Below are positions 1 through 64,000 of a stretch of DNA of 64,000 nucleotides, piece after piece. Location of the stretch: assembly GCA_905480425.1 (NCBI GenBank), contig CAJQQG010000011.1:1-64000 (forward strand). Reading direction: 5' to 3'. The first letter of the stretch is position 1. Every line of letters starts with the position of its first letter. The position numbers and the translations under genes are program-made. Source of the stretch: an uncultured Flavobacteriaceae bacterium. Its GTDB lineage: Bacteria > Bacteroidota > Bacteroidia > Flavobacteriales > Flavobacteriaceae. The notes under the pieces are model-generated. The model worked only from the letters and a program-made list of their open reading frames with translations, ran no database searches and was not told where the DNA came from.

Positions 1-1095
1 AAAATAGATTCTATTTTGAAGCGTTTAGGTCAGTCTTTAGAAAATGAAGATTTAGCGGATGTAAAAGCGTTAATTGAAGAATTGGAAATTGCTTGTCCTG
101 TTGCAGGAAGTAAAAACTGGACAGACGTTAAGCAATTTAACCTCATGTTTGGGACTAAGCTTGGTGCTTCTGCAGAAACAGCAATGGACTTATATTTAAG
201 ACCAGAAACAGCGCAAGGTATATTTGTGAATTTCTTAAACGTTCAGAAAACTGGACGTATGAAAATACCATTTGGAATTGCACAAACAGGAAAAGCTTTT
301 AGAAATGAAATTGTAGCCCGTCAGTTTATTTTTAGAATGCGAGAATTTGAACAAATGGAAATGCAATTTTTTATTGCTCCAGGAACCCAAAAAAAATGGT
401 ATGAGCACTGGAAAGAAAAACGTCTTAAGTGGCATACCTCCTTAGGTTTAGGTAAAGAAAATTATCGTTTTCATGATCATGAAAAATTAGCACATTATGC
501 AGATGCAGCTTCTGACATAGAATTCCGATTTCCATTTGGTTTTAAAGAATTAGAGGGAATTCACTCTCGAACAGATTTTGATTTGAGCAGCCATGAAAAA
601 TTTACAGGTAAAAAATTACAATATTTTGATCCTGAACGAAATGAAAACTATGTGCCTTATGTGGTTGAAACATCTTTAGGCTTAGATCGAATGTTTTTAG
701 CAGTTTTTTCAAATGCATTAACCGAAGAGATTTTAGAAGACGGTTCTTCACGAACTGTTCTTAAGTTGCCTCCAGCACTAGCACCTACAAAAGTCGCTGT
801 TTTACCACTAGTTAAAAAAGATGGTCTACCCGAACTGTCGCGGACCATTGTTGGTGACCTAAAATGGAGCTTTACCACCGCGTATGATGAAAAAGATGCG
901 GTAGGAAGACGCTATAGAAGACAAGATGCACTGGGTACACCATATTGCATAACAGTTGATCATCAAAGTTTAGAAGATCAGACGGTAACTCTTCGCGAGA
1001 GAGATAGTATGAAACAAGAACGAATCTCTATAACTGATTTGAAAAATGGAATTACAGATCAGGTAACACTTGAAAACTTATTGCGCAAACTATAA
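1..1095 (+). CDS. glyS: Glycyl-tRNA synthetase, C-terminal part (5' end outside window)
   Basis: Class II aminoacyl-tRNA synthetase that charges tRNA-Gly in the cytoplasm. The reading frame is open from base 1, so the gene is cut by the window edge; about 364 residues remain of a family of roughly 500. Visible signatures are the RPETAQGIF segment, the class II motif 2 region (FRNEI followed by FRMREFEQMEM), motif 3 (SLGLDRMFLA), and a C-terminal anticodon-binding domain containing DALGTPYCITVD. This is the single-chain homodimeric (archaeal/eukaryotic-like) form, not the alpha2beta2 enzyme. The start at base 16 that an ORF finder would pick is a TTG inside the protein, not a real start. Confidence 0.95.
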   Translation, partial: KIDSILKRLGQSLENEDLADVKALIEELEIACPVAGSKNWTDVKQFNLMFGTKLGASAETAMDLYLRPETAQGIFVNFLNVQKTGRMKIPFGIAQTGKAFRNEIVARQFIFRMREFEQMEMQFFIAPGTQKKWYEHWKEKRLKWHTSLGLGKENYRFHDHEKLAHYADAASDIEFRFPFGFKELEGIHSRTDFDLSSHEKFTGKKLQYFDPERNENYVPYVVETSLGLDRMFLAVFSNALTEEILEDGSSRTVLKLPPALAPTKVAVLPLVKKDGLPELSRTIVGDLKWSFTTAYDEKDAVGRRYRRQDALGTPYCITVDHQSLEDQTVTLRERDSMKQERISITDLKNGITDQVTLENLLRKL

Positions 1096-1120
1096 GATGT
1101 ATTTTTAATATATAGCCCTA

Positions 1121-1135
1121 AGCCTAAGTTAGGCT
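1121..1135 (+). terminator. Possible hairpin terminator after glyS
   Basis: AGCCTAAGTTAGGCT is a perfect 6-bp inverted repeat around a 3-base turn, 26 bases after the glyS stop and followed by a T-containing but interrupted stretch (AGTGTTTCTT). It sits where glyS transcription should end before xth. The weak T tract makes the call tentative. Confidence 0.35.
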
Positions 1136-1256
1136 AGTGTTTCTTATTAGTAAAATAAATATTAAAATGAAACTAACTGATTTTGAATGTCAAACCGCAT
1201 TCTTTTCAAATTATTTTGTGGCCTTTGAAGATTTTTTATCTTAGTAAAAAAAGAAT

Positions 1257-2018
1257 TTGAAAATTCTATCCTATAATGTAAACGGAATACGTGCAGCCTT
1301 AAAAAAAGGATTTGCAGAATGGCTAAAGGCAACTGCAGCTGATGTTATTTGTGTACAAGAGACAAAAGCTCTTAAAGAGCAAGTAGACACATCTATTCTA
1401 GAAGAATTGGGTTATCATCATTACTGGTTTTCTGCTCAAAAAAAAGGATATAGTGGGGTTGCTATTTTCTCAAAAAAGAAGCCCAATAACATCACCTATG
1501 GTTCGGGTATTGATCATATGGACTTTGAAGGAAGGATTATTAGGGCCGATTTTGATGAGGTTTCAATTATGAGTTTGTATTTACCTTCAGGAACTAATAT
1601 TGACCGATTGGAATATAAGTTTAAGTTTATGAATGAGTTTCAAGAGTATATCAATGAGTTAAAAAAGGATTTCTCTAATTTAATAATCTGTGGAGATTAT
1701 AATATTTGTCATGAAACTATTGATATTCATGATCCTATTAGAAATAAAAAGGTTTCTGGATTTTTACCTCAAGAGCGTCAATGGATAGGAAGGTTTTTGA
1801 ATTCTGGATTTATAGATTCTTTCCGTCATTTAAATTCAGAACCCAACCAATATAGTTGGTGGAGTTATCGCGCCAATGCACGAAACAATAATAAAGGCTG
1901 GCGTATAGACTACGCCCTTGTAAGTGAGCCATTAAAAAATAAGATTAAAAGATCTTATATTTTGCAGGAAGCAAAGCATTCAGATCATTGTCCAGTCGGT
2001 GTTGAATTAATTTTTTAA
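1257..2018 (+). CDS. xth: Exodeoxyribonuclease III (AP endonuclease)
   Basis: Mg-dependent 3'-5' exonuclease and AP endonuclease of base-excision repair (EEP superfamily). The 253 residues match the family's usual length. Catalytic residues are all visible: N7 in SYNVNG, E35 in VQET, Y108 in SLYLPSG, D147 and N149 in GDYN, D218 in WRIDYAL, and the terminal S242-D243-H244 triad. The start is TTG; no in-frame ATG fits, since the protein must begin at K-I-L-S-Y-N. It opens a tight + strand run, with the next gene only 2 bases downstream, so the three genes up to 3959 are probably co-transcribed. Confidence 0.95.
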   Translation: MKILSYNVNGIRAALKKGFAEWLKATAADVICVQETKALKEQVDTSILEELGYHHYWFSAQKKGYSGVAIFSKKKPNNITYGSGIDHMDFEGRIIRADFDEVSIMSLYLPSGTNIDRLEYKFKFMNEFQEYINELKKDFSNLIICGDYNICHETIDIHDPIRNKKVSGFLPQERQWIGRFLNSGFIDSFRHLNSEPNQYSWWSYRANARNNNKGWRIDYALVSEPLKNKIKRSYILQEAKHSDHCPVGVELIF

Positions 2019-2020
2019 GT

Positions 2021-2917
2021 ATGAAAAAACAAGTAGTTTTATTTTTTTTAGTGAGTGCGCTGTCTTTTACTAGCTGTATATCAACAAAAGTATTTAATGA
2101 TTTGGAGGCACGCTATTCAGAAATGAAAATAAACAGCAATGCTCTTATAAAATATCAAGATTCATTACAACAAGCCTTTGATGCTTTAGATGAAAATTGG
2201 TATGAGACCTCCGACTATTTAAAAAGATCACGTGATAGTGTTAGTATTGGATTAGAAAAAATAAGCTCTTTACAAGAAGACTATACTTCACTAGCTAAAA
2301 ACAGTGAACAAAAAATTAGTGAAAGCATAGCTAGAAATAATTCATTACTTAAAGAAATAGCAATTAAAGAGTCTCAGCTTTCAACACGTTCAGAACGTGT
2401 GAATCAGTTGGAAGAATTAATGTCACAACAAAAGGAATCTTTGCAACTTTTAAAGAAAAGTTTGTCCGATGCTTTACTAAACTTTGAAGGAAACGGTCTT
2501 ACCGTTGTGCACCGAGATGGAAAAGTATACGTGTCTATGGAAAATAAATTACTTTTTAAATCAGGCAGTTGGGAGGTTGGTAGTGAAGGTAAAAAAGCTT
2601 TAGAACAGTTGGGGGTTGTTTTAGCAGAAAACCCAGACATTATAGTTTTAATTGAAGGTCATACAGATAATGTACCCTTTAGTCCAAAAGGAGCATTAGC
2701 TTCTAACTGGGACTTATCCACTAAACGAGCCACTTCAATGGTGAATATTCTTTTAGAAAATAAATTGATTTTACCTCAAAATTTAACAGCTGCTGGACGA
2801 GGGGAATTCATGCCTATAGCACCAAATAACACTTCAGCAGGACGCGCAGTGAATCGAAGGATTGAGGTGATATTAAGTCCAAAATGGGACGAAATTAACG
2901 CCTTATTAAACAACTAA
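2021..2917 (+). CDS. OmpA-family outer-membrane lipoprotein
   Basis: Predicted lipoprotein that anchors the outer membrane to peptidoglycan. Residues 1-18 form a type II signal peptide with lipobox FTSC, lipidated at C19. Residues about 25-150 are a charged heptad-like coiled coil. Residues about 165-288 form an OmpA_C peptidoglycan-binding domain, with GHTDN (D216) and the AGRAVNRRIE signature (R275) that bind diaminopimelate. It resembles the Bacteroidetes OmpA/MotB-like cell-envelope proteins rather than a beta-barrel OmpA, since no barrel segment is present. It lies 2 bases after xth and 4 before the aldo-keto reductase gene. Confidence 0.88.
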   Translation: MKKQVVLFFLVSALSFTSCISTKVFNDLEARYSEMKINSNALIKYQDSLQQAFDALDENWYETSDYLKRSRDSVSIGLEKISSLQEDYTSLAKNSEQKISESIARNNSLLKEIAIKESQLSTRSERVNQLEELMSQQKESLQLLKKSLSDALLNFEGNGLTVVHRDGKVYVSMENKLLFKSGSWEVGSEGKKALEQLGVVLAENPDIIVLIEGHTDNVPFSPKGALASNWDLSTKRATSMVNILLENKLILPQNLTAAGRGEFMPIAPNNTSAGRAVNRRIEVILSPKWDEINALLNN

Positions 2918-2921
2918 ATTT

Positions 2922-3959
2922 ATGAAATTCAATTTTTTGCCTGATACTGACGTAAAAGTTAGCAAAATTTGTTTGGGAACAATGACTTGGGGGAGGCAGA
3001 ATAATGAAGCTGATGCTCATGCTCAAATGGATTTTGCATTAGATCAAGGAGTAAATTTTTTTGATACAGCTGAGTTATATCCTATACCACCTCGTAAAGA
3101 TGAGCAAGGAGACACTGAATGCTTTATAGGTACATGGTTTAAAAAAAACAGGAACCGAGATCAAATAATATTAGCTTCTAAAATTGCTGGTCCTGCGGCT
3201 TTTACAGAACACATTAGAACTGATAAAGTATTTTCTAAGGCCTCAATAGATTCAGCAGTATTGAAAAGTTTAAGACGACTACAAACGGATTATATTGACC
3301 TTTATCAAATTCACTGGCCCGAACGAAATACTAATTATTTTGGGAAAAGGGGACACAAGTATCCAAAAGGAGAAGTTTGGGAGGAGAATTTCGAAGAAGT
3401 CTTAGATGCACTTAATACTCATGTTAAAGCTGGAAACATTCGGCATGTTGGTCTTTCCAATGAAACGCCTTGGGGGTTAATGCGCTATTTAGAAGCCCAA
3501 AATGAAAACCGCCCAAAAATGCGAACTATTCAAAACCCATATTCGCTTTTAAATAGAACATTTGAAACTGGAAACTCAGAAGTTTGTCATCGAGAAAATG
3601 TAGGATTATTGGCTTATTCTCCTCTTGCTTTTGGTGTGTTAAGTGGTAAATACCGTTTAGGAAATAGACCTAAAGATGGAAGAATAACTTTATTTCCAAA
3701 CTATAACCGCTATAGTAACACACAGTGCAATCAAGCAGTAGACATGTACTATGATTTAGCAACTTCTAACGGGATGACTCTAACACAACTGGCACTTGCC
3801 TTTGTAAATGATCGCCCTTTTGTAACGAGTAATATTATAGGTGCAACATCTTTATCTCAACTAGAAGAGAATATTGATACCGTAAATATTAGACTCTCTG
3901 AAGATATTCTCGCTAAAATTGATTCTATTCAAGAATTAGTGCCTAATCCAGCACCCTAA
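2922..3959 (+). CDS. Aldo/keto reductase, Tas-like
   Basis: NADP(H)-dependent cytosolic oxidoreductase of the AKR superfamily, 345 residues. The catalytic tetrad can be read: D48 and Y53 (FFDTAELYP), K87 (LASKIAG) and H131 (LYQIHWP). The C-terminal cofactor loop ends with SNIIGATSLSQLEENI, as in E. coli Tas and related proteins. The HWPERNTNYFGKRG stretch is also typical of the Tas subgroup. The physiological substrate cannot be told from sequence. It is the last gene of the xth run and converges on the ABC gene across 110 bases. Confidence 0.9.
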   Translation: MKFNFLPDTDVKVSKICLGTMTWGRQNNEADAHAQMDFALDQGVNFFDTAELYPIPPRKDEQGDTECFIGTWFKKNRNRDQIILASKIAGPAAFTEHIRTDKVFSKASIDSAVLKSLRRLQTDYIDLYQIHWPERNTNYFGKRGHKYPKGEVWEENFEEVLDALNTHVKAGNIRHVGLSNETPWGLMRYLEAQNENRPKMRTIQNPYSLLNRTFETGNSEVCHRENVGLLAYSPLAFGVLSGKYRLGNRPKDGRITLFPNYNRYSNTQCNQAVDMYYDLATSNGMTLTQLALAFVNDRPFVTSNIIGATSLSQLEENIDTVNIRLSEDILAKIDSIQELVPNPAP

Positions 3960-4069
3960 TAATTAAAAAAAAGAGAAGAACCTTTTTTGTGTCCGCTGCG
4001 TTAGAAATGATATTTAAAACGGATTAAATGCTTTTAGAAAATAGATTAAATGAATCAATTCTATTTTAA

Positions 4070-5746
4070 TTAAGGAATTGCATCTAGCAGTTTTTGCGTA
4101 TACGGATGTTTAGGAGTTGCATATAAAGCATCTGCTTCCTGAAGCTCTAAAAGACAACCATTCTCCATCACCATGACTCGGTCAGACATATATTTTACCA
4201 CCGCTAGATCATGAGAAATAAATAGATAGCTTAAGCCCAATTCTTTTTTAAGATCATTTAATAAATTCAGTACTTGAGCTTGAACTGAAATGTCTAAAGC
4301 AGCTACACTTTCATCACAGATTAAAAGTTTAGGTTCTGTCGCCAAGGCCCGAGCAATAACAGCTCGTTGTCGTTGACCTCCCGAAAGCTCATGGGGGTAG
4401 CGATTGTAAAAAGAAGGCGCTAAATTTACTTGGTATAAAAGCTGCTGACTCCGATCTTTTTGTGCCTTGGAACTAACGGCAATACCGTGTACATAAAGCA
4501 CTTCTTCAATCGCACTACCAATTGTTTTTAACGGGTGTAATGCTGCGTAAGGATCTTGGAATATAAATTGAATTTCTTTTCGCAACTTTCGTAATGAAGT
4601 AGTAGTTTGAACTATGGACTTCCCCTTATAAGAAACACTTCCTTGTGAAGGGGGATCTAAATAAATTAAAGCTTTTGCTAAGGTTGATTTCCCACAACCA
4701 GATTCCCCAACAAGCCCAAGGGTTTCGCCTGGATATAAAGAAAAATCTAGTGAATGTAATGCTTTAAATTCTTGATTATTTCCTAGCCAATTTCTTTTAA
4801 TATAAGTTTTCTCAAACCCTTTTACTTCAAGTAAAGGTGTTTTTTCATAAAGTATTTTATGTTGTTTTTGTCGTGCAATTTTTGAAATTGGAATTGCCTT
4901 AAAAGTACCTTTTTCATAATCTTCTAATGTAGGAAGTCGATCTAGTCTTACGTTTGTTTTAGGACGTGCAAAAAGTAATCCTTGAGTATAGGGATGTTTT
5001 GGTTTTTTGAAAAGAGTTTCTGTATTTCCTTCTTCAACAATTTCTCCTTGATACATAACCCAAACTTTGTTTGCTAATTGTCTAACTAAAGTCAAATCAT
5101 GTGAGATAAATAAAATACTCATCTGATACTTTTTTTGCAGATTTTTCAGGAGTTGAATAATTTCTTTTTGAACTGTCACATCAAGTGCTGTTGTGGGTTC
5201 ATCTGCAATTAAAAGTTTCGGCTTACATAACAAAGCCATTGCAATCATAATTCGTTGTTTCTGCCCACCACTTAACTGATGTGGATAAGAAGATAAAATA
5301 CGGCTAGTATCTGTTAGCTGGACTTCTTTTATGACTTCATAAATAGTTTTTTTTTGATCAATCGCATTAAGTAAAGTGTGTTGCTGGAGTACTTCTTGTA
5401 ATTGTTTGCCACATTTCATTGAAGGATTTAAACTAGATTGGGGCTCTTGAAAGACCATTCCAATAGATTTTCCTCTTATGTTTGACCATTTCTTGGAAGA
5501 AAGTCCATTAATATTCTCACCATCAAATTTAAGCTGTTGTGCATTTATTAATGCGTTTTTTGGGTGAAGACCAATTAAGGTTAGTGCAGTAATTGATTTA
5601 CCACTTCCTGATTCCCCTACTATGGAAACAATTTCCTGTGTTCCAATAGTAAACGATATTTTTTTGAGAATAGCAGTATCTCCAATATTAAGCGATAAAT
5701 TTTCCACTTCAACTAAAGGAGATACTTGTGGTATTTTTTCACCCAT
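4070..5746 (-). CDS. ABC transporter, two fused ATPase domains (peptide/opine/nickel type)
   Basis: 558 residues holding two ATP-binding cassettes in one chain, as in YejF/GsiA-type and Dpp/Opp-family importers. Domain 1: Walker A GESGSGKS (44-51), signature LSGGQ (158-162), Walker B ADEPT (181-185). Domain 2 has GESGCGKST, LSGGQRQR and a Walker B ending CDE. Each half ends with the oligopeptide-family tail KHPYTQ-LL. No permease or substrate-binding gene lies nearby, so the partners must be elsewhere or the protein is an orphan. It is 5 bases downstream of the GMC oxidoreductase gene on the same strand and probably shares its transcript. Confidence 0.9.
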   Translation of the reverse strand: MGEKIPQVSPLVEVENLSLNIGDTAILKKISFTIGTQEIVSIVGESGSGKSITALTLIGLHPKNALINAQQLKFDGENINGLSSKKWSNIRGKSIGMVFQEPQSSLNPSMKCGKQLQEVLQQHTLLNAIDQKKTIYEVIKEVQLTDTSRILSSYPHQLSGGQKQRIMIAMALLCKPKLLIADEPTTALDVTVQKEIIQLLKNLQKKYQMSILFISHDLTLVRQLANKVWVMYQGEIVEEGNTETLFKKPKHPYTQGLLFARPKTNVRLDRLPTLEDYEKGTFKAIPISKIARQKQHKILYEKTPLLEVKGFEKTYIKRNWLGNNQEFKALHSLDFSLYPGETLGLVGESGCGKSTLAKALIYLDPPSQGSVSYKGKSIVQTTTSLRKLRKEIQFIFQDPYAALHPLKTIGSAIEEVLYVHGIAVSSKAQKDRSQQLLYQVNLAPSFYNRYPHELSGGQRQRAVIARALATEPKLLICDESVAALDISVQAQVLNLLNDLKKELGLSYLFISHDLAVVKYMSDRVMVMENGCLLELQEADALYATPKHPYTQKLLDAIP

Positions 5747-5751
5747 TGATA

Positions 5752-7455
5752 TTATATATTTCTTTTTTTAAGCTCAGAAATTGCATGGTTTGCTGCACGT
5801 GCAGTAAGTGCCATATAAGTCAATGAAGGGTTTTGATTTGCAGAAGAGGTCATACAGGCTCCATCAGTAACAAATAAATTTGAGACACTATGTACTTGGT
5901 TATGCTTATTAAGAACTGAGGTTTTAGGATCTTTACCCATTCTAGCGGTTCCCATTTCATGTATACCTTTTCCAATAGGTGCATTGGAATCATTAATATT
6001 AACATCTTTAAAGCCTGCATTTTCAAGCATTTCTGCAGCTTGAACTTTCCAGTCTTCTTTCATTTTGTTTTCATTTTCTTTGAACTCTGCATCAAAAACG
6101 ATTTTAGGTAAGCCCCATTGATCTAATTTTTCATAGTTCAAAAACATTTTGTTTTCATGGTAAGGAAGAACTTCTCCAAAACCTCCCATTCCTATTGACC
6201 AATCTCCTGGCTTAAGAACTTCTTTTTTAAAGTCTTTGCCATATGCAAGTTCGGCAACAGATTCATTCCATCCCCATCTGCTAGCACCACCCTGATATCC
6301 ATAGCCTCTTAAAAAATCTACTTTTTTATTGTCATTTCCAAGGTTTCTAAAACGTGGGATATAAAAACCATTGGGGCGTCTTCCAGCATAATATTGATCT
6401 TTAAATCCATCATATCTTCCAGATGCACCACTTCCTAACTGATGATCCATAATATTGTGTCCCAATTCACCGCTATCATTTCCCATTCCGTTTGGAAAAC
6501 GGCTAGATTTTGATTGCATTAAAATAGCAGTAGAAGCCATTGAGGAGGCACAAAGAAAAACTATTTTTGAGCTAAATTCTATAGATTCTTTGGTGAGCGA
6601 ATCAATAACTCGAACCCCAGTTGCTTTTTGTGTTTTCTCGTCATATAAAACTTCTGCTACAATAGAATTAGGGCGTAAGGTCATATTTCCAGTAGCTTCT
6701 GCTGCAGGGAGTGTAGAAGAATTGGAACTAAAATAGGCACCAAAAGGACACCCACGATCACACCTGTTCCTGTATTGACAGGCAGTTCTACTTGCGCCTT
6801 CCTTTGTCCCTTTCGTAATATGTGCAACTCTGCCTATGGTAAGTAAACGATCATTATGGCTGTTGGCAATACTTTCTTTTAAATGATTTTCAACACAATT
6901 TAATTCCATTGGCGGTAGGAAATGACTATCAGGAAGCTGGGGTAAATTGAGTGCTTCACCACTAATCCCTATATATTTTTCTACATAGCTGTACCATGGT
7001 TCAATATCTCTATATCGAATTGGCCAATCTACTCCAAAGCCATCTTTTGAATTAGCTTCAAAATCCAAATCGCTCCAACGATATGATTGTCTGCCCCAAA
7101 TTAGAGAACGACCTCCCACCTGAGTTCCTCGAATCCAGTCAAAGGGTTTGATTTCATCATAATCATGATCTGAATCTTTATTGTAAAAATGACGAGTAGT
7201 TTCATGAATTCCCCAACGGCTCTGTTTGTCATAGTCTTTGAGAATTTTCTGTGGAGTTTTTCCTCCATTTGGCATATCCCAAGGATCCTTATGCATAGTA
7301 GGATAATCTTCAATATGTTTTACCATACGACCTCTTTCTAAGACTAAAGTTTTAAGACCGTTTTCACATAATTCTTTGGCAGCCCAACCACCACTTATTC
7401 CTGTTCCTACTACAATAGCATCGTATTGTTCAAGGTTTGAATTTAATAAGTTCAT
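5752..7455 (-). CDS. GMC-family FAD oxidoreductase
   Basis: Flavoprotein of the glucose-methanol-choline family, 567 residues. The N-terminal FAD motif GTGISG is at 17-22. The Bacteroidetes/gluconate-2-dehydrogenase-like cysteine cluster (CQYRNRCDRGCPFG) lies near the middle, and the C-terminal HEMGTARMG and NQNPSLTYMALTARAA segments are conserved in this family. Relatives oxidise sugars or sugar alcohols, often as partners of a small Tat-exported subunit 3; no such gene is adjacent here. No signal peptide is seen. It lies between a serine hydrolase gene (13 bases upstream) and the ABC ATPase gene. Confidence 0.88.
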   Translation of the reverse strand: MNLLNSNLEQYDAIVVGTGISGGWAAKELCENGLKTLVLERGRMVKHIEDYPTMHKDPWDMPNGGKTPQKILKDYDKQSRWGIHETTRHFYNKDSDHDYDEIKPFDWIRGTQVGGRSLIWGRQSYRWSDLDFEANSKDGFGVDWPIRYRDIEPWYSYVEKYIGISGEALNLPQLPDSHFLPPMELNCVENHLKESIANSHNDRLLTIGRVAHITKGTKEGASRTACQYRNRCDRGCPFGAYFSSNSSTLPAAEATGNMTLRPNSIVAEVLYDEKTQKATGVRVIDSLTKESIEFSSKIVFLCASSMASTAILMQSKSSRFPNGMGNDSGELGHNIMDHQLGSGASGRYDGFKDQYYAGRRPNGFYIPRFRNLGNDNKKVDFLRGYGYQGGASRWGWNESVAELAYGKDFKKEVLKPGDWSIGMGGFGEVLPYHENKMFLNYEKLDQWGLPKIVFDAEFKENENKMKEDWKVQAAEMLENAGFKDVNINDSNAPIGKGIHEMGTARMGKDPKTSVLNKHNQVHSVSNLFVTDGACMTSSANQNPSLTYMALTARAANHAISELKKRNI

Positions 7456-7468
7456 ATTATTTAAATAG

Positions 7469-8629
7469 TTATTTCTTATTAATATTTTGATTGATTTCTA
7501 AAGCAGCATCCATATAGGTATAGATGTCTGGGGTAAAAGGATCCCCATTTTTACTTTTAGGACCTTTGAGGTGTCCTAAGCGAACTAAAATTAGATTTTC
7601 TTTAGGAAAAGTAATGATGTATTGTCCTAGATGTCCTCGCATCATAAATACATCATATCCTTTATATTCTTTAAGCCACCAGCTATAGCCATATTGGGGA
7701 CTCTCTTTAAATCTTGGATGTATGGATTTTACAACATAAGAAGAATCTAATAATACCTTACCATTCCATTTACCATAATCTTTGTATAATTTTGCCATGC
7801 GCGCGAAATCTCTGGCATTTGAAGCAATACAGCAATAAGCTTTCTCAGAACCATTTTCTTTACTGTCTAATTGCCAATATGATTCATGCTCAGCACCCAT
7901 TGGATTCCAAAGTGTTTCGTATAAGTAACTTGTTAAGTTTTTTCCAGTAGCTTTTGCAATTACCATTCCTAATAAATGAGTAGTTCCACTTTTATAGCTA
8001 TAAGATTCACCAGGTAATTCTTCAATAGGTTGTTCTAAAACAACTTTATCTAAGTCTTTTAAAAAATAGGCAGAAGCCGTCACTGAAAAAGGAGAATAAT
8101 ATGCTTCTTCCCAACGTTGTCCAGAGGCCATACTGGCTAGATCACCAACGGTAACTTGATGGGCATAGGCACCTTTTAATTCAGGTAAAAAATCAATTAC
8201 AGGTTGATCAAGGCCATGAATATATCCATCCATTATAGCCCTCCCTAACAATGCGGACACAAAGCTTTTGGCAACGGAAAAGGAATTACTTTTAGAATCT
8301 ATACCATATCCATCATAATACTTTTCAAAATAAAGGCTATCATTTTTAACGATTAAAAATGCAACACTTTCAGTGACTTTATGATGTTTTTCTAAATTCT
8401 CTGAAAGAGAAATTTTATTATATTTTGAATGCAGTGGCCACGGTTGTGGTTTCTCTGAAGCGGGAAGTGTAGCATTATCAAAATAGGTATAGTCATTTAA
8501 AAAAGCTGTTTTGTGACCTGTTAAGTATATTGTTGAGACCCCTTTAAGCAGGTAATTATAATCTGAAATATAGAGTGCACCGAATAAAACAATTATTATT
8601 AGAGCTGATGTTTTTAGGATTTTTTTCAT
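7469..8629 (-). CDS. Serine hydrolase, class C beta-lactamase fold
   Basis: 386-residue member of the beta-lactamase/CubicO (esterase, peptidase) superfamily. Residues about 5-22 form an N-terminal hydrophobic segment (signal or membrane anchor), placing the catalytic domain in the periplasm. The SxxK nucleophile motif is S118-V-A-K121 and the second-motif tyrosine is at about 210-212 (SYSYKSG). The HLGQYI segment near the C-terminus takes the place of the KTG box. Members include amide hydrolases such as 6-aminohexanoate-dimer hydrolase as well as esterases, so the substrate is unknown. First gene of the minus-strand run with the GMC enzyme and ABC ATPase. Confidence 0.85.
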   Translation of the reverse strand: MKKILKTSALIIIVLFGALYISDYNYLLKGVSTIYLTGHKTAFLNDYTYFDNATLPASEKPQPWPLHSKYNKISLSENLEKHHKVTESVAFLIVKNDSLYFEKYYDGYGIDSKSNSFSVAKSFVSALLGRAIMDGYIHGLDQPVIDFLPELKGAYAHQVTVGDLASMASGQRWEEAYYSPFSVTASAYFLKDLDKVVLEQPIEELPGESYSYKSGTTHLLGMVIAKATGKNLTSYLYETLWNPMGAEHESYWQLDSKENGSEKAYCCIASNARDFARMAKLYKDYGKWNGKVLLDSSYVVKSIHPRFKESPQYGYSWWLKEYKGYDVFMMRGHLGQYIITFPKENLILVRLGHLKGPKSKNGDPFTPDIYTYMDAALEINQNINKK

Positions 8630-8675
8630 ATTTATTCAGATAACAGATTAATTACCAAGTATAATAAGATGTGTC

Positions 8676-9153
8676 TCACAAATTTAATCTTTTTTGTATT
8701 AGAAGACCTTCGTGCTCTAAAAGCTAAACCTTATTCAACAGTCCTCCTGCATATCCAACCATTGAGTCATTAATTCAAATTACCCTATGACATGGTATGA
8801 AAATCATAATGGGATTTTTTCCAATTGCGCCTCCTATTAGCTCGAACCGCTTTTTAATTTCCATACTGGATTGCTATATCATTGTATGATCGAGTTTTTC
8901 CCATTGGAATTTCAGATAAAAGATACCATATTTTATTTTGAAATTGGGTTCCTATTGGTGCTAGCTTAAAGGATGAAAAAATCGTTTTATTAGTAACGTA
9001 TTCTTACAACTCTTGAATAATAATGTTTGCAACTTTAGAAGGATGTTTTTTATTTTAAAAAGGTTTATTTGAATAACGAATTGCGCTAAGAGCTTCTTTG
9101 TCTATTTCAATCTCTATAACACCTAAAGGACTTTTTACTGTATAAAGCTCCAT
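8676..9153 (-). pseudogene. ogt: Decayed methylated-DNA-protein-cysteine methyltransferase
   Basis: Translating the minus strand from the ATG at 9153 gives a recognisable Ogt/MGMT protein broken by stops. It begins MELYTVKSPLGVIEIEID, then has IIIQEL-stop-EYV, GTQFQNKIWYLLSEIPMGKT, RSYNDIA and GN-stop-KAVRA. After a +1 shift (one extra A before GGAGGC) it continues GGAIGKNPIMIFIPCHRVI, with the intact active-site PCHRV. Then come a TGA where the family has Gly, DSMVGYAGGLLNK, a TAG where the family has Trp, and LLEHEG. About 159 codons match the usual length. At least five nonsense codons plus a frameshift rule out a functional product. It fills most of the 627-base gap between the serine hydrolase gene and the hydroxyproline operon. 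Confidence 0.85.
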
Positions 9154-9178
9154 GAAAAAAAGATTAAGGTTGAAATAA

Positions 9179-9186
9179 TATGTTTG
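9179..9186 (+). promoter_or_regulatory. Possible -7 element for the hydroxyproline operon
   Basis: TATGTTTG matches the Bacteroidetes -7 consensus TAnnTTTG, about 70 bases ahead of the first gene. No TTG is found at the expected -33 distance, so this is only a candidate. Confidence 0.3.
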
Positions 9187-9256
9187 ATGAAGTTAGATAA
9201 AAATCTTTTTTTAAAAACTTATATTAGCCTAGATAATTCATTTAAAACAATTTAGA

Positions 9257-10177
9257 ATGAAAAATTTTAAATGGGAAGGTGTAATGCCAGCGATAACAAC
9301 TCAGTTTGACTCTGAGGGATCACTTTCCTTAAAAGCCTTCAAAAATAATTTAGCCCATCAAATTAAAGCTGGTGTTCATGGTATTATTTTAGGAGGAACT
9401 TTGGGAGAGGCAAGCACCTTGACAAGCTCAGAAAAAGAGAGCTTACTAAAAGCGACTCTTGAACAAGTAGAAGGAAAAATTCCTGTGATTATGAATATTG
9501 CAGAACAGTCTACTGATCAAGCAATCGTAAGTGCCAAAGATGCAGAAACTAATGGGGCGAGTGGTTTAATGTTATTGCCCCCGATGCGCTATAGGGCAAC
9601 TGATATAGAAACTGTTGCTTATTTTTCTGCAGTTGCCTCATCAACATCACTTCCGATTATGATTTATAATAATCCCGTGGATTATAAAATTGAGGTAACC
9701 TTGGATATGTTTGAGGCAATAAAAAAGTATGAAAATATTACTGCAGTAAAAGAATCAACGCGAGATATTACGAATATTACTAGAATGATTAATCGTTTTG
9801 GAGATCGTTATAAGATTTTGTGTGGTGTAGATACCATTGCTATGGAATCTATTTTAATGGGAGCCAAGGGTTGGGTCGCTGGTTTAGTAGATTCCTTTCC
9901 AGAAGAAACCGTCGCTATATTCACTTATTGTAAAGCTGGAGAATGGGAAAAAGCGCGTGCGGTTTTCCGTTGGTTTTTACCTCTTTTAGAATTAGATATT
10001 TCACCTCAATTAGTTCAAAACATAAAACTTTGTGAGCAAGCAACTGGTCTGGGAACTGGATATTTAAGAAAACCCAGACTTCCTCTTGAAGGATTAGAAT
10101 TAAAACGCGTAGAACTCATTATTAAAGAGAGTTTAGCAAAGCGACCTAAGAATCTTGATTATAAAAATTACCTATGA
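9257..10177 (+). CDS. DHDPS/NAL-family lyase, probable pyrroline-4-hydroxy-2-carboxylate deaminase
   Basis: Class I aldolase-fold enzyme of 306 residues. The Schiff-base lysine is K165 (TAVKEST) and the family tyrosine is Y137 (IYNNP); GGTLGEAST near residue 50 replaces the GTTGE loop of DapA. In this operon the most economical role is step 3 of hydroxyproline breakdown: 1-pyrroline-4-hydroxy-2-carboxylate deaminates to 2-oxoglutarate semialdehyde. On sequence alone it could be a dihydrodipicolinate synthase or N-acetylneuraminate lyase relative; the three neighbours decide the call. Its stop overlaps the start of the next gene (ATGA). Confidence 0.85.
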   Translation: MKNFKWEGVMPAITTQFDSEGSLSLKAFKNNLAHQIKAGVHGIILGGTLGEASTLTSSEKESLLKATLEQVEGKIPVIMNIAEQSTDQAIVSAKDAETNGASGLMLLPPMRYRATDIETVAYFSAVASSTSLPIMIYNNPVDYKIEVTLDMFEAIKKYENITAVKESTRDITNITRMINRFGDRYKILCGVDTIAMESILMGAKGWVAGLVDSFPEETVAIFTYCKAGEWEKARAVFRWFLPLLELDISPQLVQNIKLCEQATGLGTGYLRKPRLPLEGLELKRVELIIKESLAKRPKNLDYKNYL

Positions 10178-11715
10178 TTACAGGATATAATTTAGTGGGT
10201 GGAGTTTGGGAAACAAATCCTAACGCAACCACCTACAATACCATTAACCCTAAGACAGAAGAAATCCTTCCCTCAAGTTTTGAGGCGGCAAGTGCTTCTC
10301 AAATTGACATAGCAATTAAAGCCGCAGCAGGTTCTTTTGAAACTTTTTCGGCCACAAGTTTTAAGACAAGAATTTCTTTTTTAAAAGCAATTCAAAAGGA
10401 GATAAAAGCAAATAGCATTGAGATATTATCTGCGTTTCAGGTAGAATCTGCTTTACCAGAAGGTAGGGCTAATGGAGAATTACAGCGTACCCTAGATCAA
10501 ATTGAACGATTTATTGAGCTGCTTAAAGAAGGTTCATTTATTCAAGCGACTCTCAATACAAATGGGCTTGATTTAAGAAAAATGTTATACCCTATTGGCC
10601 CCATTGTTGTTTTTGGAGCGAGTAATTTTCCACTCGCTTTTTCCACTGCGGGGGGAGACACTATTTCTGCTTTGGCTGCTGGCTGCCCTGTAGTGGTTAA
10701 AGCCCATCCTTACCATGCAGGCACAAGTGAATTAGTGGCCCAAGCCATTCATTTAGCAATAAAGAAAAGTAAAGTGCCCACCGAGGCATTTTCGCACTTA
10801 GGAGGCCAATCTCACGAACTAGGGATGAGTTTAGTGAGCCACCCACTTGTTAAAGGTGTTGGCTTTACTGGAAGTTTTAATGGAGGAAAATCCTTATTTG
10901 ACTTAGTGCAACAACGCGAGGAACCTATTCCTTTTTTTGCTGAAATGGGGAGTGTTAATCCTGTTTTCATTTTAGAAAATAAAGTTAAAAAAGATAGCAC
11001 TTTACCAAATGCTTTAGCAAGCTCAATAACACTAGGTACAGGACAGTTTTGTACTAATCCAGGTTTGATAGTGATTTGCGATTCAGACCCTGAAACTGAA
11101 TTTGCAATTCATCTTGGAGAAGCTATGGACTCTTTAGAACTAGAACCCATGGTTCATTCAAAAATTAATAAAAAATATAAACAAGAACTCAATAGATTAA
11201 AAAATTTAAAAGGTAAAATTCATACGCACTTATGCTCAAATAGTGTTGCGGCACTCGGGCTAGTTTCTGCTAAGTATTTTATTGAAACTCCTAATTTGTC
11301 GGAAGAAGTTTTTGGTCCCTATAGTTTGATTGTTCATTGTCAAAACATGGATGAAATGTTAAAAGTTGCAAGTAGTCTTTCAGGACAACTGACAGCAACA
11401 CTTTTAAGCACTCCAGAAGATGAGCAAGCACTTCGAGTTTTAAAACCTATTATTCAGTCCAAGGCTGGGAGAATTCTTTTTGATGGAGTCCCCACAGGAG
11501 TAGCTGTTAATCAGGCTATGCAACATGGTGGGCCCTTTCCTGCATCTACTGACAGTCGTTTTACCTCGGTAGGTTCTGATGCTATTTATCGTTGGTTACG
11601 CCCTTTGTCATTCCAAGATTGTCCTAATGCATTATTGCCTGAAGCATTACAAAATGAAAATCCATTTGAGTTACAAAGACGTGTAAATGGAGTAATGACA
11701 AATACTAGGTTATGA
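10174..11715 (+). CDS. 2,5-dioxovalerate (2-oxoglutarate semialdehyde) dehydrogenase
   Basis: NAD(P)-dependent aldehyde dehydrogenase, 513 residues, predicted to oxidise 2-oxoglutarate semialdehyde to 2-oxoglutarate as the last step of hydroxyproline degradation. ALDH residues are visible: N151 (GASNFP), K176 (VVKAHP), general base E257 (FAEMGS) and nucleophile C293 (GQFCTNPG). The GQFCTNPG form and the long C-terminal tail match the KGSADH subgroup rather than betaine- or succinate-semialdehyde dehydrogenases. It overlaps both neighbours by 4 bases, so translation is probably coupled through the operon. Confidence 0.9.
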   Translation: MITGYNLVGGVWETNPNATTYNTINPKTEEILPSSFEAASASQIDIAIKAAAGSFETFSATSFKTRISFLKAIQKEIKANSIEILSAFQVESALPEGRANGELQRTLDQIERFIELLKEGSFIQATLNTNGLDLRKMLYPIGPIVVFGASNFPLAFSTAGGDTISALAAGCPVVVKAHPYHAGTSELVAQAIHLAIKKSKVPTEAFSHLGGQSHELGMSLVSHPLVKGVGFTGSFNGGKSLFDLVQQREEPIPFFAEMGSVNPVFILENKVKKDSTLPNALASSITLGTGQFCTNPGLIVICDSDPETEFAIHLGEAMDSLELEPMVHSKINKKYKQELNRLKNLKGKIHTHLCSNSVAALGLVSAKYFIETPNLSEEVFGPYSLIVHCQNMDEMLKVASSLSGQLTATLLSTPEDEQALRVLKPIIQSKAGRILFDGVPTGVAVNQAMQHGGPFPASTDSRFTSVGSDAIYRWLRPLSFQDCPNALLPEALQNENPFELQRRVNGVMTNTRL

Positions 11716-12722
11716 GATCTAGCGAAAAATTTATTTTTGATTGTGTAGATGCTTATACAGCTGGTAATCCTGTTAGATTAGTAAAAGGTCCCTCTCCAGA
11801 ATTAATTGGTGCAAGTATGGGAGAGAAAAGATTATACTTTTTAAAAGAGTATGATTGGATTCGAACGGGATTAATGTTTGAGCCACATGGCCATGATATG
11901 ATGAGTGGAAGTTTTTATTTTGATCCACTAGACGCTCAAAATGATGTGGCTATTTTATTTATCGAAACCAGCGGATGTCTTCCGATGTGTGGACATGGAC
12001 TTATAGGTGCCTTAACAATCCTTATTGAAGAAAAATTAATTAATCCAAAAGTATCAGGAATGATTCGTGTAGAAACACCGGCTGGTTTGGTAGTTGCTTC
12101 CTATATTAAAGACCAAGACAAGGTAACCTCGGTTTCATTCACTAATGTGCCGGCCTTTTTAGCAGCTAGAGATCTAAATGTGATGTGTGATGAATTAGGT
12201 AATCTAACCATAGATGTTTCTTATGGAGGAAATTTTTATGCAATAATTGATATTCAAGAAAATTTTAAAGGAATTGGATCATATACTTCTGGACAATTGA
12301 TAAGATGGAGTCGTCAGATTAGGACACAAATTAACAAAGACTATTCTTTTCATCACCCTTTAGACAAAAATATAAAAGGTTGCAGCCATATCCTTTGGGG
12401 TGGTAAACCTAAACAAAAAGAGGCGGATGCTAGTAATGCTGTTTTTTATGGTGATAAAGCTATAGATAGATCTCCATGTGGTACAGGGACATCTGCTAGA
12501 ATGGCTCAATGGTATGCAAAAGGAAAACTTAAGGTGGGTGATTCATTTGTTCATGAAAGTATTATTGGCTCAATCTTTACAGGGCAAATTAAATCTGCTG
12601 TGTCTGTTGGTAATTTTTTAGGAATCATTCCAAGTATTGAAGGCAGTGCTCGAATTATTGGATACAATCAATTAATTCTTGACCCCGAAGATCCATATGT
12701 GAAAGGCTTTCAAGTGATTTAG
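11712..12722 (+). CDS. 4-hydroxyproline 2-epimerase (proline racemase family)
   Basis: Cofactor-independent epimerase that interconverts trans-4-hydroxy-L-proline and cis-4-hydroxy-D-proline, step 1 of the pathway. Of 336 residues, the two catalytic cysteines are both present: C93 in PMCGHG and C256 in DRSPCGTGTSA, with D252 nearby. Two cysteines indicate a racemase/epimerase; trans-3-hydroxyproline dehydratases carry Thr at one of them. The MCGHG form (Gly rather than Asn after His) favours hydroxyproline over proline. Start overlaps the dehydrogenase stop (ATGA); the next gene begins 1 base after the stop. Confidence 0.9.
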   Translation: MRSSEKFIFDCVDAYTAGNPVRLVKGPSPELIGASMGEKRLYFLKEYDWIRTGLMFEPHGHDMMSGSFYFDPLDAQNDVAILFIETSGCLPMCGHGLIGALTILIEEKLINPKVSGMIRVETPAGLVVASYIKDQDKVTSVSFTNVPAFLAARDLNVMCDELGNLTIDVSYGGNFYAIIDIQENFKGIGSYTSGQLIRWSRQIRTQINKDYSFHHPLDKNIKGCSHILWGGKPKQKEADASNAVFYGDKAIDRSPCGTGTSARMAQWYAKGKLKVGDSFVHESIIGSIFTGQIKSAVSVGNFLGIIPSIEGSARIIGYNQLILDPEDPYVKGFQVI

Positions 12723-12723
12723 G

Positions 12724-13986
12724 ATGTCACAAAAAAAAATTATAATTATTGGAGGGGGTATTATTGGTTTATCCACAGCTTATTACCTAGAGGCCGAAGG
12801 TCATGAGGTTGTAATTGTAGATAAGGGAAATCTTAAAAAAGGAGCCTCTCATTTAAATGCGGGCTATTTAACTCCTAGCCATATAGTTCCCATGGCAGCT
12901 CCTGGCATGATATCAAAAGGAATACGATGGATGTTTGATGCCTCAAGTCCATTTTATATTAAGCCTCGAATGAATAAAGATTTGATCAGTTGGGGAATAA
13001 AATTCATGAAATCGTGTACCCCCAATCATGTACAACGTTCTTTAAAAACAATCCTAGACATTAATTTATTGAGCAAAGAACTTTACTTAGAGATGCAACA
13101 ATCACCCTCATTAGATTTTCATCTTGAAACAAAAGGACTTTTGATGGCATACCAATCTTCACATGCTGAAAGTGAAGAAGCTGATGTGGTAGCTTGGGCA
13201 AGAGATTTAGGCATGAAGATTAAACAATTAGATAATAAAGAAGTTTTGTCTCTACAACCAAATGCTCCGATGAATATTGCAGGAGCATATTGGTATGAAA
13301 GTGATGCGCATAGCACACCAGAAATATTTATGAAAAATTTAAAAATTGATCTTGAAAATAAAGGTGTTAAATTTATTTTGGAGAGAAAGGTGACAGGCTT
13401 TCAAAAAAAAGGCTCTCGAATTATTAATGTTTGCACCGATAAAGAAATACTCGCTTCAGATGAGGTAGTTATTGCAACAGGTGCTTGGTCAGAAACACTT
13501 TTAAAACCATTGGGAATTAATCTTTCTGTGCAAGCGGGAAAAGGTTATAGTATAGATGTAGCTTCTGACACGGGTATCAGTTTACCAGCAATTTTATTGG
13601 AGTCGAAAGTAGCAGTTACTCCTATGCAAGGATTTACCCGTTTTGCCGGGACTATGGAGATTTCAGGAATCAATCATGAGATTCTTACCAAAAGAGTAAA
13701 TGCTATAGGAAAAGCTGCCCAAAACTATTATCCTGAAGTTTTAGTTTCTCAAGAGACCCTTAACACTGTTCAATGCGGACTTCGTCCTCTTTCACCCGAT
13801 GGAATTCCTTTTATAGGGCGTCATTCTGCTGTTTCTAATTTAGTATTAGCAACAGGACATTCGATGATGGGTTGGAGTTTAGGGCCTGCTACAGGCAAAT
13901 TAGTTTCAGAATTAATTTCCGAGAAGTCTACCTCCCTTTCTTTAAAACCCTTTGCACCAGAAAGAGCCTATGGAAAGAACATTTAG
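12724..13986 (+). CDS. FAD-dependent D-hydroxyproline dehydrogenase (DadA-like)
   Basis: DAO-family flavoprotein, 420 residues. The dinucleotide motif GGGIIG is at 10-15, and the C-terminal FAD-closing segment is GLRPLSPDGIPFIG followed by ATGHSMMGWSLGPATGKL. In context it should oxidise cis-4-hydroxy-D-proline to 1-pyrroline-4-hydroxy-2-carboxylate (step 2), passing electrons to the respiratory chain. Alone it would be called a D-amino-acid dehydrogenase. Last gene of the operon; its stop is 14 bases from the end of the convergent hemB. Confidence 0.87.
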   Translation: MSQKKIIIIGGGIIGLSTAYYLEAEGHEVVIVDKGNLKKGASHLNAGYLTPSHIVPMAAPGMISKGIRWMFDASSPFYIKPRMNKDLISWGIKFMKSCTPNHVQRSLKTILDINLLSKELYLEMQQSPSLDFHLETKGLLMAYQSSHAESEEADVVAWARDLGMKIKQLDNKEVLSLQPNAPMNIAGAYWYESDAHSTPEIFMKNLKIDLENKGVKFILERKVTGFQKKGSRIINVCTDKEILASDEVVIATGAWSETLLKPLGINLSVQAGKGYSIDVASDTGISLPAILLESKVAVTPMQGFTRFAGTMEISGINHEILTKRVNAIGKAAQNYYPEVLVSQETLNTVQCGLRPLSPDGIPFIGRHSAVSNLVLATGHSMMGWSLGPATGKLVSELISEKSTSLSLKPFAPERAYGKNI

Positions 13987-14000
13987 ATTCTTTGAAAATT

Positions 14001-14972
14001 CTATAAAAGTTTTACTGCATCTTCCGCAAAATAGGTTGCAATCATTTGGGCACCTGCCCGCTTAAAGGCAATTAGTTGTTCCATCATGACAGCATCATGG
14101 TCTAGCCATCCTTTTTCTGCTGCAGCCTTAAGCATTGCATATTCTCCGCTTACTTGATATGCGGCAATGGGAGCATCTATAGTCTCCCTAAGATCTCTAA
14201 TGATATCTAAATAAGCCATTCCTGGCTTTACCATTACAATATCAGCACCTTCTTCAATATCGCGACGAGTTTCTGTAATTGCTTCGCGTCTATTTCCGAA
14301 ATCCATTTGGTAGGTTTTTTTATCACCAAAACCAGGTGAAGAATCTAAAGCATTACGAAAAGGGCCATAAAAAGAAGAGGCATATTTAGCGCTGTAACTC
14401 ATAATAGCCGTATCATTAAAGTTTAAAGCCTCCAAAGAATTTCTAATACTTAAAATCCGTCCATCCATCATATCACTTGGGGCAACAACATCTGCACCGG
14501 CTCGCGCATGAGAGCAAGCTATTTTGGCGAGTACTTCAACAGTAGTATCGTTAATTATTTTACCATCAGTGACAATTCCATCATGACCAAAAGAAGAATA
14601 AGGATCTAGTGCCACATCAGTCATTACGATCATTTCAGGAACTACATTTTTAATGGTTTGAATGGCTCGTTGCATTAATCCTTTTGGATTAAGAGCTTCG
14701 GTGCCTTTATTATCTTTCAGCGAGTTTTGCACTTTAACAAAAACTAATACTGATTTAAGTCCTTGGTTCCAGAGAGATTTTACTTTTTCAGCAATCAGAT
14801 CTTCGGAATATCTATAATATCCAGGCATTGACAGAATTTCTTCTTTTTTCTGTTGTCCTTCAATAACAAATAAAGGTACAATAAAATCATTAGGTGTTAG
14901 TTGATGCTCTTGGACTAGTGCTCTCATGGAGGCAGACTTTCTGAGTCTTCTGTTGCGATGTAAAGGAAACAT
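14001..14972 (-). CDS. hemB: Delta-aminolevulinic acid dehydratase (porphobilinogen synthase)
   Basis: Condenses two 5-aminolevulinate molecules to porphobilinogen in the cytoplasm. It has 323 residues, the normal length. Both Schiff-base lysines are visible, K196 (SAKYASSFYG) and K249 (VMVKPGM). The metal loop at 119-131 reads DVALDPYSSFGHD, so the three cysteines of zinc enzymes are absent and the protein belongs to the Mg-dependent class. Last gene of the minus-strand hem cluster, 9 bases after the antiporter gene. Confidence 0.95.
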   Translation of the reverse strand: MFPLHRNRRLRKSASMRALVQEHQLTPNDFIVPLFVIEGQQKKEEILSMPGYYRYSEDLIAEKVKSLWNQGLKSVLVFVKVQNSLKDNKGTEALNPKGLMQRAIQTIKNVVPEMIVMTDVALDPYSSFGHDGIVTDGKIINDTTVEVLAKIACSHARAGADVVAPSDMMDGRILSIRNSLEALNFNDTAIMSYSAKYASSFYGPFRNALDSSPGFGDKKTYQMDFGNRREAITETRRDIEEGADIVMVKPGMAYLDIIRDLRETIDAPIAAYQVSGEYAMLKAAAEKGWLDHDAVMMEQLIAFKRAGAQMIATYFAEDAVKLL

Positions 14973-14981
14973 ACTTATTTT

Positions 14982-16286
14982 TTAAGGATTATTATTCTCG
15001 TTCTGGGAAAGATTTTGAGGTTCTATTGGCATATCGAAGGGAATACTTTCATTATCATCTTTTGATTCGCTAACAACAAGCTCTTCTTTTTTTTGTTTTT
15101 TCATGGTACCCAATAACATGATGAGCATAGAACTTAAAATCACAATTAATAAGACCCGTTCATCAATAGGAACTTGGATTGTGTTAATAAACAAAACTTC
15201 CTTTAATTGAATAAATAAAAGAATACTTATGAGCCCTCTTGGAGACATATAAACTATTGGGCTAGGTTTTATTTTAAGAGTAGTCACTGTGAAATAGAGG
15301 TATCTAAATAAAAGCATAGTTATAAAAATAATGAGGCCATAAATGAGAGGAGAAAGGCTATTAAAATTGATTAATTGAATTGAAAAGCCAAAAAATAAGA
15401 AAAAGAAGGTGCGAACAATAAAGGTAGATTCTGCGGTCAGGACATGAAATTCATGAAGTCCTTTTTCTGTTTTTTCTAAATCTAAGTAATTCCTTAAAAA
15501 TCGTGGCAGTAAGCTTTTTACATTTCCTAAAAAGACTCCGAAGATGAAAATGGTAACCAATGCTGGAAGGTGAAATAACTTACCTAAAGCATAGACCAAT
15601 ATTAGCAAAGCAAGAATTAAAAAAAACTTTACTTGATGATCAATTTTTTGTAATAACCGAAAAAGCATGTAGGTGATTAATACCGAAATAATAATCACCC
15701 CTATAATTTGAAAGCCTAGATTTATCAGAGGAGCTGCTCCAACAAGAGGTTCTTGAGAATCAAATTGTCTTAGCGCATAGTTGAAAATCATAATTCCTAA
15801 AATATCAGAAAAGGTAGATTCATAAATCACAAATTCACGTTCATGATTTAATAAGCTTGACGCAGAAGGAATGGCTACAGCACTACTGATTATGGACAGT
15901 GGAATTGCATATAAAACAGCTTCGTTAGTATCCATTTGGAATAAAAACCCAAAAAGCCATTGTAAAAGCCAAATATTAGCAATTAAAATAAAGAATGCGG
16001 CAAGAAATCCTTTTAAAATTAAGGGTAATTTTTCAAAACTAATTTCTAGTTCAAAGGCACCTTCTAAGACAATAAGAATTAAGCCAATTGTTCCTAAAAC
16101 AGGGATAAGGTTTTCTAAAAATTCAAAGTCATTATAGCCAGAAGCAGCAGTTACTGTTCTTATGAGAATACCCGTAAACATTAAAAGAATAACCGCAGGA
16201 AATTTAGTTTTTCTCGCTATAGTATCAAATAAGTATGAAAAAATCACAATCAACGGAAGCGCAAATAATATGGAAAGCGTATTCAT
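14982..16286 (-). CDS. Cation:proton antiporter (CPA1 / NhaP type)
   Basis: Inner-membrane Na+ or K+/H+ exchanger of 434 residues with about a dozen hydrophobic segments, followed by a charged C-terminal tail rich in E, N and P. Segments typical of the family are VAIPSASSLL, ESTFSDILGIMIF with the transport aspartate, and SPRGLISILLFIQL. It stands inside the heme cluster, 56 bases after hemF and 9 before hemB, so it is probably transcribed with them. No heme-related role is known for the family. The 56-base gap is the largest within the cluster and could hold an extra promoter. Confidence 0.85.
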   Translation of the reverse strand: MNTLSILFALPLIVIFSYLFDTIARKTKFPAVILLMFTGILIRTVTAASGYNDFEFLENLIPVLGTIGLILIVLEGAFELEISFEKLPLILKGFLAAFFILIANIWLLQWLFGFLFQMDTNEAVLYAIPLSIISSAVAIPSASSLLNHEREFVIYESTFSDILGIMIFNYALRQFDSQEPLVGAAPLINLGFQIIGVIIISVLITYMLFRLLQKIDHQVKFFLILALLILVYALGKLFHLPALVTIFIFGVFLGNVKSLLPRFLRNYLDLEKTEKGLHEFHVLTAESTFIVRTFFFLFFGFSIQLINFNSLSPLIYGLIIFITMLLFRYLYFTVTTLKIKPSPIVYMSPRGLISILLFIQLKEVLFINTIQVPIDERVLLIVILSSMLIMLLGTMKKQKKEELVVSESKDDNESIPFDMPIEPQNLSQNENNNP

Positions 16287-16342
16287 ATCACAATCTGTTT
16301 AAAGATTTTAAAGTACAAAATTTTAAAGTGTATTATAATTAA

Positions 16343-17245
16343 TTAAATCCAGTTTTTAGGATTTTTTAAAATGTTTAATAGTTCTTCCTCTTTACTGCCT
16401 TGTTTAGGATGATAATCATAACGCCACTGAACTGTTGGGGGCAAACTCATTAAAATGCTTTCCATGCGGCCGTTTGTTTTTAAACCAAAAAGAGTCCCTT
16501 TATCATGTACCAAATTAAACTCCACATACCGCCCTCTTCGTATTTCTTGCCACGTACGATTTTCTGGTGTAAAATCAAGATTTTTTCTTTTATTTAAAAT
16601 TGGGATATAAGCCTCTATAAAGGAATCTCCTATAGTAGTTGTGAAATCATAACGATCCTTAATGCTAAAGGTTTCATTCGCCTTCAAGTAATCAAAAAAC
16701 AATCCTCCTACACCTCTTGCCTCTTCTCTGTGTTTGTTGTAAAAATAGGTATCACACTTTTCTTTAAATGTATTATAAAAATCAGGATGATGAAGGTCAC
16801 AAGCTTTTTTACATTGTTCATGAAAGTGTCGTGAATCCTCATTAAAAAGATAATAAGGCGTTAAGTCTAAGCCACCTCCAAACCATTGATCAACACAATT
16901 TTTATTAGTATCATACATTTCAAAATAACGACAATTTGCATGAACTGTTGGAGCCATTGGATTTTTTGGATGAATTACTATGCTTAAGCCACAAGCAAAA
17001 AAGTCAACTTCCCCCACGTTAAAATAAGCTTGCATGCTATCAGGTAAAGGACCGTGAACTGCAGAAATATTTACGCCTCCTTTTTCAATAGTGGCACCAT
17101 TTTCTATAATTCGACTTCTACCCCCACCACCTTCTTTTCGCTCCCAAATATCTTCTTTAAACGAAGCTCCACCATCTTCTTTTTCTAAAGCTTTTGTGAT
17201 GGTCTCTTGAAGGTTTTGAATGTAAGTGTAGAATTGATTTTTCAT
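16343..17245 (-). CDS. hemF: Oxygen-dependent coproporphyrinogen III oxidase
   Basis: Aerobic oxidative decarboxylation of coproporphyrinogen III to protoporphyrinogen IX. 300 residues, with the family signatures GGGGRSRI near residue 40, CRYFEMYDTNK, WFGGGLDLTPYY and the C-terminal YVEFNLVHDKGTLFGL. It is the O2-requiring HemF, not the radical-SAM HemN, so this cluster encodes an aerobic route. It lies 7 bases after hemE. Confidence 0.96.
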   Translation of the reverse strand: MKNQFYTYIQNLQETITKALEKEDGGASFKEDIWERKEGGGGRSRIIENGATIEKGGVNISAVHGPLPDSMQAYFNVGEVDFFACGLSIVIHPKNPMAPTVHANCRYFEMYDTNKNCVDQWFGGGLDLTPYYLFNEDSRHFHEQCKKACDLHHPDFYNTFKEKCDTYFYNKHREEARGVGGLFFDYLKANETFSIKDRYDFTTTIGDSFIEAYIPILNKRKNLDFTPENRTWQEIRRGRYVEFNLVHDKGTLFGLKTNGRMESILMSLPPTVQWRYDYHPKQGSKEEELLNILKNPKNWI

Positions 17246-17252
17246 AAATTCT

Positions 17253-18278
17253 TTAGGGAGTATATTCTTTTACGGCGTCAACAAATGCTTTTGCGTGATC
17301 AACAGGAATATTTGGTAAAATACCGTGACCTAAGTTCACAATGTACTTGTCTTTTCCAAATTCACTAATCATATCATGAACATCTTTTTTGATTTTAGGA
17401 ATTGGTGATAGTAAACGCGAGGGGTCAAAATTTCCTTGAAGTGTAATTTGTCCTCCTGATAAATAACGGGCATTTCTTGCAGAACAAGTCCAATCTACTC
17501 CAAGCGCTGATGCACCCGATCGCCCCATTTCATTTAGTGCAAACCAGCAACCTTTTCCAAAAACAATAACAGGTGCCTTATTTTTTAATGCAGTTACTAT
17601 TTGTTGAATATATGGCCATGAGAATATTTGGTAATCTTCTGGTGATAAGAGGCCGCCCCAGGAATCAAAAATTTGAACTGCATCTACACCCGCTTTCACC
17701 TTTTCTTTTAAGTAAGCTATTGTTGTATCAGTTATTTTTTGAAGTAAAGAATGAGCAGCATCTGGTTGGCTAAAACAAAACCCTTTAGCAATATCAAAGT
17801 TTTTAGATCCTTGCCCTTGAACTGCATAACATAAAAGGGTCCATGGAGATCCTGCAAATCCAATTAATGGGACACGTTCATTTAGTGCTTGTTTTGTCAT
17901 TTTTACAGCATCTAAAACATACCCTAGGTGTTCATGAATATCAGGAACGATAGATTGCCCAACATCTTCAGTTGATCGAATAGGATCTGGAATCCAAGGG
18001 CCAATACCATCTTTCATTTCTACAGGGATTTGCATAGCCTGAAGTACAACCAAAATATCACTAAAAAGAATGGCAGCATCAGGCCCTATTTGATCAATAG
18101 GCATTATTGTGATTTTTGTAGCTAATTCTGGGGTTTGACAACGAGTGAAAAAATCATACTTTGCTTTTAAAGTCATAAAGTCAGGAAGGTATCTACCTGC
18201 TTGTCGCATCATCCAAACTGGAGGGCGTTCTAAAGTTTCTCCTTTGAGTGCTTTTAAGAATAAATCATTTTTTAGCAT
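17253..18278 (-). CDS. hemE: Uroporphyrinogen decarboxylase
   Basis: Decarboxylates the four acetate side chains of uroporphyrinogen III to give coproporphyrinogen III. 341 residues; the N-terminal signature [14 protein letters not shown] carries the substrate-binding arginines R25 and R29, and [16 protein letters not shown] and LGHGILPN are also present. Its first 14 bases overlap the end of hemD, a sign of translational coupling. Confidence 0.96.
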
Positions 18279-18942
18279 GATGTTGGGTGTAATAGTGATG
18301 AATACTTTTTAATAATTGTTGATCATTTGGGAGTTCAGCAATGCTATAATTTGCGGTAATTTTTTTTAATGTTTCTGCCGTAGAAGAACCAATGCAAAAA
18401 CCATGTGTTTGAGTGTTCCAAGAGTTTGATTTCTGATAACTTAATACCGCAGATGGACTAAAGAATAAAATACCATCAAAAATAGCTTCAAAATATCTTG
18501 GAGCAAGAATTGTGTTGTATACTTCGTGGATTTTTAAAGGGATTTTATGTGCGCTTAAGACATCCTCTAATTCTAATCTTCTTTTGCTTCCACAAAAAAA
18601 CGAAAATTTGCTATTTTGATAGTTTTTTGAAATAAAATCAGCTAAAAATGAGGATTTTTGACTCATTTTAATAACTTTTAGGCCATTTTCTTCTAAAAGA
18701 ATTTTTGTTTTTTCACCTACACAAAAACAATCTTTATGGGCTATTTGTTCGATAATTTTAGGGTCATTAAATACAATGCGAACTGCATTTTGACTCGTAA
18801 AAATCAAATATTTGTTTAATGATATTATTTTTATTGGAATAGGCTTAATTTTTATAAAAGGATACTCTATAACAGTGAAGCCATTATCAATAAGGTTGTT
18901 TTTGAACAAAGGCGCTAATATTTTAGTGCTTAATAATCGCAT
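18265..18942 (-). CDS. hemD: Uroporphyrinogen-III synthase
   Basis: Closes hydroxymethylbilane to uroporphyrinogen III with inversion of ring D. 225 residues. HemD is poorly conserved, but the two-domain Rossmann-like pattern fits: [12 protein letters not shown] in the first domain, [14 protein letters not shown] and [12 protein letters not shown] in the second. Placement between hemC (1-base gap) and hemE (14-base overlap) makes the assignment firm. Confidence 0.92.
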
Positions 18943-18943
18943 T

Positions 18944-19846
18944 CTAAAGTTTAGGTTTTATTTGTTTCATTAGTTCTTTTCCGCCCTCTTTTAAAATTTT
19001 CATTGCAGCTTTCTCACCATATCCTTTAGCTTCTTTTATATTTATTTCTTCTTCAATAGTGAATGCTATTTTTCCATCCAGGCTAAATAAACCACCTTTG
19101 AAATGAATGATTTCTCCCCAAATTTTAGCAATTGCTCCAATGGGTGCAGTACAGCCTCCTTCAAGTGTGCTTAGAAACGAGCGTTCAATTTGTGCACACG
19201 AAGCCGTTTCTTTACAATTTATTTTTTGCAAACTTTTTTTTAGAGAAGAATTATTTTCTAGAGTTGTAATTCCAATGATCCCTTGAGCAGGTGCTGGAAT
19301 CATCCAATTCAATATTTCGTAATTTTTAGTTAATAAATCAATGCGCTCTAAACCAGCTTGAGCGAATATTGCTCCTGACCAATCAGAATTTTTCAGTTTT
19401 TCCATTCGTTTAGGTAGATTTCCCCTTAAGTTTTCCACTTTATGGTGAGGGTATTTTCTCAGCCATTGGGCTTTTCGGCGTAAACTACCTGAACCGATGG
19501 TTGTTTGTGTTTCCCAACTCTTGAATTTTGGACTATATACAATGAGATCGTTAACATTACCCCTGGGGAGTAATGCACTTATCTTAATTCCCTTAGGAAG
19601 TTTTGTAGGTACATCTTTAAGACTATGAACGGCAATGTCTACAGTGTTGTTAAGTAATGCAGTGTCTAGATTTTTAGTAAATATTCCTTGTATACCCATG
19701 GCGTAAAGAGGTTGGGTAAGATCTTGGTCACCACTACTTTCAATATGAATTAATTTACACGAATGCCCAAATGTTTCCAATTTGTTTTTAACTTCATTGG
19801 CTTGCCATAAGGCCAGGGTACTTTTTCTGGTTCCAATCCTTATCAT
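18944..19846 (-). CDS. hemC: Hydroxymethylbilane synthase (porphobilinogen deaminase)
   Basis: Polymerises four porphobilinogens into hydroxymethylbilane. 300 residues. The N-terminal IRIGTRKSTLALWQA, the catalytic D78 in HSLKDVP, and C232 in LEGGCTAPIGA, which carries the dipyrromethane cofactor, are all present. Its ATG overlaps the hemA stop (ATGA). Confidence 0.96.
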   Translation of the reverse strand: MIRIGTRKSTLALWQANEVKNKLETFGHSCKLIHIESSGDQDLTQPLYAMGIQGIFTKNLDTALLNNTVDIAVHSLKDVPTKLPKGIKISALLPRGNVNDLIVYSPKFKSWETQTTIGSGSLRRKAQWLRKYPHHKVENLRGNLPKRMEKLKNSDWSGAIFAQAGLERIDLLTKNYEILNWMIPAPAQGIIGITTLENNSSLKKSLQKINCKETASCAQIERSFLSTLEGGCTAPIGAIAKIWGEIIHFKGGLFSLDGKIAFTIEEEINIKEAKGYGEKAAMKILKEGGKELMKQIKPKL

Positions 19847-21057
19847 TCGTTATAATTTTCAGGAGCAAGGTCAAACACGTTTTTAAGAACTGCAACAGTT
19901 TCTTCTGCTTTTTCGGGATTTGTCCTCAGGTAAGCTGCAATTTGTCCTGTGATTTTTTGGATTATTTGATCTGTTTCTACTAAAGAAGTAATCTCATTAT
20001 CCATATTATCACTCAGCACAATTTTTTCTTTAAAAGCCTTTAGTGTAGGCACGTATTTTCTGTGTTCTAGCCAAATAAAAAACTCGTCTTCTACCTCCTT
20101 TAATATTTTTTCAGCTTTTGGTATGTGTTTTTGTCTTTTCTCGAAAGTAGCGTCAGTAATTTGTGATAGTTCATCTAAGTGAATTACTTTAACAAGTGGA
20201 TGATTATTCACTTCAGGGGAAACGTTTCTAGGAATGGAAAGATCGAGAATTAATAAAGGTTTATTGTTGTGAATAAGGTCAAGATTTACTGTAGTATTTT
20301 GAGCTCCTGTAGCCACAATAAGCACATCTGCATCATGAATTGCAGCTGTCAATGATCCGAAAGGCTTAACAATTACAGGAAATTTTACTGCTATTTTTTC
20401 TGCTTTCTCTTGGGTTCTGTTAATTAAAACAATATGATCATTTTGTGTATGTTTCACTAAATTTTCACAAGTGTTAGCACCGATTTTTCCGGTACCAAAG
20501 AGCAAGATATTTTTTTTGGAAATATCTATAACGTTTTTAAGAATGTATTGAACGGATGCAAACGCTACAGATGTTGCCCCACTAGATATTTCAGTTTCTG
20601 TCTTGATACGTTTACTAGCCTGAATAACAGCATTAGTGATTCTCTCCAATAGTCCATGAGCTAGTGTCATTTTTTTGGAATGATAAAAACTTTTTTTAAT
20701 CTGTCCAATAATTTCGAAATCACCTAAAATTTGACTTTCTAAACCCGTTCCAACCCTAAAAAAATGATGAAATCCATCAGAGTCACTATGAGTATATCCA
20801 ATGGTTTCAAATAAATTTCTGGAAGTTCCAGTATGTTTGCAAAGCAACTCAATTAATGTTTCTGCGGTGCTTGTCCAAGCATAAATTTCTGTTCTATTGC
20901 AGGTATTGATAACTAAAAAGTCTCTTAATTTAGCATCTTTAGCTTCAAGAAATAGCCCGTGAAGCTGAGCTTCGTTTAAACTAAACTGACTTCTAAGTTC
21001 AATATCGGCGGTTTTATAACTCACACCAATGACATGAAAATGTTTGCTTTTTATCAA
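19843..21057 (-). CDS. hemA: Glutamyl-tRNA reductase
   Basis: Reduces glutamyl-tRNA to glutamate-1-semialdehyde, the committed step of the C5 pathway. 404 residues: the catalytic C53 in NTCNRTE, the GTGLESQILGDFEI signature, an NADPH-binding Rossmann region (LLFGTGKIG) and a C-terminal dimerisation domain. First gene of the minus-strand hem run, divergent from the AraC regulator across 195 bases. The partner hemL (GSA aminotransferase) is not in the window. Confidence 0.96.
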   Translation of the reverse strand: MIKSKHFHVIGVSYKTADIELRSQFSLNEAQLHGLFLEAKDAKLRDFLVINTCNRTEIYAWTSTAETLIELLCKHTGTSRNLFETIGYTHSDSDGFHHFFRVGTGLESQILGDFEIIGQIKKSFYHSKKMTLAHGLLERITNAVIQASKRIKTETEISSGATSVAFASVQYILKNVIDISKKNILLFGTGKIGANTCENLVKHTQNDHIVLINRTQEKAEKIAVKFPVIVKPFGSLTAAIHDADVLIVATGAQNTTVNLDLIHNNKPLLILDLSIPRNVSPEVNNHPLVKVIHLDELSQITDATFEKRQKHIPKAEKILKEVEDEFFIWLEHRKYVPTLKAFKEKIVLSDNMDNEITSLVETDQIIQKITGQIAAYLRTNPEKAEETVAVLKNVFDLAPENYNE

Positions 21058-21085
21058 AAAAAAGTAATTTATTTTAAGATTGTTA

Positions 21086-21093
21086 CAAAAGTA
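21086..21093 (-). promoter_or_regulatory. hemA: Candidate -7 element of the hemA promoter
   Basis: On the minus strand this reads TACTTTTG, a full match to TAnnTTTG, about 29 bases ahead of the hemA ATG. No TTG at -33. Position and strand fit the only gap upstream of the hemACDEF run. Confidence 0.45.
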
Positions 21094-21184
21094 GTGGAGT
21101 CATTAGTTAAAAAATAACGCTAAAAAGTTTATAAACAACTCTATAAGTTTTTTTTAGTGTAATGATGAATTATTAAAATTATTC

Positions 21185-21192
21185 TAATTTTG
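21185..21192 (+). promoter_or_regulatory. Candidate -7 element of the araC-hemH-MATE promoter
   Basis: TAATTTTG matches TAnnTTTG, 60 bases ahead of the regulator's ATG and facing away from the hemA element about 100 bases off. The divergent pair would allow the regulator to control both transcripts from one gap. Confidence 0.4.
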
Positions 21193-21252
21193 TGAGTATA
21201 GATCAACATATAAAATTATTATTTATTTAAAATAATTAATTTTTAATTAAAA

Positions 21253-22140
21253 ATGGATGTAAAAAACAACGATAAAAGTTCTAAAAAAATCACAGCTCTT
21301 GAGGATGATTTTTCGGTACTTAGAATTAGAAATGATTTAGATCTACCCAAGACAGTTCAACACCCTGTGGATCAAGAGTTTATTCAATTCCATTTTTGTT
21401 CTAAAGGGCAAATGAATTTTTCTTTTAATCAAGGTAATTATAGCTTTCCACTTAGTGATGGCCATTCGATGTTGCTTTTTAATCCTCAAAAGACTCTGCC
21501 TATTGATTTAGAAATGGCACCTCAGACTTGGTTGGTGAGCATTCTAATTTCGGTTACTAGATTTCATTCATTATTTTCTTCAGATGCTGATCACATTTCT
21601 TTTTTAAGTCCTGAAAACAGTTCTAAAAAATATTACGATACCCTTCCTTTCAAATCTTCTATTGCTGTAGTCTTAAGTCAAATTCTACAAGCAAAAGTTC
21701 ATGACAGCATGAAAGAACTTTATTTTAAAGGTAAGGTTTATGAGCTTTTAAGCTTGTACTTTAATAAAAGTGAAGATCCCTCATTGGAACAATGTCCTTT
21801 TTTGATAGATGAAGAAAATGTTCAAAAAATCAGAAGAGCTAAAGACATTATTTTGGAACGAATGACGGATCCCCCTTCGTTAGAAAATCTTTCGGTGGAG
21901 ATTGGACTTTCTCTAAAAAAATTAAAAGAAGGTTTTAAGCAACTATATGGTGACACTGTTTATTCCTATTTATTAGACCATAAAATGGAAGAAGCACGAA
22001 GAATGTTGGATTCACAAAAATTTAATGTTAATGAAGTTGGCTTAAAATTAGGGTATAGTACAGCAAGTCACTTTATTGCAGCTTTTAAAAAGAAATATGG
22101 AACAACTCCAAAGAAATATATAGGTTCAGTATCTTCGTAA
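21253..22140 (+). CDS. AraC-family transcriptional regulator in the heme cluster
   Basis: DNA-binding regulator of 295 residues. The first about 185 form a cupin-like sensing region without a family I recognise. The C-terminal about 100 hold the two helix-turn-helix AraC domain, seen as LENLSVEIGLSLKKLKEGFK and LGYSTASHFIAAFKKKYGTTPKKY. It is divergent from hemA and 10 bases ahead of hemH, so control of heme synthesis by a heme- or porphyrin-related signal is a reasonable inference. The ligand is unknown, and no haem-binding CP or CxxCH motif is visible. Confidence 0.85.
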   Translation: MDVKNNDKSSKKITALEDDFSVLRIRNDLDLPKTVQHPVDQEFIQFHFCSKGQMNFSFNQGNYSFPLSDGHSMLLFNPQKTLPIDLEMAPQTWLVSILISVTRFHSLFSSDADHISFLSPENSSKKYYDTLPFKSSIAVVLSQILQAKVHDSMKELYFKGKVYELLSLYFNKSEDPSLEQCPFLIDEENVQKIRRAKDIILERMTDPPSLENLSVEIGLSLKKLKEGFKQLYGDTVYSYLLDHKMEEARRMLDSQKFNVNEVGLKLGYSTASHFIAAFKKKYGTTPKKYIGSVSS

Positions 22141-22150
22141 AAAATTTTAA

Positions 22151-23179
22151 ATGAAAGGAGTATTACTTGTAAATCTTGGCTCACCAGATACTACAAAGAC
22201 AAATGATGTTAGAGATTATTTAGATGAATTTTTAATGGATGAGCGAGTAATTGATTTGCCTAAATGGTTACGTACATTTTTAGTTAAAGGAATTATTTTA
22301 AAAACACGGCCTAAAAAGTCAGCTAAAGCATATCGTAAGATATGGTGGAAAGAAGGTTCTCCTCTTATAGTTTTATCTAAAAGACTTCAAAATAAAGTTC
22401 AAAAAAATGTTTCTGTACCTGTGGAATTATCAATGCGTTATGGAAATCCGTCTATAGAGGCTGGATTAAACGCTTTAAATAAGTTAGGGGTGGATGATGT
22501 ATTTATAATTCCTTTATATCCTCAACATGCCATGGCAACTACCGAAACCATTATGGTATTGGCAGAAGAATTGAAAAATAAATATTTCCCTAAAATGAGG
22601 TTTACCTCACTTCCTTCTTTTTATAACCATCCTGATTATATTAGGGTTTTAGCCAATACTATTCAAGATTTTTTAAAAGGAAAAAACTTTGAGCATTTAT
22701 TGTTTTCGTATCATGGTATCCCGGAAAGACATATTAAAAAATCTGACATTACTCAATCACATTGTAAAATTGACGGAAAATGTTGTTTTACGGAATCTCC
22801 TGCTCACGCTTATTGTTATAAACATCAATGTGAAATGACTTCTTTAAAAGTAGCTGAATATCTTGAATTAAAACCTAATACTTATTCCACTATTTTTCAA
22901 TCTAGGGTTTCTATTATCGGTCAATGGCTTAGACCTTATACCGATAAAACAATAGAGGCATTTGCTAAGAATGGGGCTAAGGAATTGGCTATTGCGACTC
23001 CCTCTTTTGTTTCAGATTGCCTAGAAACGTTAGAAGAAATAGGAATGGAGGCAACAGAAGATTTTAAAGATAACGGAGGAAAACATCTACACGTAATTCC
23101 ATGTATAAATGATCGGGATGATTGGGTAAAAGTATTAAGTCGTTGGATTGATGAATGGGCGCTAAATAAAAGCGTTTAA
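22151..23179 (+). CDS. hemH: Ferrochelatase
   Basis: Inserts Fe2+ into protoporphyrin IX to make protoheme, the terminal step. 342 residues with VLLVNLGSP at the start, the catalytic H188 in YHGIPERH, and QSRVSIIGQWLRPYTDKT. A cysteine-rich stretch around 205-230 (CKIDGKCCF, then CYKHQC) resembles that of other bacterial ferrochelatases. It lies 10 bases after the AraC gene, and its stop shares one base with the MATE start (TAATG). Confidence 0.96.
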   Translation: MKGVLLVNLGSPDTTKTNDVRDYLDEFLMDERVIDLPKWLRTFLVKGIILKTRPKKSAKAYRKIWWKEGSPLIVLSKRLQNKVQKNVSVPVELSMRYGNPSIEAGLNALNKLGVDDVFIIPLYPQHAMATTETIMVLAEELKNKYFPKMRFTSLPSFYNHPDYIRVLANTIQDFLKGKNFEHLLFSYHGIPERHIKKSDITQSHCKIDGKCCFTESPAHAYCYKHQCEMTSLKVAEYLELKPNTYSTIFQSRVSIIGQWLRPYTDKTIEAFAKNGAKELAIATPSFVSDCLETLEEIGMEATEDFKDNGGKHLHVIPCINDRDDWVKVLSRWIDEWALNKSV

Positions 23180-24522
23180 TGAGCAAAAAGAGCACCGAAA
23201 TTTTAGGTACTGAAAACATTCCAAAGTTACTAATTCAACAGGCTGTTCCTGCCTCTATTGGTATATTGGTGATGTCTCTCAATATTTTGATCGACACCAT
23301 TTTTGTAGGCCAATGGATAGGATCTGACGCTATTGCCGCAATCAATGTAGTTTTGCCAGTTTCATTTTTCATTGCTGCTCTAGGAATGTCAATAGGTATC
23401 GGAGGGGCTTCGATTATTTCTAGATCATTGGGAAAAAAAAATCTACTCAAAGCAGAAAACACATTCGGTAATCAAATCACTCTAACCTTTATAATTACCA
23501 TTGCGGTTGTTATAGTAGGACTTGTTTTTGTTGATCAAATTATCCCGGTATTTGGTGGTAAGGGTTCCTTATTTGAAATCGCTAAAACCTATTATGTGAT
23601 TGTTCTGTATGGAGTTCCTGTACTGGCTTTTTGTATGATGTCAAACAATACAATACGCGCAGAAGGAAAACCTAAAAACGCAATGTATGCTATGATGATT
23701 CCTTCTGTTACGAACCTTTTATTAGATTATGTTTTTATTAAAATTTTTGGCTGGGGAATGATGGGTGCAGCATGGGCAACAACTCTCTCCTATGGTTTTT
23801 GTGCCTCTTATATTGTATATTTCTTTTTTTCTAAGCACACGAGTTTACACCCTAAGTTAAAACATTTTAGCCTGAAATTTTCATTGGTAAAAGAAATTAC
23901 CTCTTTGGGCTCTGTTACTTTAACTCGCCAAGCAATGGTTAGTATTACTGTTTTATTGGTCAATAATATATTATTCTCTTTTGGAGGAGAATCGTCTATA
24001 GCAGTTTATGCAATATTGAGTCGAATGTTAATGTTTGCAACTTTTCCAATTCTTGGAATTACTCAAGGATTTTTACCCATTGCTGGGTTTAATTATGGCG
24101 CAAAAAATTGGATACGTGTCCGGAATGCAATTAATATATCTATAGCTTATGCAACTTTTTTAGCAAGTCTCATTTTTGCGGTAATTTTCTTTTTTGCAGA
24201 AAGTATTCCAAATGTTTTTTCAGATAATCAATATGTTGCTAATCATGCGCCAACTGCTTTACGTTACGTTTTTGTAGCTCTCCCTATTGTTGGGATACAA
24301 CTTATAGGAGCAGCTTATTTTCAAGCAATAGGTAAAGCTCTTCCAGCTTTACTACTAACCTTGAGTAGACAAGGTATTTTTTTTATTCCATTGTTGTTTA
24401 TTTTACCTCGTTTTTATGGAGTAGATGGTGTTTGGATGGCCTTTCCAATTGCAGATGTTCTTTCTACCATTGTTACAGGATTTTTTTTAAATAGGGAGGT
24501 TAGTAAATTGAAAACGACCTAA
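23179..24522 (+). CDS. MATE-family efflux transporter
   Basis: Cation-coupled multidrug/toxin exporter, 447 residues, with 12 hydrophobic segments in two homologous halves. Typical spans are GSDAIAAINVVLPVSFF, MGIGGASIISRSLG and GITQGFLPIAGFNYGA. Translationally coupled to hemH, sharing the A of TAATG. A role in exporting excess porphyrin is possible but is inference from position only. Confidence 0.9.
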   Translation: MSKKSTEILGTENIPKLLIQQAVPASIGILVMSLNILIDTIFVGQWIGSDAIAAINVVLPVSFFIAALGMSIGIGGASIISRSLGKKNLLKAENTFGNQITLTFIITIAVVIVGLVFVDQIIPVFGGKGSLFEIAKTYYVIVLYGVPVLAFCMMSNNTIRAEGKPKNAMYAMMIPSVTNLLLDYVFIKIFGWGMMGAAWATTLSYGFCASYIVYFFFSKHTSLHPKLKHFSLKFSLVKEITSLGSVTLTRQAMVSITVLLVNNILFSFGGESSIAVYAILSRMLMFATFPILGITQGFLPIAGFNYGAKNWIRVRNAINISIAYATFLASLIFAVIFFFAESIPNVFSDNQYVANHAPTALRYVFVALPIVGIQLIGAAYFQAIGKALPALLLTLSRQGIFFIPLLFILPRFYGVDGVWMAFPIADVLSTIVTGFFLNREVSKLKTT

Positions 24523-24606
24523 CTTTTAAAAGAAATGGTTATCTAATAGCATACCTATGTTTAAAACAATTAAATTTTATACTTTTAGTTTTTATACATA
24601 TTCAAT

Positions 24607-27600
24607 ATGAAGACTTTACACATAAATACACAGTATTTAATAATAGCTCTTTTCCTTTTTTCAATTCAACCTTTTTATGGACAGCGAAAAAAGCGAAGTA
24701 AACAAGTAGCTTCAGTCTCATATCCAAATTCAGTCTATGAATCATTATCCTACAGGTCTATAGGTCCTTTCAGAGGCGGAAGATCTTCTGCAGTTACTGG
24801 CGTTCCTGGAAAACCAAAGCTATATTATTTTGGCGCTGCTGGTGGGGGTGTTTGGAAAACAGAAGATGGAGGCATAACCTATAAAAATATTTCGGATGGC
24901 TATTTTGGCGGAAGTATTGGTTCAATCGCAGTAGCTAAAAGTGATTTAAATGTTATTTATGTTGGCGGAGGAGAAGTCACAGTTAGAGGTAATGTTTCGT
25001 CAGGATATGGAATATGGAAATCGGAAGATGCTGGTAAAACATGGACTTTTTCTGGATTACCAGAATCAAGACATATCCCCAGAATAGTCATAGATCCAAA
25101 TAATTCAGAGATTGTTTATGCAGCGGTACTTGGAAATTTATACAAGCCAACCATAGAGCGCGGGGTGTATAAAAGCGTTAATGGGGGTAAAACATGGAAA
25201 AAAGTATTATTTTCTAATATGCATGCCGGAGCGGTTGAGTTAGTTATGGACCCGACAAACTCAAGAGTTTTATATGCCGCTACCTGGAGAATCAACAGAA
25301 CACCTTACAGCATGAATAGTGGGGGAGAAGGTTCAGTTTTATGGAAAAGTATAGATGCGGGTTCCACTTGGGAGAAAATTAGTAGGAACAAAGGTTTTGC
25401 CAGTGGAATATTAGGTATTATGGGTATAACTGTTTCACCCTTAAATCCTCAAAAAGTATGGGTAATTGTTGAAAATAAAGATCAAGGGGGAGTTTACAAA
25501 TCTGACGACGGAGGGGCCACATGGAATCATGTAAATGAAAGTCGTGCCCTTAGACAGCGTGCGTGGTATTATTCTAAAATTTATGCAGACACCCAAGATG
25601 AGGACATTGTTTATGTAATGAACGTCTCATATCATAAATCTAAAGATGGAGGAAAGACCTTTAAGGGTTATAACGCTCCTCATGGTGATCATCATGATTT
25701 ATGGATAGCTCCAGAAGACAATCAACGAATGATTATTGCTGATGATGGGGGAGCTCAAATTTCAACAAATGCTGGAGAAACTTGGAGCACTTATTACAAT
25801 CAACCTACCGCACAGTTTTATAGAGTTACCACTGATAATGCATTTCCATATCGTATTTATGCTGCACAACAGGATAATTCAACCATTCGTATAAATCATC
25901 GTTCAGATGGTAGAAACATTTCTGAAGAAGATTGGGAGTCAACAGCGGGAGGTGAATCAGCACATATAGCGATTGATCCATTAGATAATGACATTGTTTA
26001 TGGAGGTAGTTACGGGGGTTTTTTAACGCGTGTGAATCACAAAACAAGTCTCAGAAGATCGATCAATGTTTGGCCTGACAATCCGATGGGATATGGCGCC
26101 GAAGGAATGAAATATCGTTTTCAATGGAATTTTCCGATCATCTTTAGTAAGCACAATCCCAAAAAGCTATATACATTTTCTAATCAAGTTCATGTTTCTG
26201 AAAATGAGGGACAGTCATGGGAAATCATTAGCCAAGATCTAACACGAAATGATCCAGATCGTTTAAAATCATCTGGTGGACCCATCACTCAAGATAATAC
26301 CGGAGTAGAATATTACTGTACTATTTTTGCAGCAAATGAATCTCCTCTTGAGGAAGGATTATTATGGGTAGGGAGTGATGATGGATTGTTACATCTAACT
26401 CGTGATGGCGGTAAAAATTGGTCAAATGTTACCCCCGCTCAAATGCCTAAATGGTTAATGATTAATAGTATTGATCCGTCACCATTTGATCCAGCGGTTT
26501 GTTATGTCGCAGGAACACTCTATAAAACAGGTGATTTTAGACCCTATTTATATAAAACCATGGATTATGGACAAACATGGATAAAAATAACCAATAGTAT
26601 AAATAAAGAGCATTTTACTCGTGTGCTCAGAGCTGATCCTTCTATAGAGGGGTTACTCTATGCAGGAACAGAAGCAGGTATGTATATTTCTTATGATGAT
26701 GGTGCTTTTTGGAGCCCTTTTCAATTGAATTTACCAATAGTTCCCATTACTGATTTGACCATTAAAGACAATAGTTTGATTGTTGCTACTCAAGGAAGAA
26801 GTTTGTGGATGATTGATGATTTAACAGTTCTTCATCAGCTGAATCAAGAAGTAGTTAAGAATGAGATGACACTCTTTAAACCTAGGGATAGTTACCGTAC
26901 TCAAGGCTATGGAGGAAGAACTTCTTTAACAGCTGGAACTAATATACCTAATGGGGCGATTGTACATTTTAACCTCAAAGACTTTGATTCGATAAAAGAC
27001 ACTATTCAATTGCATTTTAGAGAAGAAGGAGGGGCCTTAATTAAAACCTTCAGTACAGCCTCTTTAAAGGATAAATTAGAAGTAAAGTCGGGAGGAAATC
27101 GATTTGTATGGAACACCAGATACAAGGGAGCAGAGCTTCTTGACGGAATGATTCTATGGGGAGCTTCTTTAACTGGAGCAAAGGCAGTGCCCGGCCAATA
27201 CAAAGTGAGTTTGCAAAAAGGTGAAATGGTTACTGAGCAAACATTTACTATTTTACCTGATCCTAGAGCTGAGGTAACTGCTAAAGAAAGACAAAAGCAT
27301 TTTGATTTTGTGAATTCAGTTAATCAAACTTTAGATGAGGCGCATCAAGCTATTAAAAACATCAGAGGTATTAATGCAAAACTAGATACCTTTGAAAAAA
27401 ACTTTAGAGATTTAAAAGAAGCAAAAGAAATTGTTGAAACTGCCACTGTCCTTAAAAAAGAATTTTCAGAAATTGAAAAGGCGCTTTATCAAACTCAAAA
27501 TAGGAGTAATCAAGATCCGCTTAATTTCCCAATTCGCTTGACCAACAAGCTTGGACATATAAACAATTTAGTTATGGGGAATGATTTTCCTCCAACAGAT

Positions 27601-27741
27601 CAGGATGTTGAGGTAAGTAAGTTGCTTACAAGTCAAATTAAAATCCAAATAGATCACTACAAAAAACTATTGACTAAAGATTTGGAAGCCTTTAACAAGA
27701 CTTTTGCTGATTTGAAATTAGATTTTTTAACCTTAAAATAA
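24607..27741 (+). CDS. Secreted Asp-box (sortilin/VPS10-like) beta-propeller protein
   Basis: 1044 residues with a Sec signal peptide (hydrophobic core 10-24, cut likely after YGQ). Residues about 50-760 hold at least ten Asp-box motifs of the form S/T-x-D-x-G-x-T-W, such as KTEDGG, KSEDAGKTW, KSVNGGKTW, KSIDAGSTW, KSDDGGATW and TRDGGKNW, implying one or two large beta-propellers. A beta-rich domain (about 780-890) and a helical tail follow. Databases often call these proteins glycosyl hydrolases, but I see no catalytic residues and would not assign an enzyme activity. Location is periplasmic or outer-surface. It sits 84 bases after the MATE gene and 6 before hemJ. Confidence 0.85.
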   Translation: MKTLHINTQYLIIALFLFSIQPFYGQRKKRSKQVASVSYPNSVYESLSYRSIGPFRGGRSSAVTGVPGKPKLYYFGAAGGGVWKTEDGGITYKNISDGYFGGSIGSIAVAKSDLNVIYVGGGEVTVRGNVSSGYGIWKSEDAGKTWTFSGLPESRHIPRIVIDPNNSEIVYAAVLGNLYKPTIERGVYKSVNGGKTWKKVLFSNMHAGAVELVMDPTNSRVLYAATWRINRTPYSMNSGGEGSVLWKSIDAGSTWEKISRNKGFASGILGIMGITVSPLNPQKVWVIVENKDQGGVYKSDDGGATWNHVNESRALRQRAWYYSKIYADTQDEDIVYVMNVSYHKSKDGGKTFKGYNAPHGDHHDLWIAPEDNQRMIIADDGGAQISTNAGETWSTYYNQPTAQFYRVTTDNAFPYRIYAAQQDNSTIRINHRSDGRNISEEDWESTAGGESAHIAIDPLDNDIVYGGSYGGFLTRVNHKTSLRRSINVWPDNPMGYGAEGMKYRFQWNFPIIFSKHNPKKLYTFSNQVHVSENEGQSWEIISQDLTRNDPDRLKSSGGPITQDNTGVEYYCTIFAANESPLEEGLLWVGSDDGLLHLTRDGGKNWSNVTPAQMPKWLMINSIDPSPFDPAVCYVAGTLYKTGDFRPYLYKTMDYGQTWIKITNSINKEHFTRVLRADPSIEGLLYAGTEAGMYISYDDGAFWSPFQLNLPIVPITDLTIKDNSLIVATQGRSLWMIDDLTVLHQLNQEVVKNEMTLFKPRDSYRTQGYGGRTSLTAGTNIPNGAIVHFNLKDFDSIKDTIQLHFREEGGALIKTFSTASLKDKLEVKSGGNRFVWNTRYKGAELLDGMILWGASLTGAKAVPGQYKVSLQKGEMVTEQTFTILPDPRAEVTAKERQKHFDFVNSVNQTLDEAHQAIKNIRGINAKLDTFEKNFRDLKEAKEIVETATVLKKEFSEIEKALYQTQNRSNQDPLNFPIRLTNKLGHINNLVMGNDFPPTDQDVEVSKLLTSQIKIQIDHYKKLLTKDLEAFNKTFADLKLDFLTLK

Positions 27742-27747
27742 AACGTC

Positions 27748-28284
27748 TTGTATTATAATTACATCAAAGCGTTACATCTTATTTTTGTTATAACTTGGTT
27801 TGCTGGACTTTTTTATATCCCAAGACTTTTTATCTACCATATTGAAGCTATAAATAAACCTAAAAATGAAGCAGATATTCTCATTCCACAATTTAAATTG
27901 ATGGCCAAAAGGTTATGGTATATTATTTCATGGCCATCTGCAGTGTTGGCAATTATATTTGCAATTTGGTTGCTGGTTCTAATGCCCTCATGGTTATCAC
28001 AGCCCTGGATGCATTTAAAACTATCGTTTGTTCTTCTCTTGATTGCTTATCATTTGAGAACACATCATTTTTTTTTAAAACTTCAAAAAGATCAAAACAC
28101 TTGTAGTAGTAATTATATGCGGATATGGAATGAGGGCGCTTCTTTATTACTTTTTGCTATTATTTTTTTGATTATTCTAAAAGACACCCTTCATTGGATA
28201 CCAGGAGTTTTAGGGATTGTCGGTCTAGCATTAGTACTTCTTTTAGGGATTCGACTTTATAAAAAAACACGAAAAGACGAATGA
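27748..28284 (+). CDS. hemJ: Protoporphyrinogen IX oxidase, HemJ (UPF0093/CopD-like) family
   Basis: Membrane enzyme that aromatises protoporphyrinogen IX to protoporphyrin IX. 178 residues and about five hydrophobic helices, starting YYNYIKALHLIFVITWFAGL as in HemJ proteins. The two residues essential in the family are present: H10 in KALH and K91 in MHLK. It supplies the step missing between HemF and HemH in the cluster 4.5 kb upstream, as no hemG or hemY is seen. Start is TTG, which matches the family's N-terminus; no in-frame ATG lies close by. Overlaps the kinase gene by 4 bases. Confidence 0.88.
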   Translation: MYYNYIKALHLIFVITWFAGLFYIPRLFIYHIEAINKPKNEADILIPQFKLMAKRLWYIISWPSAVLAIIFAIWLLVLMPSWLSQPWMHLKLSFVLLLIAYHLRTHHFFLKLQKDQNTCSSNYMRIWNEGASLLLFAIIFLIILKDTLHWIPGVLGIVGLALVLLLGIRLYKKTRKDE

Positions 28285-29744
28285 AATTTCTCATTAAACT
28301 TCCCGAAAAATTTTCTTTTAGGACTCGCCTTTTTGCAGTGATGATCATCATGCTTTTTGTTGCTGGCATACTTATTTTAGGAACCACTTCCATCCAGTAT
28401 GAATCACAAAGAGAAAACTATCATTTAGGAAGGTTGGATAGAAAAGAGGCTCAAATACAACGACATATAAATCACTTAGTCACTAAGAATGATTTATATG
28501 AAAAACATGATAGTGTATGGCAAAAATTCAATTCTGAATTTGAACAAATAAATAGAATTCATAATATTAGGTATTCATTATTTTCATTAGATGGAACTCC
28601 CCTTTTTGTTTACCACTCTCCCCTTGAAGTTATTGCTAATAATTATTTATTGGATTCTTTACTCTTACAACGAATTTTAAAAAGTGAAACAGGTAATTAT
28701 TTAGAGAGATATAATTTAGATATTGATAAATTTCATGCTTCTTATAGTGTTTTAAATGATGAATTTGGGAAGTCATATGGGATATTATTTTTTCCTTATT
28801 TTGAAGACACTTCCTTTTCTGAAAATGAATTAAACTCCTTTTTACAAAATTTATATCAGATTTATATATTTCTTCTTTTTGCAGTAATTTTTATAGCGTA
28901 TTTTTTGTCTAAATATGTTACTAGATCTCTAGAAATTATTCGTGTTAGAATGGCAGAAACAGGTTTAGACAAAAAAAATGAAAAAATATATTTAAAAAAT
29001 GCAACTAGAGAAATTGATAGTTTAGTAAATTCTTACAATACAATGATTGATGAATTATCCGAAAATGCAGCAAAATTAGTAAAAACCCAAAGAGAAGAAG
29101 CATGGCAAGAAATGGCCAAACAAGTTGCCCATGAAATAAAAAATCCTTTGACTCCAATGCGATTAACTATCCAGAGTTTTCAGCACAAATACGATTCAAA
29201 TGATCCTGATAATGATGAAAGGATATCTAATTTCTCAGATCTATTAATTCAACAAATAGATACAATGAGTGATGTGGCTGAGGCTTTTTCGAATTTTGCT
29301 TCCCTCCCAAAGCTTAATTTGAAAGAATGTGATATGGTAGATGTTACTTCAAAGGCAATAAAAATCTTTCAACAGGAACACATTATTTTCTCTTCAAATC
29401 ATGCTCAAATTTTCCATAAACTTGATAAAGCTCAATGGATTAGAGTAATTACAAATTTGATTCAAAATTCACTTCAATCCATTTCTAAGAATAAAACCCC
29501 TCAAATAGGAATTCAACTAATTAAAGAGCCGGGAGAAATACTTCTTATTATATCTGATAATGGAAAAGGAATTTCTCCGAGTTTAACAGGTAAGATTTTT
29601 GAGCCAAAATTTACAACAAAAAACTCTGGGATGGGATTGGGACTTGGAATTGTAAAGAATATTATAGAATCGCATAATGGTACTATTTCATTTGTTTCCA
29701 AACAAGAAAAGGGCACTACATTTACCATTAGATTACCGCAATAA
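28281..29744 (+). CDS. Membrane sensor histidine kinase (HAMP, HisKA, HATPase)
   Basis: 487 residues: TM1 about 17-36, a periplasmic sensor of about 150 residues, TM2 about 191-210, a HAMP linker, and the phosphoacceptor H284 in QVAHEIKNPLTPM. The ATPase domain has N-box NLIQNSLQSI, DNGKGIS and GMGLGLGIVKNII. The HEIKNPLTPMRL form is that of NtrY-like kinases. No response regulator lies beside it, so it is an orphan here. Its start overlaps the hemJ stop (ATGA), suggesting joint expression. The signal is unknown. Confidence 0.9.
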   Translation: MKFLIKLPEKFSFRTRLFAVMIIMLFVAGILILGTTSIQYESQRENYHLGRLDRKEAQIQRHINHLVTKNDLYEKHDSVWQKFNSEFEQINRIHNIRYSLFSLDGTPLFVYHSPLEVIANNYLLDSLLLQRILKSETGNYLERYNLDIDKFHASYSVLNDEFGKSYGILFFPYFEDTSFSENELNSFLQNLYQIYIFLLFAVIFIAYFLSKYVTRSLEIIRVRMAETGLDKKNEKIYLKNATREIDSLVNSYNTMIDELSENAAKLVKTQREEAWQEMAKQVAHEIKNPLTPMRLTIQSFQHKYDSNDPDNDERISNFSDLLIQQIDTMSDVAEAFSNFASLPKLNLKECDMVDVTSKAIKIFQQEHIIFSSNHAQIFHKLDKAQWIRVITNLIQNSLQSISKNKTPQIGIQLIKEPGEILLIISDNGKGISPSLTGKIFEPKFTTKNSGMGLGLGIVKNIIESHNGTISFVSKQEKGTTFTIRLPQ

Positions 29745-29746
29745 TT

Positions 29747-30496
29747 TTAAATATTATTTTGTAATCGATTTACTTCATCAACAATTTTTTTTTCAATTAT
29801 ATTAATTAGTGCTTCATGAGATCCTTCAATAATTTCCATAGGTTTATGAACAGTAACTCTTAGACTTACCCCAAGGGGCATTGGAAAATAATTATTAAAT
29901 GCAAATTTCCATGAATTTCCTATGCTCAAAGGAACGATTACCGCGTCTGGCATGTTTTTCATTAAAATTAAAAGACCTGACTTGTGAAACGGCTTGACAA
30001 CACCATCGCGACTTCTTGTTCCTTCTGGAAATATTACAGCAGAATGTTTTTTTCGAGCTAAGTCTTTACCGAAAATTTCAATGTCTTTAAGTGCTTTCTT
30101 TTGATTTTTTCTGTCAATAAGAACAGAGCCACCATGACGTAAATTAAATGAAATGCTAGGGATCCCTTTCCCCAATTCTTTTTTACTTACAAATTTAGCG
30201 TTATGATTTCTAAAGTGCCAGATTATTGGTGGCACATCATAAGTACTTTGGTGATTAGCTACAAAGATTATAGAACGATCTTTAGGAAGAATAAATGGGT
30301 TTTGAAAGCTTATTTTAGAACCAACAATTAATAAACACTTAAGCAAGAAAAAATTTAAAACATCTACTGCAGCTTTCTGAGCTTTCTTCCCAATAATATA
30401 AAAACCTATCCATTGAATTACATGGAAAAAGCTTAATAAAAAACCAAAACAAACGTAGTAAAGGACACTTACGGAGAAATTTAAAAGTGCTTTCAC
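29747..30496 (-). CDS. plsC: 1-acyl-sn-glycerol-3-phosphate acyltransferase
   Basis: Acylates lysophosphatidate to phosphatidate in membrane lipid synthesis. 249 residues with an N-terminal membrane helix, the catalytic H82-x4-D87 (NHQSTYD) and the FPEGTRSRDG substrate-binding block. It could act on other lyso-lipids, as Bacteroidetes carry several PlsC paralogues. It is 32 bases after the bacilliredoxin gene on the same strand and ends 2 bases from the convergent kinase gene. Confidence 0.92.
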   Translation of the reverse strand: MKALLNFSVSVLYYVCFGFLLSFFHVIQWIGFYIIGKKAQKAAVDVLNFFLLKCLLIVGSKISFQNPFILPKDRSIIFVANHQSTYDVPPIIWHFRNHNAKFVSKKELGKGIPSISFNLRHGGSVLIDRKNQKKALKDIEIFGKDLARKKHSAVIFPEGTRSRDGVVKPFHKSGLLILMKNMPDAVIVPLSIGNSWKFAFNNYFPMPLGVSLRVTVHKPMEIIEGSHEALINIIEKKIVDEVNRLQNNI

Positions 30497-30528
30497 GACC
30501 TAATCAATCCTTTAAAGATCAAAGTAGT

Positions 30529-30939
30529 TTAACAATGATCGTTAAATGCTGCTTTTAAGTTTTCCGATATCAATTCTGCAGGGCGACCTTCAATATGATG
30601 ACGCTCAACCATATGAACCAGTATCCCATCTTTAAATAACGCAATACTAGGAGAGGATGGAGGAAAGGGAACCATCAAATCACGAGCAGTGTTGGTAGCT
30701 TCAGTATCTACTCCTGCAAATACAGTCACTAAATGATCAGGTGTTTTCTCATTTTGTAATGAGTGGTTTACTCCTGGGCGAGCATTTGCAGCCGCACAAC
30801 CACAAACAGAATTTACGACAACTAATGTTGTTCCTTTTTGGTCGATAGCAATTGCAACATCTTCTGAGGTGTGTAATTCTCCAAAACCAATGTTTGTTAA
30901 CTCTTCCCGCATGGGTTTTACTAATTCCGCTGGATACAT
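30529..30939 (-). CDS. BrxA/BrxB-family bacilliredoxin (YphP/YqiW)
   Basis: Thiol-disulfide protein of the DUF1094 family; in Bacillus these remove bacillithiol from mixed disulfides. The family's CGC motif is at C46-G-C48 (NSVCGCAAANARPG). I start it at the ATG giving MYPAELVKPMREEL, the usual family N-terminus. A longer reading from a TTG at 30954 would place the start inside the promoter -7 element. 136 residues. Whether this organism makes bacillithiol cannot be told from the window. Confidence 0.92.
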   Translation of the reverse strand: MYPAELVKPMREELTNIGFGELHTSEDVAIAIDQKGTTLVVVNSVCGCAAANARPGVNHSLQNEKTPDHLVTVFAGVDTEATNTARDLMVPFPPSSPSIALFKDGILVHMVERHHIEGRPAELISENLKAAFNDHC

Positions 30940-30951
30940 ATGTTTTTTTTT

Positions 30952-30959
30952 CAAAGATA
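30952..30959 (-). promoter_or_regulatory. -7 element of the bacilliredoxin-plsC promoter
   Basis: Minus-strand TATCTTTG matches TAnnTTTG 12 bases ahead of the chosen ATG, leaving a very short leader. It overlaps the alternative TTG start, which argues against that start. Confidence 0.45.
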
Positions 30960-31037
30960 TAAAAGTAATGCTATATGATAAGGTTTTGTTGAGCCGATTT
31001 TATTTGTCAAATTTGCAATTAATTAGAAATATAAAAT

Positions 31038-31760
31038 ATGATTAAGTGGATTGCAGCGTTTATAGGTTATTATTTGTTTCGCTTTCCGGGAGGGATTTTC
31101 GGATATTTTGTAGGAGGTTTATTTGATCAATTTCTTAATGGAAAGCGAATTAGTTTTAATTCACAGCCTCAAAATATTCAGCCAGCACTTTTTCAAATCA
31201 ATTTAATTTCCTTGGCAGCAATTGTTATTAAGGCAGATGGACAGGTTAAAGCGGCTGAATTACAATTTGTTCGTACCTTTTTCATTTCAAATTATGGGCC
31301 AGATAAAGCATCTTCAATTTTTGAAATTTTTAATGAGCAAATAAAAAAAGAGACAATCAGTATTTATGAATTGTCTGAAGTTTTCAGAAAGAAAGCTCCA
31401 TATGAAACCCAATTACAAATACTGCATTTTCTTTTTGGAGTTGCAAATGCTGATGGGAGCATTTCTAAATCTGAACTTCAGAAAATAAATCAAATTGCAG
31501 CAGCAATTGGAATACGGTCTAATGACTTGGAGAGTATAAAGGCTATGTTTATTAAAGCTACAGGCAACGCTTTTAGAATTTTAGAAATATCTCCTTCTGC
31601 CACTGATTCAGAAGTTAAAAAAGCTTACAGATCAATGGCAAAAAAATATCATCCAGATAAGCTCCAGTCAAAAGACCCTGCTATGATTAAAGGAGCTCAA
31701 GAGAAGTTTCAAGAGGTACAAAGAGCCTACGAAGCAATTCAAAAAGAACGAAAATTATGA
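31038..31760 (+). CDS. DjlA-like protein: membrane helix, TerB domain, C-terminal J domain
   Basis: 240 residues. Residues 1-30 are a Gly-rich hydrophobic anchor. Residues about 50-170 form an all-helical TerB-like domain with the paired acidic motifs IKADGQV and ANADGSI. Residues about 177-240 are a DnaJ domain with the HPD triad H205-P-D207. The layout equals that of DjlA co-chaperones, which stimulate DnaK at the inner membrane. Overlaps the next gene by 4 bases (ATGA). Confidence 0.88.
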   Translation: MIKWIAAFIGYYLFRFPGGIFGYFVGGLFDQFLNGKRISFNSQPQNIQPALFQINLISLAAIVIKADGQVKAAELQFVRTFFISNYGPDKASSIFEIFNEQIKKETISIYELSEVFRKKAPYETQLQILHFLFGVANADGSISKSELQKINQIAAAIGIRSNDLESIKAMFIKATGNAFRILEISPSATDSEVKKAYRSMAKKYHPDKLQSKDPAMIKGAQEKFQEVQRAYEAIQKERKL

Positions 31761-32335
31761 TGGAGACACTATGGTTTTATTCCAACTTGGGTTTTTGGCA
31801 TGTAATAGATTGGAATGGACTTGATCATTTCTATTTTATAGTTACGTTAGTGTTACCTTTTAGCATTAAGGAGAGCGGTAAATTACTTTGGTGGGTTACT
31901 CTTTTTACAATTGGTCACACCCTTTCACTTATTGGAAATTTTTATACAGAATTTTCCTTTTCCAGCTATTGGATAGAGATTTTGATTCCGATTACCATTG
32001 CTTTAAGTGCTGTTGCTGTTTTCTTTTTAAAAAGTGAAAAAAGTGTTTATAGAAGCAAGAAGATTTTTCCGCTAATGACCATTTTTTTTGGGATTATTCA
32101 TGGGTTAGGTTTTGGACGATATTTTAAGATGCTAATTTTTGATGATGCTGTCACAATTTCTTTGTTTTCATTTGCTTTAGGTATTGAATTGGCTCAAGTA
32201 ACCATAGTTGTTTTTGTTCTTTTCACGAGTTGGCTTGTATTAAAAATTTTTAAAAATTCTAAAAGAAGTTGGGAATTTTTCGTGTCCGGCTTAATTTTGC
32301 TAGCTTCATTTAAAATGATTTTAGAAAGAATTTAA
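31757..32335 (+). CDS. HupE/UreJ-like membrane protein
   Basis: 192 residues, about six hydrophobic segments. Family-like signatures are NGLDHFYFIVTLVLPF, FTIGHTLSLI and GIIHGLGFGRYF, with histidines in membrane segments as in HupE/UreJ nickel or cobalt permeases. This is the small Bacteroidetes branch; no urease or hydrogenase genes are near, so a metal-transport role is unproven. Coupled by a 4-base overlap to the TerB/DnaJ gene. Confidence 0.78.
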   Translation: MMETLWFYSNLGFWHVIDWNGLDHFYFIVTLVLPFSIKESGKLLWWVTLFTIGHTLSLIGNFYTEFSFSSYWIEILIPITIALSAVAVFFLKSEKSVYRSKKIFPLMTIFFGIIHGLGFGRYFKMLIFDDAVTISLFSFALGIELAQVTIVVFVLFTSWLVLKIFKNSKRSWEFFVSGLILLASFKMILERI

Positions 32336-32370
32336 AACATAATACTGCCTAAATTGATATCTTCGTTATA

Positions 32371-32799
32371 ATGGTGAAAGAAAAGCAAGAGAAGTATGAT
32401 AAAGCCTATCTTAAAATGGCATCTACTTGGGGACAGTTGTCTTATTGTGAACGAAAAAAAGTAGGGGCACTTATAGTAAAAGACCGAATGATTATTTCAG
32501 ATGGTTTTAATGGAACTCCCTCAGGCTATAAAAATGTATGCGAAGATGAAGAACATTATACCAAATGGTATGTCCTTCATGCTGAGGCAAATGCAATTTT
32601 AAAAGTAGCAGCCTCAACTCAATCTTGTATGGGTGCAACTTTATATATTACGCTTTCTCCTTGTAGAGATTGTAGTAAATTAATTCATCAAGCTGGCATA
32701 GTTCGCGTTGTATATGCCAAAACATATAAAGATGTAACAGGCTTAGAGTTTTTGAAAAAAGCAGGTGTTGAACTAAAATACGTTTCTTTAGAAAACTAA
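32371..32799 (+). CDS. comEB: dCMP deaminase family protein (ComEB-like)
   Basis: Zinc-dependent cytidine/deoxycytidylate deaminase fold, 142 residues, converting dCMP to dUMP for dTTP synthesis. Zinc and catalytic residues are visible: H70-A-E72 (LHAEANAIL) and C98-x2-C101 (SPCRDCSK). FNGTPSGYKNVCED is typical of the dCMP subgroup. 5 bases ahead of the protease gene. A TATCTTCG box 6 bases before the ATG is a near match to the -7 consensus. Confidence 0.92.
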   Translation: MVKEKQEKYDKAYLKMASTWGQLSYCERKKVGALIVKDRMIISDGFNGTPSGYKNVCEDEEHYTKWYVLHAEANAILKVAASTQSCMGATLYITLSPCRDCSKLIHQAGIVRVVYAKTYKDVTGLEFLKKAGVELKYVSLEN

Positions 32800-32804
32800 A
32801 ACCA

Positions 32805-34394
32805 TTGAAAACAAATACTTTTTTCTTGATTTTAATTGTGTTTCTTTCATTGGCTATTGGTCATTTGATTGGGTCAAATAACTTATTAAATGATGACAAG
32901 CCAGCACCAGTCTATGAAAGTGTTCAAAAACTAAATCAATTACTTATTTATTTGTCAAACGACTATGTTGATAAAATAAATACAGACAGTATCGTTGGAG
33001 TAGTAATTGAAGAAATAGTAAATGAATTAGACCCACACTCTGTATATATTCCTGTTGTTCAAAAACAAGCTCTTTCAGAAAGTATGCAAGGAAATTTTAT
33101 GGGAATTGGCGTTAGTTTTTTTATAGTCCAAGACAGTATTGCAGTGGTAAGAGTCTTAGAAGGTGGGCCTAGTGAAAAAGCAGGATTAAAATCAGGAGAT
33201 CGGATTTTAACGGTAGATCAAGATACTCTTTACCAAAAACAACTTACTAGCGAGGCTGTAGTTTCAAAATTAAAAGGGAGCTCTGTAAACCCTATTAAAC
33301 TAAAAGTATATAGAAAGAGAACAGACTCTATTTATTCTTTTAAATTTAAACGCGGACCTGTTCCCTTGCCAAGTGTATCGTCTTCTTATATGATAAATGA
33401 AACGATTGGATACATTAAAATAAATCGCTTTTCACAAACTACTTTTCCTGAATTTAGAAAGGCCTTGGAAAAATTGATTGCTCAAGAGATGGAAGATTTA
33501 GTTCTTGATTTGAGAGGTAACCCTGGAGGGTATTTATTGCCTGCTAAACAAATTGTAGACGATTTTTTAGCCGCTAATAAGCCGATTGTTATTGTGGAAG
33601 GAAATAATGGGTTTAGGGAACGAACTGTTGCTTCTTCTTCAGGCTTGTATGAAAATGGAGGCTTGTATGTGCTAGTTGATGAAAATTCTGCTTCATCAAG
33701 TGAGATTATTGCTGGAGCTATTCAAGATAATGACCGCGGATTTATTGTAGGGAGACGAACATTTGGGAAAGGACTTGTTCAGCAACAAATGCCACTTGGC
33801 GGAGGTGATCAAATTCGCTTAACAACAGCTCGATATTATACTCCAACGGGAAGATCTATTCAGCGTCCTTATGACAGTACCTCCAGATCTGATTATTATG
33901 GTGAGGTACAACAACGTTTTGAAACAGGCGAAATGGATGATGAATCGAATGTTCCAAAAAATGATAGTTTAGCATTTACTACTTCAAAAGGAAGAACAGT
34001 TTACGGTGGGGGAGGAATAACCCCTGATTTTTATATTTCTAATGGAGAAACGCCTGATGAGTTATTGAATAATTATTTTATTCGCTCTAATTTATTGAAT
34101 CGGTTTGTGTTTTTGGAAATGGATGCCCAACCTAAAAAATATATCTTTAATAATGCCGCTAGGTTTTATAATGAACCACTTCCTTTTAGGGAAGAACTAA
34201 TAAAAGCTTTCAAAGACTATTGTATAGAAAACAGCTATCCTATTACTATAACTAAAAACAATGAAGGAGTCCTAATTAATGCAATAAAAGCATATATAGC
34301 TATTCAATTATTTGGAGAAAATCTTTACAATAGAATTGTAAATGAAAAAGACCCTTTTATTCAAAAAACTCTGACTGAAATTAAAACTCCTTAA
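32805..34394 (+). CDS. S41-family C-terminal processing peptidase
   Basis: Periplasmic serine protease of the Ctp/Prc type, 529 residues. N-terminal hydrophobic anchor 5-22; PDZ domain about 95-175 with the GIGVSF and GGPSEKAGLKSGD blocks; catalytic domain about 190-345 with DLRGNPGG, the serine motif SASSSE (295-300) and K322 in TFGKGLVQ. A C-terminal region of about 150 residues follows. The start is TTG 5 bases after comEB, chosen because the hydrophobic N-terminus follows at once. Ends in a 4-base overlap with the convergent small gene. Confidence 0.92.
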   Translation: MKTNTFFLILIVFLSLAIGHLIGSNNLLNDDKPAPVYESVQKLNQLLIYLSNDYVDKINTDSIVGVVIEEIVNELDPHSVYIPVVQKQALSESMQGNFMGIGVSFFIVQDSIAVVRVLEGGPSEKAGLKSGDRILTVDQDTLYQKQLTSEAVVSKLKGSSVNPIKLKVYRKRTDSIYSFKFKRGPVPLPSVSSSYMINETIGYIKINRFSQTTFPEFRKALEKLIAQEMEDLVLDLRGNPGGYLLPAKQIVDDFLAANKPIVIVEGNNGFRERTVASSSGLYENGGLYVLVDENSASSSEIIAGAIQDNDRGFIVGRRTFGKGLVQQQMPLGGGDQIRLTTARYYTPTGRSIQRPYDSTSRSDYYGEVQQRFETGEMDDESNVPKNDSLAFTTSKGRTVYGGGGITPDFYISNGETPDELLNNYFIRSNLLNRFVFLEMDAQPKKYIFNNAARFYNEPLPFREELIKAFKDYCIENSYPITITKNNEGVLINAIKAYIAIQLFGENLYNRIVNEKDPFIQKTLTEIKTP

Positions 34395-34591
34395 GAATTT
34401 TTTAGTTTTTGAGCAACTCTTTTTGAAAGTATCAAAATCAGGAGTAATAAAAAAGCGCTAGCAGAGGATATCACTCCAATTACAGCCACACTACTTTTTC
34501 CCGTTATTGGATCGCTCCAATCTATTTGAGTAAGATTAAAAATACAAGAGGCAATGGCTAGTGCCATAAAAAGAGTAAGTATAATTTTCAT
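34391..34591 (-). CDS. Small two-helix membrane protein, unknown function
   Basis: 66 residues: an N-terminal hydrophobic segment (3-17, ending ASC, possibly a lipobox-like or membrane segment), a short polar stretch (TQIDWSDPITGKSS), a second helix about 35-58, and a basic tail. I do not recognise a named family. It is judged real because it is compact with an ATG start, lies 17 bases after marC on the same strand, and has membrane-protein composition rather than that of a shadow ORF. Confidence 0.6.
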   Translation of the reverse strand: MKIILTLFMALAIASCIFNLTQIDWSDPITGKSSVAVIGVISSASAFLLLLILILSKRVAQKLKNS

Positions 34592-34608
34592 AAGGCAAAT
34601 ATAATGGT

Positions 34609-35178
34609 TTACAGAAGTTGACCAATATTGGAAGTGAATAATTTAACAGCGATGGCTAATAAAATAATTCCAAAAACCTTTTGAATAATATTGATTCCAG
34701 ATTTCCCCAACCACCCTTCAATTATTTTAGAGGATCTTAAAATGATATAAACGAAAAATATATTTATTATAATCGCGATGATAATATTACTCACTTCAAA
34801 TTCTGCACGTAATGAAAGCAATGATGTCATAGTTCCCGCTCCAGCGATCATAGGAAAAGCAATAGGAACAATTGAGGCGGTTTTAGGAGCTTCATTTTTA
34901 AAAATAGTAATTCCTAAAATCATTTCTAAGGCTAAGAACAGAATTATTAAAGCGCCCGCTACAGCAAAAGAATTTATGTCTACCCCAATAATTTTTAGTA
35001 TTTCATCTCCTAAAAACAAAAAACTAATCATAATTATTGCTGCTATAATTGAAGCTTTTTCAGATTCAATATGGCCAACTTTTTCACGCAGTGAGATGAT
35101 GATGGGAATGCTCCCAACAATATTAATGACCGCCAAGAGAACAATGCTGGCGGTGAAGATTTCCTTAAAATCAATCAT
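34609..35178 (-). CDS. MarC-family integral membrane protein
   Basis: 189 residues with six hydrophobic segments. It carries the family's INIVGSIPIIISL start, FLALEMILGI and PIAFPMIAGAGTMTSLL. The MarC family's function is unresolved; the old link to multiple antibiotic resistance was withdrawn. Promoted from the gap shared with the divergent DUF3109 gene. Confidence 0.88.
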   Translation of the reverse strand: MIDFKEIFTASIVLLAVINIVGSIPIIISLREKVGHIESEKASIIAAIIMISFLFLGDEILKIIGVDINSFAVAGALIILFLALEMILGITIFKNEAPKTASIVPIAFPMIAGAGTMTSLLSLRAEFEVSNIIIAIIINIFFVYIILRSSKIIEGWLGKSGINIIQKVFGIILLAIAVKLFTSNIGQLL

Positions 35179-35194
35179 TGAAGATTTTTTTTTG

Positions 35195-35223
35195 CAAATG
35201 TACTTTCATTATTATAAATGTAC
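35195..35223. promoter_or_regulatory. marC -7 element and AAATGTAC direct repeat
   Basis: On the minus strand 35195-35202 reads TACATTTG, a TAnnTTTG match 17 bases ahead of marC. The sequence AAATGTAC occurs at 35196-35203 and again at 35216-35223, exactly 20 bp apart, the second copy extending into the palindrome ATGTACAT. This could be an operator for the divergent pair. Confidence 0.35.
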
Positions 35224-35259
35224 ATTTTAAAATGGTTATTTTTATTGAAAATAATACAC

Positions 35260-35826
35260 ATGGTTGCTATAGAAAACACATTAATTTCTGATGACTTAAT
35301 TAAAGAAGATTTTGTTTGCAATATTTCGAAATGTAAAGGCCAATGTTGTGTTTCAGGTGAGGCTGGTGCCCCACTAGAAAATGAGGAGGTTACATTCTTA
35401 CAGCAAAATTATTCCAAAATAAAACCCTTTTTAAACGAAAAAGGGATCGCATCTATCGAAGCTCAAGGAGTATTTGTAAAAGGAATTGATGGGGATTATG
35501 AAACTCCACTAGTAAAAGGGAAAGAATGTGCTTATACTGTTTTTTCTGAAACGGGAGTCGCTTCTTGTGGCATTGAAAAAGCAAACAAAGAAGGAGTAAT
35601 TGATTTTCAAAAACCAATTTCATGTCATCTATATCCTGTCAGAATTCAAAAGTATGATGATATGACGGCTGTAAATTACCATAGCTGGTCTATTTGTTCT
35701 GACGCATGTGATTTAGGAAAATCACTTAAAATTCCAGTATATCAATTTGTTAAAACTGCCCTTGTAAGAAAATTTGGAAAAGTATGGTATACTGCTTTAG
35801 AAAAATATGCAAAAAAGGCGTCTTAG
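35260..35826 (+). CDS. DUF3109 family cysteine-rich protein
   Basis: 188 residues from the ATG giving MVAIENTLISDDLI; an upstream ATG at 35218 adds 14 unconserved residues and lies inside the repeat. Cysteines C20, C25, C29, C30 (FVCNISKCKGQCC), then CAYTVF, CGIEKA, SCHLYPV and SICSDAC resemble the YkgJ/UPF0153 metal- or Fe-S-binding pattern. Function unknown; the family is widespread in Bacteroidetes. Confidence 0.85.
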   Translation: MVAIENTLISDDLIKEDFVCNISKCKGQCCVSGEAGAPLENEEVTFLQQNYSKIKPFLNEKGIASIEAQGVFVKGIDGDYETPLVKGKECAYTVFSETGVASCGIEKANKEGVIDFQKPISCHLYPVRIQKYDDMTAVNYHSWSICSDACDLGKSLKIPVYQFVKTALVRKFGKVWYTALEKYAKKAS

Positions 35827-35936
35827 TTCAGTTCTAATGTTCACGCGGTCTAACAAAAATATATTATTGTAACACTCTAATTATCAGACTATTTTAATAT
35901 TATTTTTTTTCTCAAAAAGTTCGAAAAAAGCTCAGA

Positions 35937-35969
35937 TTGTTAAAAACTAACCCTCATTGTGGAAAAGTT
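35937..35969 (+). promoter_or_regulatory. 20-bp-spaced direct repeat upstream of nrdBA
   Basis: ATTGTTAAAAACT at 35937 and ATTGTGGAAAAGT at 35957 match at 10 of 13 positions, two helical turns apart. The second holds TGTGGAAAA, one change from a DnaA box on the opposite strand (TTTTCCACA against TTATCCACA). Both lie in the 222-base gap ahead of nrdB and are candidates for an NrdR or DnaA site. Confidence 0.35.
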
Positions 35970-36048
35970 GCTCTTTCAATTTCCGATTCATTTTAGAATC
36001 TTTGTTAAACAACAACCAACCAATTTTAAATCATAAATAAAAATCAAA

Positions 36049-37026
36049 ATGGCAGCAGTAGAACCTATCCTCCAAGAAAACGAAAATCGTTTCGTTATTT
36101 TCCCAATCCAACACCATGATATATGGGAATGGTATAAAAAGATGGAGGCTAGTTTTTGGACAGCCGAAGAAATTGATTTACATCAAGATTTGACGGATTG
36201 GAATACAAAATTAACTAATGATGAACAATATTTCATCAAGCATATTCTAGCTTTTTTTGCTGCATCGGATGGTATTGTAAATGAAAATCTTGCTGAGAAT
36301 TTTGTTAATGAAGTACAGTACTCTGAAGCTAAATTTTTCTATGGTTTTCAGATTATGATGGAAAATATCCATTCAGAAACGTATTCTTTATTAATCGATA
36401 CGTATGTGAAAGACGATGCTGAAAAAGACAATCTTTTCAAGGCTATTGAAGTTTTTCCAGCTATTAAGAAAAAAGCAGATTGGGCATTACAGTGGATTGA
36501 TTCAGATTCTTTTGCCGAACGTTTAATTGCTTTTGCAGCTGTTGAAGGAATTTTCTTCTCAGGAGCATTCTGTTCTATTTATTGGTTAAAGAAAAGAGGA
36601 TTAATGCCAGGTCTTACATTTTCAAATGAGTTAATATCTAGAGATGAAGGAGTGCATTGTGATTTTGCAGTTCACTTACACAATCATCACTTGGTAAATA
36701 AAGTACCTCCAGCTCGAATTAAAGAAATTCTTCTTGACGCATTAACAATTGAGCGCGAGTTTATCACAGAATCTTTACCAATCAGTTTGATTGGTATGAA
36801 TGCTAAGTTGATGACCCAATATTTAGAATTTGTAACCGATCGCCTTCTTACAGAACTAAACTTGGAGAAAGAGTTTAACGTAACCAATCCATTTGACTTT
36901 ATGGATATGATATCCTTACAAGGAAAAACAAATTTCTTTGAGAAGCGAGTAGGTGAATACCAAAAAGCGGGTGTTCTAAATGCAGAAGATCAAGAGACAA
37001 AAATCAGCTTTGACGCAGATTTTTGA
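36049..37026 (+). CDS. nrdB: Ribonucleotide reductase class Ia, small (R2) subunit
   Basis: Carries the metal-radical centre that starts ribonucleotide reduction. 325 residues. E105, H108 and the radical tyrosine Y112 are in [12 protein letters not shown], and the second ligand set is in [12 protein letters not shown] and [10 protein letters not shown]. Large stretches are close to eukaryotic R2 ([35 protein letters not shown]). Keeping the Tyr indicates a tyrosyl-radical enzyme, not a Tyr-less subclass. Lies 69 bases ahead of nrdA; a leader of over 40 bases carries TTAGAATCTTTG, also found before rimP. Confidence 0.97.
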
Positions 37027-37095
37027 TCTAAAGACACCCTAACTAATTTTTTTCTGTTTTTCAGAAAAAATCAATAATTTTTAAATATCACCCCT

Positions 37096-39549
37096 ATGTT
37101 TGTACTCAAGAGAGATGGCCGTAAAGAGCCCATTATGTTCGATAAAATTACCGCTCGAATTCGTAAATTGAACTATGGATTAAATCCATTAGTAGATCCT
37201 GTTCGAATTGCAATGCGTGTAATTGAAGGACTTTATGATGGAGTTACGACTTCGGGCTTGGACAATCTTGCAGCTGAGGTTGCTGCCACGATGACCACAT
37301 CTCATCCTGACTACGCAAAATTAGCGGCTCGTATATCAGTTTCTAATTTACACAAGAATACCAAAAAATCTTTTTCTGAAACCATGGCTGACTTGTATCA
37401 GTATGTAAATCCTAGAACAGGTAAAAAGGCTCCTTTACTTTCGGATGAGGTTTATGAGATTATTCAAAAAAATGCTGATAAGTTAGATTCAAATATTATT
37501 TATAATAGAGATTTTGGGTATGACTTCTTTGGTTTCAAAACATTAGAACGCTCTTATTTACTGAAGTTAAACGGAGAAATTGTAGAACGGCCACAGCACA
37601 TGTTGATGCGTGTTTCTGTGGGAATTCATTTAGACGATATTGATTCTGTTCTTGAGACTTACGAGCTGATGTCTAAAAGATATTTTACACACGCAACACC
37701 TACATTATTTAATTCAGGAACACCTAAGCCGCAGATGTCTTCATGTTTTTTATTGACTATGAAAGACGACAGTATTGATGGTATCTACGACACTTTAAAG
37801 CAGACTGCTCGAATTTCGCAGTCAGCAGGAGGTATTGGACTGTCTATTCACAATGTGCGCGCTACAGGTTCTTATATAGCAGGAACAAATGGAACTTCTA
37901 ATGGAATTGTACCGATGTTACGTGTTTTTAACGATACCGCACGATATGTTGATCAAGGTGGAGGAAAAAGGAAAGGTTCCTTTGCAATTTATGTAGAGCC
38001 GTGGCATGCTGATATTTTTGAATTCTTAGAGTTGAAAAAGAACCATGGAAAAGAAGAAATGCGGGCACGCGATTTGTTTTATGCTATGTGGACACCAGAT
38101 TTATTCATGAAGCGAGTAGAACAAAACGCAGAATGGACATTAATGTGTCCTAACGAATGTCCTGATCTTTTTAATGTCCATGGAGATGAATTTGATAAAC
38201 TTTACCTTAAATATGAATCAGAGGGAAAAGGACGAAAAACAATCAAAGCACGAGAACTTTGGGAGAAGATTTTAGAATCTCAAATTGAAACAGGTACTCC
38301 ATACATGCTTTATAAGGACGCTGCCAATAGAAAATCTAATCAGAAAAATATAGGCACCATTCGTTCTTCAAATTTATGTACAGAAATTATGGAGTATACT
38401 TCTCCAGATGAGGTAGCTGTATGTAATTTAGCCTCTATAGCTTTACCTATGTTTATTAAAGATGACGCTTTTGATCACCAGGCGTTATTTGATGTAACAG
38501 TTCGTGTAACGAAAAATTTAAACCGCGTGATTGATCGCAATTACTATCCGGTAATTGAAGCCCAAAACTCAAACTTCAGGCACCGTCCTGTAGGATTAGG
38601 AGTTCAAGGACTCGCAGATGCATTCATAATGTTACGCTTGCCTTTTACGTCTGACAAAGCAAAAGAGCTAAATCAAGAAATTTTTGAAACTCTTTATTTT
38701 GCAGCTTTAACGGCTTCAGCAGAAGAAGCTAAAAATGATGGTCCTTATGAAAGCTACAAAGGCTCTCCAATTTCAAAAGGGGAATTCCAACATAACTTAT
38801 GGGGAATAAAAGATGAAGAATTAAGCGGACGATGGGACTGGGCTGCTTTACGCAAAACAATAAAAAAACAAGGTGTTAGAAATTCACTTTTAGTAGCACC
38901 TATGCCAACTGCTAGTACTTCTCAAATCCTTGGAAATAACGAATGTTTTGAACCCTATACCTCTAATATTTATACAAGACGTGTTCTTTCGGGAGAGTTT
39001 ATTGTTGTTAACAAGCATCTCTTAGAAGACCTTGTGGATCGCGGATTATGGGATGAAGACATGAAGCAACAATTGATGCGCAATAATGGATCTGTTCAAA
39101 GTATCGAAGGTATTCCAGATGATTTAAAAGAACTATATCGTACGGTTTGGGAAATGAGTATGAAAGATATCATAGACATGTCTCGCCAACGAGGATATTT
39201 TATTGATCAATCACAATCTTTGAATCTCTTTATGGAAGGAGCCACTATGGCCAAACTAACATCAATGCACTTTTATGGATGGAAATCGGGATTAAAAACA
39301 GGAATGTATTACTTGAGAACCAAATCCGCAGTTGATGCCATTAAGTTCACACTAGACAATTCAAAAAAAGAAAAAAGCACACCGATAGCTGAAGCTATAA
39401 CAACAACAGTTTCTCAGACTGCAGCTGCTAGTGCAATAGCCCCACAGCCAGCTGTTCCAGTTGAGCCTTTAACACCACAGGAGCTTAAGCAAATGCTTGC
39501 GAAAGCCAAAGAAGGTGAAGATGACGATTGCTTGATGTGTGGATCTTAA
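37096..39549 (+). CDS. nrdA: Ribonucleotide reductase class Ia, large (R1) subunit
   Basis: Reduces ribonucleoside diphosphates to deoxy forms. 817 residues. An N-terminal ATP-cone (about 1-90, starting [15 protein letters not shown]) gives dATP feedback control. Active-site residues are C217 (SSCFLL), N426, C428 and E430 (SNLCTE) and C443. The C-terminal redox pair C812/C815 (CLMCGS) takes electrons from thioredoxin or glutaredoxin. The Ala/Pro-rich linker (about 755-795) before the tail is the usual flexible arm. Co-transcribed with nrdB. Confidence 0.97.
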
Positions 39550-39593
39550 TTGACATAATGATTTAATAACATTATTGATTAAATATTATTTAA

Positions 39594-39615
39594 AAGGTAA
39601 TAATAAGGTAATATC
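39594..39615 (+). promoter_or_regulatory. 11-bp-period direct repeat ahead of the phosphate uptake genes (possible PhoB-type box)
   Basis: AAGGTAATAAT is followed directly by AAGGTAATATC: two copies of AAGGTAATA on an 11-bp period, ending 50 bases before the porin ATG. PhoB/OmpR-type regulators bind direct repeats with just this period, and the two genes downstream are a phosphate-type porin and a phosphate permease. The sequence itself differs from the enterobacterial Pho box. Confidence 0.4.
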
Positions 39616-39665
39616 AAACTGTTTTTAAAATATGATTTTTGTTATGTAATTATATTAAAAACTAC

Positions 39666-40868
39666 ATGAAACAGTTAATATTATCTTTTTTGTTTATTCC
39701 CCTTGGTCTTTTACTTCAAGCTCAAGAAATTAGTGACACTAAATTTGGCAATGGAATGATAAATTTTATCGCAAAAGATAGTTCTTTTAGCGTAAAATTT
39801 GCACCTAGAGTTCAATCGCGTTACCAAAGTGAATGGAGTTATGATGGCGAAGATTATGATCCTGCAGATATCAATTTTTCAGTAAGAAGAGCACGATTGA
39901 AATTTGGGGGTTTTGCTTTTTCACCAAAATTAAAATACAAAATTGAATTGGGTCTTTCCAATCGTGATATTTCAGGAGCAAATATTTACAATAGAAATAC
40001 ACCACGGTATATCTTAGATGCTGTGGTCATGTGGAATTTTCACGAAAATTTTGAACTATGGGCTGGCCAAACAAAACTGCCAGGAAATATAGAAAGAGTT
40101 GTTTCTTCAGCAAACTTACAGTTGATTGATCGATCATTATTGAATAGTAAATTTAATATTGATCGAGATATAGGTATTCAATTACGGCACAAATTAAGAT
40201 TGGGTGGTAACTGGATTATAAAAGAAAAGTTCTCAATTTCACAGGGTGAAGGAAGAAATATAACCGAAGGAAATATAGGGGGACTTCAATATACCTCAAG
40301 ACTTGAATTACTTCCTTTTGGTGAATTCTCTTCAAAGGGTGATTATTCCCAAGGAGACTTAAAACGTGAAAAATCAATTAAAGCCATGTTTGGTTTTACC
40401 TATGACATTAATGAAAATGCAGTAAAAAGTAGAAGTAATATGGGCTCTTATTTAATACAATCTAGTGGAGGATTATTTGAGACTGACATTACTACTATAT
40501 TTCTGGATGGTGTTATTAAATATAACGGCTTCGCATTGACGGGAGAGTATGCAAATAGAGATGCTGATCAAATTGAAGCTTTAGAAGAAGATGGTAGAAC
40601 AAAAACAGGAGCGGTAGTGGGTGCAGGATCTGCTTCAAACATACAAGGAAGTTATCTTTTTAAAAATAACTTTGAAATTACTGCACGATATACTAATATT
40701 AATTTTAAAAAAATTACTCGTCTATCAGACCTTAACCAAATCACATTTGGGGTGTCAAAGTATGTTGTGGGACATAGTTTAAAAATTCAAGCAGACATTA
40801 GCCTTTTAAATGCTAGTGGAATAAAAGATAATGTACTTTTCAGAACAGGATTTGATCTTCATTTTTAA
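39666..40868 (+). CDS. Phosphate-selective porin O/P family outer-membrane protein
   Basis: 400 residues from the ATG giving MKQLILSFLFIPLGLLLQAQ, a clean signal peptide; an earlier start at 39639 would bury it. The mature part alternates beta strands as in 16-18-strand OprO/OprP porins, with the early SVKFAPRVQSRY and FSVRRARLKFGGF and a C-terminal strand ending in Phe (GFDLHF). Followed after 58 bases by a PiT permease, which supports phosphate uptake. Confidence 0.88.
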   Translation: MKQLILSFLFIPLGLLLQAQEISDTKFGNGMINFIAKDSSFSVKFAPRVQSRYQSEWSYDGEDYDPADINFSVRRARLKFGGFAFSPKLKYKIELGLSNRDISGANIYNRNTPRYILDAVVMWNFHENFELWAGQTKLPGNIERVVSSANLQLIDRSLLNSKFNIDRDIGIQLRHKLRLGGNWIIKEKFSISQGEGRNITEGNIGGLQYTSRLELLPFGEFSSKGDYSQGDLKREKSIKAMFGFTYDINENAVKSRSNMGSYLIQSSGGLFETDITTIFLDGVIKYNGFALTGEYANRDADQIEALEEDGRTKTGAVVGAGSASNIQGSYLFKNNFEITARYTNINFKKITRLSDLNQITFGVSKYVVGHSLKIQADISLLNASGIKDNVLFRTGFDLHF

Positions 40869-40926
40869 TAATTTGATAACGTAGAGATTGATATTAATAC
40901 TGATCTTTACCAATAATAAATTTTTT

Positions 40927-43167
40927 ATGGATAATATTTACTTATATATGTTGATTGCTCTTGCCGTTTTGGCAGTTGCAGACATAGTTGTAGGAGTTAG
41001 TAATGATGCTATTAACTTTTTGAATTCAGCAATAGGCTCAAAAGCAATCTCAATAAGAACCATTATGATTGTCGCAAGTTTAGGGATTTTTATTGGTGCT
41101 GTTTTTTCAAGTGGTATGATGGAAGTGGCTCGAAAAGGTATTTTTAATCCAGGCTCTTTTTACTTTGATGAAATTATGATCATTTTCATGGCTGTAATTA
41201 TAACGGATATACTCCTCCTTGATTTCTTTAATACATTAGGCCTTCCTACTTCAACAACGGTTTCAATAGTTTTTAACCTCTTAGGTGCTTCTGTTGTAAT
41301 GTCTTTAATTAAAATCGGTGCTTCAGATGCTGAAACGATAGCTGATATAGGAAATTATATTAATACAGATAAAGCAATTACCATTATTAGTGGAATCCTC
41401 TTGTCTGTTATCATTGCCTTTTCTGTTGGTGCTTTTGTCCAATGGATTTCACGAATTATTTTTACCTTTCAATTTGAAAAGAAAGTAAAAAACTTTGGAG
41501 CTTTTTTTGGTGGAATTGCCCTTACCTCAATCACCTATTTTATTTTCATAAAAGGACTAAAAGGAACGCCATACTACAAAGAGCTTTCGGGTTTTTTGAA
41601 AAGCAATGAGCTTTTAATAGTTGCAATTGCTTTTTTTGCTTTAACAGCCCTTTCCTATTTTTTTCAAAAAATCTCTCAAAAAAGTATTTTAATAATTATC
41701 ATATTGGTAGGTACTTTTGGACTTGCTCTTGCTTTTTCAGGAAATGACTTAGTTAACTTTATTGGTGTTTCAATGGCAGCATATCATTCTTATGAAGCAT
41801 GGAGTATTTCTGGAATAGATCCAACCTTATTTTCAATGGAAGTTTTAGATAAGAAAGTACCTGCAGAACCACTTTTATTATTTATTGCGGGTGGAATTAT
41901 GGTAATTACTCTGTGGTTTTCTAAAAAAGCTAAAACTGTAGCAGAAACTGAAATAGGTTTATCTAGACAGAATGATACACATGAAAAATTTAAACCCAAT
42001 ATTTTTTCTAGAACACTTGTAAATTTATTTTTTGGTATTTCATCCGTAATAAGTGCAGTATTGCCAAAATCTTTTCATGATAGAATTGAGAAAAGTTATG
42101 AGCGAAATAATGCATTTATGCTTTCTAAAGATCAAAGTGTAGACGCCCCAGCTTTTGATATGATTAGAGCATCTGTTAACTTAATGGTTGCTGGTATTTT
42201 AATTTCGATAGCAACTGCTATGAAATTACCTTTATCAACTACATATGTAACCTTTATGGTGGCAATGGGAACCTCGCTTGCAGACAGAGCCTGGGGTAGG
42301 GAAAGTGCTGTGTATCGTGTTGCAGGTGTTGTAAGTGTTATAGGAGGCTGGTTTTTAACAGCTTTAGGAGCCTTTTTAGCTTCAGGGGTGGTTGTCTTTC
42401 TAATCCGATGGGATAAAGTAACTATGATCCCAATTCTTTTGCTTTTAACAATTCTTTTACTTCTAAGAAACTTTATTAAACACAAAAATAAGGATGTAAA
42501 AATAGATTCCAATCAACTTAGAAAATATGAAAGTAGCACTGTTCAAGGCATTATTTCAGAAAGTGCTGAAAATATTATTGCTGTAATTTCAAGAGCTAGT
42601 AAAATTTATGCCAACTTTTTAGAGGGACTTTCTACTCAAAACTCAGACCTATTAAAAAAGAGTAAAAAAGGGGTAGCGAAGTTAGATGGTGAGATAGAGG
42701 ACCTTAGAGATAATATTTTCTTTTTGATTAAAAATTTAGATGAAACTAGTGTCCGAGGAAGTAATTTTTATATTATAATATTAGCTTATCTAACTGATAT
42801 AGCACAATCTTTAGAGTTTATTTCTAAGAAGAGTTACAAACATGTAAATAATCAGCATCAAAAGTTGAAATTTAATCAATTCAAAGATTTAAAGGAAATA
42901 GAAGACCGGTTGGATTTACTGTATAAAGAAATAATTGATATTTTTAATAGCAGAAAATTCGAGAGAATCGCTTTTGTGATAGCTCAAAAGAATGAGTTAC
43001 TAGGTCTTATTTCCATGAAAATTGACACTCAAATTGAGCGAACACGATCGGAAGAATCAAGCCCTAAAAACACCACGCTTTATTTCAATATTTTACTTGA
43101 AACGAAAGACTTAGTTAATAGTATCATGAATTTGATGGAAGAATATTATGATAGTTATAAAAAATAA
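40927..43167 (+). CDS. PiT-family inorganic phosphate transporter with fused PhoU-like domain
   Basis: 746 residues from the ATG giving MDNIYLYMLIAL; the longer ORF start adds 13 residues. Inner-membrane H+ or Na+/phosphate symporter with about a dozen helices. The duplicated family signatures are GVSNDAINFLNSAIGSKA near residue 25 and FSGNDLVNFIGVSMAAYHS near 275. The C-terminal about 200 residues are soluble and helical, resembling the PhoU/DUF47 domain usually encoded as a separate gene beside pit. An unrelated inserted stretch (about 345-395) links the halves. Downstream of the porin gene. Confidence 0.9.
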   Translation: MDNIYLYMLIALAVLAVADIVVGVSNDAINFLNSAIGSKAISIRTIMIVASLGIFIGAVFSSGMMEVARKGIFNPGSFYFDEIMIIFMAVIITDILLLDFFNTLGLPTSTTVSIVFNLLGASVVMSLIKIGASDAETIADIGNYINTDKAITIISGILLSVIIAFSVGAFVQWISRIIFTFQFEKKVKNFGAFFGGIALTSITYFIFIKGLKGTPYYKELSGFLKSNELLIVAIAFFALTALSYFFQKISQKSILIIIILVGTFGLALAFSGNDLVNFIGVSMAAYHSYEAWSISGIDPTLFSMEVLDKKVPAEPLLLFIAGGIMVITLWFSKKAKTVAETEIGLSRQNDTHEKFKPNIFSRTLVNLFFGISSVISAVLPKSFHDRIEKSYERNNAFMLSKDQSVDAPAFDMIRASVNLMVAGILISIATAMKLPLSTTYVTFMVAMGTSLADRAWGRESAVYRVAGVVSVIGGWFLTALGAFLASGVVVFLIRWDKVTMIPILLLLTILLLLRNFIKHKNKDVKIDSNQLRKYESSTVQGIISESAENIIAVISRASKIYANFLEGLSTQNSDLLKKSKKGVAKLDGEIEDLRDNIFFLIKNLDETSVRGSNFYIIILAYLTDIAQSLEFISKKSYKHVNNQHQKLKFNQFKDLKEIEDRLDLLYKEIIDIFNSRKFERIAFVIAQKNELLGLISMKIDTQIERTRSEESSPKNTTLYFNILLETKDLVNSIMNLMEEYYDSYKK

Positions 43168-43476
43168 GATTTATTTTTAGAGAAATTAAATCTTATGTCA
43201 TAGTTGCTGTATTAAAATATTTATAATAAAGAGGATAGCTATTCAACCGTACCTTTTTTTAGCTTGATAATAAGCTAAATATTGACCTAACAATAATATG
43301 ATCCTATGTCAAATAATTAAAGACTATTGGCACTACTAGAAGGCATTATTTTTAGTTACACAAGATTATTTTATTTAAATGTTAATTATGCTCAGTTCAC
43401 TATTAAGTAAATGTTATCATATTTATTTTTATTAAAGTTTACTTTACATATGATTTAAGAATCCTAAATTTGTAGG
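43168..43476. other. AT-rich intergenic region between pit and dgt
   Basis: 309 bases with no gene I can support. It holds a 6-bp inverted repeat (TAGCTT/AAGCTA, 43260-43277) lacking a following T tract in either direction, and, at its end, a -7 element for dgt. Confidence 0.6.
43465..43472 (+). promoter_or_regulatory. dgt: -7 element directly ahead of dgt
   Basis: TAAATTTG, a full TAnnTTTG match, ends 4 bases before the dgt ATG. If used, the transcript would start at or next to the ATG and be almost leaderless. Confidence 0.4.
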
Positions 43477-44796
43477 ATGGAATGGGAATCATTATTATCA
43501 TTAAAACGCTTTGGTGACAAGAATAAACGCTTACGAATAGAACAAGATGATCTGCGTTTAGGATTTGAAGTGGATTATGATAGGATTGTATTTTCAAATG
43601 CTTTTCGAAGCTTGCAGGATAAAACACAAGTCATTCCTTTTTCAAAAACAGATTTTGTTCATACACGTTTAACCCATAGTTTAGAAGTCTCAGTAGTAGG
43701 AAGAAGTTTGGGACGTATTGCAGGGAAAGCTATTCTTGAAAAGTATCCACATTTACAAGCTACCCTAGGCTATCAGCCAAATGATTTTGGTGCTATAGTT
43801 GCAGCCGCTGCATTAGCTCATGACATAGGCAATCCTCCTTTTGGACATAGTGGAGAAAAGGCTATTGGTCATTTCTTTACTTCGGGATCTGGAAAGGGAT
43901 TCAAAGATTCATTAACGCCTATAGAATATCAAGATTTATGTGATTTTGAGGGAAATGCAAATGGATTAAAAATTTTAACAGAATCCCAAATAGGAACACC
44001 GGGAGGTTTAAGACTAAGCTATGCTACGTTGGGCGCTTTTATAAAGTATCCCAAAGGTAGCTTACCTAAAAAGCCCTCTGATCATGTGGCTGATAAAAAG
44101 TATGGCTATTTTCAAGCTCAAGCTCCTTTTTTTGAAGATCTCATTCAAGAACTAGCATTACCTGTTGAGCAAGGACCCATTCGCCACCCGCTAACTTATT
44201 TAGTGGAAGCGGCAGATGATATATGCTACACTATTATAGATTTTGAAGATGGGATTAACTTAGGGTGGATTTCAGAAGATTTCGCCTTAGAATATTTAAT
44301 CAATTTAGTTAGAGATAAAATTGATACAAAGAAGTACGCACAATTGGTATATAAGCCACAGCGGTTAAGTTATCTCAGAGCACTTGCAATTAATAGTTTA
44401 ATTCAAGATGCCATCTATATTTTTATTGAAAATGAAGCATCTATTTTAAAAGGAACCTTTGAGGTTTCACTTTTGGATAAAAGTAAATACAAGGCTCAAA
44501 TTGAAGATATTATTAACCTAAGTATTGAAAATATTTACCAATCACGAGAGGTTGTTCAAAAAGAAGTAGTTGGTCACCGAGCAATTTCAACCTTATTAGA
44601 GCATTATACCAATGCAGCTGTTAGAATGTTTAAGGGAATTCCAAATTCTCATGATAAATTGATTCTTTCTTTAGTTGATGAGGGAACATCTATCCAAGGA
44701 AATACCTTATATGAAACCCTTTTAAATGCAACCTGTTATGTAGCTAGTCTTTCTGATGGAAAAGCTTTAAGGATGGCACAAGATATTGGCGGTTAA
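43477..44796 (+). CDS. dgt: Deoxyguanosinetriphosphate triphosphohydrolase
   Basis: HD-domain enzyme releasing triphosphate from dNTPs, helping balance nucleotide pools. 439 residues. Metal ligands are H67 (RLTHSLEV), H115 and D116 (ALAHDIGNPPFGHSGE), with the fourth aspartate in EAADDICYTIID. NAFRSLQDKTQV at the start is characteristic. The family also includes broader dNTPases, so strict dGTP specificity is not certain. Confidence 0.94.
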   Translation: MEWESLLSLKRFGDKNKRLRIEQDDLRLGFEVDYDRIVFSNAFRSLQDKTQVIPFSKTDFVHTRLTHSLEVSVVGRSLGRIAGKAILEKYPHLQATLGYQPNDFGAIVAAAALAHDIGNPPFGHSGEKAIGHFFTSGSGKGFKDSLTPIEYQDLCDFEGNANGLKILTESQIGTPGGLRLSYATLGAFIKYPKGSLPKKPSDHVADKKYGYFQAQAPFFEDLIQELALPVEQGPIRHPLTYLVEAADDICYTIIDFEDGINLGWISEDFALEYLINLVRDKIDTKKYAQLVYKPQRLSYLRALAINSLIQDAIYIFIENEASILKGTFEVSLLDKSKYKAQIEDIINLSIENIYQSREVVQKEVVGHRAISTLLEHYTNAAVRMFKGIPNSHDKLILSLVDEGTSIQGNTLYETLLNATCYVASLSDGKALRMAQDIGG

Positions 44797-44825
44797 TTCC
44801 TATTACTTTATAAATACGAACTCAC

Positions 44826-44833
44826 TACCTTTG
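44826..44833 (+). promoter_or_regulatory. -7 element for the metallophosphoesterase gene
   Basis: TACCTTTG matches TAnnTTTG 13 bases before the ATG at 44847, within the 50-base gap after dgt. No -33 TTG seen. Confidence 0.4.
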
Positions 44834-44846
44834 CAAAAAAAAAACT

Positions 44847-46076
44847 ATGAGATGGGTTATTACAATCTTAATTTTCTGTATTCTTCAGTGGTATGCTTTT
44901 CAGGGAATTAAAACAGTAACGTCTAACCGATGGTTTTGGTTACTTTATGGAGTAATCGTTACAATTATTGTAGGGAATTTATTACTACATACCCTAATCT
45001 TAGAACGTGCAGCTAATATGGAGCCAAAGCTTATGTATGCTATAGGTTTATTTATTACTCTTTTTTCATTTCAGGCAATCATTACGCTCTTATTAATGGC
45101 GGAGGACATTATTAGAGTGCCCCAGTCCATCTACGCTTATTTTTTTAAAATGCCCGGGCAATCCTCTTTTTTTCCTACTCGAAGAAAGTTTTTAGCTCAA
45201 TTAGCAGTAGGAATAGCAGCTATTCCATTTACTTCTTTACTTTATGGGATGTACCGTGGTCGATATAATTATAAAGTACTTTCTTATGTTTTGGAATATG
45301 AAGATTTACCAGAAGCTTTTGATGGCTTTAAAATTGCTCAAATTTCAGATATCCATAGTGGTAGTTTTGACAGTCCTGAAAAAGTAAAATATGGAGTTGA
45401 TTTAGTCAATAAAGTACAAGCAGATCTAGTTTTATTTACTGGTGACCTTGTTAATAATAGATCAGATGAGGCGCTTCCATGGATCAAAATTTTTGGAGAA
45501 ATTAAAGCTCCAAACGGAGTATTTTCTGTTCTTGGTAATCATGATTATGGTGACTATACTCAATGGGAAAGTGCTGAAGCTAAGATTAAAAATATGGAAG
45601 ACCTCTATGCAGTTCAAAAAAGGATGGGATGGGATCTGCTATTAAATGAATCTCGATTTATTGAAAAAAATGGACAACGTATTGCACTTGTAGGAGTAGA
45701 GAACTGGGGTTCAGGACGATTTAAAAAAGCAGGAGATTTAAATAAAGCACTTAAAGATGTTGCACCTGAAGATTTTAAAATATTAATGTCACATGATCCT
45801 TCGCATTGGGAAGCAGAGGTTCTACCTCACCCGTATAATATTCATTTAACTTTAAGTGGACATACTCATGGAATGCAGTTTGGCATTGAAATACCAGGCT
45901 GGATAAAGTGGAGTCCTGTACAATGGCGCTATAAACAATGGGCAGGAATTTATGGCCAACCAGAACAACGAATAAACGTTAATAGAGGTTTTGGATACCT
46001 TGCATATCCAGGGCGAGTAGGTATGTGGCCAGAAGTAACCTCGATCACTTTAAAGAAGGCTAAAACAGTGGTTTAA
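44847..46076 (+). CDS. Membrane-anchored metallophosphoesterase
   Basis: 409 residues. Residues 1-135 hold three to four membrane helices and a TRRKFL motif; residues about 155-400 are a calcineurin-like phosphoesterase domain. Metal ligands are D168 and H170 (ISDIHSG), D200 (FTGDLVNN), N231-H232 (GNHDYGD) and the C-terminal GHTHGMQFG. YaeI/UDP-diacylglucosamine hydrolase-like and other activities occur in this group; the substrate is not evident. The catalytic domain probably faces the periplasm, by the twin-arginine-like stretch before the last helix (inference). Confidence 0.87.
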   Translation: MRWVITILIFCILQWYAFQGIKTVTSNRWFWLLYGVIVTIIVGNLLLHTLILERAANMEPKLMYAIGLFITLFSFQAIITLLLMAEDIIRVPQSIYAYFFKMPGQSSFFPTRRKFLAQLAVGIAAIPFTSLLYGMYRGRYNYKVLSYVLEYEDLPEAFDGFKIAQISDIHSGSFDSPEKVKYGVDLVNKVQADLVLFTGDLVNNRSDEALPWIKIFGEIKAPNGVFSVLGNHDYGDYTQWESAEAKIKNMEDLYAVQKRMGWDLLLNESRFIEKNGQRIALVGVENWGSGRFKKAGDLNKALKDVAPEDFKILMSHDPSHWEAEVLPHPYNIHLTLSGHTHGMQFGIEIPGWIKWSPVQWRYKQWAGIYGQPEQRINVNRGFGYLAYPGRVGMWPEVTSITLKKAKTVV

Positions 46077-46109
46077 CCTTTTTCTTATACATTTGTTTTA
46101 TAATGCGAT

Positions 46110-46412
46110 ATGATTATGTCAAAATTTGGTGAATTATTAGATGAGAAAATACCTATTTTGTTGGTTTTTTACCGGCAAGAAGATGTTGAATTGGAACTAC
46201 ACCCGATTTTAAAAGATGTAGCCGCTGCAATTGGTGATAAAGGCAAAGTAATAAAAATAGAGGTAGATAAAAACCACAAACTTTCAGAGGCTTTACGAGT
46301 AAAAATTTTACCTACTTTAATGATTTATAAAGATAGTGAAATGGTTTGGCGCCAAAGTGGCGAGCAAGATGCTAATACTTTAATTAGCTTGATTCAAGAT
46401 CACGTAGCTTAA
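46110..46412 (+). CDS. Thioredoxin-fold protein lacking the CxxC active site
   Basis: 100 residues with the thioredoxin pattern: ILLVFYRQ strand, an alpha helix, VIKIEVDKN strand, RVKILPTLMIYK with the conserved cis-Pro P68, and a terminal helix. The place of WCGPC is taken by YRQEDVE, and the protein contains no cysteine at all. It cannot be a redox catalyst, so a binding or scaffold role is more likely. A second ATG at 46116 (MSKFGELL) is an equal start candidate. Lies 33 bases after the metallophosphoesterase gene. Confidence 0.82.
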   Translation: MIMSKFGELLDEKIPILLVFYRQEDVELELHPILKDVAAAIGDKGKVIKIEVDKNHKLSEALRVKILPTLMIYKDSEMVWRQSGEQDANTLISLIQDHVA

Positions 46413-46419
46413 ATAAAAT

Positions 46420-49400
46420 TTATTCCAAAACTTTATTGTCTAGTATATCTGTGAATAATGCTACACTCTTATTATAGTCTTTTTCTTGTTGTTTGTAAAA
46501 AGAATCACTCCCATAAATCTTTGTTAGCTGTAAAAGATATTGGTAGTTTAAAAATTCATCTTTTATTCGCTTAATTAATTGAAGTTGATTTTCAGCAGAA
46601 AACTGGCTATATAACTGAAGTCTTTTTGAAAATTCTAATGCTATTTTCACGCTTAACGACTCTGCCATTTCTGTATCATCTTCAATAAAATATCCTTCTA
46701 CAAAATCGATAAGACTTGTATTGTATTCATAGTCACCATATAAATATTTAAAAGGATTTGAAGCCGCAAGGAATTGATTTAATGTTGAGGCAAGATCTGC
46801 TTTTTCAGCATGTTTTAAATCTGCCTCTATCAACGCACGATAACGTTCAATTTCAGTAATAATTTCTTCACCAAGGGAGTACTGTAGATCTGCATCTAAA
46901 GAGCTAAAATACTCTAAACGATCACTATATTTATAGGCAATAGCTTTGGATAGCGCCTGTGCTTTATTATTTTCATTAAGACTGTAATATCCATCAACAA
47001 AAGGAACCATTAAGCTATAATATCCAAAATAATTAAGCGGCATTTTTTCAAGAGCTAAGTCTATAACGTCAATAGCTTTATCTGCTTTTCCTTCTTCAAT
47101 CAGCTTTTCTGAAAGACGTGCCATATTACTTCTGAATGAAATACTGTTTTTTCTTGTTTCTGGATCATGATAAATAAATGGGCTCTCAGAATTTCCCCAT
47201 TCCCATTGCATTACAATATCATACATTAAATCGGTATCAATCCTTCCCATTAGGTAAGGATTGTCTTTTCCTATATCTGTTTTTATAGGAACTAATTTAT
47301 ATACGAGTCCTTCTAGTTGTAGATACTTTTTCATCCATAAATACTCAGAGTCAGAAAAACTACCTCCAGTAAAATAAATAGGACGTTTCCAATCATTGTT
47401 GGCTACAATATCTAGCATCATCATTTGATTTTTAAGAATGGCACTTTCCGGTAAATCAATATCGATATATGGTACTATTTTATCTGAATCTTTCGGGCTG
47501 ACGATTCCACTTTTTAATACATTTTCTTTGTTTACGGGTATTCGAATTTTTCGATTAGGATAATAAATTCCTTCGCGTTGACTTTCAGGAAGCTGGTTTA
47601 CATCTCTTCCAGTTTTTAATAATAAATCCTTGATTTTAGTTCGTGGGTCATCACTTGCCACCCAATTCATAAAATCCTTAATATCCCATCGTATAGAATC
47701 CAGACGTTCATCAGGTTGATAACGAATTACATCTCGAACTCCATAGGCATATAAATCATGAGTCATTTGTGAAGGAATTGGCTCACTTTCATAAGTTTTA
47801 CGTTTCATCTGGTCAATATACCAGTCAGTGCCTAAAAGGCTTGAATTAATAGTTCTTACATCGGTACGATATTCTTCAATATCTTGGGCATACCAAAGGG
47901 CAAAAGTATCATTATCACCAATAGTAAATATCATGGCTCCTGTGTCTTTTTGAATAGACTGTAAGTATGATCGCGCCATAGATTGTGCAGTATATCTATC
48001 GGAGCGGTCATGATCATCCCAGTTTTGGTATCCCATGAGTACGGGGACACTTAATAAACAGAGAATCACAATGGAAGGTTGCAAAACCTTTGACTTTAAG
48101 AATTGTTTAGCCTTATGAATCAAAGCCATACAGCCAAGGCCAATCCAAATAGCATACACGTAAAATGAGCCAACTAATGCATAATCTCGTTCTCTAGGTT
48201 CAAAAGGCCGTTCGTTTAAGTAGACCTTAAGTGCAATGCCCGTAAACAAGAAAAAAAGCATTAACACCCAAAACCGCTTTGGATCCTGCTCATATAAAAA
48301 GTACAATCCAATAAGTCCTAATATAAATGGAAGGAAAAAATATGTATTTCTTGCTTTATTAGAAAGTGCATCATCATCAAGCTCTGCTTGATTTCCTAAA
48401 CGTAATTCATCAACAAAAGGAATCCCACTTAGCCAGTTTCCATTTAACACATTGTATTCTCCTTGGATGTCATTTTGACGACCAGTAAAATTCCACATAA
48501 AGTAGCGCCCGTACATATATACTAATTGGTACTCAAAGAAAAATCGCAGGTTAGAAAAAAATGTTGGTTTTTCAATATTTAGATAAGGACTAAGGGTTTT
48601 AAGAAATTCATGGTATTGATCTCCACTAACAGCACCCTCTTCAATATCTTCTTTAAAATCTTTTACTCGTTTTTGAAGCTGTGGGTTGGAGCGGTAGGAT
48701 GATTTGATTGAAAATTCCAATGGTTCAGTAAAATTCATATAGTTTCCTGCGTGTTCACTACTCCACAAACGAGGAAGTAAACCATTGTGAGCACTATTTG
48801 AATTGTAGCGTGCATCTTCCCAAAAATTCACAATTTTATAACGGCCTGTTGTATAATCTCTTTCGTATTTTGGCTTGTCATCTATAAAAGGTTCTTCAGG
48901 ATCTTGCCCTGCATAGATATCAGAAAACATTGGACCATAAAATAATTTAGTTTCCGGATATTGTTCTAGATTATAATAAGCTAAAAGCAATCTTGCATCT
49001 GAAGGAGAATTTTCGTTAATGACTGTATTCGCATTGGCACGAATTGGAATCATAATCCATGATGAAAAACCAAGCAATACAAAAAGAACAGAAAGTACTC
49101 CCGTGTTAAGGTTTACCCAATTTTTTTTGTCTGTAAGACGCAGTGTGTAATAGAAAAAGAAAATAAAAACAAGGGCAGCAAAAACAGTTCCGCTATTAAA
49201 AGGTAAGCCAATTGAATTCACAAAAAATACTTCTGCTTTTCCAAAAAATGCTAAGGTGAGGGGTAACAACAATTTAAAAATAAACAGCAAAATAGCAGTT
49301 GCAATTAAATTGGCATATATAAATCCTTTAACTGTAACTTTTCTGTAATTTTTAAAATAGTAAATCATTCCCAATGCAGGAATAGTAAGTAGGCCCATAA

Positions 49401-49977
49401 AGTGAACTCCAAAAGAAAGGCCTATTACAAAAGCAATCATCAAAAGCCAGCGATCACCCCGGGAAGTATTCATTTCTTGTTCCCATCGTAATCCCATCCA
49501 AAATAATATCGATAAAATTAAAGTGGCCATAGCATAAACCTCGGTTTCAACCGCGTTAAACCAAAAACTGTCTGAAAAGCAAAATGCTAATGATCCAACG
49601 GCTGCACTTCCAAAAAAACCAATGCGTTCAGAAACTGAATCTAGAGTTTTGAATGAGGGTAGCTTTTGGAGTAGTAAGGTTAAAGTCCAGAATAAAAAAA
49701 GAATGGTAAAAGCACTTGAAAAAACGGACATGAAATTGACCATTAGCGCGATTTGTTGAGGCCCAGTTGCGAAAAGAGCAAAGAAGGCACCAATCATTTG
49801 AAATAATGGAGCACCTGGAGGATGACCAACTTGAAGCTTAGCAGAAGTAGCAATATATTCTCCAGCATCCCAAAAACTAGCTGTAGGTTCAACGGTACTT
49901 CCAAAAGTGAATAGGGCAATAGCAAAAACAGTCCAACCTATGCCAAGGTTCCAAATACGGTATGTTTTGTCAGTCAT
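46420..49977 (-). CDS. DUF2723 polytopic membrane protein (GT-C glycosyltransferase-like)
   Basis: 1185 residues from the ATG giving MTDKTYRIWNLGIGW; a longer ORF start adds 4. The first about 330 residues and a block at about 520-640 are membrane helices. The first periplasmic loop has WDAGEYIATSAKLQVGHPPG, with the D37-x2-E40 and HPPG pattern of the DUF2723/PMT-like family. The last 500 residues are soluble, with TPR-like helices near the end. The family is thought to transfer mannose or other sugars to exported proteins or lipids, unproven here. Large and widespread in Bacteroidetes. Confidence 0.85.
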   Translation of the reverse strand: MTDKTYRIWNLGIGWTVFAIALFTFGSTVEPTASFWDAGEYIATSAKLQVGHPPGAPLFQMIGAFFALFATGPQQIALMVNFMSVFSSAFTILFLFWTLTLLLQKLPSFKTLDSVSERIGFFGSAAVGSLAFCFSDSFWFNAVETEVYAMATLILSILFWMGLRWEQEMNTSRGDRWLLMIAFVIGLSFGVHFMGLLTIPALGMIYYFKNYRKVTVKGFIYANLIATAILLFIFKLLLPLTLAFFGKAEVFFVNSIGLPFNSGTVFAALVFIFFFYYTLRLTDKKNWVNLNTGVLSVLFVLLGFSSWIMIPIRANANTVINENSPSDARLLLAYYNLEQYPETKLFYGPMFSDIYAGQDPEEPFIDDKPKYERDYTTGRYKIVNFWEDARYNSNSAHNGLLPRLWSSEHAGNYMNFTEPLEFSIKSSYRSNPQLQKRVKDFKEDIEEGAVSGDQYHEFLKTLSPYLNIEKPTFFSNLRFFFEYQLVYMYGRYFMWNFTGRQNDIQGEYNVLNGNWLSGIPFVDELRLGNQAELDDDALSNKARNTYFFLPFILGLIGLYFLYEQDPKRFWVLMLFFLFTGIALKVYLNERPFEPRERDYALVGSFYVYAIWIGLGCMALIHKAKQFLKSKVLQPSIVILCLLSVPVLMGYQNWDDHDRSDRYTAQSMARSYLQSIQKDTGAMIFTIGDNDTFALWYAQDIEEYRTDVRTINSSLLGTDWYIDQMKRKTYESEPIPSQMTHDLYAYGVRDVIRYQPDERLDSIRWDIKDFMNWVASDDPRTKIKDLLLKTGRDVNQLPESQREGIYYPNRKIRIPVNKENVLKSGIVSPKDSDKIVPYIDIDLPESAILKNQMMMLDIVANNDWKRPIYFTGGSFSDSEYLWMKKYLQLEGLVYKLVPIKTDIGKDNPYLMGRIDTDLMYDIVMQWEWGNSESPFIYHDPETRKNSISFRSNMARLSEKLIEEGKADKAIDVIDLALEKMPLNYFGYYSLMVPFVDGYYSLNENNKAQALSKAIAYKYSDRLEYFSSLDADLQYSLGEEIITEIERYRALIEADLKHAEKADLASTLNQFLAASNPFKYLYGDYEYNTSLIDFVEGYFIEDDTEMAESLSVKIALEFSKRLQLYSQFSAENQLQLIKRIKDEFLNYQYLLQLTKIYGSDSFYKQQEKDYNKSVALFTDILDNKVLE

Positions 49978-50064
49978 TTTTGAGATCAAAATTTAGAAAA
50001 CGAAGATAAGTATAAATGAAGCAATATAAAATCATTACAATTTGTTTAATAGGGTATAATAAAA

Positions 50065-50568
50065 TCATATTTTTTCAAATCGCCCTAGGAGACTATTTTT
50101 TTGAACTTCGTTCCAAAGAAACGATTGTCCTTGCATAGTTATGTAAACATCTTGGGTTAGAGTTTGAACATATGAAAGCGCACAGCCTAAGTTGAAAAAA
50201 CCATCAGAGGAGCCTCCAAAGGCATACGGGATCATTGCCCCGGTTAGTAGTATGGTTTTATTCTTCAAATTCGCCTTTGCTAATGCTTTTGCTGTAGCTA
50301 CCATCTTATCAGTACCATGTGTAATGACAATTTTTTGACAAGGACTATTCTGGCAAGCCACTATAATTTGATCAGTTTCTTTGACTCCCATTTCAAGGCT
50401 ATCCATCATCATTAACGTTTCAACCTGAATATCAAGTTGGCACCTGCTTCTTTTTAACATTTCCGGTAAATGTGTCTCTTTGAAATATAAGGTGCCCTCT
50501 ATGTAATCATAACTTTTGTCAAAGGTACCTCCGGTAATAAAAATCTGAATGGTTTTTTCTTGTTTCAC
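50065..50568 (-). CDS. Short asparaginase-domain protein
   Basis: 167 residues corresponding only to the N-terminal catalytic domain of type I/II L-asparaginases (usually about 330). Both nucleophile-region threonines (TGGTFDK and THGTDKM), the Asp after the second, and the Lys before ILLTGAM are kept, so the active-site set is complete while the C-terminal domain is absent. Such one-domain forms are known as a family; I see no decayed second half downstream. Start is GTG; a -7 element lies 20 bases ahead. Confidence 0.82.
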   Translation of the reverse strand: MKQEKTIQIFITGGTFDKSYDYIEGTLYFKETHLPEMLKRSRCQLDIQVETLMMMDSLEMGVKETDQIIVACQNSPCQKIVITHGTDKMVATAKALAKANLKNKTILLTGAMIPYAFGGSSDGFFNLGCALSYVQTLTQDVYITMQGQSFLWNEVQKNSLLGRFEKI

Positions 50569-50587
50569 GAGTTTTTTTGTTGATTAT

Positions 50588-50595
50588 CAAAAATA
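50588..50595 (-). promoter_or_regulatory. -7 element of the asparaginase-domain gene
   Basis: Minus-strand TATTTTTG matches TAnnTTTG, 19 bases ahead of the GTG start and divergent from the tRNA promoter. Confidence 0.4.
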
Positions 50596-50635
50596 GATTG
50601 ATTAGTCATATTAAAGTTTAAATTACCTTAAAAAG

Positions 50636-50666
50636 TTGTTCTTAAAAAAACTTTCATGTAAATTTG
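50636..50666 (+). promoter_or_regulatory. Promoter of tRNA-Gln (TTG-N20-TAAATTTG)
   Basis: A -33 TTG at 50636-50638 and a -7 TAAATTTG at 50659-50666, separated by 20 bases, match the Bacteroidetes housekeeping consensus TTG-N19/20-TAnnTTTG. The -7 box ends 9 bases before the mature tRNA. This is the clearest promoter in the window. Confidence 0.75.
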
Positions 50667-50675
50667 CCACGCTTT

Positions 50676-50748
50676 TGGCCCATGGTGTAACTGGCAACAC
50701 GTCGGTTTTTGGTACCGAAGAGTCTAGGTTCGAGCCCTAGTGGGCCAA
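50676..50748 (+). tRNA. tRNA-Gln (anticodon TTG)
   Basis: A full cloverleaf: acceptor TGGCCCA/TGGGCCA (50676-50682 with 50741-50747), D stem GTGT/ACAC, anticodon stem TCGGT/ACCGA closing a 7-base loop TTTTGGT with anticodon TTG at 50709-50711, T arm CTAGG-TTCGAGC-CCTAG, and discriminator A. CCA is not encoded. Single tRNA, with its own promoter and terminator. Confidence 0.96.
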
Positions 50749-50760
50749 CAATAGCAATTA

Positions 50761-50790
50761 AAAACCTCCTTTTTAAAGGAGGTTTTTTTT
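50761..50790 (+). terminator. Rho-independent terminator after tRNA-Gln
   Basis: AAAACCTCCTT and AAGGAGGTTTT form a strong stem around a short T/A loop, followed by a continuous T run. Starts 12 bases after the tRNA. Confidence 0.88.
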
Positions 50791-50968
50791 ATTAAAAAGA
50801 TTGTTTGGGAAAATATAACCACCCTTGGTGATTTGTTGATTTTATTAATATCTATACTTTAATAATGACTTCTTGGAATTAATGGTTTTTCCTTATGAGT
50901 TCCAAACCAATCGTTTTGGCACCTTTTTTTTGATATAAAAGTATTCTTGATCTTGAGTAATTAGAAAA

Positions 50969-52432
50969 TCAAATCCCTTGAATGTAACTACCTAATGAGT
51001 CTTTAAATTGAAACCCTTCCAGAGTTCTATACTTATTTAATTTTTTATTAGCCTCTAGTCCCCAAAGTAAAAATTCCATCATAAAGTAACGATCTTCAAT
51101 GCTACAATTTTTTTGATACGTATCGATAATTGACTCAATACCCTTTACCTGCTCAAGGGTTTGCTTGTATTCTTTTTCAGCCAGAGAATCTTCAAGAATT
51201 AATTCATTATTTTTAAAAAACCATCTTAAAAGTTTATCATAGGGTCCATCTTCTTCTTGTTTGTCAAGTTTTTCTATTTTAGGAAAATAATCTGGAAAAA
51301 TTGTTTTGATTGATTCTGAAATTAAATGATATGATATTTGTTCAGCACCTTCTTGTTCCCCTTCGTAAACCAACTCTATTTTTCCATTAATGGCTGGAAT
51401 TACTCCAAGAAAATCTACAAGACGAATGCTAGTCTTTTGATCTCCGCTTATAAGTAATCTTCTTTCTGCAGTACTGATAAGGTTTTCCATTGCAGTGATA
51501 CTCATACGAGCACTTACCCCACTTTTTGAGTCTACAAATTCACTTTTTCGAGCTTCAAAACCAATTTGTTCCAAAATATCACGCGCTAATTCAGGAATAT
51601 GAATCATGTTTTTTTTCTCTTTACTGACAATAACTTCTTGGGTAGTAATTGCCTTGGCAATATCTCTGGTATGAGGATAATGGGTTAGTATTTGGGATCC
51701 AATACGATCTTTTAAAGGTGTTACAATGCTTCCCCTATTAGTATAGTCTTCCGGATTGGCGGTAAAAATTAATTGTGGAGTTATAGGTAGCCTTACTTTG
51801 AATCCACGAATTTGAATTTCCTTTTCTTGTAGAATTGAGAAAAGGGCTACTTGGATACGTGCCTGTAAATCGGGTAGTTCATTTAAAACAAAAATACATC
51901 TATGTGCCCTTGGAATCATTCCGAAGTGAATCACGCGTTCGTCAGCATAGGAGAGCTTTAAATTGGATGCTTTAATAGGATCTACATCACCAATTAAATC
52001 TGCTACTGTTACATCGGGTGTTGCTAATTTTTCAAAAAAACGTTCATTTCGATGCAACCAACTAACGGGTGAAGCGTCACCCTGAGCTGCAATTATCTCT
52101 ATTGCCTCATTGCTAACGGGATCTAGTGGATCATCATTGACTTCAGATCCTTCAATAACAGGAACCCATTCGTTTAATAATTGGGTCATTTGTTTAGCTA
52201 AACGAGTTTTAGCTTGCCCGCGTAATCCAAGTAAATTAATGTTATGCCCTGACAAAATAGCGCGTTCAATATCGGGAATTACGGTATTTTCATAACCAAT
52301 TAAACCTTCAAAAGTGCTATTTCCGCTTTTAAGATGTTGACGAAGGTTTTGCGCCATTTCTTCTTGAATGGTTAAGGGTGTATACCCACTTTTTTTTAGT
52401 GCACCTAGGGTAGTATTTTCTTTTCTTGTCAT
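50969..52432 (-). CDS. AAA+ ATPase, magnesium-chelatase BchI/MoxR type
   Basis: 487 residues. Walker A GLRGQAKT (69-76), Walker B ending in N184-E185 (FVLNELPDL), a DRIG arginine-finger region (PLKDRIGSQI), and the inserted helical hairpins of the helix-2-insert clade. The C-terminal about 130 residues are acidic and helical. Paired with a vWA gene 15 bases upstream on the same strand, as in BchI/BchD and MoxR/vWA chaperone systems that remodel or metallate a protein partner. The client is unknown. No cobalt or magnesium chelatase large subunit is in the window. Confidence 0.87.
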   Translation of the reverse strand: MTRKENTTLGALKKSGYTPLTIQEEMAQNLRQHLKSGNSTFEGLIGYENTVIPDIERAILSGHNINLLGLRGQAKTRLAKQMTQLLNEWVPVIEGSEVNDDPLDPVSNEAIEIIAAQGDASPVSWLHRNERFFEKLATPDVTVADLIGDVDPIKASNLKLSYADERVIHFGMIPRAHRCIFVLNELPDLQARIQVALFSILQEKEIQIRGFKVRLPITPQLIFTANPEDYTNRGSIVTPLKDRIGSQILTHYPHTRDIAKAITTQEVIVSKEKKNMIHIPELARDILEQIGFEARKSEFVDSKSGVSARMSITAMENLISTAERRLLISGDQKTSIRLVDFLGVIPAINGKIELVYEGEQEGAEQISYHLISESIKTIFPDYFPKIEKLDKQEEDGPYDKLLRWFFKNNELILEDSLAEKEYKQTLEQVKGIESIIDTYQKNCSIEDRYFMMEFLLWGLEANKKLNKYRTLEGFQFKDSLGSYIQGI

Positions 52433-52447
52433 AAATATTATTGATAG

Positions 52448-53572
52448 TTATTCTAAACGCTTTTTTCTATTTTTTTCATAATCCTCAAAAATCATTTCTC
52501 CCAATCCTTTGAGACCAGTAAAAAATGCTTTTCCTTGATTTGCTTCTGTAAATTCCCTCACAAATTGCTTTAAATAAGGATCTTGAGCAATCATAAAAGT
52601 AGTGATAGGAATGTGTAATTTTTTTGCACGCTGTGCCATTGTGTAGCATTTTTCTACAATAGTTTCATCTAAGCCAACACTGTTTTTATAATAAGTTCCA
52701 TCGGACATTTTCAAACAACTTGGTTTTCCATCGGTAATCATGAAAATCTGCTTATTTGTATTCTTTTTTCTTCTAAGCATATCCATTGCTAATTCAAGTC
52801 CTGCAACTGTATTTGTATGGTAAGGTCCTACCTCTAAATAGGGAATATCCTTTACAGCAATAGGTCTAGCGTCATTTCCGAAAACTAAAATATCGAGAGT
52901 ATCTTTTGGGTAACGTGTGGTAATTAATTCCGCTAGTGCCATAGCAACTTTTTTAGCTGGGGTAATCCGATCTTCTCCATAGAGAATCATGCTGTGGCTA
53001 ATATCAATCATCAGCACTGTACTCATTTGTGTTTTATAAAAAGAATCTTCAATGACAAGATCTTCATTTTGAAGAGTAAAATCATTCCCCATTGATCTTA
53101 TTTGAGCATTCTTGATGCTTTCTGTAACGGCAATTCTATCTAGGCTATCTCCGAATTGGTATGCTTTAAACTCACCAGTATGGTCTTGTCCTTGTCCAGA
53201 TTTATTTGTTTTGTGGTTTCCAGAGCTTGTTTTTTTGAGTTGCCCAAAAATTTGATTTAATGCATGCTCTCTTAACAATTTTTCAGTTTTGGCAGTAAGG
53301 CTAAACCCATCTCCTTTTCCACCACTCCCTAATGAAGGCTGTATGTAGTCTTTTTCCTTTAAATCTTCAATAAAATCGTCAATACTATAATCCTCATCTG
53401 TAAGATGGTATTCTTTATCCAACTCTCTAAGCCAGTCAATGGCTTCATCAAAATCTCCAGAAGTATGTGTAATAAGTTCTTTAAAAATTTCAAACAACTT
53501 TTCAAAGGGTGTTTGCACTTTAGCAAGATGTTTGGTAAATCGAATGCCTGAAGCATTTTTTTTAAATTTCAT
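52448..53572 (-). CDS. vWA-domain protein paired with the AAA+ ATPase
   Basis: 374 residues. An N-terminal acidic helical region (about 1-110), a low-complexity linker (KKTSSGNHKTNKSGQGQD), then a von Willebrand A domain about 183-360. Its MIDAS motif is D190-I-S192-H-S194, with later metal residues in MITDGKPS. Likely the substrate-recruiting partner of the downstream ATPase. First gene of the pair; its 290-base upstream gap is shared with rimP. Confidence 0.87.
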   Translation of the reverse strand: MKFKKNASGIRFTKHLAKVQTPFEKLFEIFKELITHTSGDFDEAIDWLRELDKEYHLTDEDYSIDDFIEDLKEKDYIQPSLGSGGKGDGFSLTAKTEKLLREHALNQIFGQLKKTSSGNHKTNKSGQGQDHTGEFKAYQFGDSLDRIAVTESIKNAQIRSMGNDFTLQNEDLVIEDSFYKTQMSTVLMIDISHSMILYGEDRITPAKKVAMALAELITTRYPKDTLDILVFGNDARPIAVKDIPYLEVGPYHTNTVAGLELAMDMLRRKKNTNKQIFMITDGKPSCLKMSDGTYYKNSVGLDETIVEKCYTMAQRAKKLHIPITTFMIAQDPYLKQFVREFTEANQGKAFFTGLKGLGEMIFEDYEKNRKKRLE

Positions 53573-53795
53573 AATTCTCCAAAATTAAGTAATATTTAAG
53601 GAGTAAATCATACTTCTATTTTTTTTTAAAGGTTAATTTTAAATTGATAAACTTCATTTAAAACATCTCTTTTATTAACAGAAAAAATCTAGTATTAAAT
53701 TAAATTAGAATCTTTGGTTTATATATAAAAGTAATAAGAAGAATCTTAAAGCATTAAAAAAAAGAGGGGGGAGATGTTTTTTACATAATAATGTA

Positions 53796-53803
53796 TATAT
53801 TTG
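53796..53803 (+). promoter_or_regulatory. rimP: -7 element of the rimP-nusA-infB operon
   Basis: TATATTTG matches TAnnTTTG, 59 bases ahead of the rimP ATG. The leader that follows contains an imperfect hairpin (GGAGACT/AGTCCC, about 53832-53850) and a T run of ten just before the start. The rest of the 290-base gap (53573-53862) is AT-rich with no gene seen. Confidence 0.45.
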
Positions 53804-53862
53804 CACAAATTATTGAACTAATATATAATAAGAGGAGACTATTAGTCCCTTTTTTTTTTGGT

Positions 53863-54324
53863 ATGAATTTTCGTTCTCAAGTTGAAACTCTATTACAAGC
53901 TGCCTTAGAAGAGGATAAGGCACTCTTTCTTATTGATTTAAAAATAGGGAGTGATAACAGTATCCACATTACCTTAGATGGCGATCAAGGGGTAACTTTA
54001 AAAGACTGCATGAACGTAAGTAGAGCTATTGAACACAATATTGATCGTGAAGAGCATGATTTTTCACTCGAAGTGGCTTCGGCTGGAGTGGGAAGTCCAC
54101 TCCAAAACATTAGACAATACGTAAATAATAAAGGACGTAAACTTCGTGTTGAACTTGAAGGTGAGCCAACTATTGAAGGTACACTTAGCGATGCAAATGA
54201 AAAGGAGATTACTCTTACGTGGAAACAAAGAGAACCAAAGCCTATAGGCAATGGAAAAACAACAGTAACAAAAAATAAAACACTTTCGTATGATGAGGTC
54301 ATTATCGCGAAAGTCCTAGTTTAA
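53863..54324 (+). CDS. rimP: Ribosome maturation factor RimP
   Basis: Assists 30S subunit assembly. 153 residues from the ATG giving MNFRSQVETLLQAAL; an upstream ORF start at 53791 overlaps the promoter element and is rejected. The RimP signatures are GDQGVTLKDCMNVSRAIEHNID and LEVASAGVGSPL (family LEVSSPG-xx-PL), with a C-terminal SH3-like barrel (GRKLRVEL ... GTLSDANEKEITL). First of the rimP-nusA-infB translation operon. Confidence 0.93.
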   Translation: MNFRSQVETLLQAALEEDKALFLIDLKIGSDNSIHITLDGDQGVTLKDCMNVSRAIEHNIDREEHDFSLEVASAGVGSPLQNIRQYVNNKGRKLRVELEGEPTIEGTLSDANEKEITLTWKQREPKPIGNGKTTVTKNKTLSYDEVIIAKVLV

Positions 54325-54340
54325 AAGAAAATAGTTGAAT

Positions 54341-55573
54341 ATGGAAAACCTAGCCTTAATTGATTCTTTTTCAGAATTTAAAGACGATAAACTAATAGAT
54401 CGTGTGACACTCATGGTTATTCTTGAAGATGTTTTTAAAAACACTTTAAAGCGTAAGTTTGGGTCAGACGAAAACTTTGATATTATTATAAATCCTGACA
54501 AAGGTGATTTAGAAATCTGGAGAAACCGAGTGGTTGTTAAAGACGGAATGGTAGAAGATTCAAATCAAGAGATTGAGCTTTCAGAAGCACGTTTAATTGA
54601 GCCTGATTTTGAGGTAGGGGAAGACGTTTCTGAAGAAGTGAAAATCGTTGATTTAGGAAGAAGATCCATTCAGTATTTAAGACAAAATCTTGTAGCTAAA
54701 ATATTTGAACATGACAGCACAACTATTTTCAAGCAATTCAAAGATCGTGAAGGAGAATTGTACACTGCTGAAGTTCACCATATTAGAAGTAGAGAAATCA
54801 TCCTTTTAGATGACGATGGTAATGAAATAATTTTACCTAAAGACCGTCAAATTCCTAGTGATTTTTTCAGAAAAGGTGATAACATAAGAGGAATTATTGA
54901 ATTAGTTGAATTGCGCGGAAATAAGCCAAGAATTATTCTTTCAAGGACTTCGCCTATTTTTCTTGAAAAATTATTTGAACAAGAAATTCCAGAAGTATTT
55001 GATGGCTTAATTACCATTAAAAAAGCAGTACGAATTCCTGGAGAAAAAGCAAAAGTAGCCGTTGATTCTTATGATGACAGAATTGATCCAGTTGGTGCTT
55101 GTGTTGGGATGAAAGGCTCCAGAATACATGGAATTGTTCGTGAACTAGGTAATGAAAATATTGACGTAATTAATTATACTAATAACATACAACTTTTTAT
55201 TTCTCGTGCGCTTAGTCCTGCAAAAGTGAATTCATTAAAAATCAATGAAGAAACCAAACGGGTAGAGGTTTTTTTAAATTCTGAGGAAGTTTCTAAGGCC
55301 ATTGGAAAAGGAGGAGCAAATATCCGACTAGCTGGTAAGCTTACAGGATATGAAATTGATGTTTTTAGAGAAGGTATTGAAGAGGATATTGAATTAAAAG
55401 AATTTAGCGACGAAATAGAAGGATGGGTGATTGAAGAATTCAAAAAAGTAGGTTTAGACACTGCAAAAAGCGTGTTAGAGTTAGATGTTGCTGATTTAAT
55501 TAAAAGAACGGATCTTGAAGAGGAGACTGTTAAAGACGTGCTAAGAATACTTAACGAAGAATTTGAAAAATAG
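54341..55573 (+). CDS. nusA: Transcription termination/antitermination factor NusA
   Basis: Binds RNA polymerase and nascent RNA. 410 residues from the ATG giving MENLALIDSFSEFK: an N-terminal RNAP-binding domain, an S1 domain about 130-200, and two KH domains (VGACVGMKGSRIHGI and SKAIGKGGANIRLAGKLTG). A short acidic C-terminal tail ends with a helix-hairpin-like VADLIKRTDLEEETVKDVL. Shorter than E. coli NusA (495), as usual for Bacteroidetes. 16 bases after rimP. Confidence 0.95.
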   Translation: MENLALIDSFSEFKDDKLIDRVTLMVILEDVFKNTLKRKFGSDENFDIIINPDKGDLEIWRNRVVVKDGMVEDSNQEIELSEARLIEPDFEVGEDVSEEVKIVDLGRRSIQYLRQNLVAKIFEHDSTTIFKQFKDREGELYTAEVHHIRSREIILLDDDGNEIILPKDRQIPSDFFRKGDNIRGIIELVELRGNKPRIILSRTSPIFLEKLFEQEIPEVFDGLITIKKAVRIPGEKAKVAVDSYDDRIDPVGACVGMKGSRIHGIVRELGNENIDVINYTNNIQLFISRALSPAKVNSLKINEETKRVEVFLNSEEVSKAIGKGGANIRLAGKLTGYEIDVFREGIEEDIELKEFSDEIEGWVIEEFKKVGLDTAKSVLELDVADLIKRTDLEEETVKDVLRILNEEFEK

Positions 55574-55590
55574 ACTGCAGAAATAATTCT

Positions 55591-55598
55591 TATTTTTG
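55591..55598 (+). promoter_or_regulatory. infB: Possible internal -7 element ahead of infB
   Basis: TATTTTTG matches TAnnTTTG 17 bases before the infB ATG, in the 42-base gap after nusA. It may give infB extra transcription independent of the operon promoter. Confidence 0.3.
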
Positions 55599-55615
55599 TA
55601 AATAGAAATTAAAAT

Positions 55616-58387
55616 ATGGCTGACCAACCGAGTATTCGACTAAATAAAGTCTTAAGGGAATTAAATATTTCCTTAGACCGTGCTGTTGAATTTCTAGCTC
55701 AAAAAGGGGTTGACGTTGAAGCACGTCCAACCACAAAAATCACTAAAGAAGTATATACGACTCTCTTAGATGAATTCGAAAAGGATAAATCTAAAAAAGT
55801 AGCTTCTCACGAGATAAGTGAGGAAAAACGTAAAGAGAAAGAAGATTTACGTGTAATTCAAGAGAAAAAAGAACAAGATCGTTTAGATCAAATTGCTAAA
55901 CGACAAGAGCTTAAGTCAAATTTTGTTGATATTGAAAAGCCTAAAAGTCTTGGAAAAATTGATCTTGATTCTTTCAGTGTAAGTAAAAAAGAACCCAAAA
56001 AAGAAGAGAAGTCTATTAAAAAAATAGAGGCTTCTGCTCCAAAAAAGATTAAAAAAGTTTCGACTGTTACTCCTAAAGCTTCTGCAGAAGAGTCGTTGAA
56101 AGTAGCTAAAAAAGAAGTCGTTGCTTCAGCAGAATCTTCTTCTAAGGAGAGTCAAATTAAACCTTTATCTGATCCATCTGTTATACCTGTTGCTGAGAAC
56201 ACAATTGCTGCAGAAGCAATAAGCGAGGATGAAGGTGAAACCCTGAAAACAAAATATCAAAAATTATCGGGACCAAAGAAAACAGGGGTAGTAATCAATC
56301 TGGATGAGGTAAATAAAAAAGAAAAAACAGTTGAAGATGCACGAAAAAGAAAACGCAAGCGCATCACCAAAGATATAAAACCTTCGAGTAATACTTCTAA
56401 TAATAGAAATAATAATAACAACGGTAATCGAAATAATAGAAGAGGTGCCGGGCCACGTCAAGAGCCAGTTAAAAAAGAAGAACCAACTGAAGCAGAAGTA
56501 CAAAAGCAAATTCGAGAAACCCTTGAAAAGCTCCAGGGAAAATCTAATAAGTCCAAAGGAGCTAAATACCGTCGCGATAAGCGAGTGCAGCACCGTCAAA
56601 AATCTGATGAGGAAATTGCACAAATACAAGCCGAAAGCAAACTTATAAAAGTAACAGAATTCATTACTGTAGGAGAAGTTGCAACTATGATGGAGATTAC
56701 CTCTACTGAAATCATTTCTGCTTGTATGAGCCTTGGGATAATGGTTACAATGAACCAACGATTGGATGCGGAAACTTTAAGTATTGTTGCAGAGGAATTT
56801 GGATTTGAAGTATCGTTTGAAAAAGCAGATCAAGAAGAAAATATAGTAGAAGATCTTGATAGGGAAGAAGACTTATTGCCAAGAGCACCCATAGTCACTG
56901 TAATGGGCCATGTTGATCATGGAAAAACATCTTTATTAGACCATATTAGAAATGAAAATGTAATTGCAGGTGAGTCAGGAGGAATTACGCAGCATATTGG
57001 AGCTTATGGAGTTTCATTAGAAAGTGGGGAGAAAATCACCTTTTTAGATACTCCTGGTCACGAGGCTTTCACTGCCATGCGGGCCCGTGGAGCACAAGTT
57101 ACAGACATTGCAATTATTGTAGTAGCTGCAGATGATAATATCATGCCGCAAACCAAAGAAGCAATTAGTCATGCACAAGCAGCGGCTGTCCCTATTATTT
57201 TCGCGATTAATAAAATTGATAAACCCGATGCTAATCCTGATAAAATTAAGGAAGCCTTAGCGGGAATGAATTTGATGGTTGAAGAATGGGGTGGTAAAAT
57301 TCAATCACAAGATGTTTCAGCATTAAAAGGAACGGGAGTAAAAGAACTCCTTGAAAAAGTACTATTAGAGGCAGAGCTTTTAGAATTAAAAGCTAATCCA
57401 AATCGAAAATCAAGAGGTGCTGTAGTCGAAGCATTCTTAGACAAAGGGAGAGGTTATGTTTCAACTGTTTTAATTCAAAATGGTACTCTAAAAATGGGAG
57501 ATTACATGCTGGCAGGAAAACACAGTGGTAAAGTAAAAGCCATTTTTAATGAGCGTGGTGTAACCCTAAATGAGGCACCACCTGCAACCCCTGTTTCCGT
57601 ATTAGGTCTTGATGGAGCGCCTCAAGCTGGAGACACATTCTACGTCCTAGAAGACGAACGCGAAGCCAAACAGATTGCAGCAAAGCGAACTCAACTAATT
57701 CGTGAACAAAGTGTCCGAACCCAACGTCACATCACCTTAGATGAAATTGGTAGACGTATAGCTTTAGGAGAATTTAAAGAATTAAATATTATTTTGAAAG
57801 GAGATGTAGATGGTTCTGTAGAGGCTCTTACAGATTCTTTACAAAAACTTTCAACTGGTGAAATTGAGGTGAATATCATTCACAAAGGAGTGGGTGCTAT
57901 TACTGAATCCGATGTATTATTGGCATCTGCATCAGATGCTATTGTAATAGGATTTAATGTCCGCCCAATGGGAAATGCTCGAATGATTGCAGATAAAGAG
58001 GAAATAGACATTCGTATATATTCTATTATCTACGACGCAATTAATGATATTAAAGATGCAATGGAAGGCATGCTTTCACCTGAAATGCGTGAAGAAATTA
58101 CAGGTACAGCAGAAATTCGTGAAACGTTCAAAATTTCTAAAATAGGTACTATAGCAGGTTGTATGGTGACTGACGGTAAGATTTACAGAAACTCAGGAAT
58201 TCGTATTATTAGAGAAGGAGTTGTAATCCATTCGGGGTCACTAATTTCTTTAAAACGTTTCAAAGACGATGTAAAAGAAGTGGCTAAAGGATATGATTGT
58301 GGTCTTCAGGTCAAGAGCTACAATGACATTCAAATTGCTGACGTAGTTGAATGTTTCCAAGAAGTAGCTGTTAAAAAAACGCTTTAA
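55616..58387 (+). CDS. infB: Translation initiation factor IF-2
   Basis: GTPase that places initiator tRNA on the ribosome. 923 residues. An N-terminal IF2_N helix bundle (IRLNKVLRELNISLDRAVEFL), a long Lys/Glu/Ala-rich and Asn/Arg-rich linker (about 65-340), then a G domain with GHVDHGKT (431-438), DTPGHEAF and NKIDKPDAN, and domains II-IV to the C-terminus. The linker varies freely in the family. Its stop overlaps the convergent SPOR gene by 4 bases. Confidence 0.97.
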   Translation: MADQPSIRLNKVLRELNISLDRAVEFLAQKGVDVEARPTTKITKEVYTTLLDEFEKDKSKKVASHEISEEKRKEKEDLRVIQEKKEQDRLDQIAKRQELKSNFVDIEKPKSLGKIDLDSFSVSKKEPKKEEKSIKKIEASAPKKIKKVSTVTPKASAEESLKVAKKEVVASAESSSKESQIKPLSDPSVIPVAENTIAAEAISEDEGETLKTKYQKLSGPKKTGVVINLDEVNKKEKTVEDARKRKRKRITKDIKPSSNTSNNRNNNNNGNRNNRRGAGPRQEPVKKEEPTEAEVQKQIRETLEKLQGKSNKSKGAKYRRDKRVQHRQKSDEEIAQIQAESKLIKVTEFITVGEVATMMEITSTEIISACMSLGIMVTMNQRLDAETLSIVAEEFGFEVSFEKADQEENIVEDLDREEDLLPRAPIVTVMGHVDHGKTSLLDHIRNENVIAGESGGITQHIGAYGVSLESGEKITFLDTPGHEAFTAMRARGAQVTDIAIIVVAADDNIMPQTKEAISHAQAAAVPIIFAINKIDKPDANPDKIKEALAGMNLMVEEWGGKIQSQDVSALKGTGVKELLEKVLLEAELLELKANPNRKSRGAVVEAFLDKGRGYVSTVLIQNGTLKMGDYMLAGKHSGKVKAIFNERGVTLNEAPPATPVSVLGLDGAPQAGDTFYVLEDEREAKQIAAKRTQLIREQSVRTQRHITLDEIGRRIALGEFKELNIILKGDVDGSVEALTDSLQKLSTGEIEVNIIHKGVGAITESDVLLASASDAIVIGFNVRPMGNARMIADKEEIDIRIYSIIYDAINDIKDAMEGMLSPEMREEITGTAEIRETFKISKIGTIAGCMVTDGKIYRNSGIRIIREGVVIHSGSLISLKRFKDDVKEVAKGYDCGLQVKSYNDIQIADVVECFQEVAVKKTL

Positions 58388-58770
58388 ATCGTTTTTTTCT
58401 TTAAAAGAAATGCAGAAGGAAAAATTTGCTTGAGTGTATCTAATGTTTTTAACCCATTGATTTTGTTTTTAAATCTTCCAGCCTGAACCTTGTAATTTGG
58501 ATTATCATAGTTTATTTCAGCTGGAATATCTGAAAATTTTTCACGTACAACTTCTAATATTTCTTTTGCTTTGGAAAGATTTCCGTAATACAACTGTAAA
58601 GTAAAATACTCGTTTGCGAATCGTTTGCGATCAAGTTCTATTTTCTTGTTTAACAAACTGTCAATTTTCAGATCTTGTATAATAGTAATGGCACCTTCTT
58701 GTGCAGTCATAATATTACTAATTCCAAAAAAACACAATAAATAAAGGTACTTATAGACTATATTTTTCAT
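58384..58770 (-). CDS. Small secreted SPOR-domain protein
   Basis: 128 residues from the ATG giving MKNIVYKYLYLLCFFG; a longer ORF start adds 11. Residues 1-22 are a signal peptide ending MTAQ. The C-terminal half (YKVQAGRFKNKINGLKTLDTLKQIFPSAFLLKKK) is a SPOR peptidoglycan-binding domain with the alternating strand-helix pattern. It probably binds denuded glycan strands in the periplasm; the exact role is unknown. Confidence 0.82.
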   Translation of the reverse strand: MKNIVYKYLYLLCFFGISNIMTAQEGAITIIQDLKIDSLLNKKIELDRKRFANEYFTLQLYYGNLSKAKEILEVVREKFSDIPAEINYDNPNYKVQAGRFKNKINGLKTLDTLKQIFPSAFLLKKKTI

Positions 58771-58893
58771 AGCACAAAAAAACAAAAAAATATTTTCATC
58801 CAAAGTTATTTAACAGAATCAATCACTTATTTAGAATCATTATAAATTGATAAAATCTTAATTTGTAAGCTATAAAAAGCGAAGTCTATGACT

Positions 58894-58901
58894 TATTTTT
58901 G
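58894..58901 (+). promoter_or_regulatory. actA: -7 element of the act operon
   Basis: TATTTTTG matches TAnnTTTG, 52 bases ahead of the chosen actA ATG. The nearest TTG is 28 bases upstream, too far for a canonical -33, so strength is uncertain. Confidence 0.4.
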
Positions 58902-58952
58902 TACTGGATTTAGAAATTAACTTTGGAACAAAAATTACCTACTGTAGTACGT

Positions 58953-60230
58953 ATGACAATTAACAGAAACTGGAAATCCTATTTATATTTCTCACTTGTA
59001 ATAATTAGTATTCTGACCTCCATAACTGCAAGCGCTCAATCTGATGAAACAGTTCAAGCAGGAAAGAAACTTTTTAACGCTAACTGTGCAGCATGTCACA
59101 AGTTAAACAAGCGCGCGGTTGGTCCTGCATTGAGAGGTATTTCTTCTAAATACGATAGAGAGTGGCTCTATAGTTGGATTAAAAACAGTACGGCAATGGT
59201 AAAGTCTGGAGATGCTCAAGCGGTTGCTATCTACGAAGAATATAATGGCTCTGTAATGACTTCGTTTCAACAGTTTTCTAATGATGACATAGATAATATT
59301 ATTGCTTACACAGATTATGTTCCACCTGCCCCTGCGATAACTGCATCAGTTCCAGTAGTTTCAGGACAAGCTTCAGGTGAAATAAGTAATTTAATAATTT
59401 TAGTGGCGCTAGCCATGGTTTTTATTGTTTTAGTAATCATGCTTTTCTTGGTTCAACGTACGTTAATCCGAATAGCTGCAGCAAGTGGAGTTGATATAAC
59501 ACCACCTCAAAAACCAAAAAGAACACCACTTTGGCAAGCCTTTATTCAAAATCAATTTTTGATTATTGTAAGTGTGATACTTTTGCTTTTAAGTAGCGCT
59601 TATTTTGCTTATGGATTCTTGATGCAAATTGGAGTTGATCAGGGATATATGCCAGTTCAGCCAATACATTATTCACATAAAATTCATGCAGGTGCCAATC
59701 AAATAGAGTGTAAATATTGTCACTCCTCTGCACGTGTTTCTAAACATTCGGGAATCCCCTCTCTAAATGTGTGTATGAACTGTCATAGGAATATTGCAGA
59801 ATATAATGGTGAAGAAGATTTAGAAAACGGATACACAAAAGATTTCTACACCAAAGAAATTAAAAAACTATATACTGCTGTAGGTTGGGATGAGACCAAT
59901 CAAGAATATACAGGAGAGAGTCAACCAGTCAAGTGGGTTAGAATTCATAATCTTCCTGATTTTGTATACTTCAACCACGCACAACATGTTGAAGTGGGGG
60001 AAATTGCATGCCAAAAATGTCATGGTCCTGTTGAAGAAATGGAAATTATGTATCAATATTCTCCTTTGACCATGGGATGGTGTATTAACTGCCATAGAGA
60101 AACAAATGTGAAAGTCGAAAACAATGAATACTATACTAAAATTCATGAAGCACTTTCTAAAAAATATGGAGTAGAAAAATTAACAGTTGCTCAAATGGGT
60201 GGCTTAGAATGTGGTAAATGTCACTATTAA
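58953..60230 (+). CDS. actA: Alternative complex III subunit A, multihaem cytochrome c with extra N-terminal haem domain
   Basis: Takes electrons from the quinol:cytochrome c oxidoreductase core (ACIII) on the periplasmic side. 425 residues from the ATG giving MTINRNWKSYLYF with a signal peptide (an alternative TTG start adds 10). CxxCH haem sites lie at 45, 253, 274, 353, 377 and 420: one in an N-terminal class I-like domain (NCAACHKL) and five in the C-terminal part. Membrane helices at about 145-168 and 198-222 separate them. Classical ActA has five haems, so the first domain looks like a fused monohaem cytochrome. actB starts 20 bases after the stop. Confidence 0.88.
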   Translation: MTINRNWKSYLYFSLVIISILTSITASAQSDETVQAGKKLFNANCAACHKLNKRAVGPALRGISSKYDREWLYSWIKNSTAMVKSGDAQAVAIYEEYNGSVMTSFQQFSNDDIDNIIAYTDYVPPAPAITASVPVVSGQASGEISNLIILVALAMVFIVLVIMLFLVQRTLIRIAAASGVDITPPQKPKRTPLWQAFIQNQFLIIVSVILLLLSSAYFAYGFLMQIGVDQGYMPVQPIHYSHKIHAGANQIECKYCHSSARVSKHSGIPSLNVCMNCHRNIAEYNGEEDLENGYTKDFYTKEIKKLYTAVGWDETNQEYTGESQPVKWVRIHNLPDFVYFNHAQHVEVGEIACQKCHGPVEEMEIMYQYSPLTMGWCINCHRETNVKVENNEYYTKIHEALSKKYGVEKLTVAQMGGLECGKCHY

Positions 60231-60250
60231 AAGGCGATCAAGAAAGGCTT

Positions 60251-63200
60251 ATGGCTTCAAAGAAAACATACTGGAAAAATATTGATCAACTCAACCCTGA
60301 CAATGAGGTGGTTCAGAAAATGGAACAAAATGAATTTGTTTCAAAATTACCAGAAGATTTTTTAACGGATGAAAAAACACTAGAAGACAGTAGCACTTCT
60401 AGGCGTGACTTTTTGAAGTACGTAGGATTTAGTACCGCAGCAGCAACTCTAGCAGCATGTGAAGGCCCTGTTGTAAGGTCTGTTCCTTATGTTGTTCAAC
60501 CAGAACAAATTCGTCCTGGAATTGCAAATTATTATGCGACTACCATTGGAGACGGTTTTGATTTTAGTAGTATTCTCATTAAAACCAGAGAAGGAAGACC
60601 AATTAAGGTAGAAAGTAACCCTGATGCCCCTACTTTGGGTTGCGCTAATGCCCGAGTTCATGCTTCAGTTTTGTCTCTTTACGATACATTGCGTTTACAA
60701 GGGCCTGAATCTGATGGAAAAGAGATTAGCTGGGATAATTTATACTTGCAAACAGGTGCAATGTTAAAAGCCTTATCTGCGACTAATAAAAAGGTTGTTT
60801 TAATGACACCAACATTAGCAAGCCCAAGTTCACAAAAAGTTATAAATAACTTTATTAAAGTGTTTTCAAATGTGGAGCATGTTATATATGATGTGATCTC
60901 TTCAGATGCTGCATTAAATGCTTATCAAAATTATTATGGCATCAGAGGGCTTGCAGATTATGACTTTTCAGAAGTTAAAGTTTTAGTTTCTATTGATGCT
61001 GATGTAGTAGGTGATTGGCAAGGAGGAGGCTTTGAAGGAGGTTATGCAAAATCTCGAATACCAAAAGGTGTTGATGGTAAAGCAGAAATGTCATGGCATA
61101 TTCAGTTCGAATCTAATATGTCTTTGTCAGGTGCCAATGCAGATCATAGGGTGCCATGTACTCCAGAAGATCAAAAAAATGTTTTAGCTTATATTTACGA
61201 CAGTCTAACCGGTAGTTTTTCAGGCTCAAGTTTGCCAAATTCCATAAAAGAATCTGCAGACAAAGCTATTATTCGTTTAAAAGCAGCTGGTGTTAACGGT
61301 GTTTTAGTTTCAGGTATTGAGGATGAAACAGCTCAAGGAATTGTATTAGCAATTAATTCGTGGTTAAAAAGCAAAGCCTTTCAACCTGAAAGTCCAAAGT
61401 TAATTCGTCAAGGAAATGCAACATCTGTTCAAAAAGCATTTAAAGAAATCGAAAATGGAACAGTAAAGGGGCTTATCACTGTTGGTGTAAACCCTGTGTT
61501 TACCTCTGCGAATGGATCTAAGCTTGTAGAATCTATAAAAAATCTTGAATTCTCATTAGCTTTTGCATCTAAAAAAGATGAAACTTCAGAAGTTTCTAAA
61601 TTTATAGCATCGACACCGCATTATCTAGAGTCATGGGGAGATTACGAAATGAAATCAGGACATTTTGCATTATCTCAACCAACTATCAGGCCCTTGTTTG
61701 ACACACAACAATTTCAAGATGTACTTTTACGCTTAACAGGAGAAAACACAAAGTATTATGATTTTATAAAAGAACATTGGAATGAATCTATATTAAGTTC
61801 AAGCTCTTGGAGTACTGCCTTGCATAATGGTTATTTTTCCAATGGAAAATCAGCGAAATTAACGAAACCTAATTTTTCAGCAATAGACCCTAGTGGGTTA
61901 AGAGCATCTACTGCAACCCAAATGAGCTTAGTGTTGTACACCAAAACAGGAATGGGTGATGGTCAGCAAGCAAATAATCCATGGTTACAAGAGTTTCCCG
62001 ATCCAATTACACGTGTCAGTTGGGATAATTACTTGACCCTTTCTATGACCGACGCTAATGCATTGGGCTTAAAAAATATAAACACCTCAAATGGAGCATT
62101 AAATGGAAGTTATGCTTCAGTAACTGTTGGAGATACTACTATTAAAGTCCCGGTACTCATTCAGCCAGGTCAAGCCAACGGAACTGCCGGATTATCATTT
62201 GGTTATGGGGAAAGGTTGGGATTAAAATCTGAAATGCAGACAGGAGTAAATGCTTATGCTGTTTACGAAAATTTCCAAAAAGTACAATCTGTACAAATAA
62301 AAAAAGTAGAAGGGGAACATGAATTTGCTTGCGTACAACTACATAACACCCTTATGGGTCGTGGCGATATTATAAAAGAAACTACCCTAGAGGTTTTCAA
62401 TACAAAAGATAAAAAGTATTGGAATGCAATGCCACAAGTCTCTAAAAATCACATGGAATTTGATGTTACTTCACCTGAAGTAGATATGTGGCAAGAATTC
62501 GATAGAAGTATTGGACATCATTTCAATCTATCGATTGATTTAAATTCATGTACAGGTTGTGGAGCATGTGTTATTGCATGCCATGCTGAGAATAATGTCC
62601 CTGTAGTTGGAAAAGCCGAAGTTAGGAAGTCACGGGATATGCACTGGCTTCGTATTGATCGCTATTATTCTTCAGCAGTAAGTTTTGAAGGTGACAATGA
62701 CACAAAAGACGCAATTTCTGGAATTGGAGATTCACTAAGTACTTTTGGAGAAATGGAGCAGGCCTCTGCGAATCCACAAGTAGCATTCCAACCCGTAATG
62801 TGCCAACACTGTAACCATGCACCTTGTGAAACGGTATGTCCGGTAGCAGCTACTTCTCACGGAAGACAAGGACAAAACCACATGGCATATAACCGTTGCG
62901 TAGGTACTCGCTATTGTGCAAATAACTGTCCTTATAAAGTCCGCCGATTTAACTGGTTTCTATACAACAAAAATGATGAGTTTGATTATCATATGAACAA
63001 TGATTTAGGGAGAATGGTCTTAAATCCAGATGTGGTAGTTCGTTCACGTGGAGTAATGGAAAAATGTTCTTTTTGTATTCAAATGACTCAAAAAACTATT
63101 TTAGATGCCAAATTAAAAGGAGAAGAAATCAAAGATGGAACCTTTCAAACAGCGTGTTCTAATGCATGTAGTACTGGAGCAATGACTTTTGGAGACATTA

Positions 63201-63331
63201 ACGATAAAGAAAGCGAAGTTTCAAAATTATTAGAAGACAAAAGAATGTATCATTTACTGGAGGCTGTAGGAACAAAGCCGAATGTGATGTATCATACTAA
63301 GGTAAGAAACACAGATGATAAAACAATTTAG
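60251..63331 (+). CDS. actB: Alternative complex III subunit B, iron-sulfur molybdopterin-fold protein
   Basis: 1026 residues from the ATG giving MASKKTYWKNIDQLN; an upstream ORF start overlaps actA. A Tat motif S-R-R-D-F-L-K (arginines 51-52) sits before a lipobox-like LAAC with C70, so export with lipidation is likely. Residues about 90-700 are a molybdopterin-oxidoreductase-like domain, known in ACIII to lack the cofactor. The C-terminal ferredoxin domain has four cysteine clusters (CTGCGACVIACH, CQHCNHAPCETVCP, CVGTRYCANNCPY, CSFC with CSNAC), giving Fe-S clusters for quinol-derived electrons. Confidence 0.93.
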   Translation: MASKKTYWKNIDQLNPDNEVVQKMEQNEFVSKLPEDFLTDEKTLEDSSTSRRDFLKYVGFSTAAATLAACEGPVVRSVPYVVQPEQIRPGIANYYATTIGDGFDFSSILIKTREGRPIKVESNPDAPTLGCANARVHASVLSLYDTLRLQGPESDGKEISWDNLYLQTGAMLKALSATNKKVVLMTPTLASPSSQKVINNFIKVFSNVEHVIYDVISSDAALNAYQNYYGIRGLADYDFSEVKVLVSIDADVVGDWQGGGFEGGYAKSRIPKGVDGKAEMSWHIQFESNMSLSGANADHRVPCTPEDQKNVLAYIYDSLTGSFSGSSLPNSIKESADKAIIRLKAAGVNGVLVSGIEDETAQGIVLAINSWLKSKAFQPESPKLIRQGNATSVQKAFKEIENGTVKGLITVGVNPVFTSANGSKLVESIKNLEFSLAFASKKDETSEVSKFIASTPHYLESWGDYEMKSGHFALSQPTIRPLFDTQQFQDVLLRLTGENTKYYDFIKEHWNESILSSSSWSTALHNGYFSNGKSAKLTKPNFSAIDPSGLRASTATQMSLVLYTKTGMGDGQQANNPWLQEFPDPITRVSWDNYLTLSMTDANALGLKNINTSNGALNGSYASVTVGDTTIKVPVLIQPGQANGTAGLSFGYGERLGLKSEMQTGVNAYAVYENFQKVQSVQIKKVEGEHEFACVQLHNTLMGRGDIIKETTLEVFNTKDKKYWNAMPQVSKNHMEFDVTSPEVDMWQEFDRSIGHHFNLSIDLNSCTGCGACVIACHAENNVPVVGKAEVRKSRDMHWLRIDRYYSSAVSFEGDNDTKDAISGIGDSLSTFGEMEQASANPQVAFQPVMCQHCNHAPCETVCPVAATSHGRQGQNHMAYNRCVGTRYCANNCPYKVRRFNWFLYNKNDEFDYHMNNDLGRMVLNPDVVVRSRGVMEKCSFCIQMTQKTILDAKLKGEEIKDGTFQTACSNACSTGAMTFGDINDKESEVSKLLEDKRMYHLLEAVGTKPNVMYHTKVRNTDDKTI

Positions 63332-63348
63332 AAAAGAATTATTGTAAT

Positions 63349-64000
63349 ATGGCATCGCATTACGAAGCACCGATAAGAAAGCCCCTTGTTACAGGAGATA
63401 AATCATACCACGATGTGACAGTTGATGTTGCTGCTCCCGTTGAGGGACCTGCAAATAATCAGTGGTGGATTGTTTTTGGAATTGCCTTAACTGCTTTTTT
63501 GTGGGGGGTAGGCTGTATCATATACACCATCTCGACTGGAATAGGAACCTGGGGACTCAATAAGACCGTTGGATGGGCTTGGGATATTACAAATTTTGTG
63601 TGGTGGGTTGGAATTGGACACGCAGGAACATTAATCTCTGCAGTACTTTTATTATTTAGACAAAAATGGCGTATGGCAATTAACCGTTCTGCAGAGGCCA
63701 TGACAATTTTTTCTGTAATTCAAGCAGGATTATTTCCAATTATTCATATGGGGCGTCCTTGGTTAGCGTATTGGGTATTGCCTATTCCTAACTCATTTGG
63801 ATCTCTTTGGGTAAACTTTAACTCCCCTTTACTGTGGGACGTATTTGCAATTTCAACCTACTTATCCGTTTCACTAGTTTTTTGGTGGACCGGCTTGTTG
63901 CCAGATTTTGCGATGATTCGTGATCGTGCAGTTATGCCTTTTCAAAAAAAGATTTACAGCTTGTTAAGTTTTGGGTGGTCTGGACGTGCAAAAGACTGGC
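63349..64000 (+). CDS. actC: Alternative complex III subunit C, NrfD/PsrC family (3' end outside window)
   Basis: Read from the ATG giving MASHYEAPIRKPLVTG, with 217 codons in the window and the frame open at the end. Polytopic quinol-binding membrane subunit: the first helices (WWIVFGIALTAFLWGVG, FVWWVGIGHAGTLISAVLLLF) and the FPIIHMGRPWLAYW stretch match NrfD/PsrC proteins of ACIII. 17 bases after actB. The remaining act genes and the cytochrome oxidase genes normally follow beyond the window. Confidence 0.92.
   Translation, partial: MASHYEAPIRKPLVTGDKSYHDVTVDVAAPVEGPANNQWWIVFGIALTAFLWGVGCIIYTISTGIGTWGLNKTVGWAWDITNFVWWVGIGHAGTLISAVLLLFRQKWRMAINRSAEAMTIFSVIQAGLFPIIHMGRPWLAYWVLPIPNSFGSLWVNFNSPLLWDVFAISTYLSVSLVFWWTGLLPDFAMIRDRAVMPFQKKIYSLLSFGWSGRAKDW

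Follow-up and report, generated by a model that had tools for sequence, protein, structure and literature searches.

A direct repeat with an 11-bp period stands ahead of a phosphate-selective porin gene in a 64,000-nucleotide stretch of DNA (hereafter the window) from an uncultured marine flavobacterium, and comparison with relatives suggests that it is probably a diverged copy of a phosphate-regulon operator, or 'Pho box', of the Flavobacteriaceae, with a PhoB-like protein as its putative binder. Most likely, the repeat would set the expression of the porin gene and of the PiT permease gene behind it by phosphate supply. The repeat itself is plain to see, its position is conserved among relatives, and it is associated there with porin, PiT and, in part, phoB genes.

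The repeat and its genomic setting

The window belongs to a flavobacterial assembly of 1.85 Mb that is 85% complete (G000), from an organism close to MS024-2A; a near-twin (G180, with a porin 98% identical) is Flavobacteria bacterium MS024-2A isolate FRAM18_bin161. The gene order is nrdB, nrdA, a 116-bp spacer, the porin gene, the PiT gene and a dGTPase-like gene. The features discussed below are as follows.

39555 to 39575, + strand: weak box-like site ATAATGATTTAATAACATTAT, 5' of the porin box; matrix score 8.35
39594 to 39615, + strand: direct repeat, AAGGTAATAAT (39594-39604) and AAGGTAATATC (39605-39615); a single exact place in the genome
39596 to 39628, + strand: porin box, in the same register as in relatives, of GGTAATAATAA, GGTAATATCAA and, as a degenerate third unit, ACTGTTTTTAA
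39629 to 39641, + strand: spacer and TTTG −7-like element of the porin, GATTTTTG; the consensus is TAnnTTTG, of which the TA is not matched
39666 to 40868, + strand: phosphate-selective porin O/P (Porin_O_P; PF07396, E 2.6e-10)
40864 to 40896, + strand: second box, before PiT, TTTAATAATTT, GATAACGTAGA and GATTGATATTA; overlaps the porin stop codon
40897 to 40909, + strand: spacer and CTTTA −7-like element of the PiT box
40927 to 43167, + strand: PiT phosphate permease (PHO4; PF01384, E 1.8e-30)

The original prediction of two adjacent 11-bp copies is exact in its coordinates, with 9 bases identical at an offset of 11 bp, and the porin and PiT genes that it placed downstream are borne out by the Porin_O_P and PHO4/PiT domain matches. 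The porin start is most likely the ATG at 39666 rather than the TTG at 39639 of the open reading frame list, because on a reading of the translation that ATG opens a signal peptide. Over positions 36049-44796, ribonucleotide reductase and dGTPase-like genes flank the phosphate uptake genes (nrdBA-porin-PiT-dgt). As read from translations only, a dgt-like gene adjoins porin-pstS in two further loci (L253 and L254), and an nrdA-like gene adjoins a gene for a MORN-like protein in another two (L269 and L277).

The sequence AAGGTAATANNAAGGTAATA occurs without mismatch at one place in the 1.85-Mb assembly, and a search of the whole assembly with up to three mismatches gave 4 places, whereas its reversed control gave 17. 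In literal form, the 22-mer is thus not a repeated element of this genome, and it was rejected as a genome-wide motif. A repeat of at least 9 bp at offset 11 arose in 43 of 5000 dinucleotide shuffles of the 116-bp spacer, which has a G+C content of 15%, and at any offset from 9 to 12 in 170 of 5000. Over the whole window there are three such repeats at offset 11, compared to a shuffle mean of 0.45 and a maximum of 3 in 100 shuffles. Taken alone, the repeat is unusual and suggestive, short of decisive. As the shuffle statistics do not decide the question, it is comparison with relatives that settles it.

The box before porin and PiT genes

Porin promoters of other genera carry 11-bp direct repeats such as GGAAACATTAAGTTAACATT, in a block like TTAATAATTAG GAAACATTAAG TTAACATT that is followed by TTTGC and lies at a near-constant distance from the porin start codon. 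In G137, a member of the window genus, the porin block reads GGTAATGTTTT GGTAACATTAA CTTAATGTTTT. The conserved unit is better written as KWAAYATTWAG than as AAGGTAATA, and a third copy is frequent. The unit and box of the original prediction are refined accordingly, and a second box before PiT, absent from that prediction, is added.

By protein search, 146 of 149 family genomes have PiT. The comparison took in 90 of the 146 PiT loci, leaving out 56 PiT-bearing genomes, and loci of the window genus were gathered separately (match in 31 of 38 genomes); no PiT start was found in 8 of the 118 loci (L041, L051, L055, L059, L075, L082, L090 and L091). A matrix was trained on 46 porin promoters from other genera, with the window genus excluded and L050, at a contig edge, left out. 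Units 1-2 of this matrix were applied to the 95 bp before start codons, at a threshold score of 5 and without loci having less than 95 bp upstream.

All 53 porin promoters of other genera pass the threshold, most of them having belonged to the training set. In the window genus, a score of at least 5 was found before 12 of 14 porin genes. Before PiT genes that lie behind a porin, this score was reached in 45 of 54 cases in other genera and 8 of 14 in the window genus, and before PiT genes without a porin in 20 of 26, which gives 65 of 80 for the PiT starts of other genera combined. Other genes gave a raw count of 7 in 114, which becomes 3 in 110 because the four best of the seven control matches were porin starts missed by the filter. 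These data indicate that the box precedes phosphate-uptake genes and is rare before genes in general. Enrichment at phosphate genes, the check originally proposed, is not seen for the literal 22-mer in this genome, but is seen for the motif of relatives at porin, PiT and phoB genes, and to this extent the relatives favour the idea of a candidate phosphate box. A subclade of the window genus (L107-L117) has no porin before PiT; its PiT is diverged (51-54% identity) and reaches the threshold score in 0 of 11 cases. In the same porin-less subclade, L269 and L277 have a box beside the MORN-like gene instead.

The exact 20-mer GGNAACATTAANTTAACATT has 41 matches in 38 of the 149 genomes, compared to 0 for the reversed control. 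Directly before a porin lie 22 of these, one of them within a porin-pstS operon, and a further 17 lie at a distance of 64-80 bp from a MORN-like gene in divergent orientation; of these, 13 have porin or PiT no more than about 1.7 kb away and the other 4 are at different places. One of the remaining matches is at a duplicated porin leader and the other (in G071) is 1.4 kb before PiT. Altogether 36 of the 41 are at porin or PiT loci, with 13 of these nearer the MORN-like gene. As the pattern was derived from porin promoters, its porin matches carry a degree of circularity; the MORN-like gene, though uncharacterised, is an independent member of the set, and support for PiT rests on the matrix test at start codons, not on the 20-mer. 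The MORN-like protein is secreted, comprises about 118 residues and has MORN-like repeats, with MORN_2 below the Pfam cut-off, and is probably a further member of the regulon. Its gene diverges from a strong box in many genomes (L205:1120-1431, L214, L216, L219, L227 and L269), and varies in location, beside PiT or elsewhere. A looser pattern gave 26 matches within the window genus compared to 17 when reversed, which is not clean by count. By coordinates, these matches fall at phoB (7), porin (2), PiT (4) and elsewhere (7), with 6 more at a MORN-like gene beside PiT (genes inspected for 2 of the 6).

Within the window, the two-unit matrix gives the porin box a score of 9.4, which 15 of 1000 shuffles reach, and with the genus left out of training the box is third in rank over the whole window, both strands counted; the two higher-scoring positions fall within genes. 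The three-unit matrix was rejected for this site (score 0.2, 12 of 200 shuffles). It fails because the third unit is worn, and the two-unit matrix detects the box. Outside open reading frames of at least 150 codons, the three best sites of the matrix scan are the porin box, the site at 39555 and the PiT box. A role for the 39555..39575 site is doubtful, and its counterpart in the near-twin scores just 1.3. The PiT box of the window scores 7.5 (2 of 200 shuffles), and is the best site at the matching place in all 14 porin-bearing loci of the genus, where eight of the 14 scores are at least 5 and five are below 1.

Unit 1 through TTTG, end bases included, spans 46 nt in the window and in G137, G156, G152, G161 and G162. 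Counting the window, the genus has this span at 6 of its 14 porin loci; the others differ or are without TTTG near the best site, and at the G179 porin locus a second TTTG ends at 46. For PiT, the span to TTTG or TTTA is 46 nt in all 14 loci of the genus, window included, where TTT[GA] is a loose element, and ATTTGC follows the PiT site in 21 of the 25 other-genus loci listed. As the 46-nt span is shared with relatives and the third unit is degenerate, the porin copy in the window appears to be rightly placed yet worn.

It could be argued that the box family is real but that the 22-mer of the window arose by chance or by slippage within an A+T-rich spacer, such that only the PiT box works. The near-twin has one AAGGTAATA unit, a spacer 11 bp shorter and no good box at the porin, which would fit this idea, as would the low three-unit score and the appearance of such a repeat in 43 of 5000 shuffled spacers. 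We nevertheless consider it somewhat unlikely, as both units share register and spacing with the boxes of G137, G156, G152, G161 and G162, and as a matrix built without the genus places the site third in the whole window.

The presumed regulator and related systems

At E 1e-40, 59 of 60 family genomes yielded a PhoB-like regulator, as did 32 of 38 genomes of the window genus at E <1e-50. The G000 assembly contains none at E <1e-50, and the phoB region of the near-twin falls between the ends of its contigs C46 and C67, leaving a gap of ~6.3 kb of G180 sequence. Because the two contigs end exactly there, phoB of the window genome is most likely merely unassembled; loss from the species, whose near-twin has the gene, was rejected as unlikely. 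For the G180 PhoB, the best two families are TIGR02154 and NF053854, both under cut-off (211.3/296.2 and 202/270 bits, respectively), and the TIGR02154 cut-off was exceeded in 0 of 60 family genomes.

The region upstream of phoB was scanned without loci L163, L199 and L202. Sites resembling TTAATACTTTGGTAACATAA and ending 38-40 nt before phoB were found in 14 of 28 genus genomes (at most 10 of 200 shuffles), with G163 and G164 sharing one sequence, and reverse-strand sites precede phoB in 5 of 9 genomes of other genera. The closest relatives (G180, G137 and G156) have no clean phoB box at the usual place, and the site that G180 does have is closer to the start. A cluster in G002 joins phoB and a histidine kinase to genes for a TonB receptor, a lipoprotein-like protein, a porin and PiT; sites precede the last three of these, and none scoring at least 11 lies between phoB and the TonB receptor gene. 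PstS is rare (12 of 149 genomes) and was not found in G000. A boxed porin, with the box 40-60 nt before it, precedes pstS at 6 of 11 pstS loci (L249-L254). Of the five without one, L248 has boxes only near a MORN-like gene, L255 has a weak site, and L256, L257 and L259 have no site above 12.

We propose that an OmpR/PhoB-type response regulator, most likely a PhoB-like protein, would bind head-to-tail on 11-bp units of approximately KWAAYATTWAG. At least two units would occupy the −33 region, with their 3' edge some 13 nt short of the last base of a weak TTTG −7 element, and the bound regulator would replace the −33 element and recruit RNA polymerase. The TAnnTTTG element is described as sitting at −12 to −5 in the text available for PMC9723704. 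If TTTG lies at about −8 to −5, the units in the window would cover roughly −50 to −18, including −33, and both −7 elements of the window (GATTTTTG and GATCTTTA) are without the consensus TA. On these predicted start sites, the layout is the geometry of an activator-dependent promoter. As the window has one box before each gene, outer-membrane entry and inner-membrane uptake could be controlled jointly, and PiT also alone. PhoB would be the binder, phosphate the signal and activation the effect, and the worn copy in the window would still work. In the available text on Flavobacterium johnsoniae, the TonB receptor, lipoprotein and phoB are reported as phosphate-induced; against the proposal, the phoBR-linked oprP is not induced under phosphate depletion (log2 −1.3, p 0.25) (PMC8115612). 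Also counting against the proposal are the low three-unit score of the porin site, the lack of enrichment of the literal 22-mer, the single unit in the near-twin, the 46-nt span at no more than 6 of 14 porin loci, the want of a clean phoB box in the closest relatives, the gap at phoB in G000, the sub-cut-off PhoB scores, the five pstS loci without a boxed porin, the PiT genes of the porin-less subclade and the looser-pattern counts in the genus. The sign of control may instead be repression, since deletion of phoPR in Riemerella is reported to raise pstS eightfold, from what is accessible of PMC5399024.

A further possibility is that the operator is real but is bound by another OmpR-family regulator, responding for example to redox or envelope state, with the phosphate genes as part of its regulon. 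There are several OmpR-type regulators per genome, and 17 of the 41 exact 20-mer matches are nearest to the MORN-like gene. The motif also resembles the 11-bp direct repeats of Escherichia coli ArcA as described in PMC3798270, and a likeness to ArcA is remarked upon by the authors of the Riemerella study, where 583 DAP-seq peaks are given for PhoP in the text seen (PMC9603813). We judge this possibility to be quite improbable, given that 36 of the 41 matches are at porin or PiT loci, that the motif stands before phoB in part of the genomes, and that phoB and its kinase sit in the same cluster in G002. That the repeat has no regulatory meaning, its conservation being that of a general promoter or leader sequence, would suit a conserved block that is partly the TTTG −7 element and an A-rich leader, but is extremely doubtful and already largely refuted by the exact-pattern and start-codon tests, as just 3 of 110 other genes reach the score typical of most porin and PiT genes and the reversed exact pattern has 0 matches in 149 genomes.

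Returning to the reading as a phosphate-regulon operator, the PHO box is described as two 11-nt direct repeat units with head-to-tail binding and a core that varies between species (PMC4415409, as far as its text was available). The PHO box of E. coli, Bacillus subtilis and others and the flavobacterial box are alike in having a conserved core within direct repeat units of 11 nt, at least two in number, and in standing before phosphate genes. The core is CTGTCAT for the PHO box of PhoB and about TAAYATT for the flavobacterial box, which often has three units. The E. coli-type Pho box stands before a TATAAT-like −10 element, whereas the flavobacterial box precedes the Bacteroidota −7 element TTTG. 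Identity with the E. coli-type box was rejected, as CTGTCAT-N4-CTGTCA has no match on either strand of the window. The original prediction had stated this difference from the enterobacterial box and suggested a lineage-specific version; we file the repeat as such a variant, with its own core in relatives and with putative membership of the PhoB system.

Riemerella belongs to the same order as the window organism. The most conserved bases of the Riemerella anatipestifer PhoP motif, obtained by DAP-seq, are TTTAACA, and PhoP binds upstream of its own operon, according to the text seen of PMC9603813. The flavobacterial box resembles that motif as described, a likeness at the level of the motif; the same paper compares its motif with that of ArcA, the word 'porin' occurs 0 times in the available text, and its passages show no box at a porin or PiT gene. 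E. coli ArcA sites are described as holding two to five 11-bp centre-to-centre direct repeats (PMC3798270, in part). The repeat period is thus alike, with often three to five copies in the ArcA box, but regulator and regulon differ, and the flavobacterial box, unlike the ArcA box, associates with phosphate uptake genes.

The F. johnsoniae PHO regulon has phoBR beside oprP, a TonB receptor and a lipoprotein, like the G002 neighbourhood; it was defined by RNA-seq and proteomics, with oprP not induced, and the term 'Pho box' is absent from the available text (PMC8115612). Putative Pho boxes are marked near plcP in marine bacteria, the sequence not being given in the text seen (PMC4796936), and Bacteroides fragilis PhoB is reported to bind the pstC promoter as a 512-bp fragment in the portion seen of PMC3547664. 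No flavobacterial Pho box is spelled out in the literature searched, which held few subscription papers and no supplements.

A candidate small RNA and the wider regulon

Many other genera have a second element, placed between the porin box and the gene upstream of it. Its promoter region, where further repeats at 11-bp spacing accompany an ATATTTG-like element, is followed by a stretch of ~100 nt in which TTAGTTTTTGTCGACT occupies a predicted hairpin loop and is followed by a terminator. This is a candidate small RNA of ~100 nt, encoded 5' of the phosphate porin (L013:15-141, L010:31-157, L249, L261 and others), and its loop AGUUUUUGUCGAC is complementary to the porin leader. The seed is present in 43 of 53 other-genus porin loci. 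As a 16-mer, it occurs at 55 places in 50 of 149 genomes, with 0 for the reversed control; by coordinates, 52 of the 55 places are at porin-PiT or porin-pst loci, a few being the leader itself. Exact leader complementarity of at least 11 nt was found at 39 of 67 porin loci and 0 of 37 PiT-only loci, where starts less than 140 bp from the locus edge had been left out (67 of 68 porin and 37 of 42 other loci kept). Across 39 loci, a leader matches the upstream element of its own genome more closely than the elements of other genomes (mean 14.36 vs 13.17; 0 of 5000 permutations), by a statistic that ignores relatedness.

Compensatory changes are seen in the terminator among 30 sequences. RNAalifold on the small-RNA alignment supports the seed hairpin and terminator only, and the long middle stem of single-sequence folds, which is without such support, was rejected. 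A search of Rfam with 12 porin loci, including that of the window, gave 5 matches up to E 1, with none above the gathering score. At one locus (L011, in G122), the upstream element forms an exact inverted repeat of 34 nt with the porin promoter and leader. The complementarity there extends past the likely transcription start, which argues for copying between the arms rather than selection for RNA pairing, suggesting template-switch copying. The exact seed 16-mer is absent from G000 and G137, complementarity is at most 9 nt at the 14 porin loci of the window genus, and the candidate small RNA was not seen in that genus.

A wider regulon is conceivable, and we put it forward tentatively, as a reading with something less than an even claim. 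Across the Flavobacteriaceae, a dedicated operator of two to four units of approximately KWAAYATTWAG would control the porin, PiT or porin-pst, phoB, the MORN-like protein and the small RNA. The ~100-nt RNA, present in most other genera seen, would be encoded just 5' of the porin, with repeats of its own in front, and would pair through its loop with the porin leader, such that phosphate entry would be controlled by transcription plus RNA. The window genus would have retained both boxes and lost the RNA.

Flavobacteria recycle much of the organic matter of the surface ocean, where phosphate is often scarce. A searchable motif would make it possible to read the phosphate regulon from the genomes of uncultured organisms, and the Riemerella PhoP motif, until now likened to that of ArcA, would gain a phosphate context.
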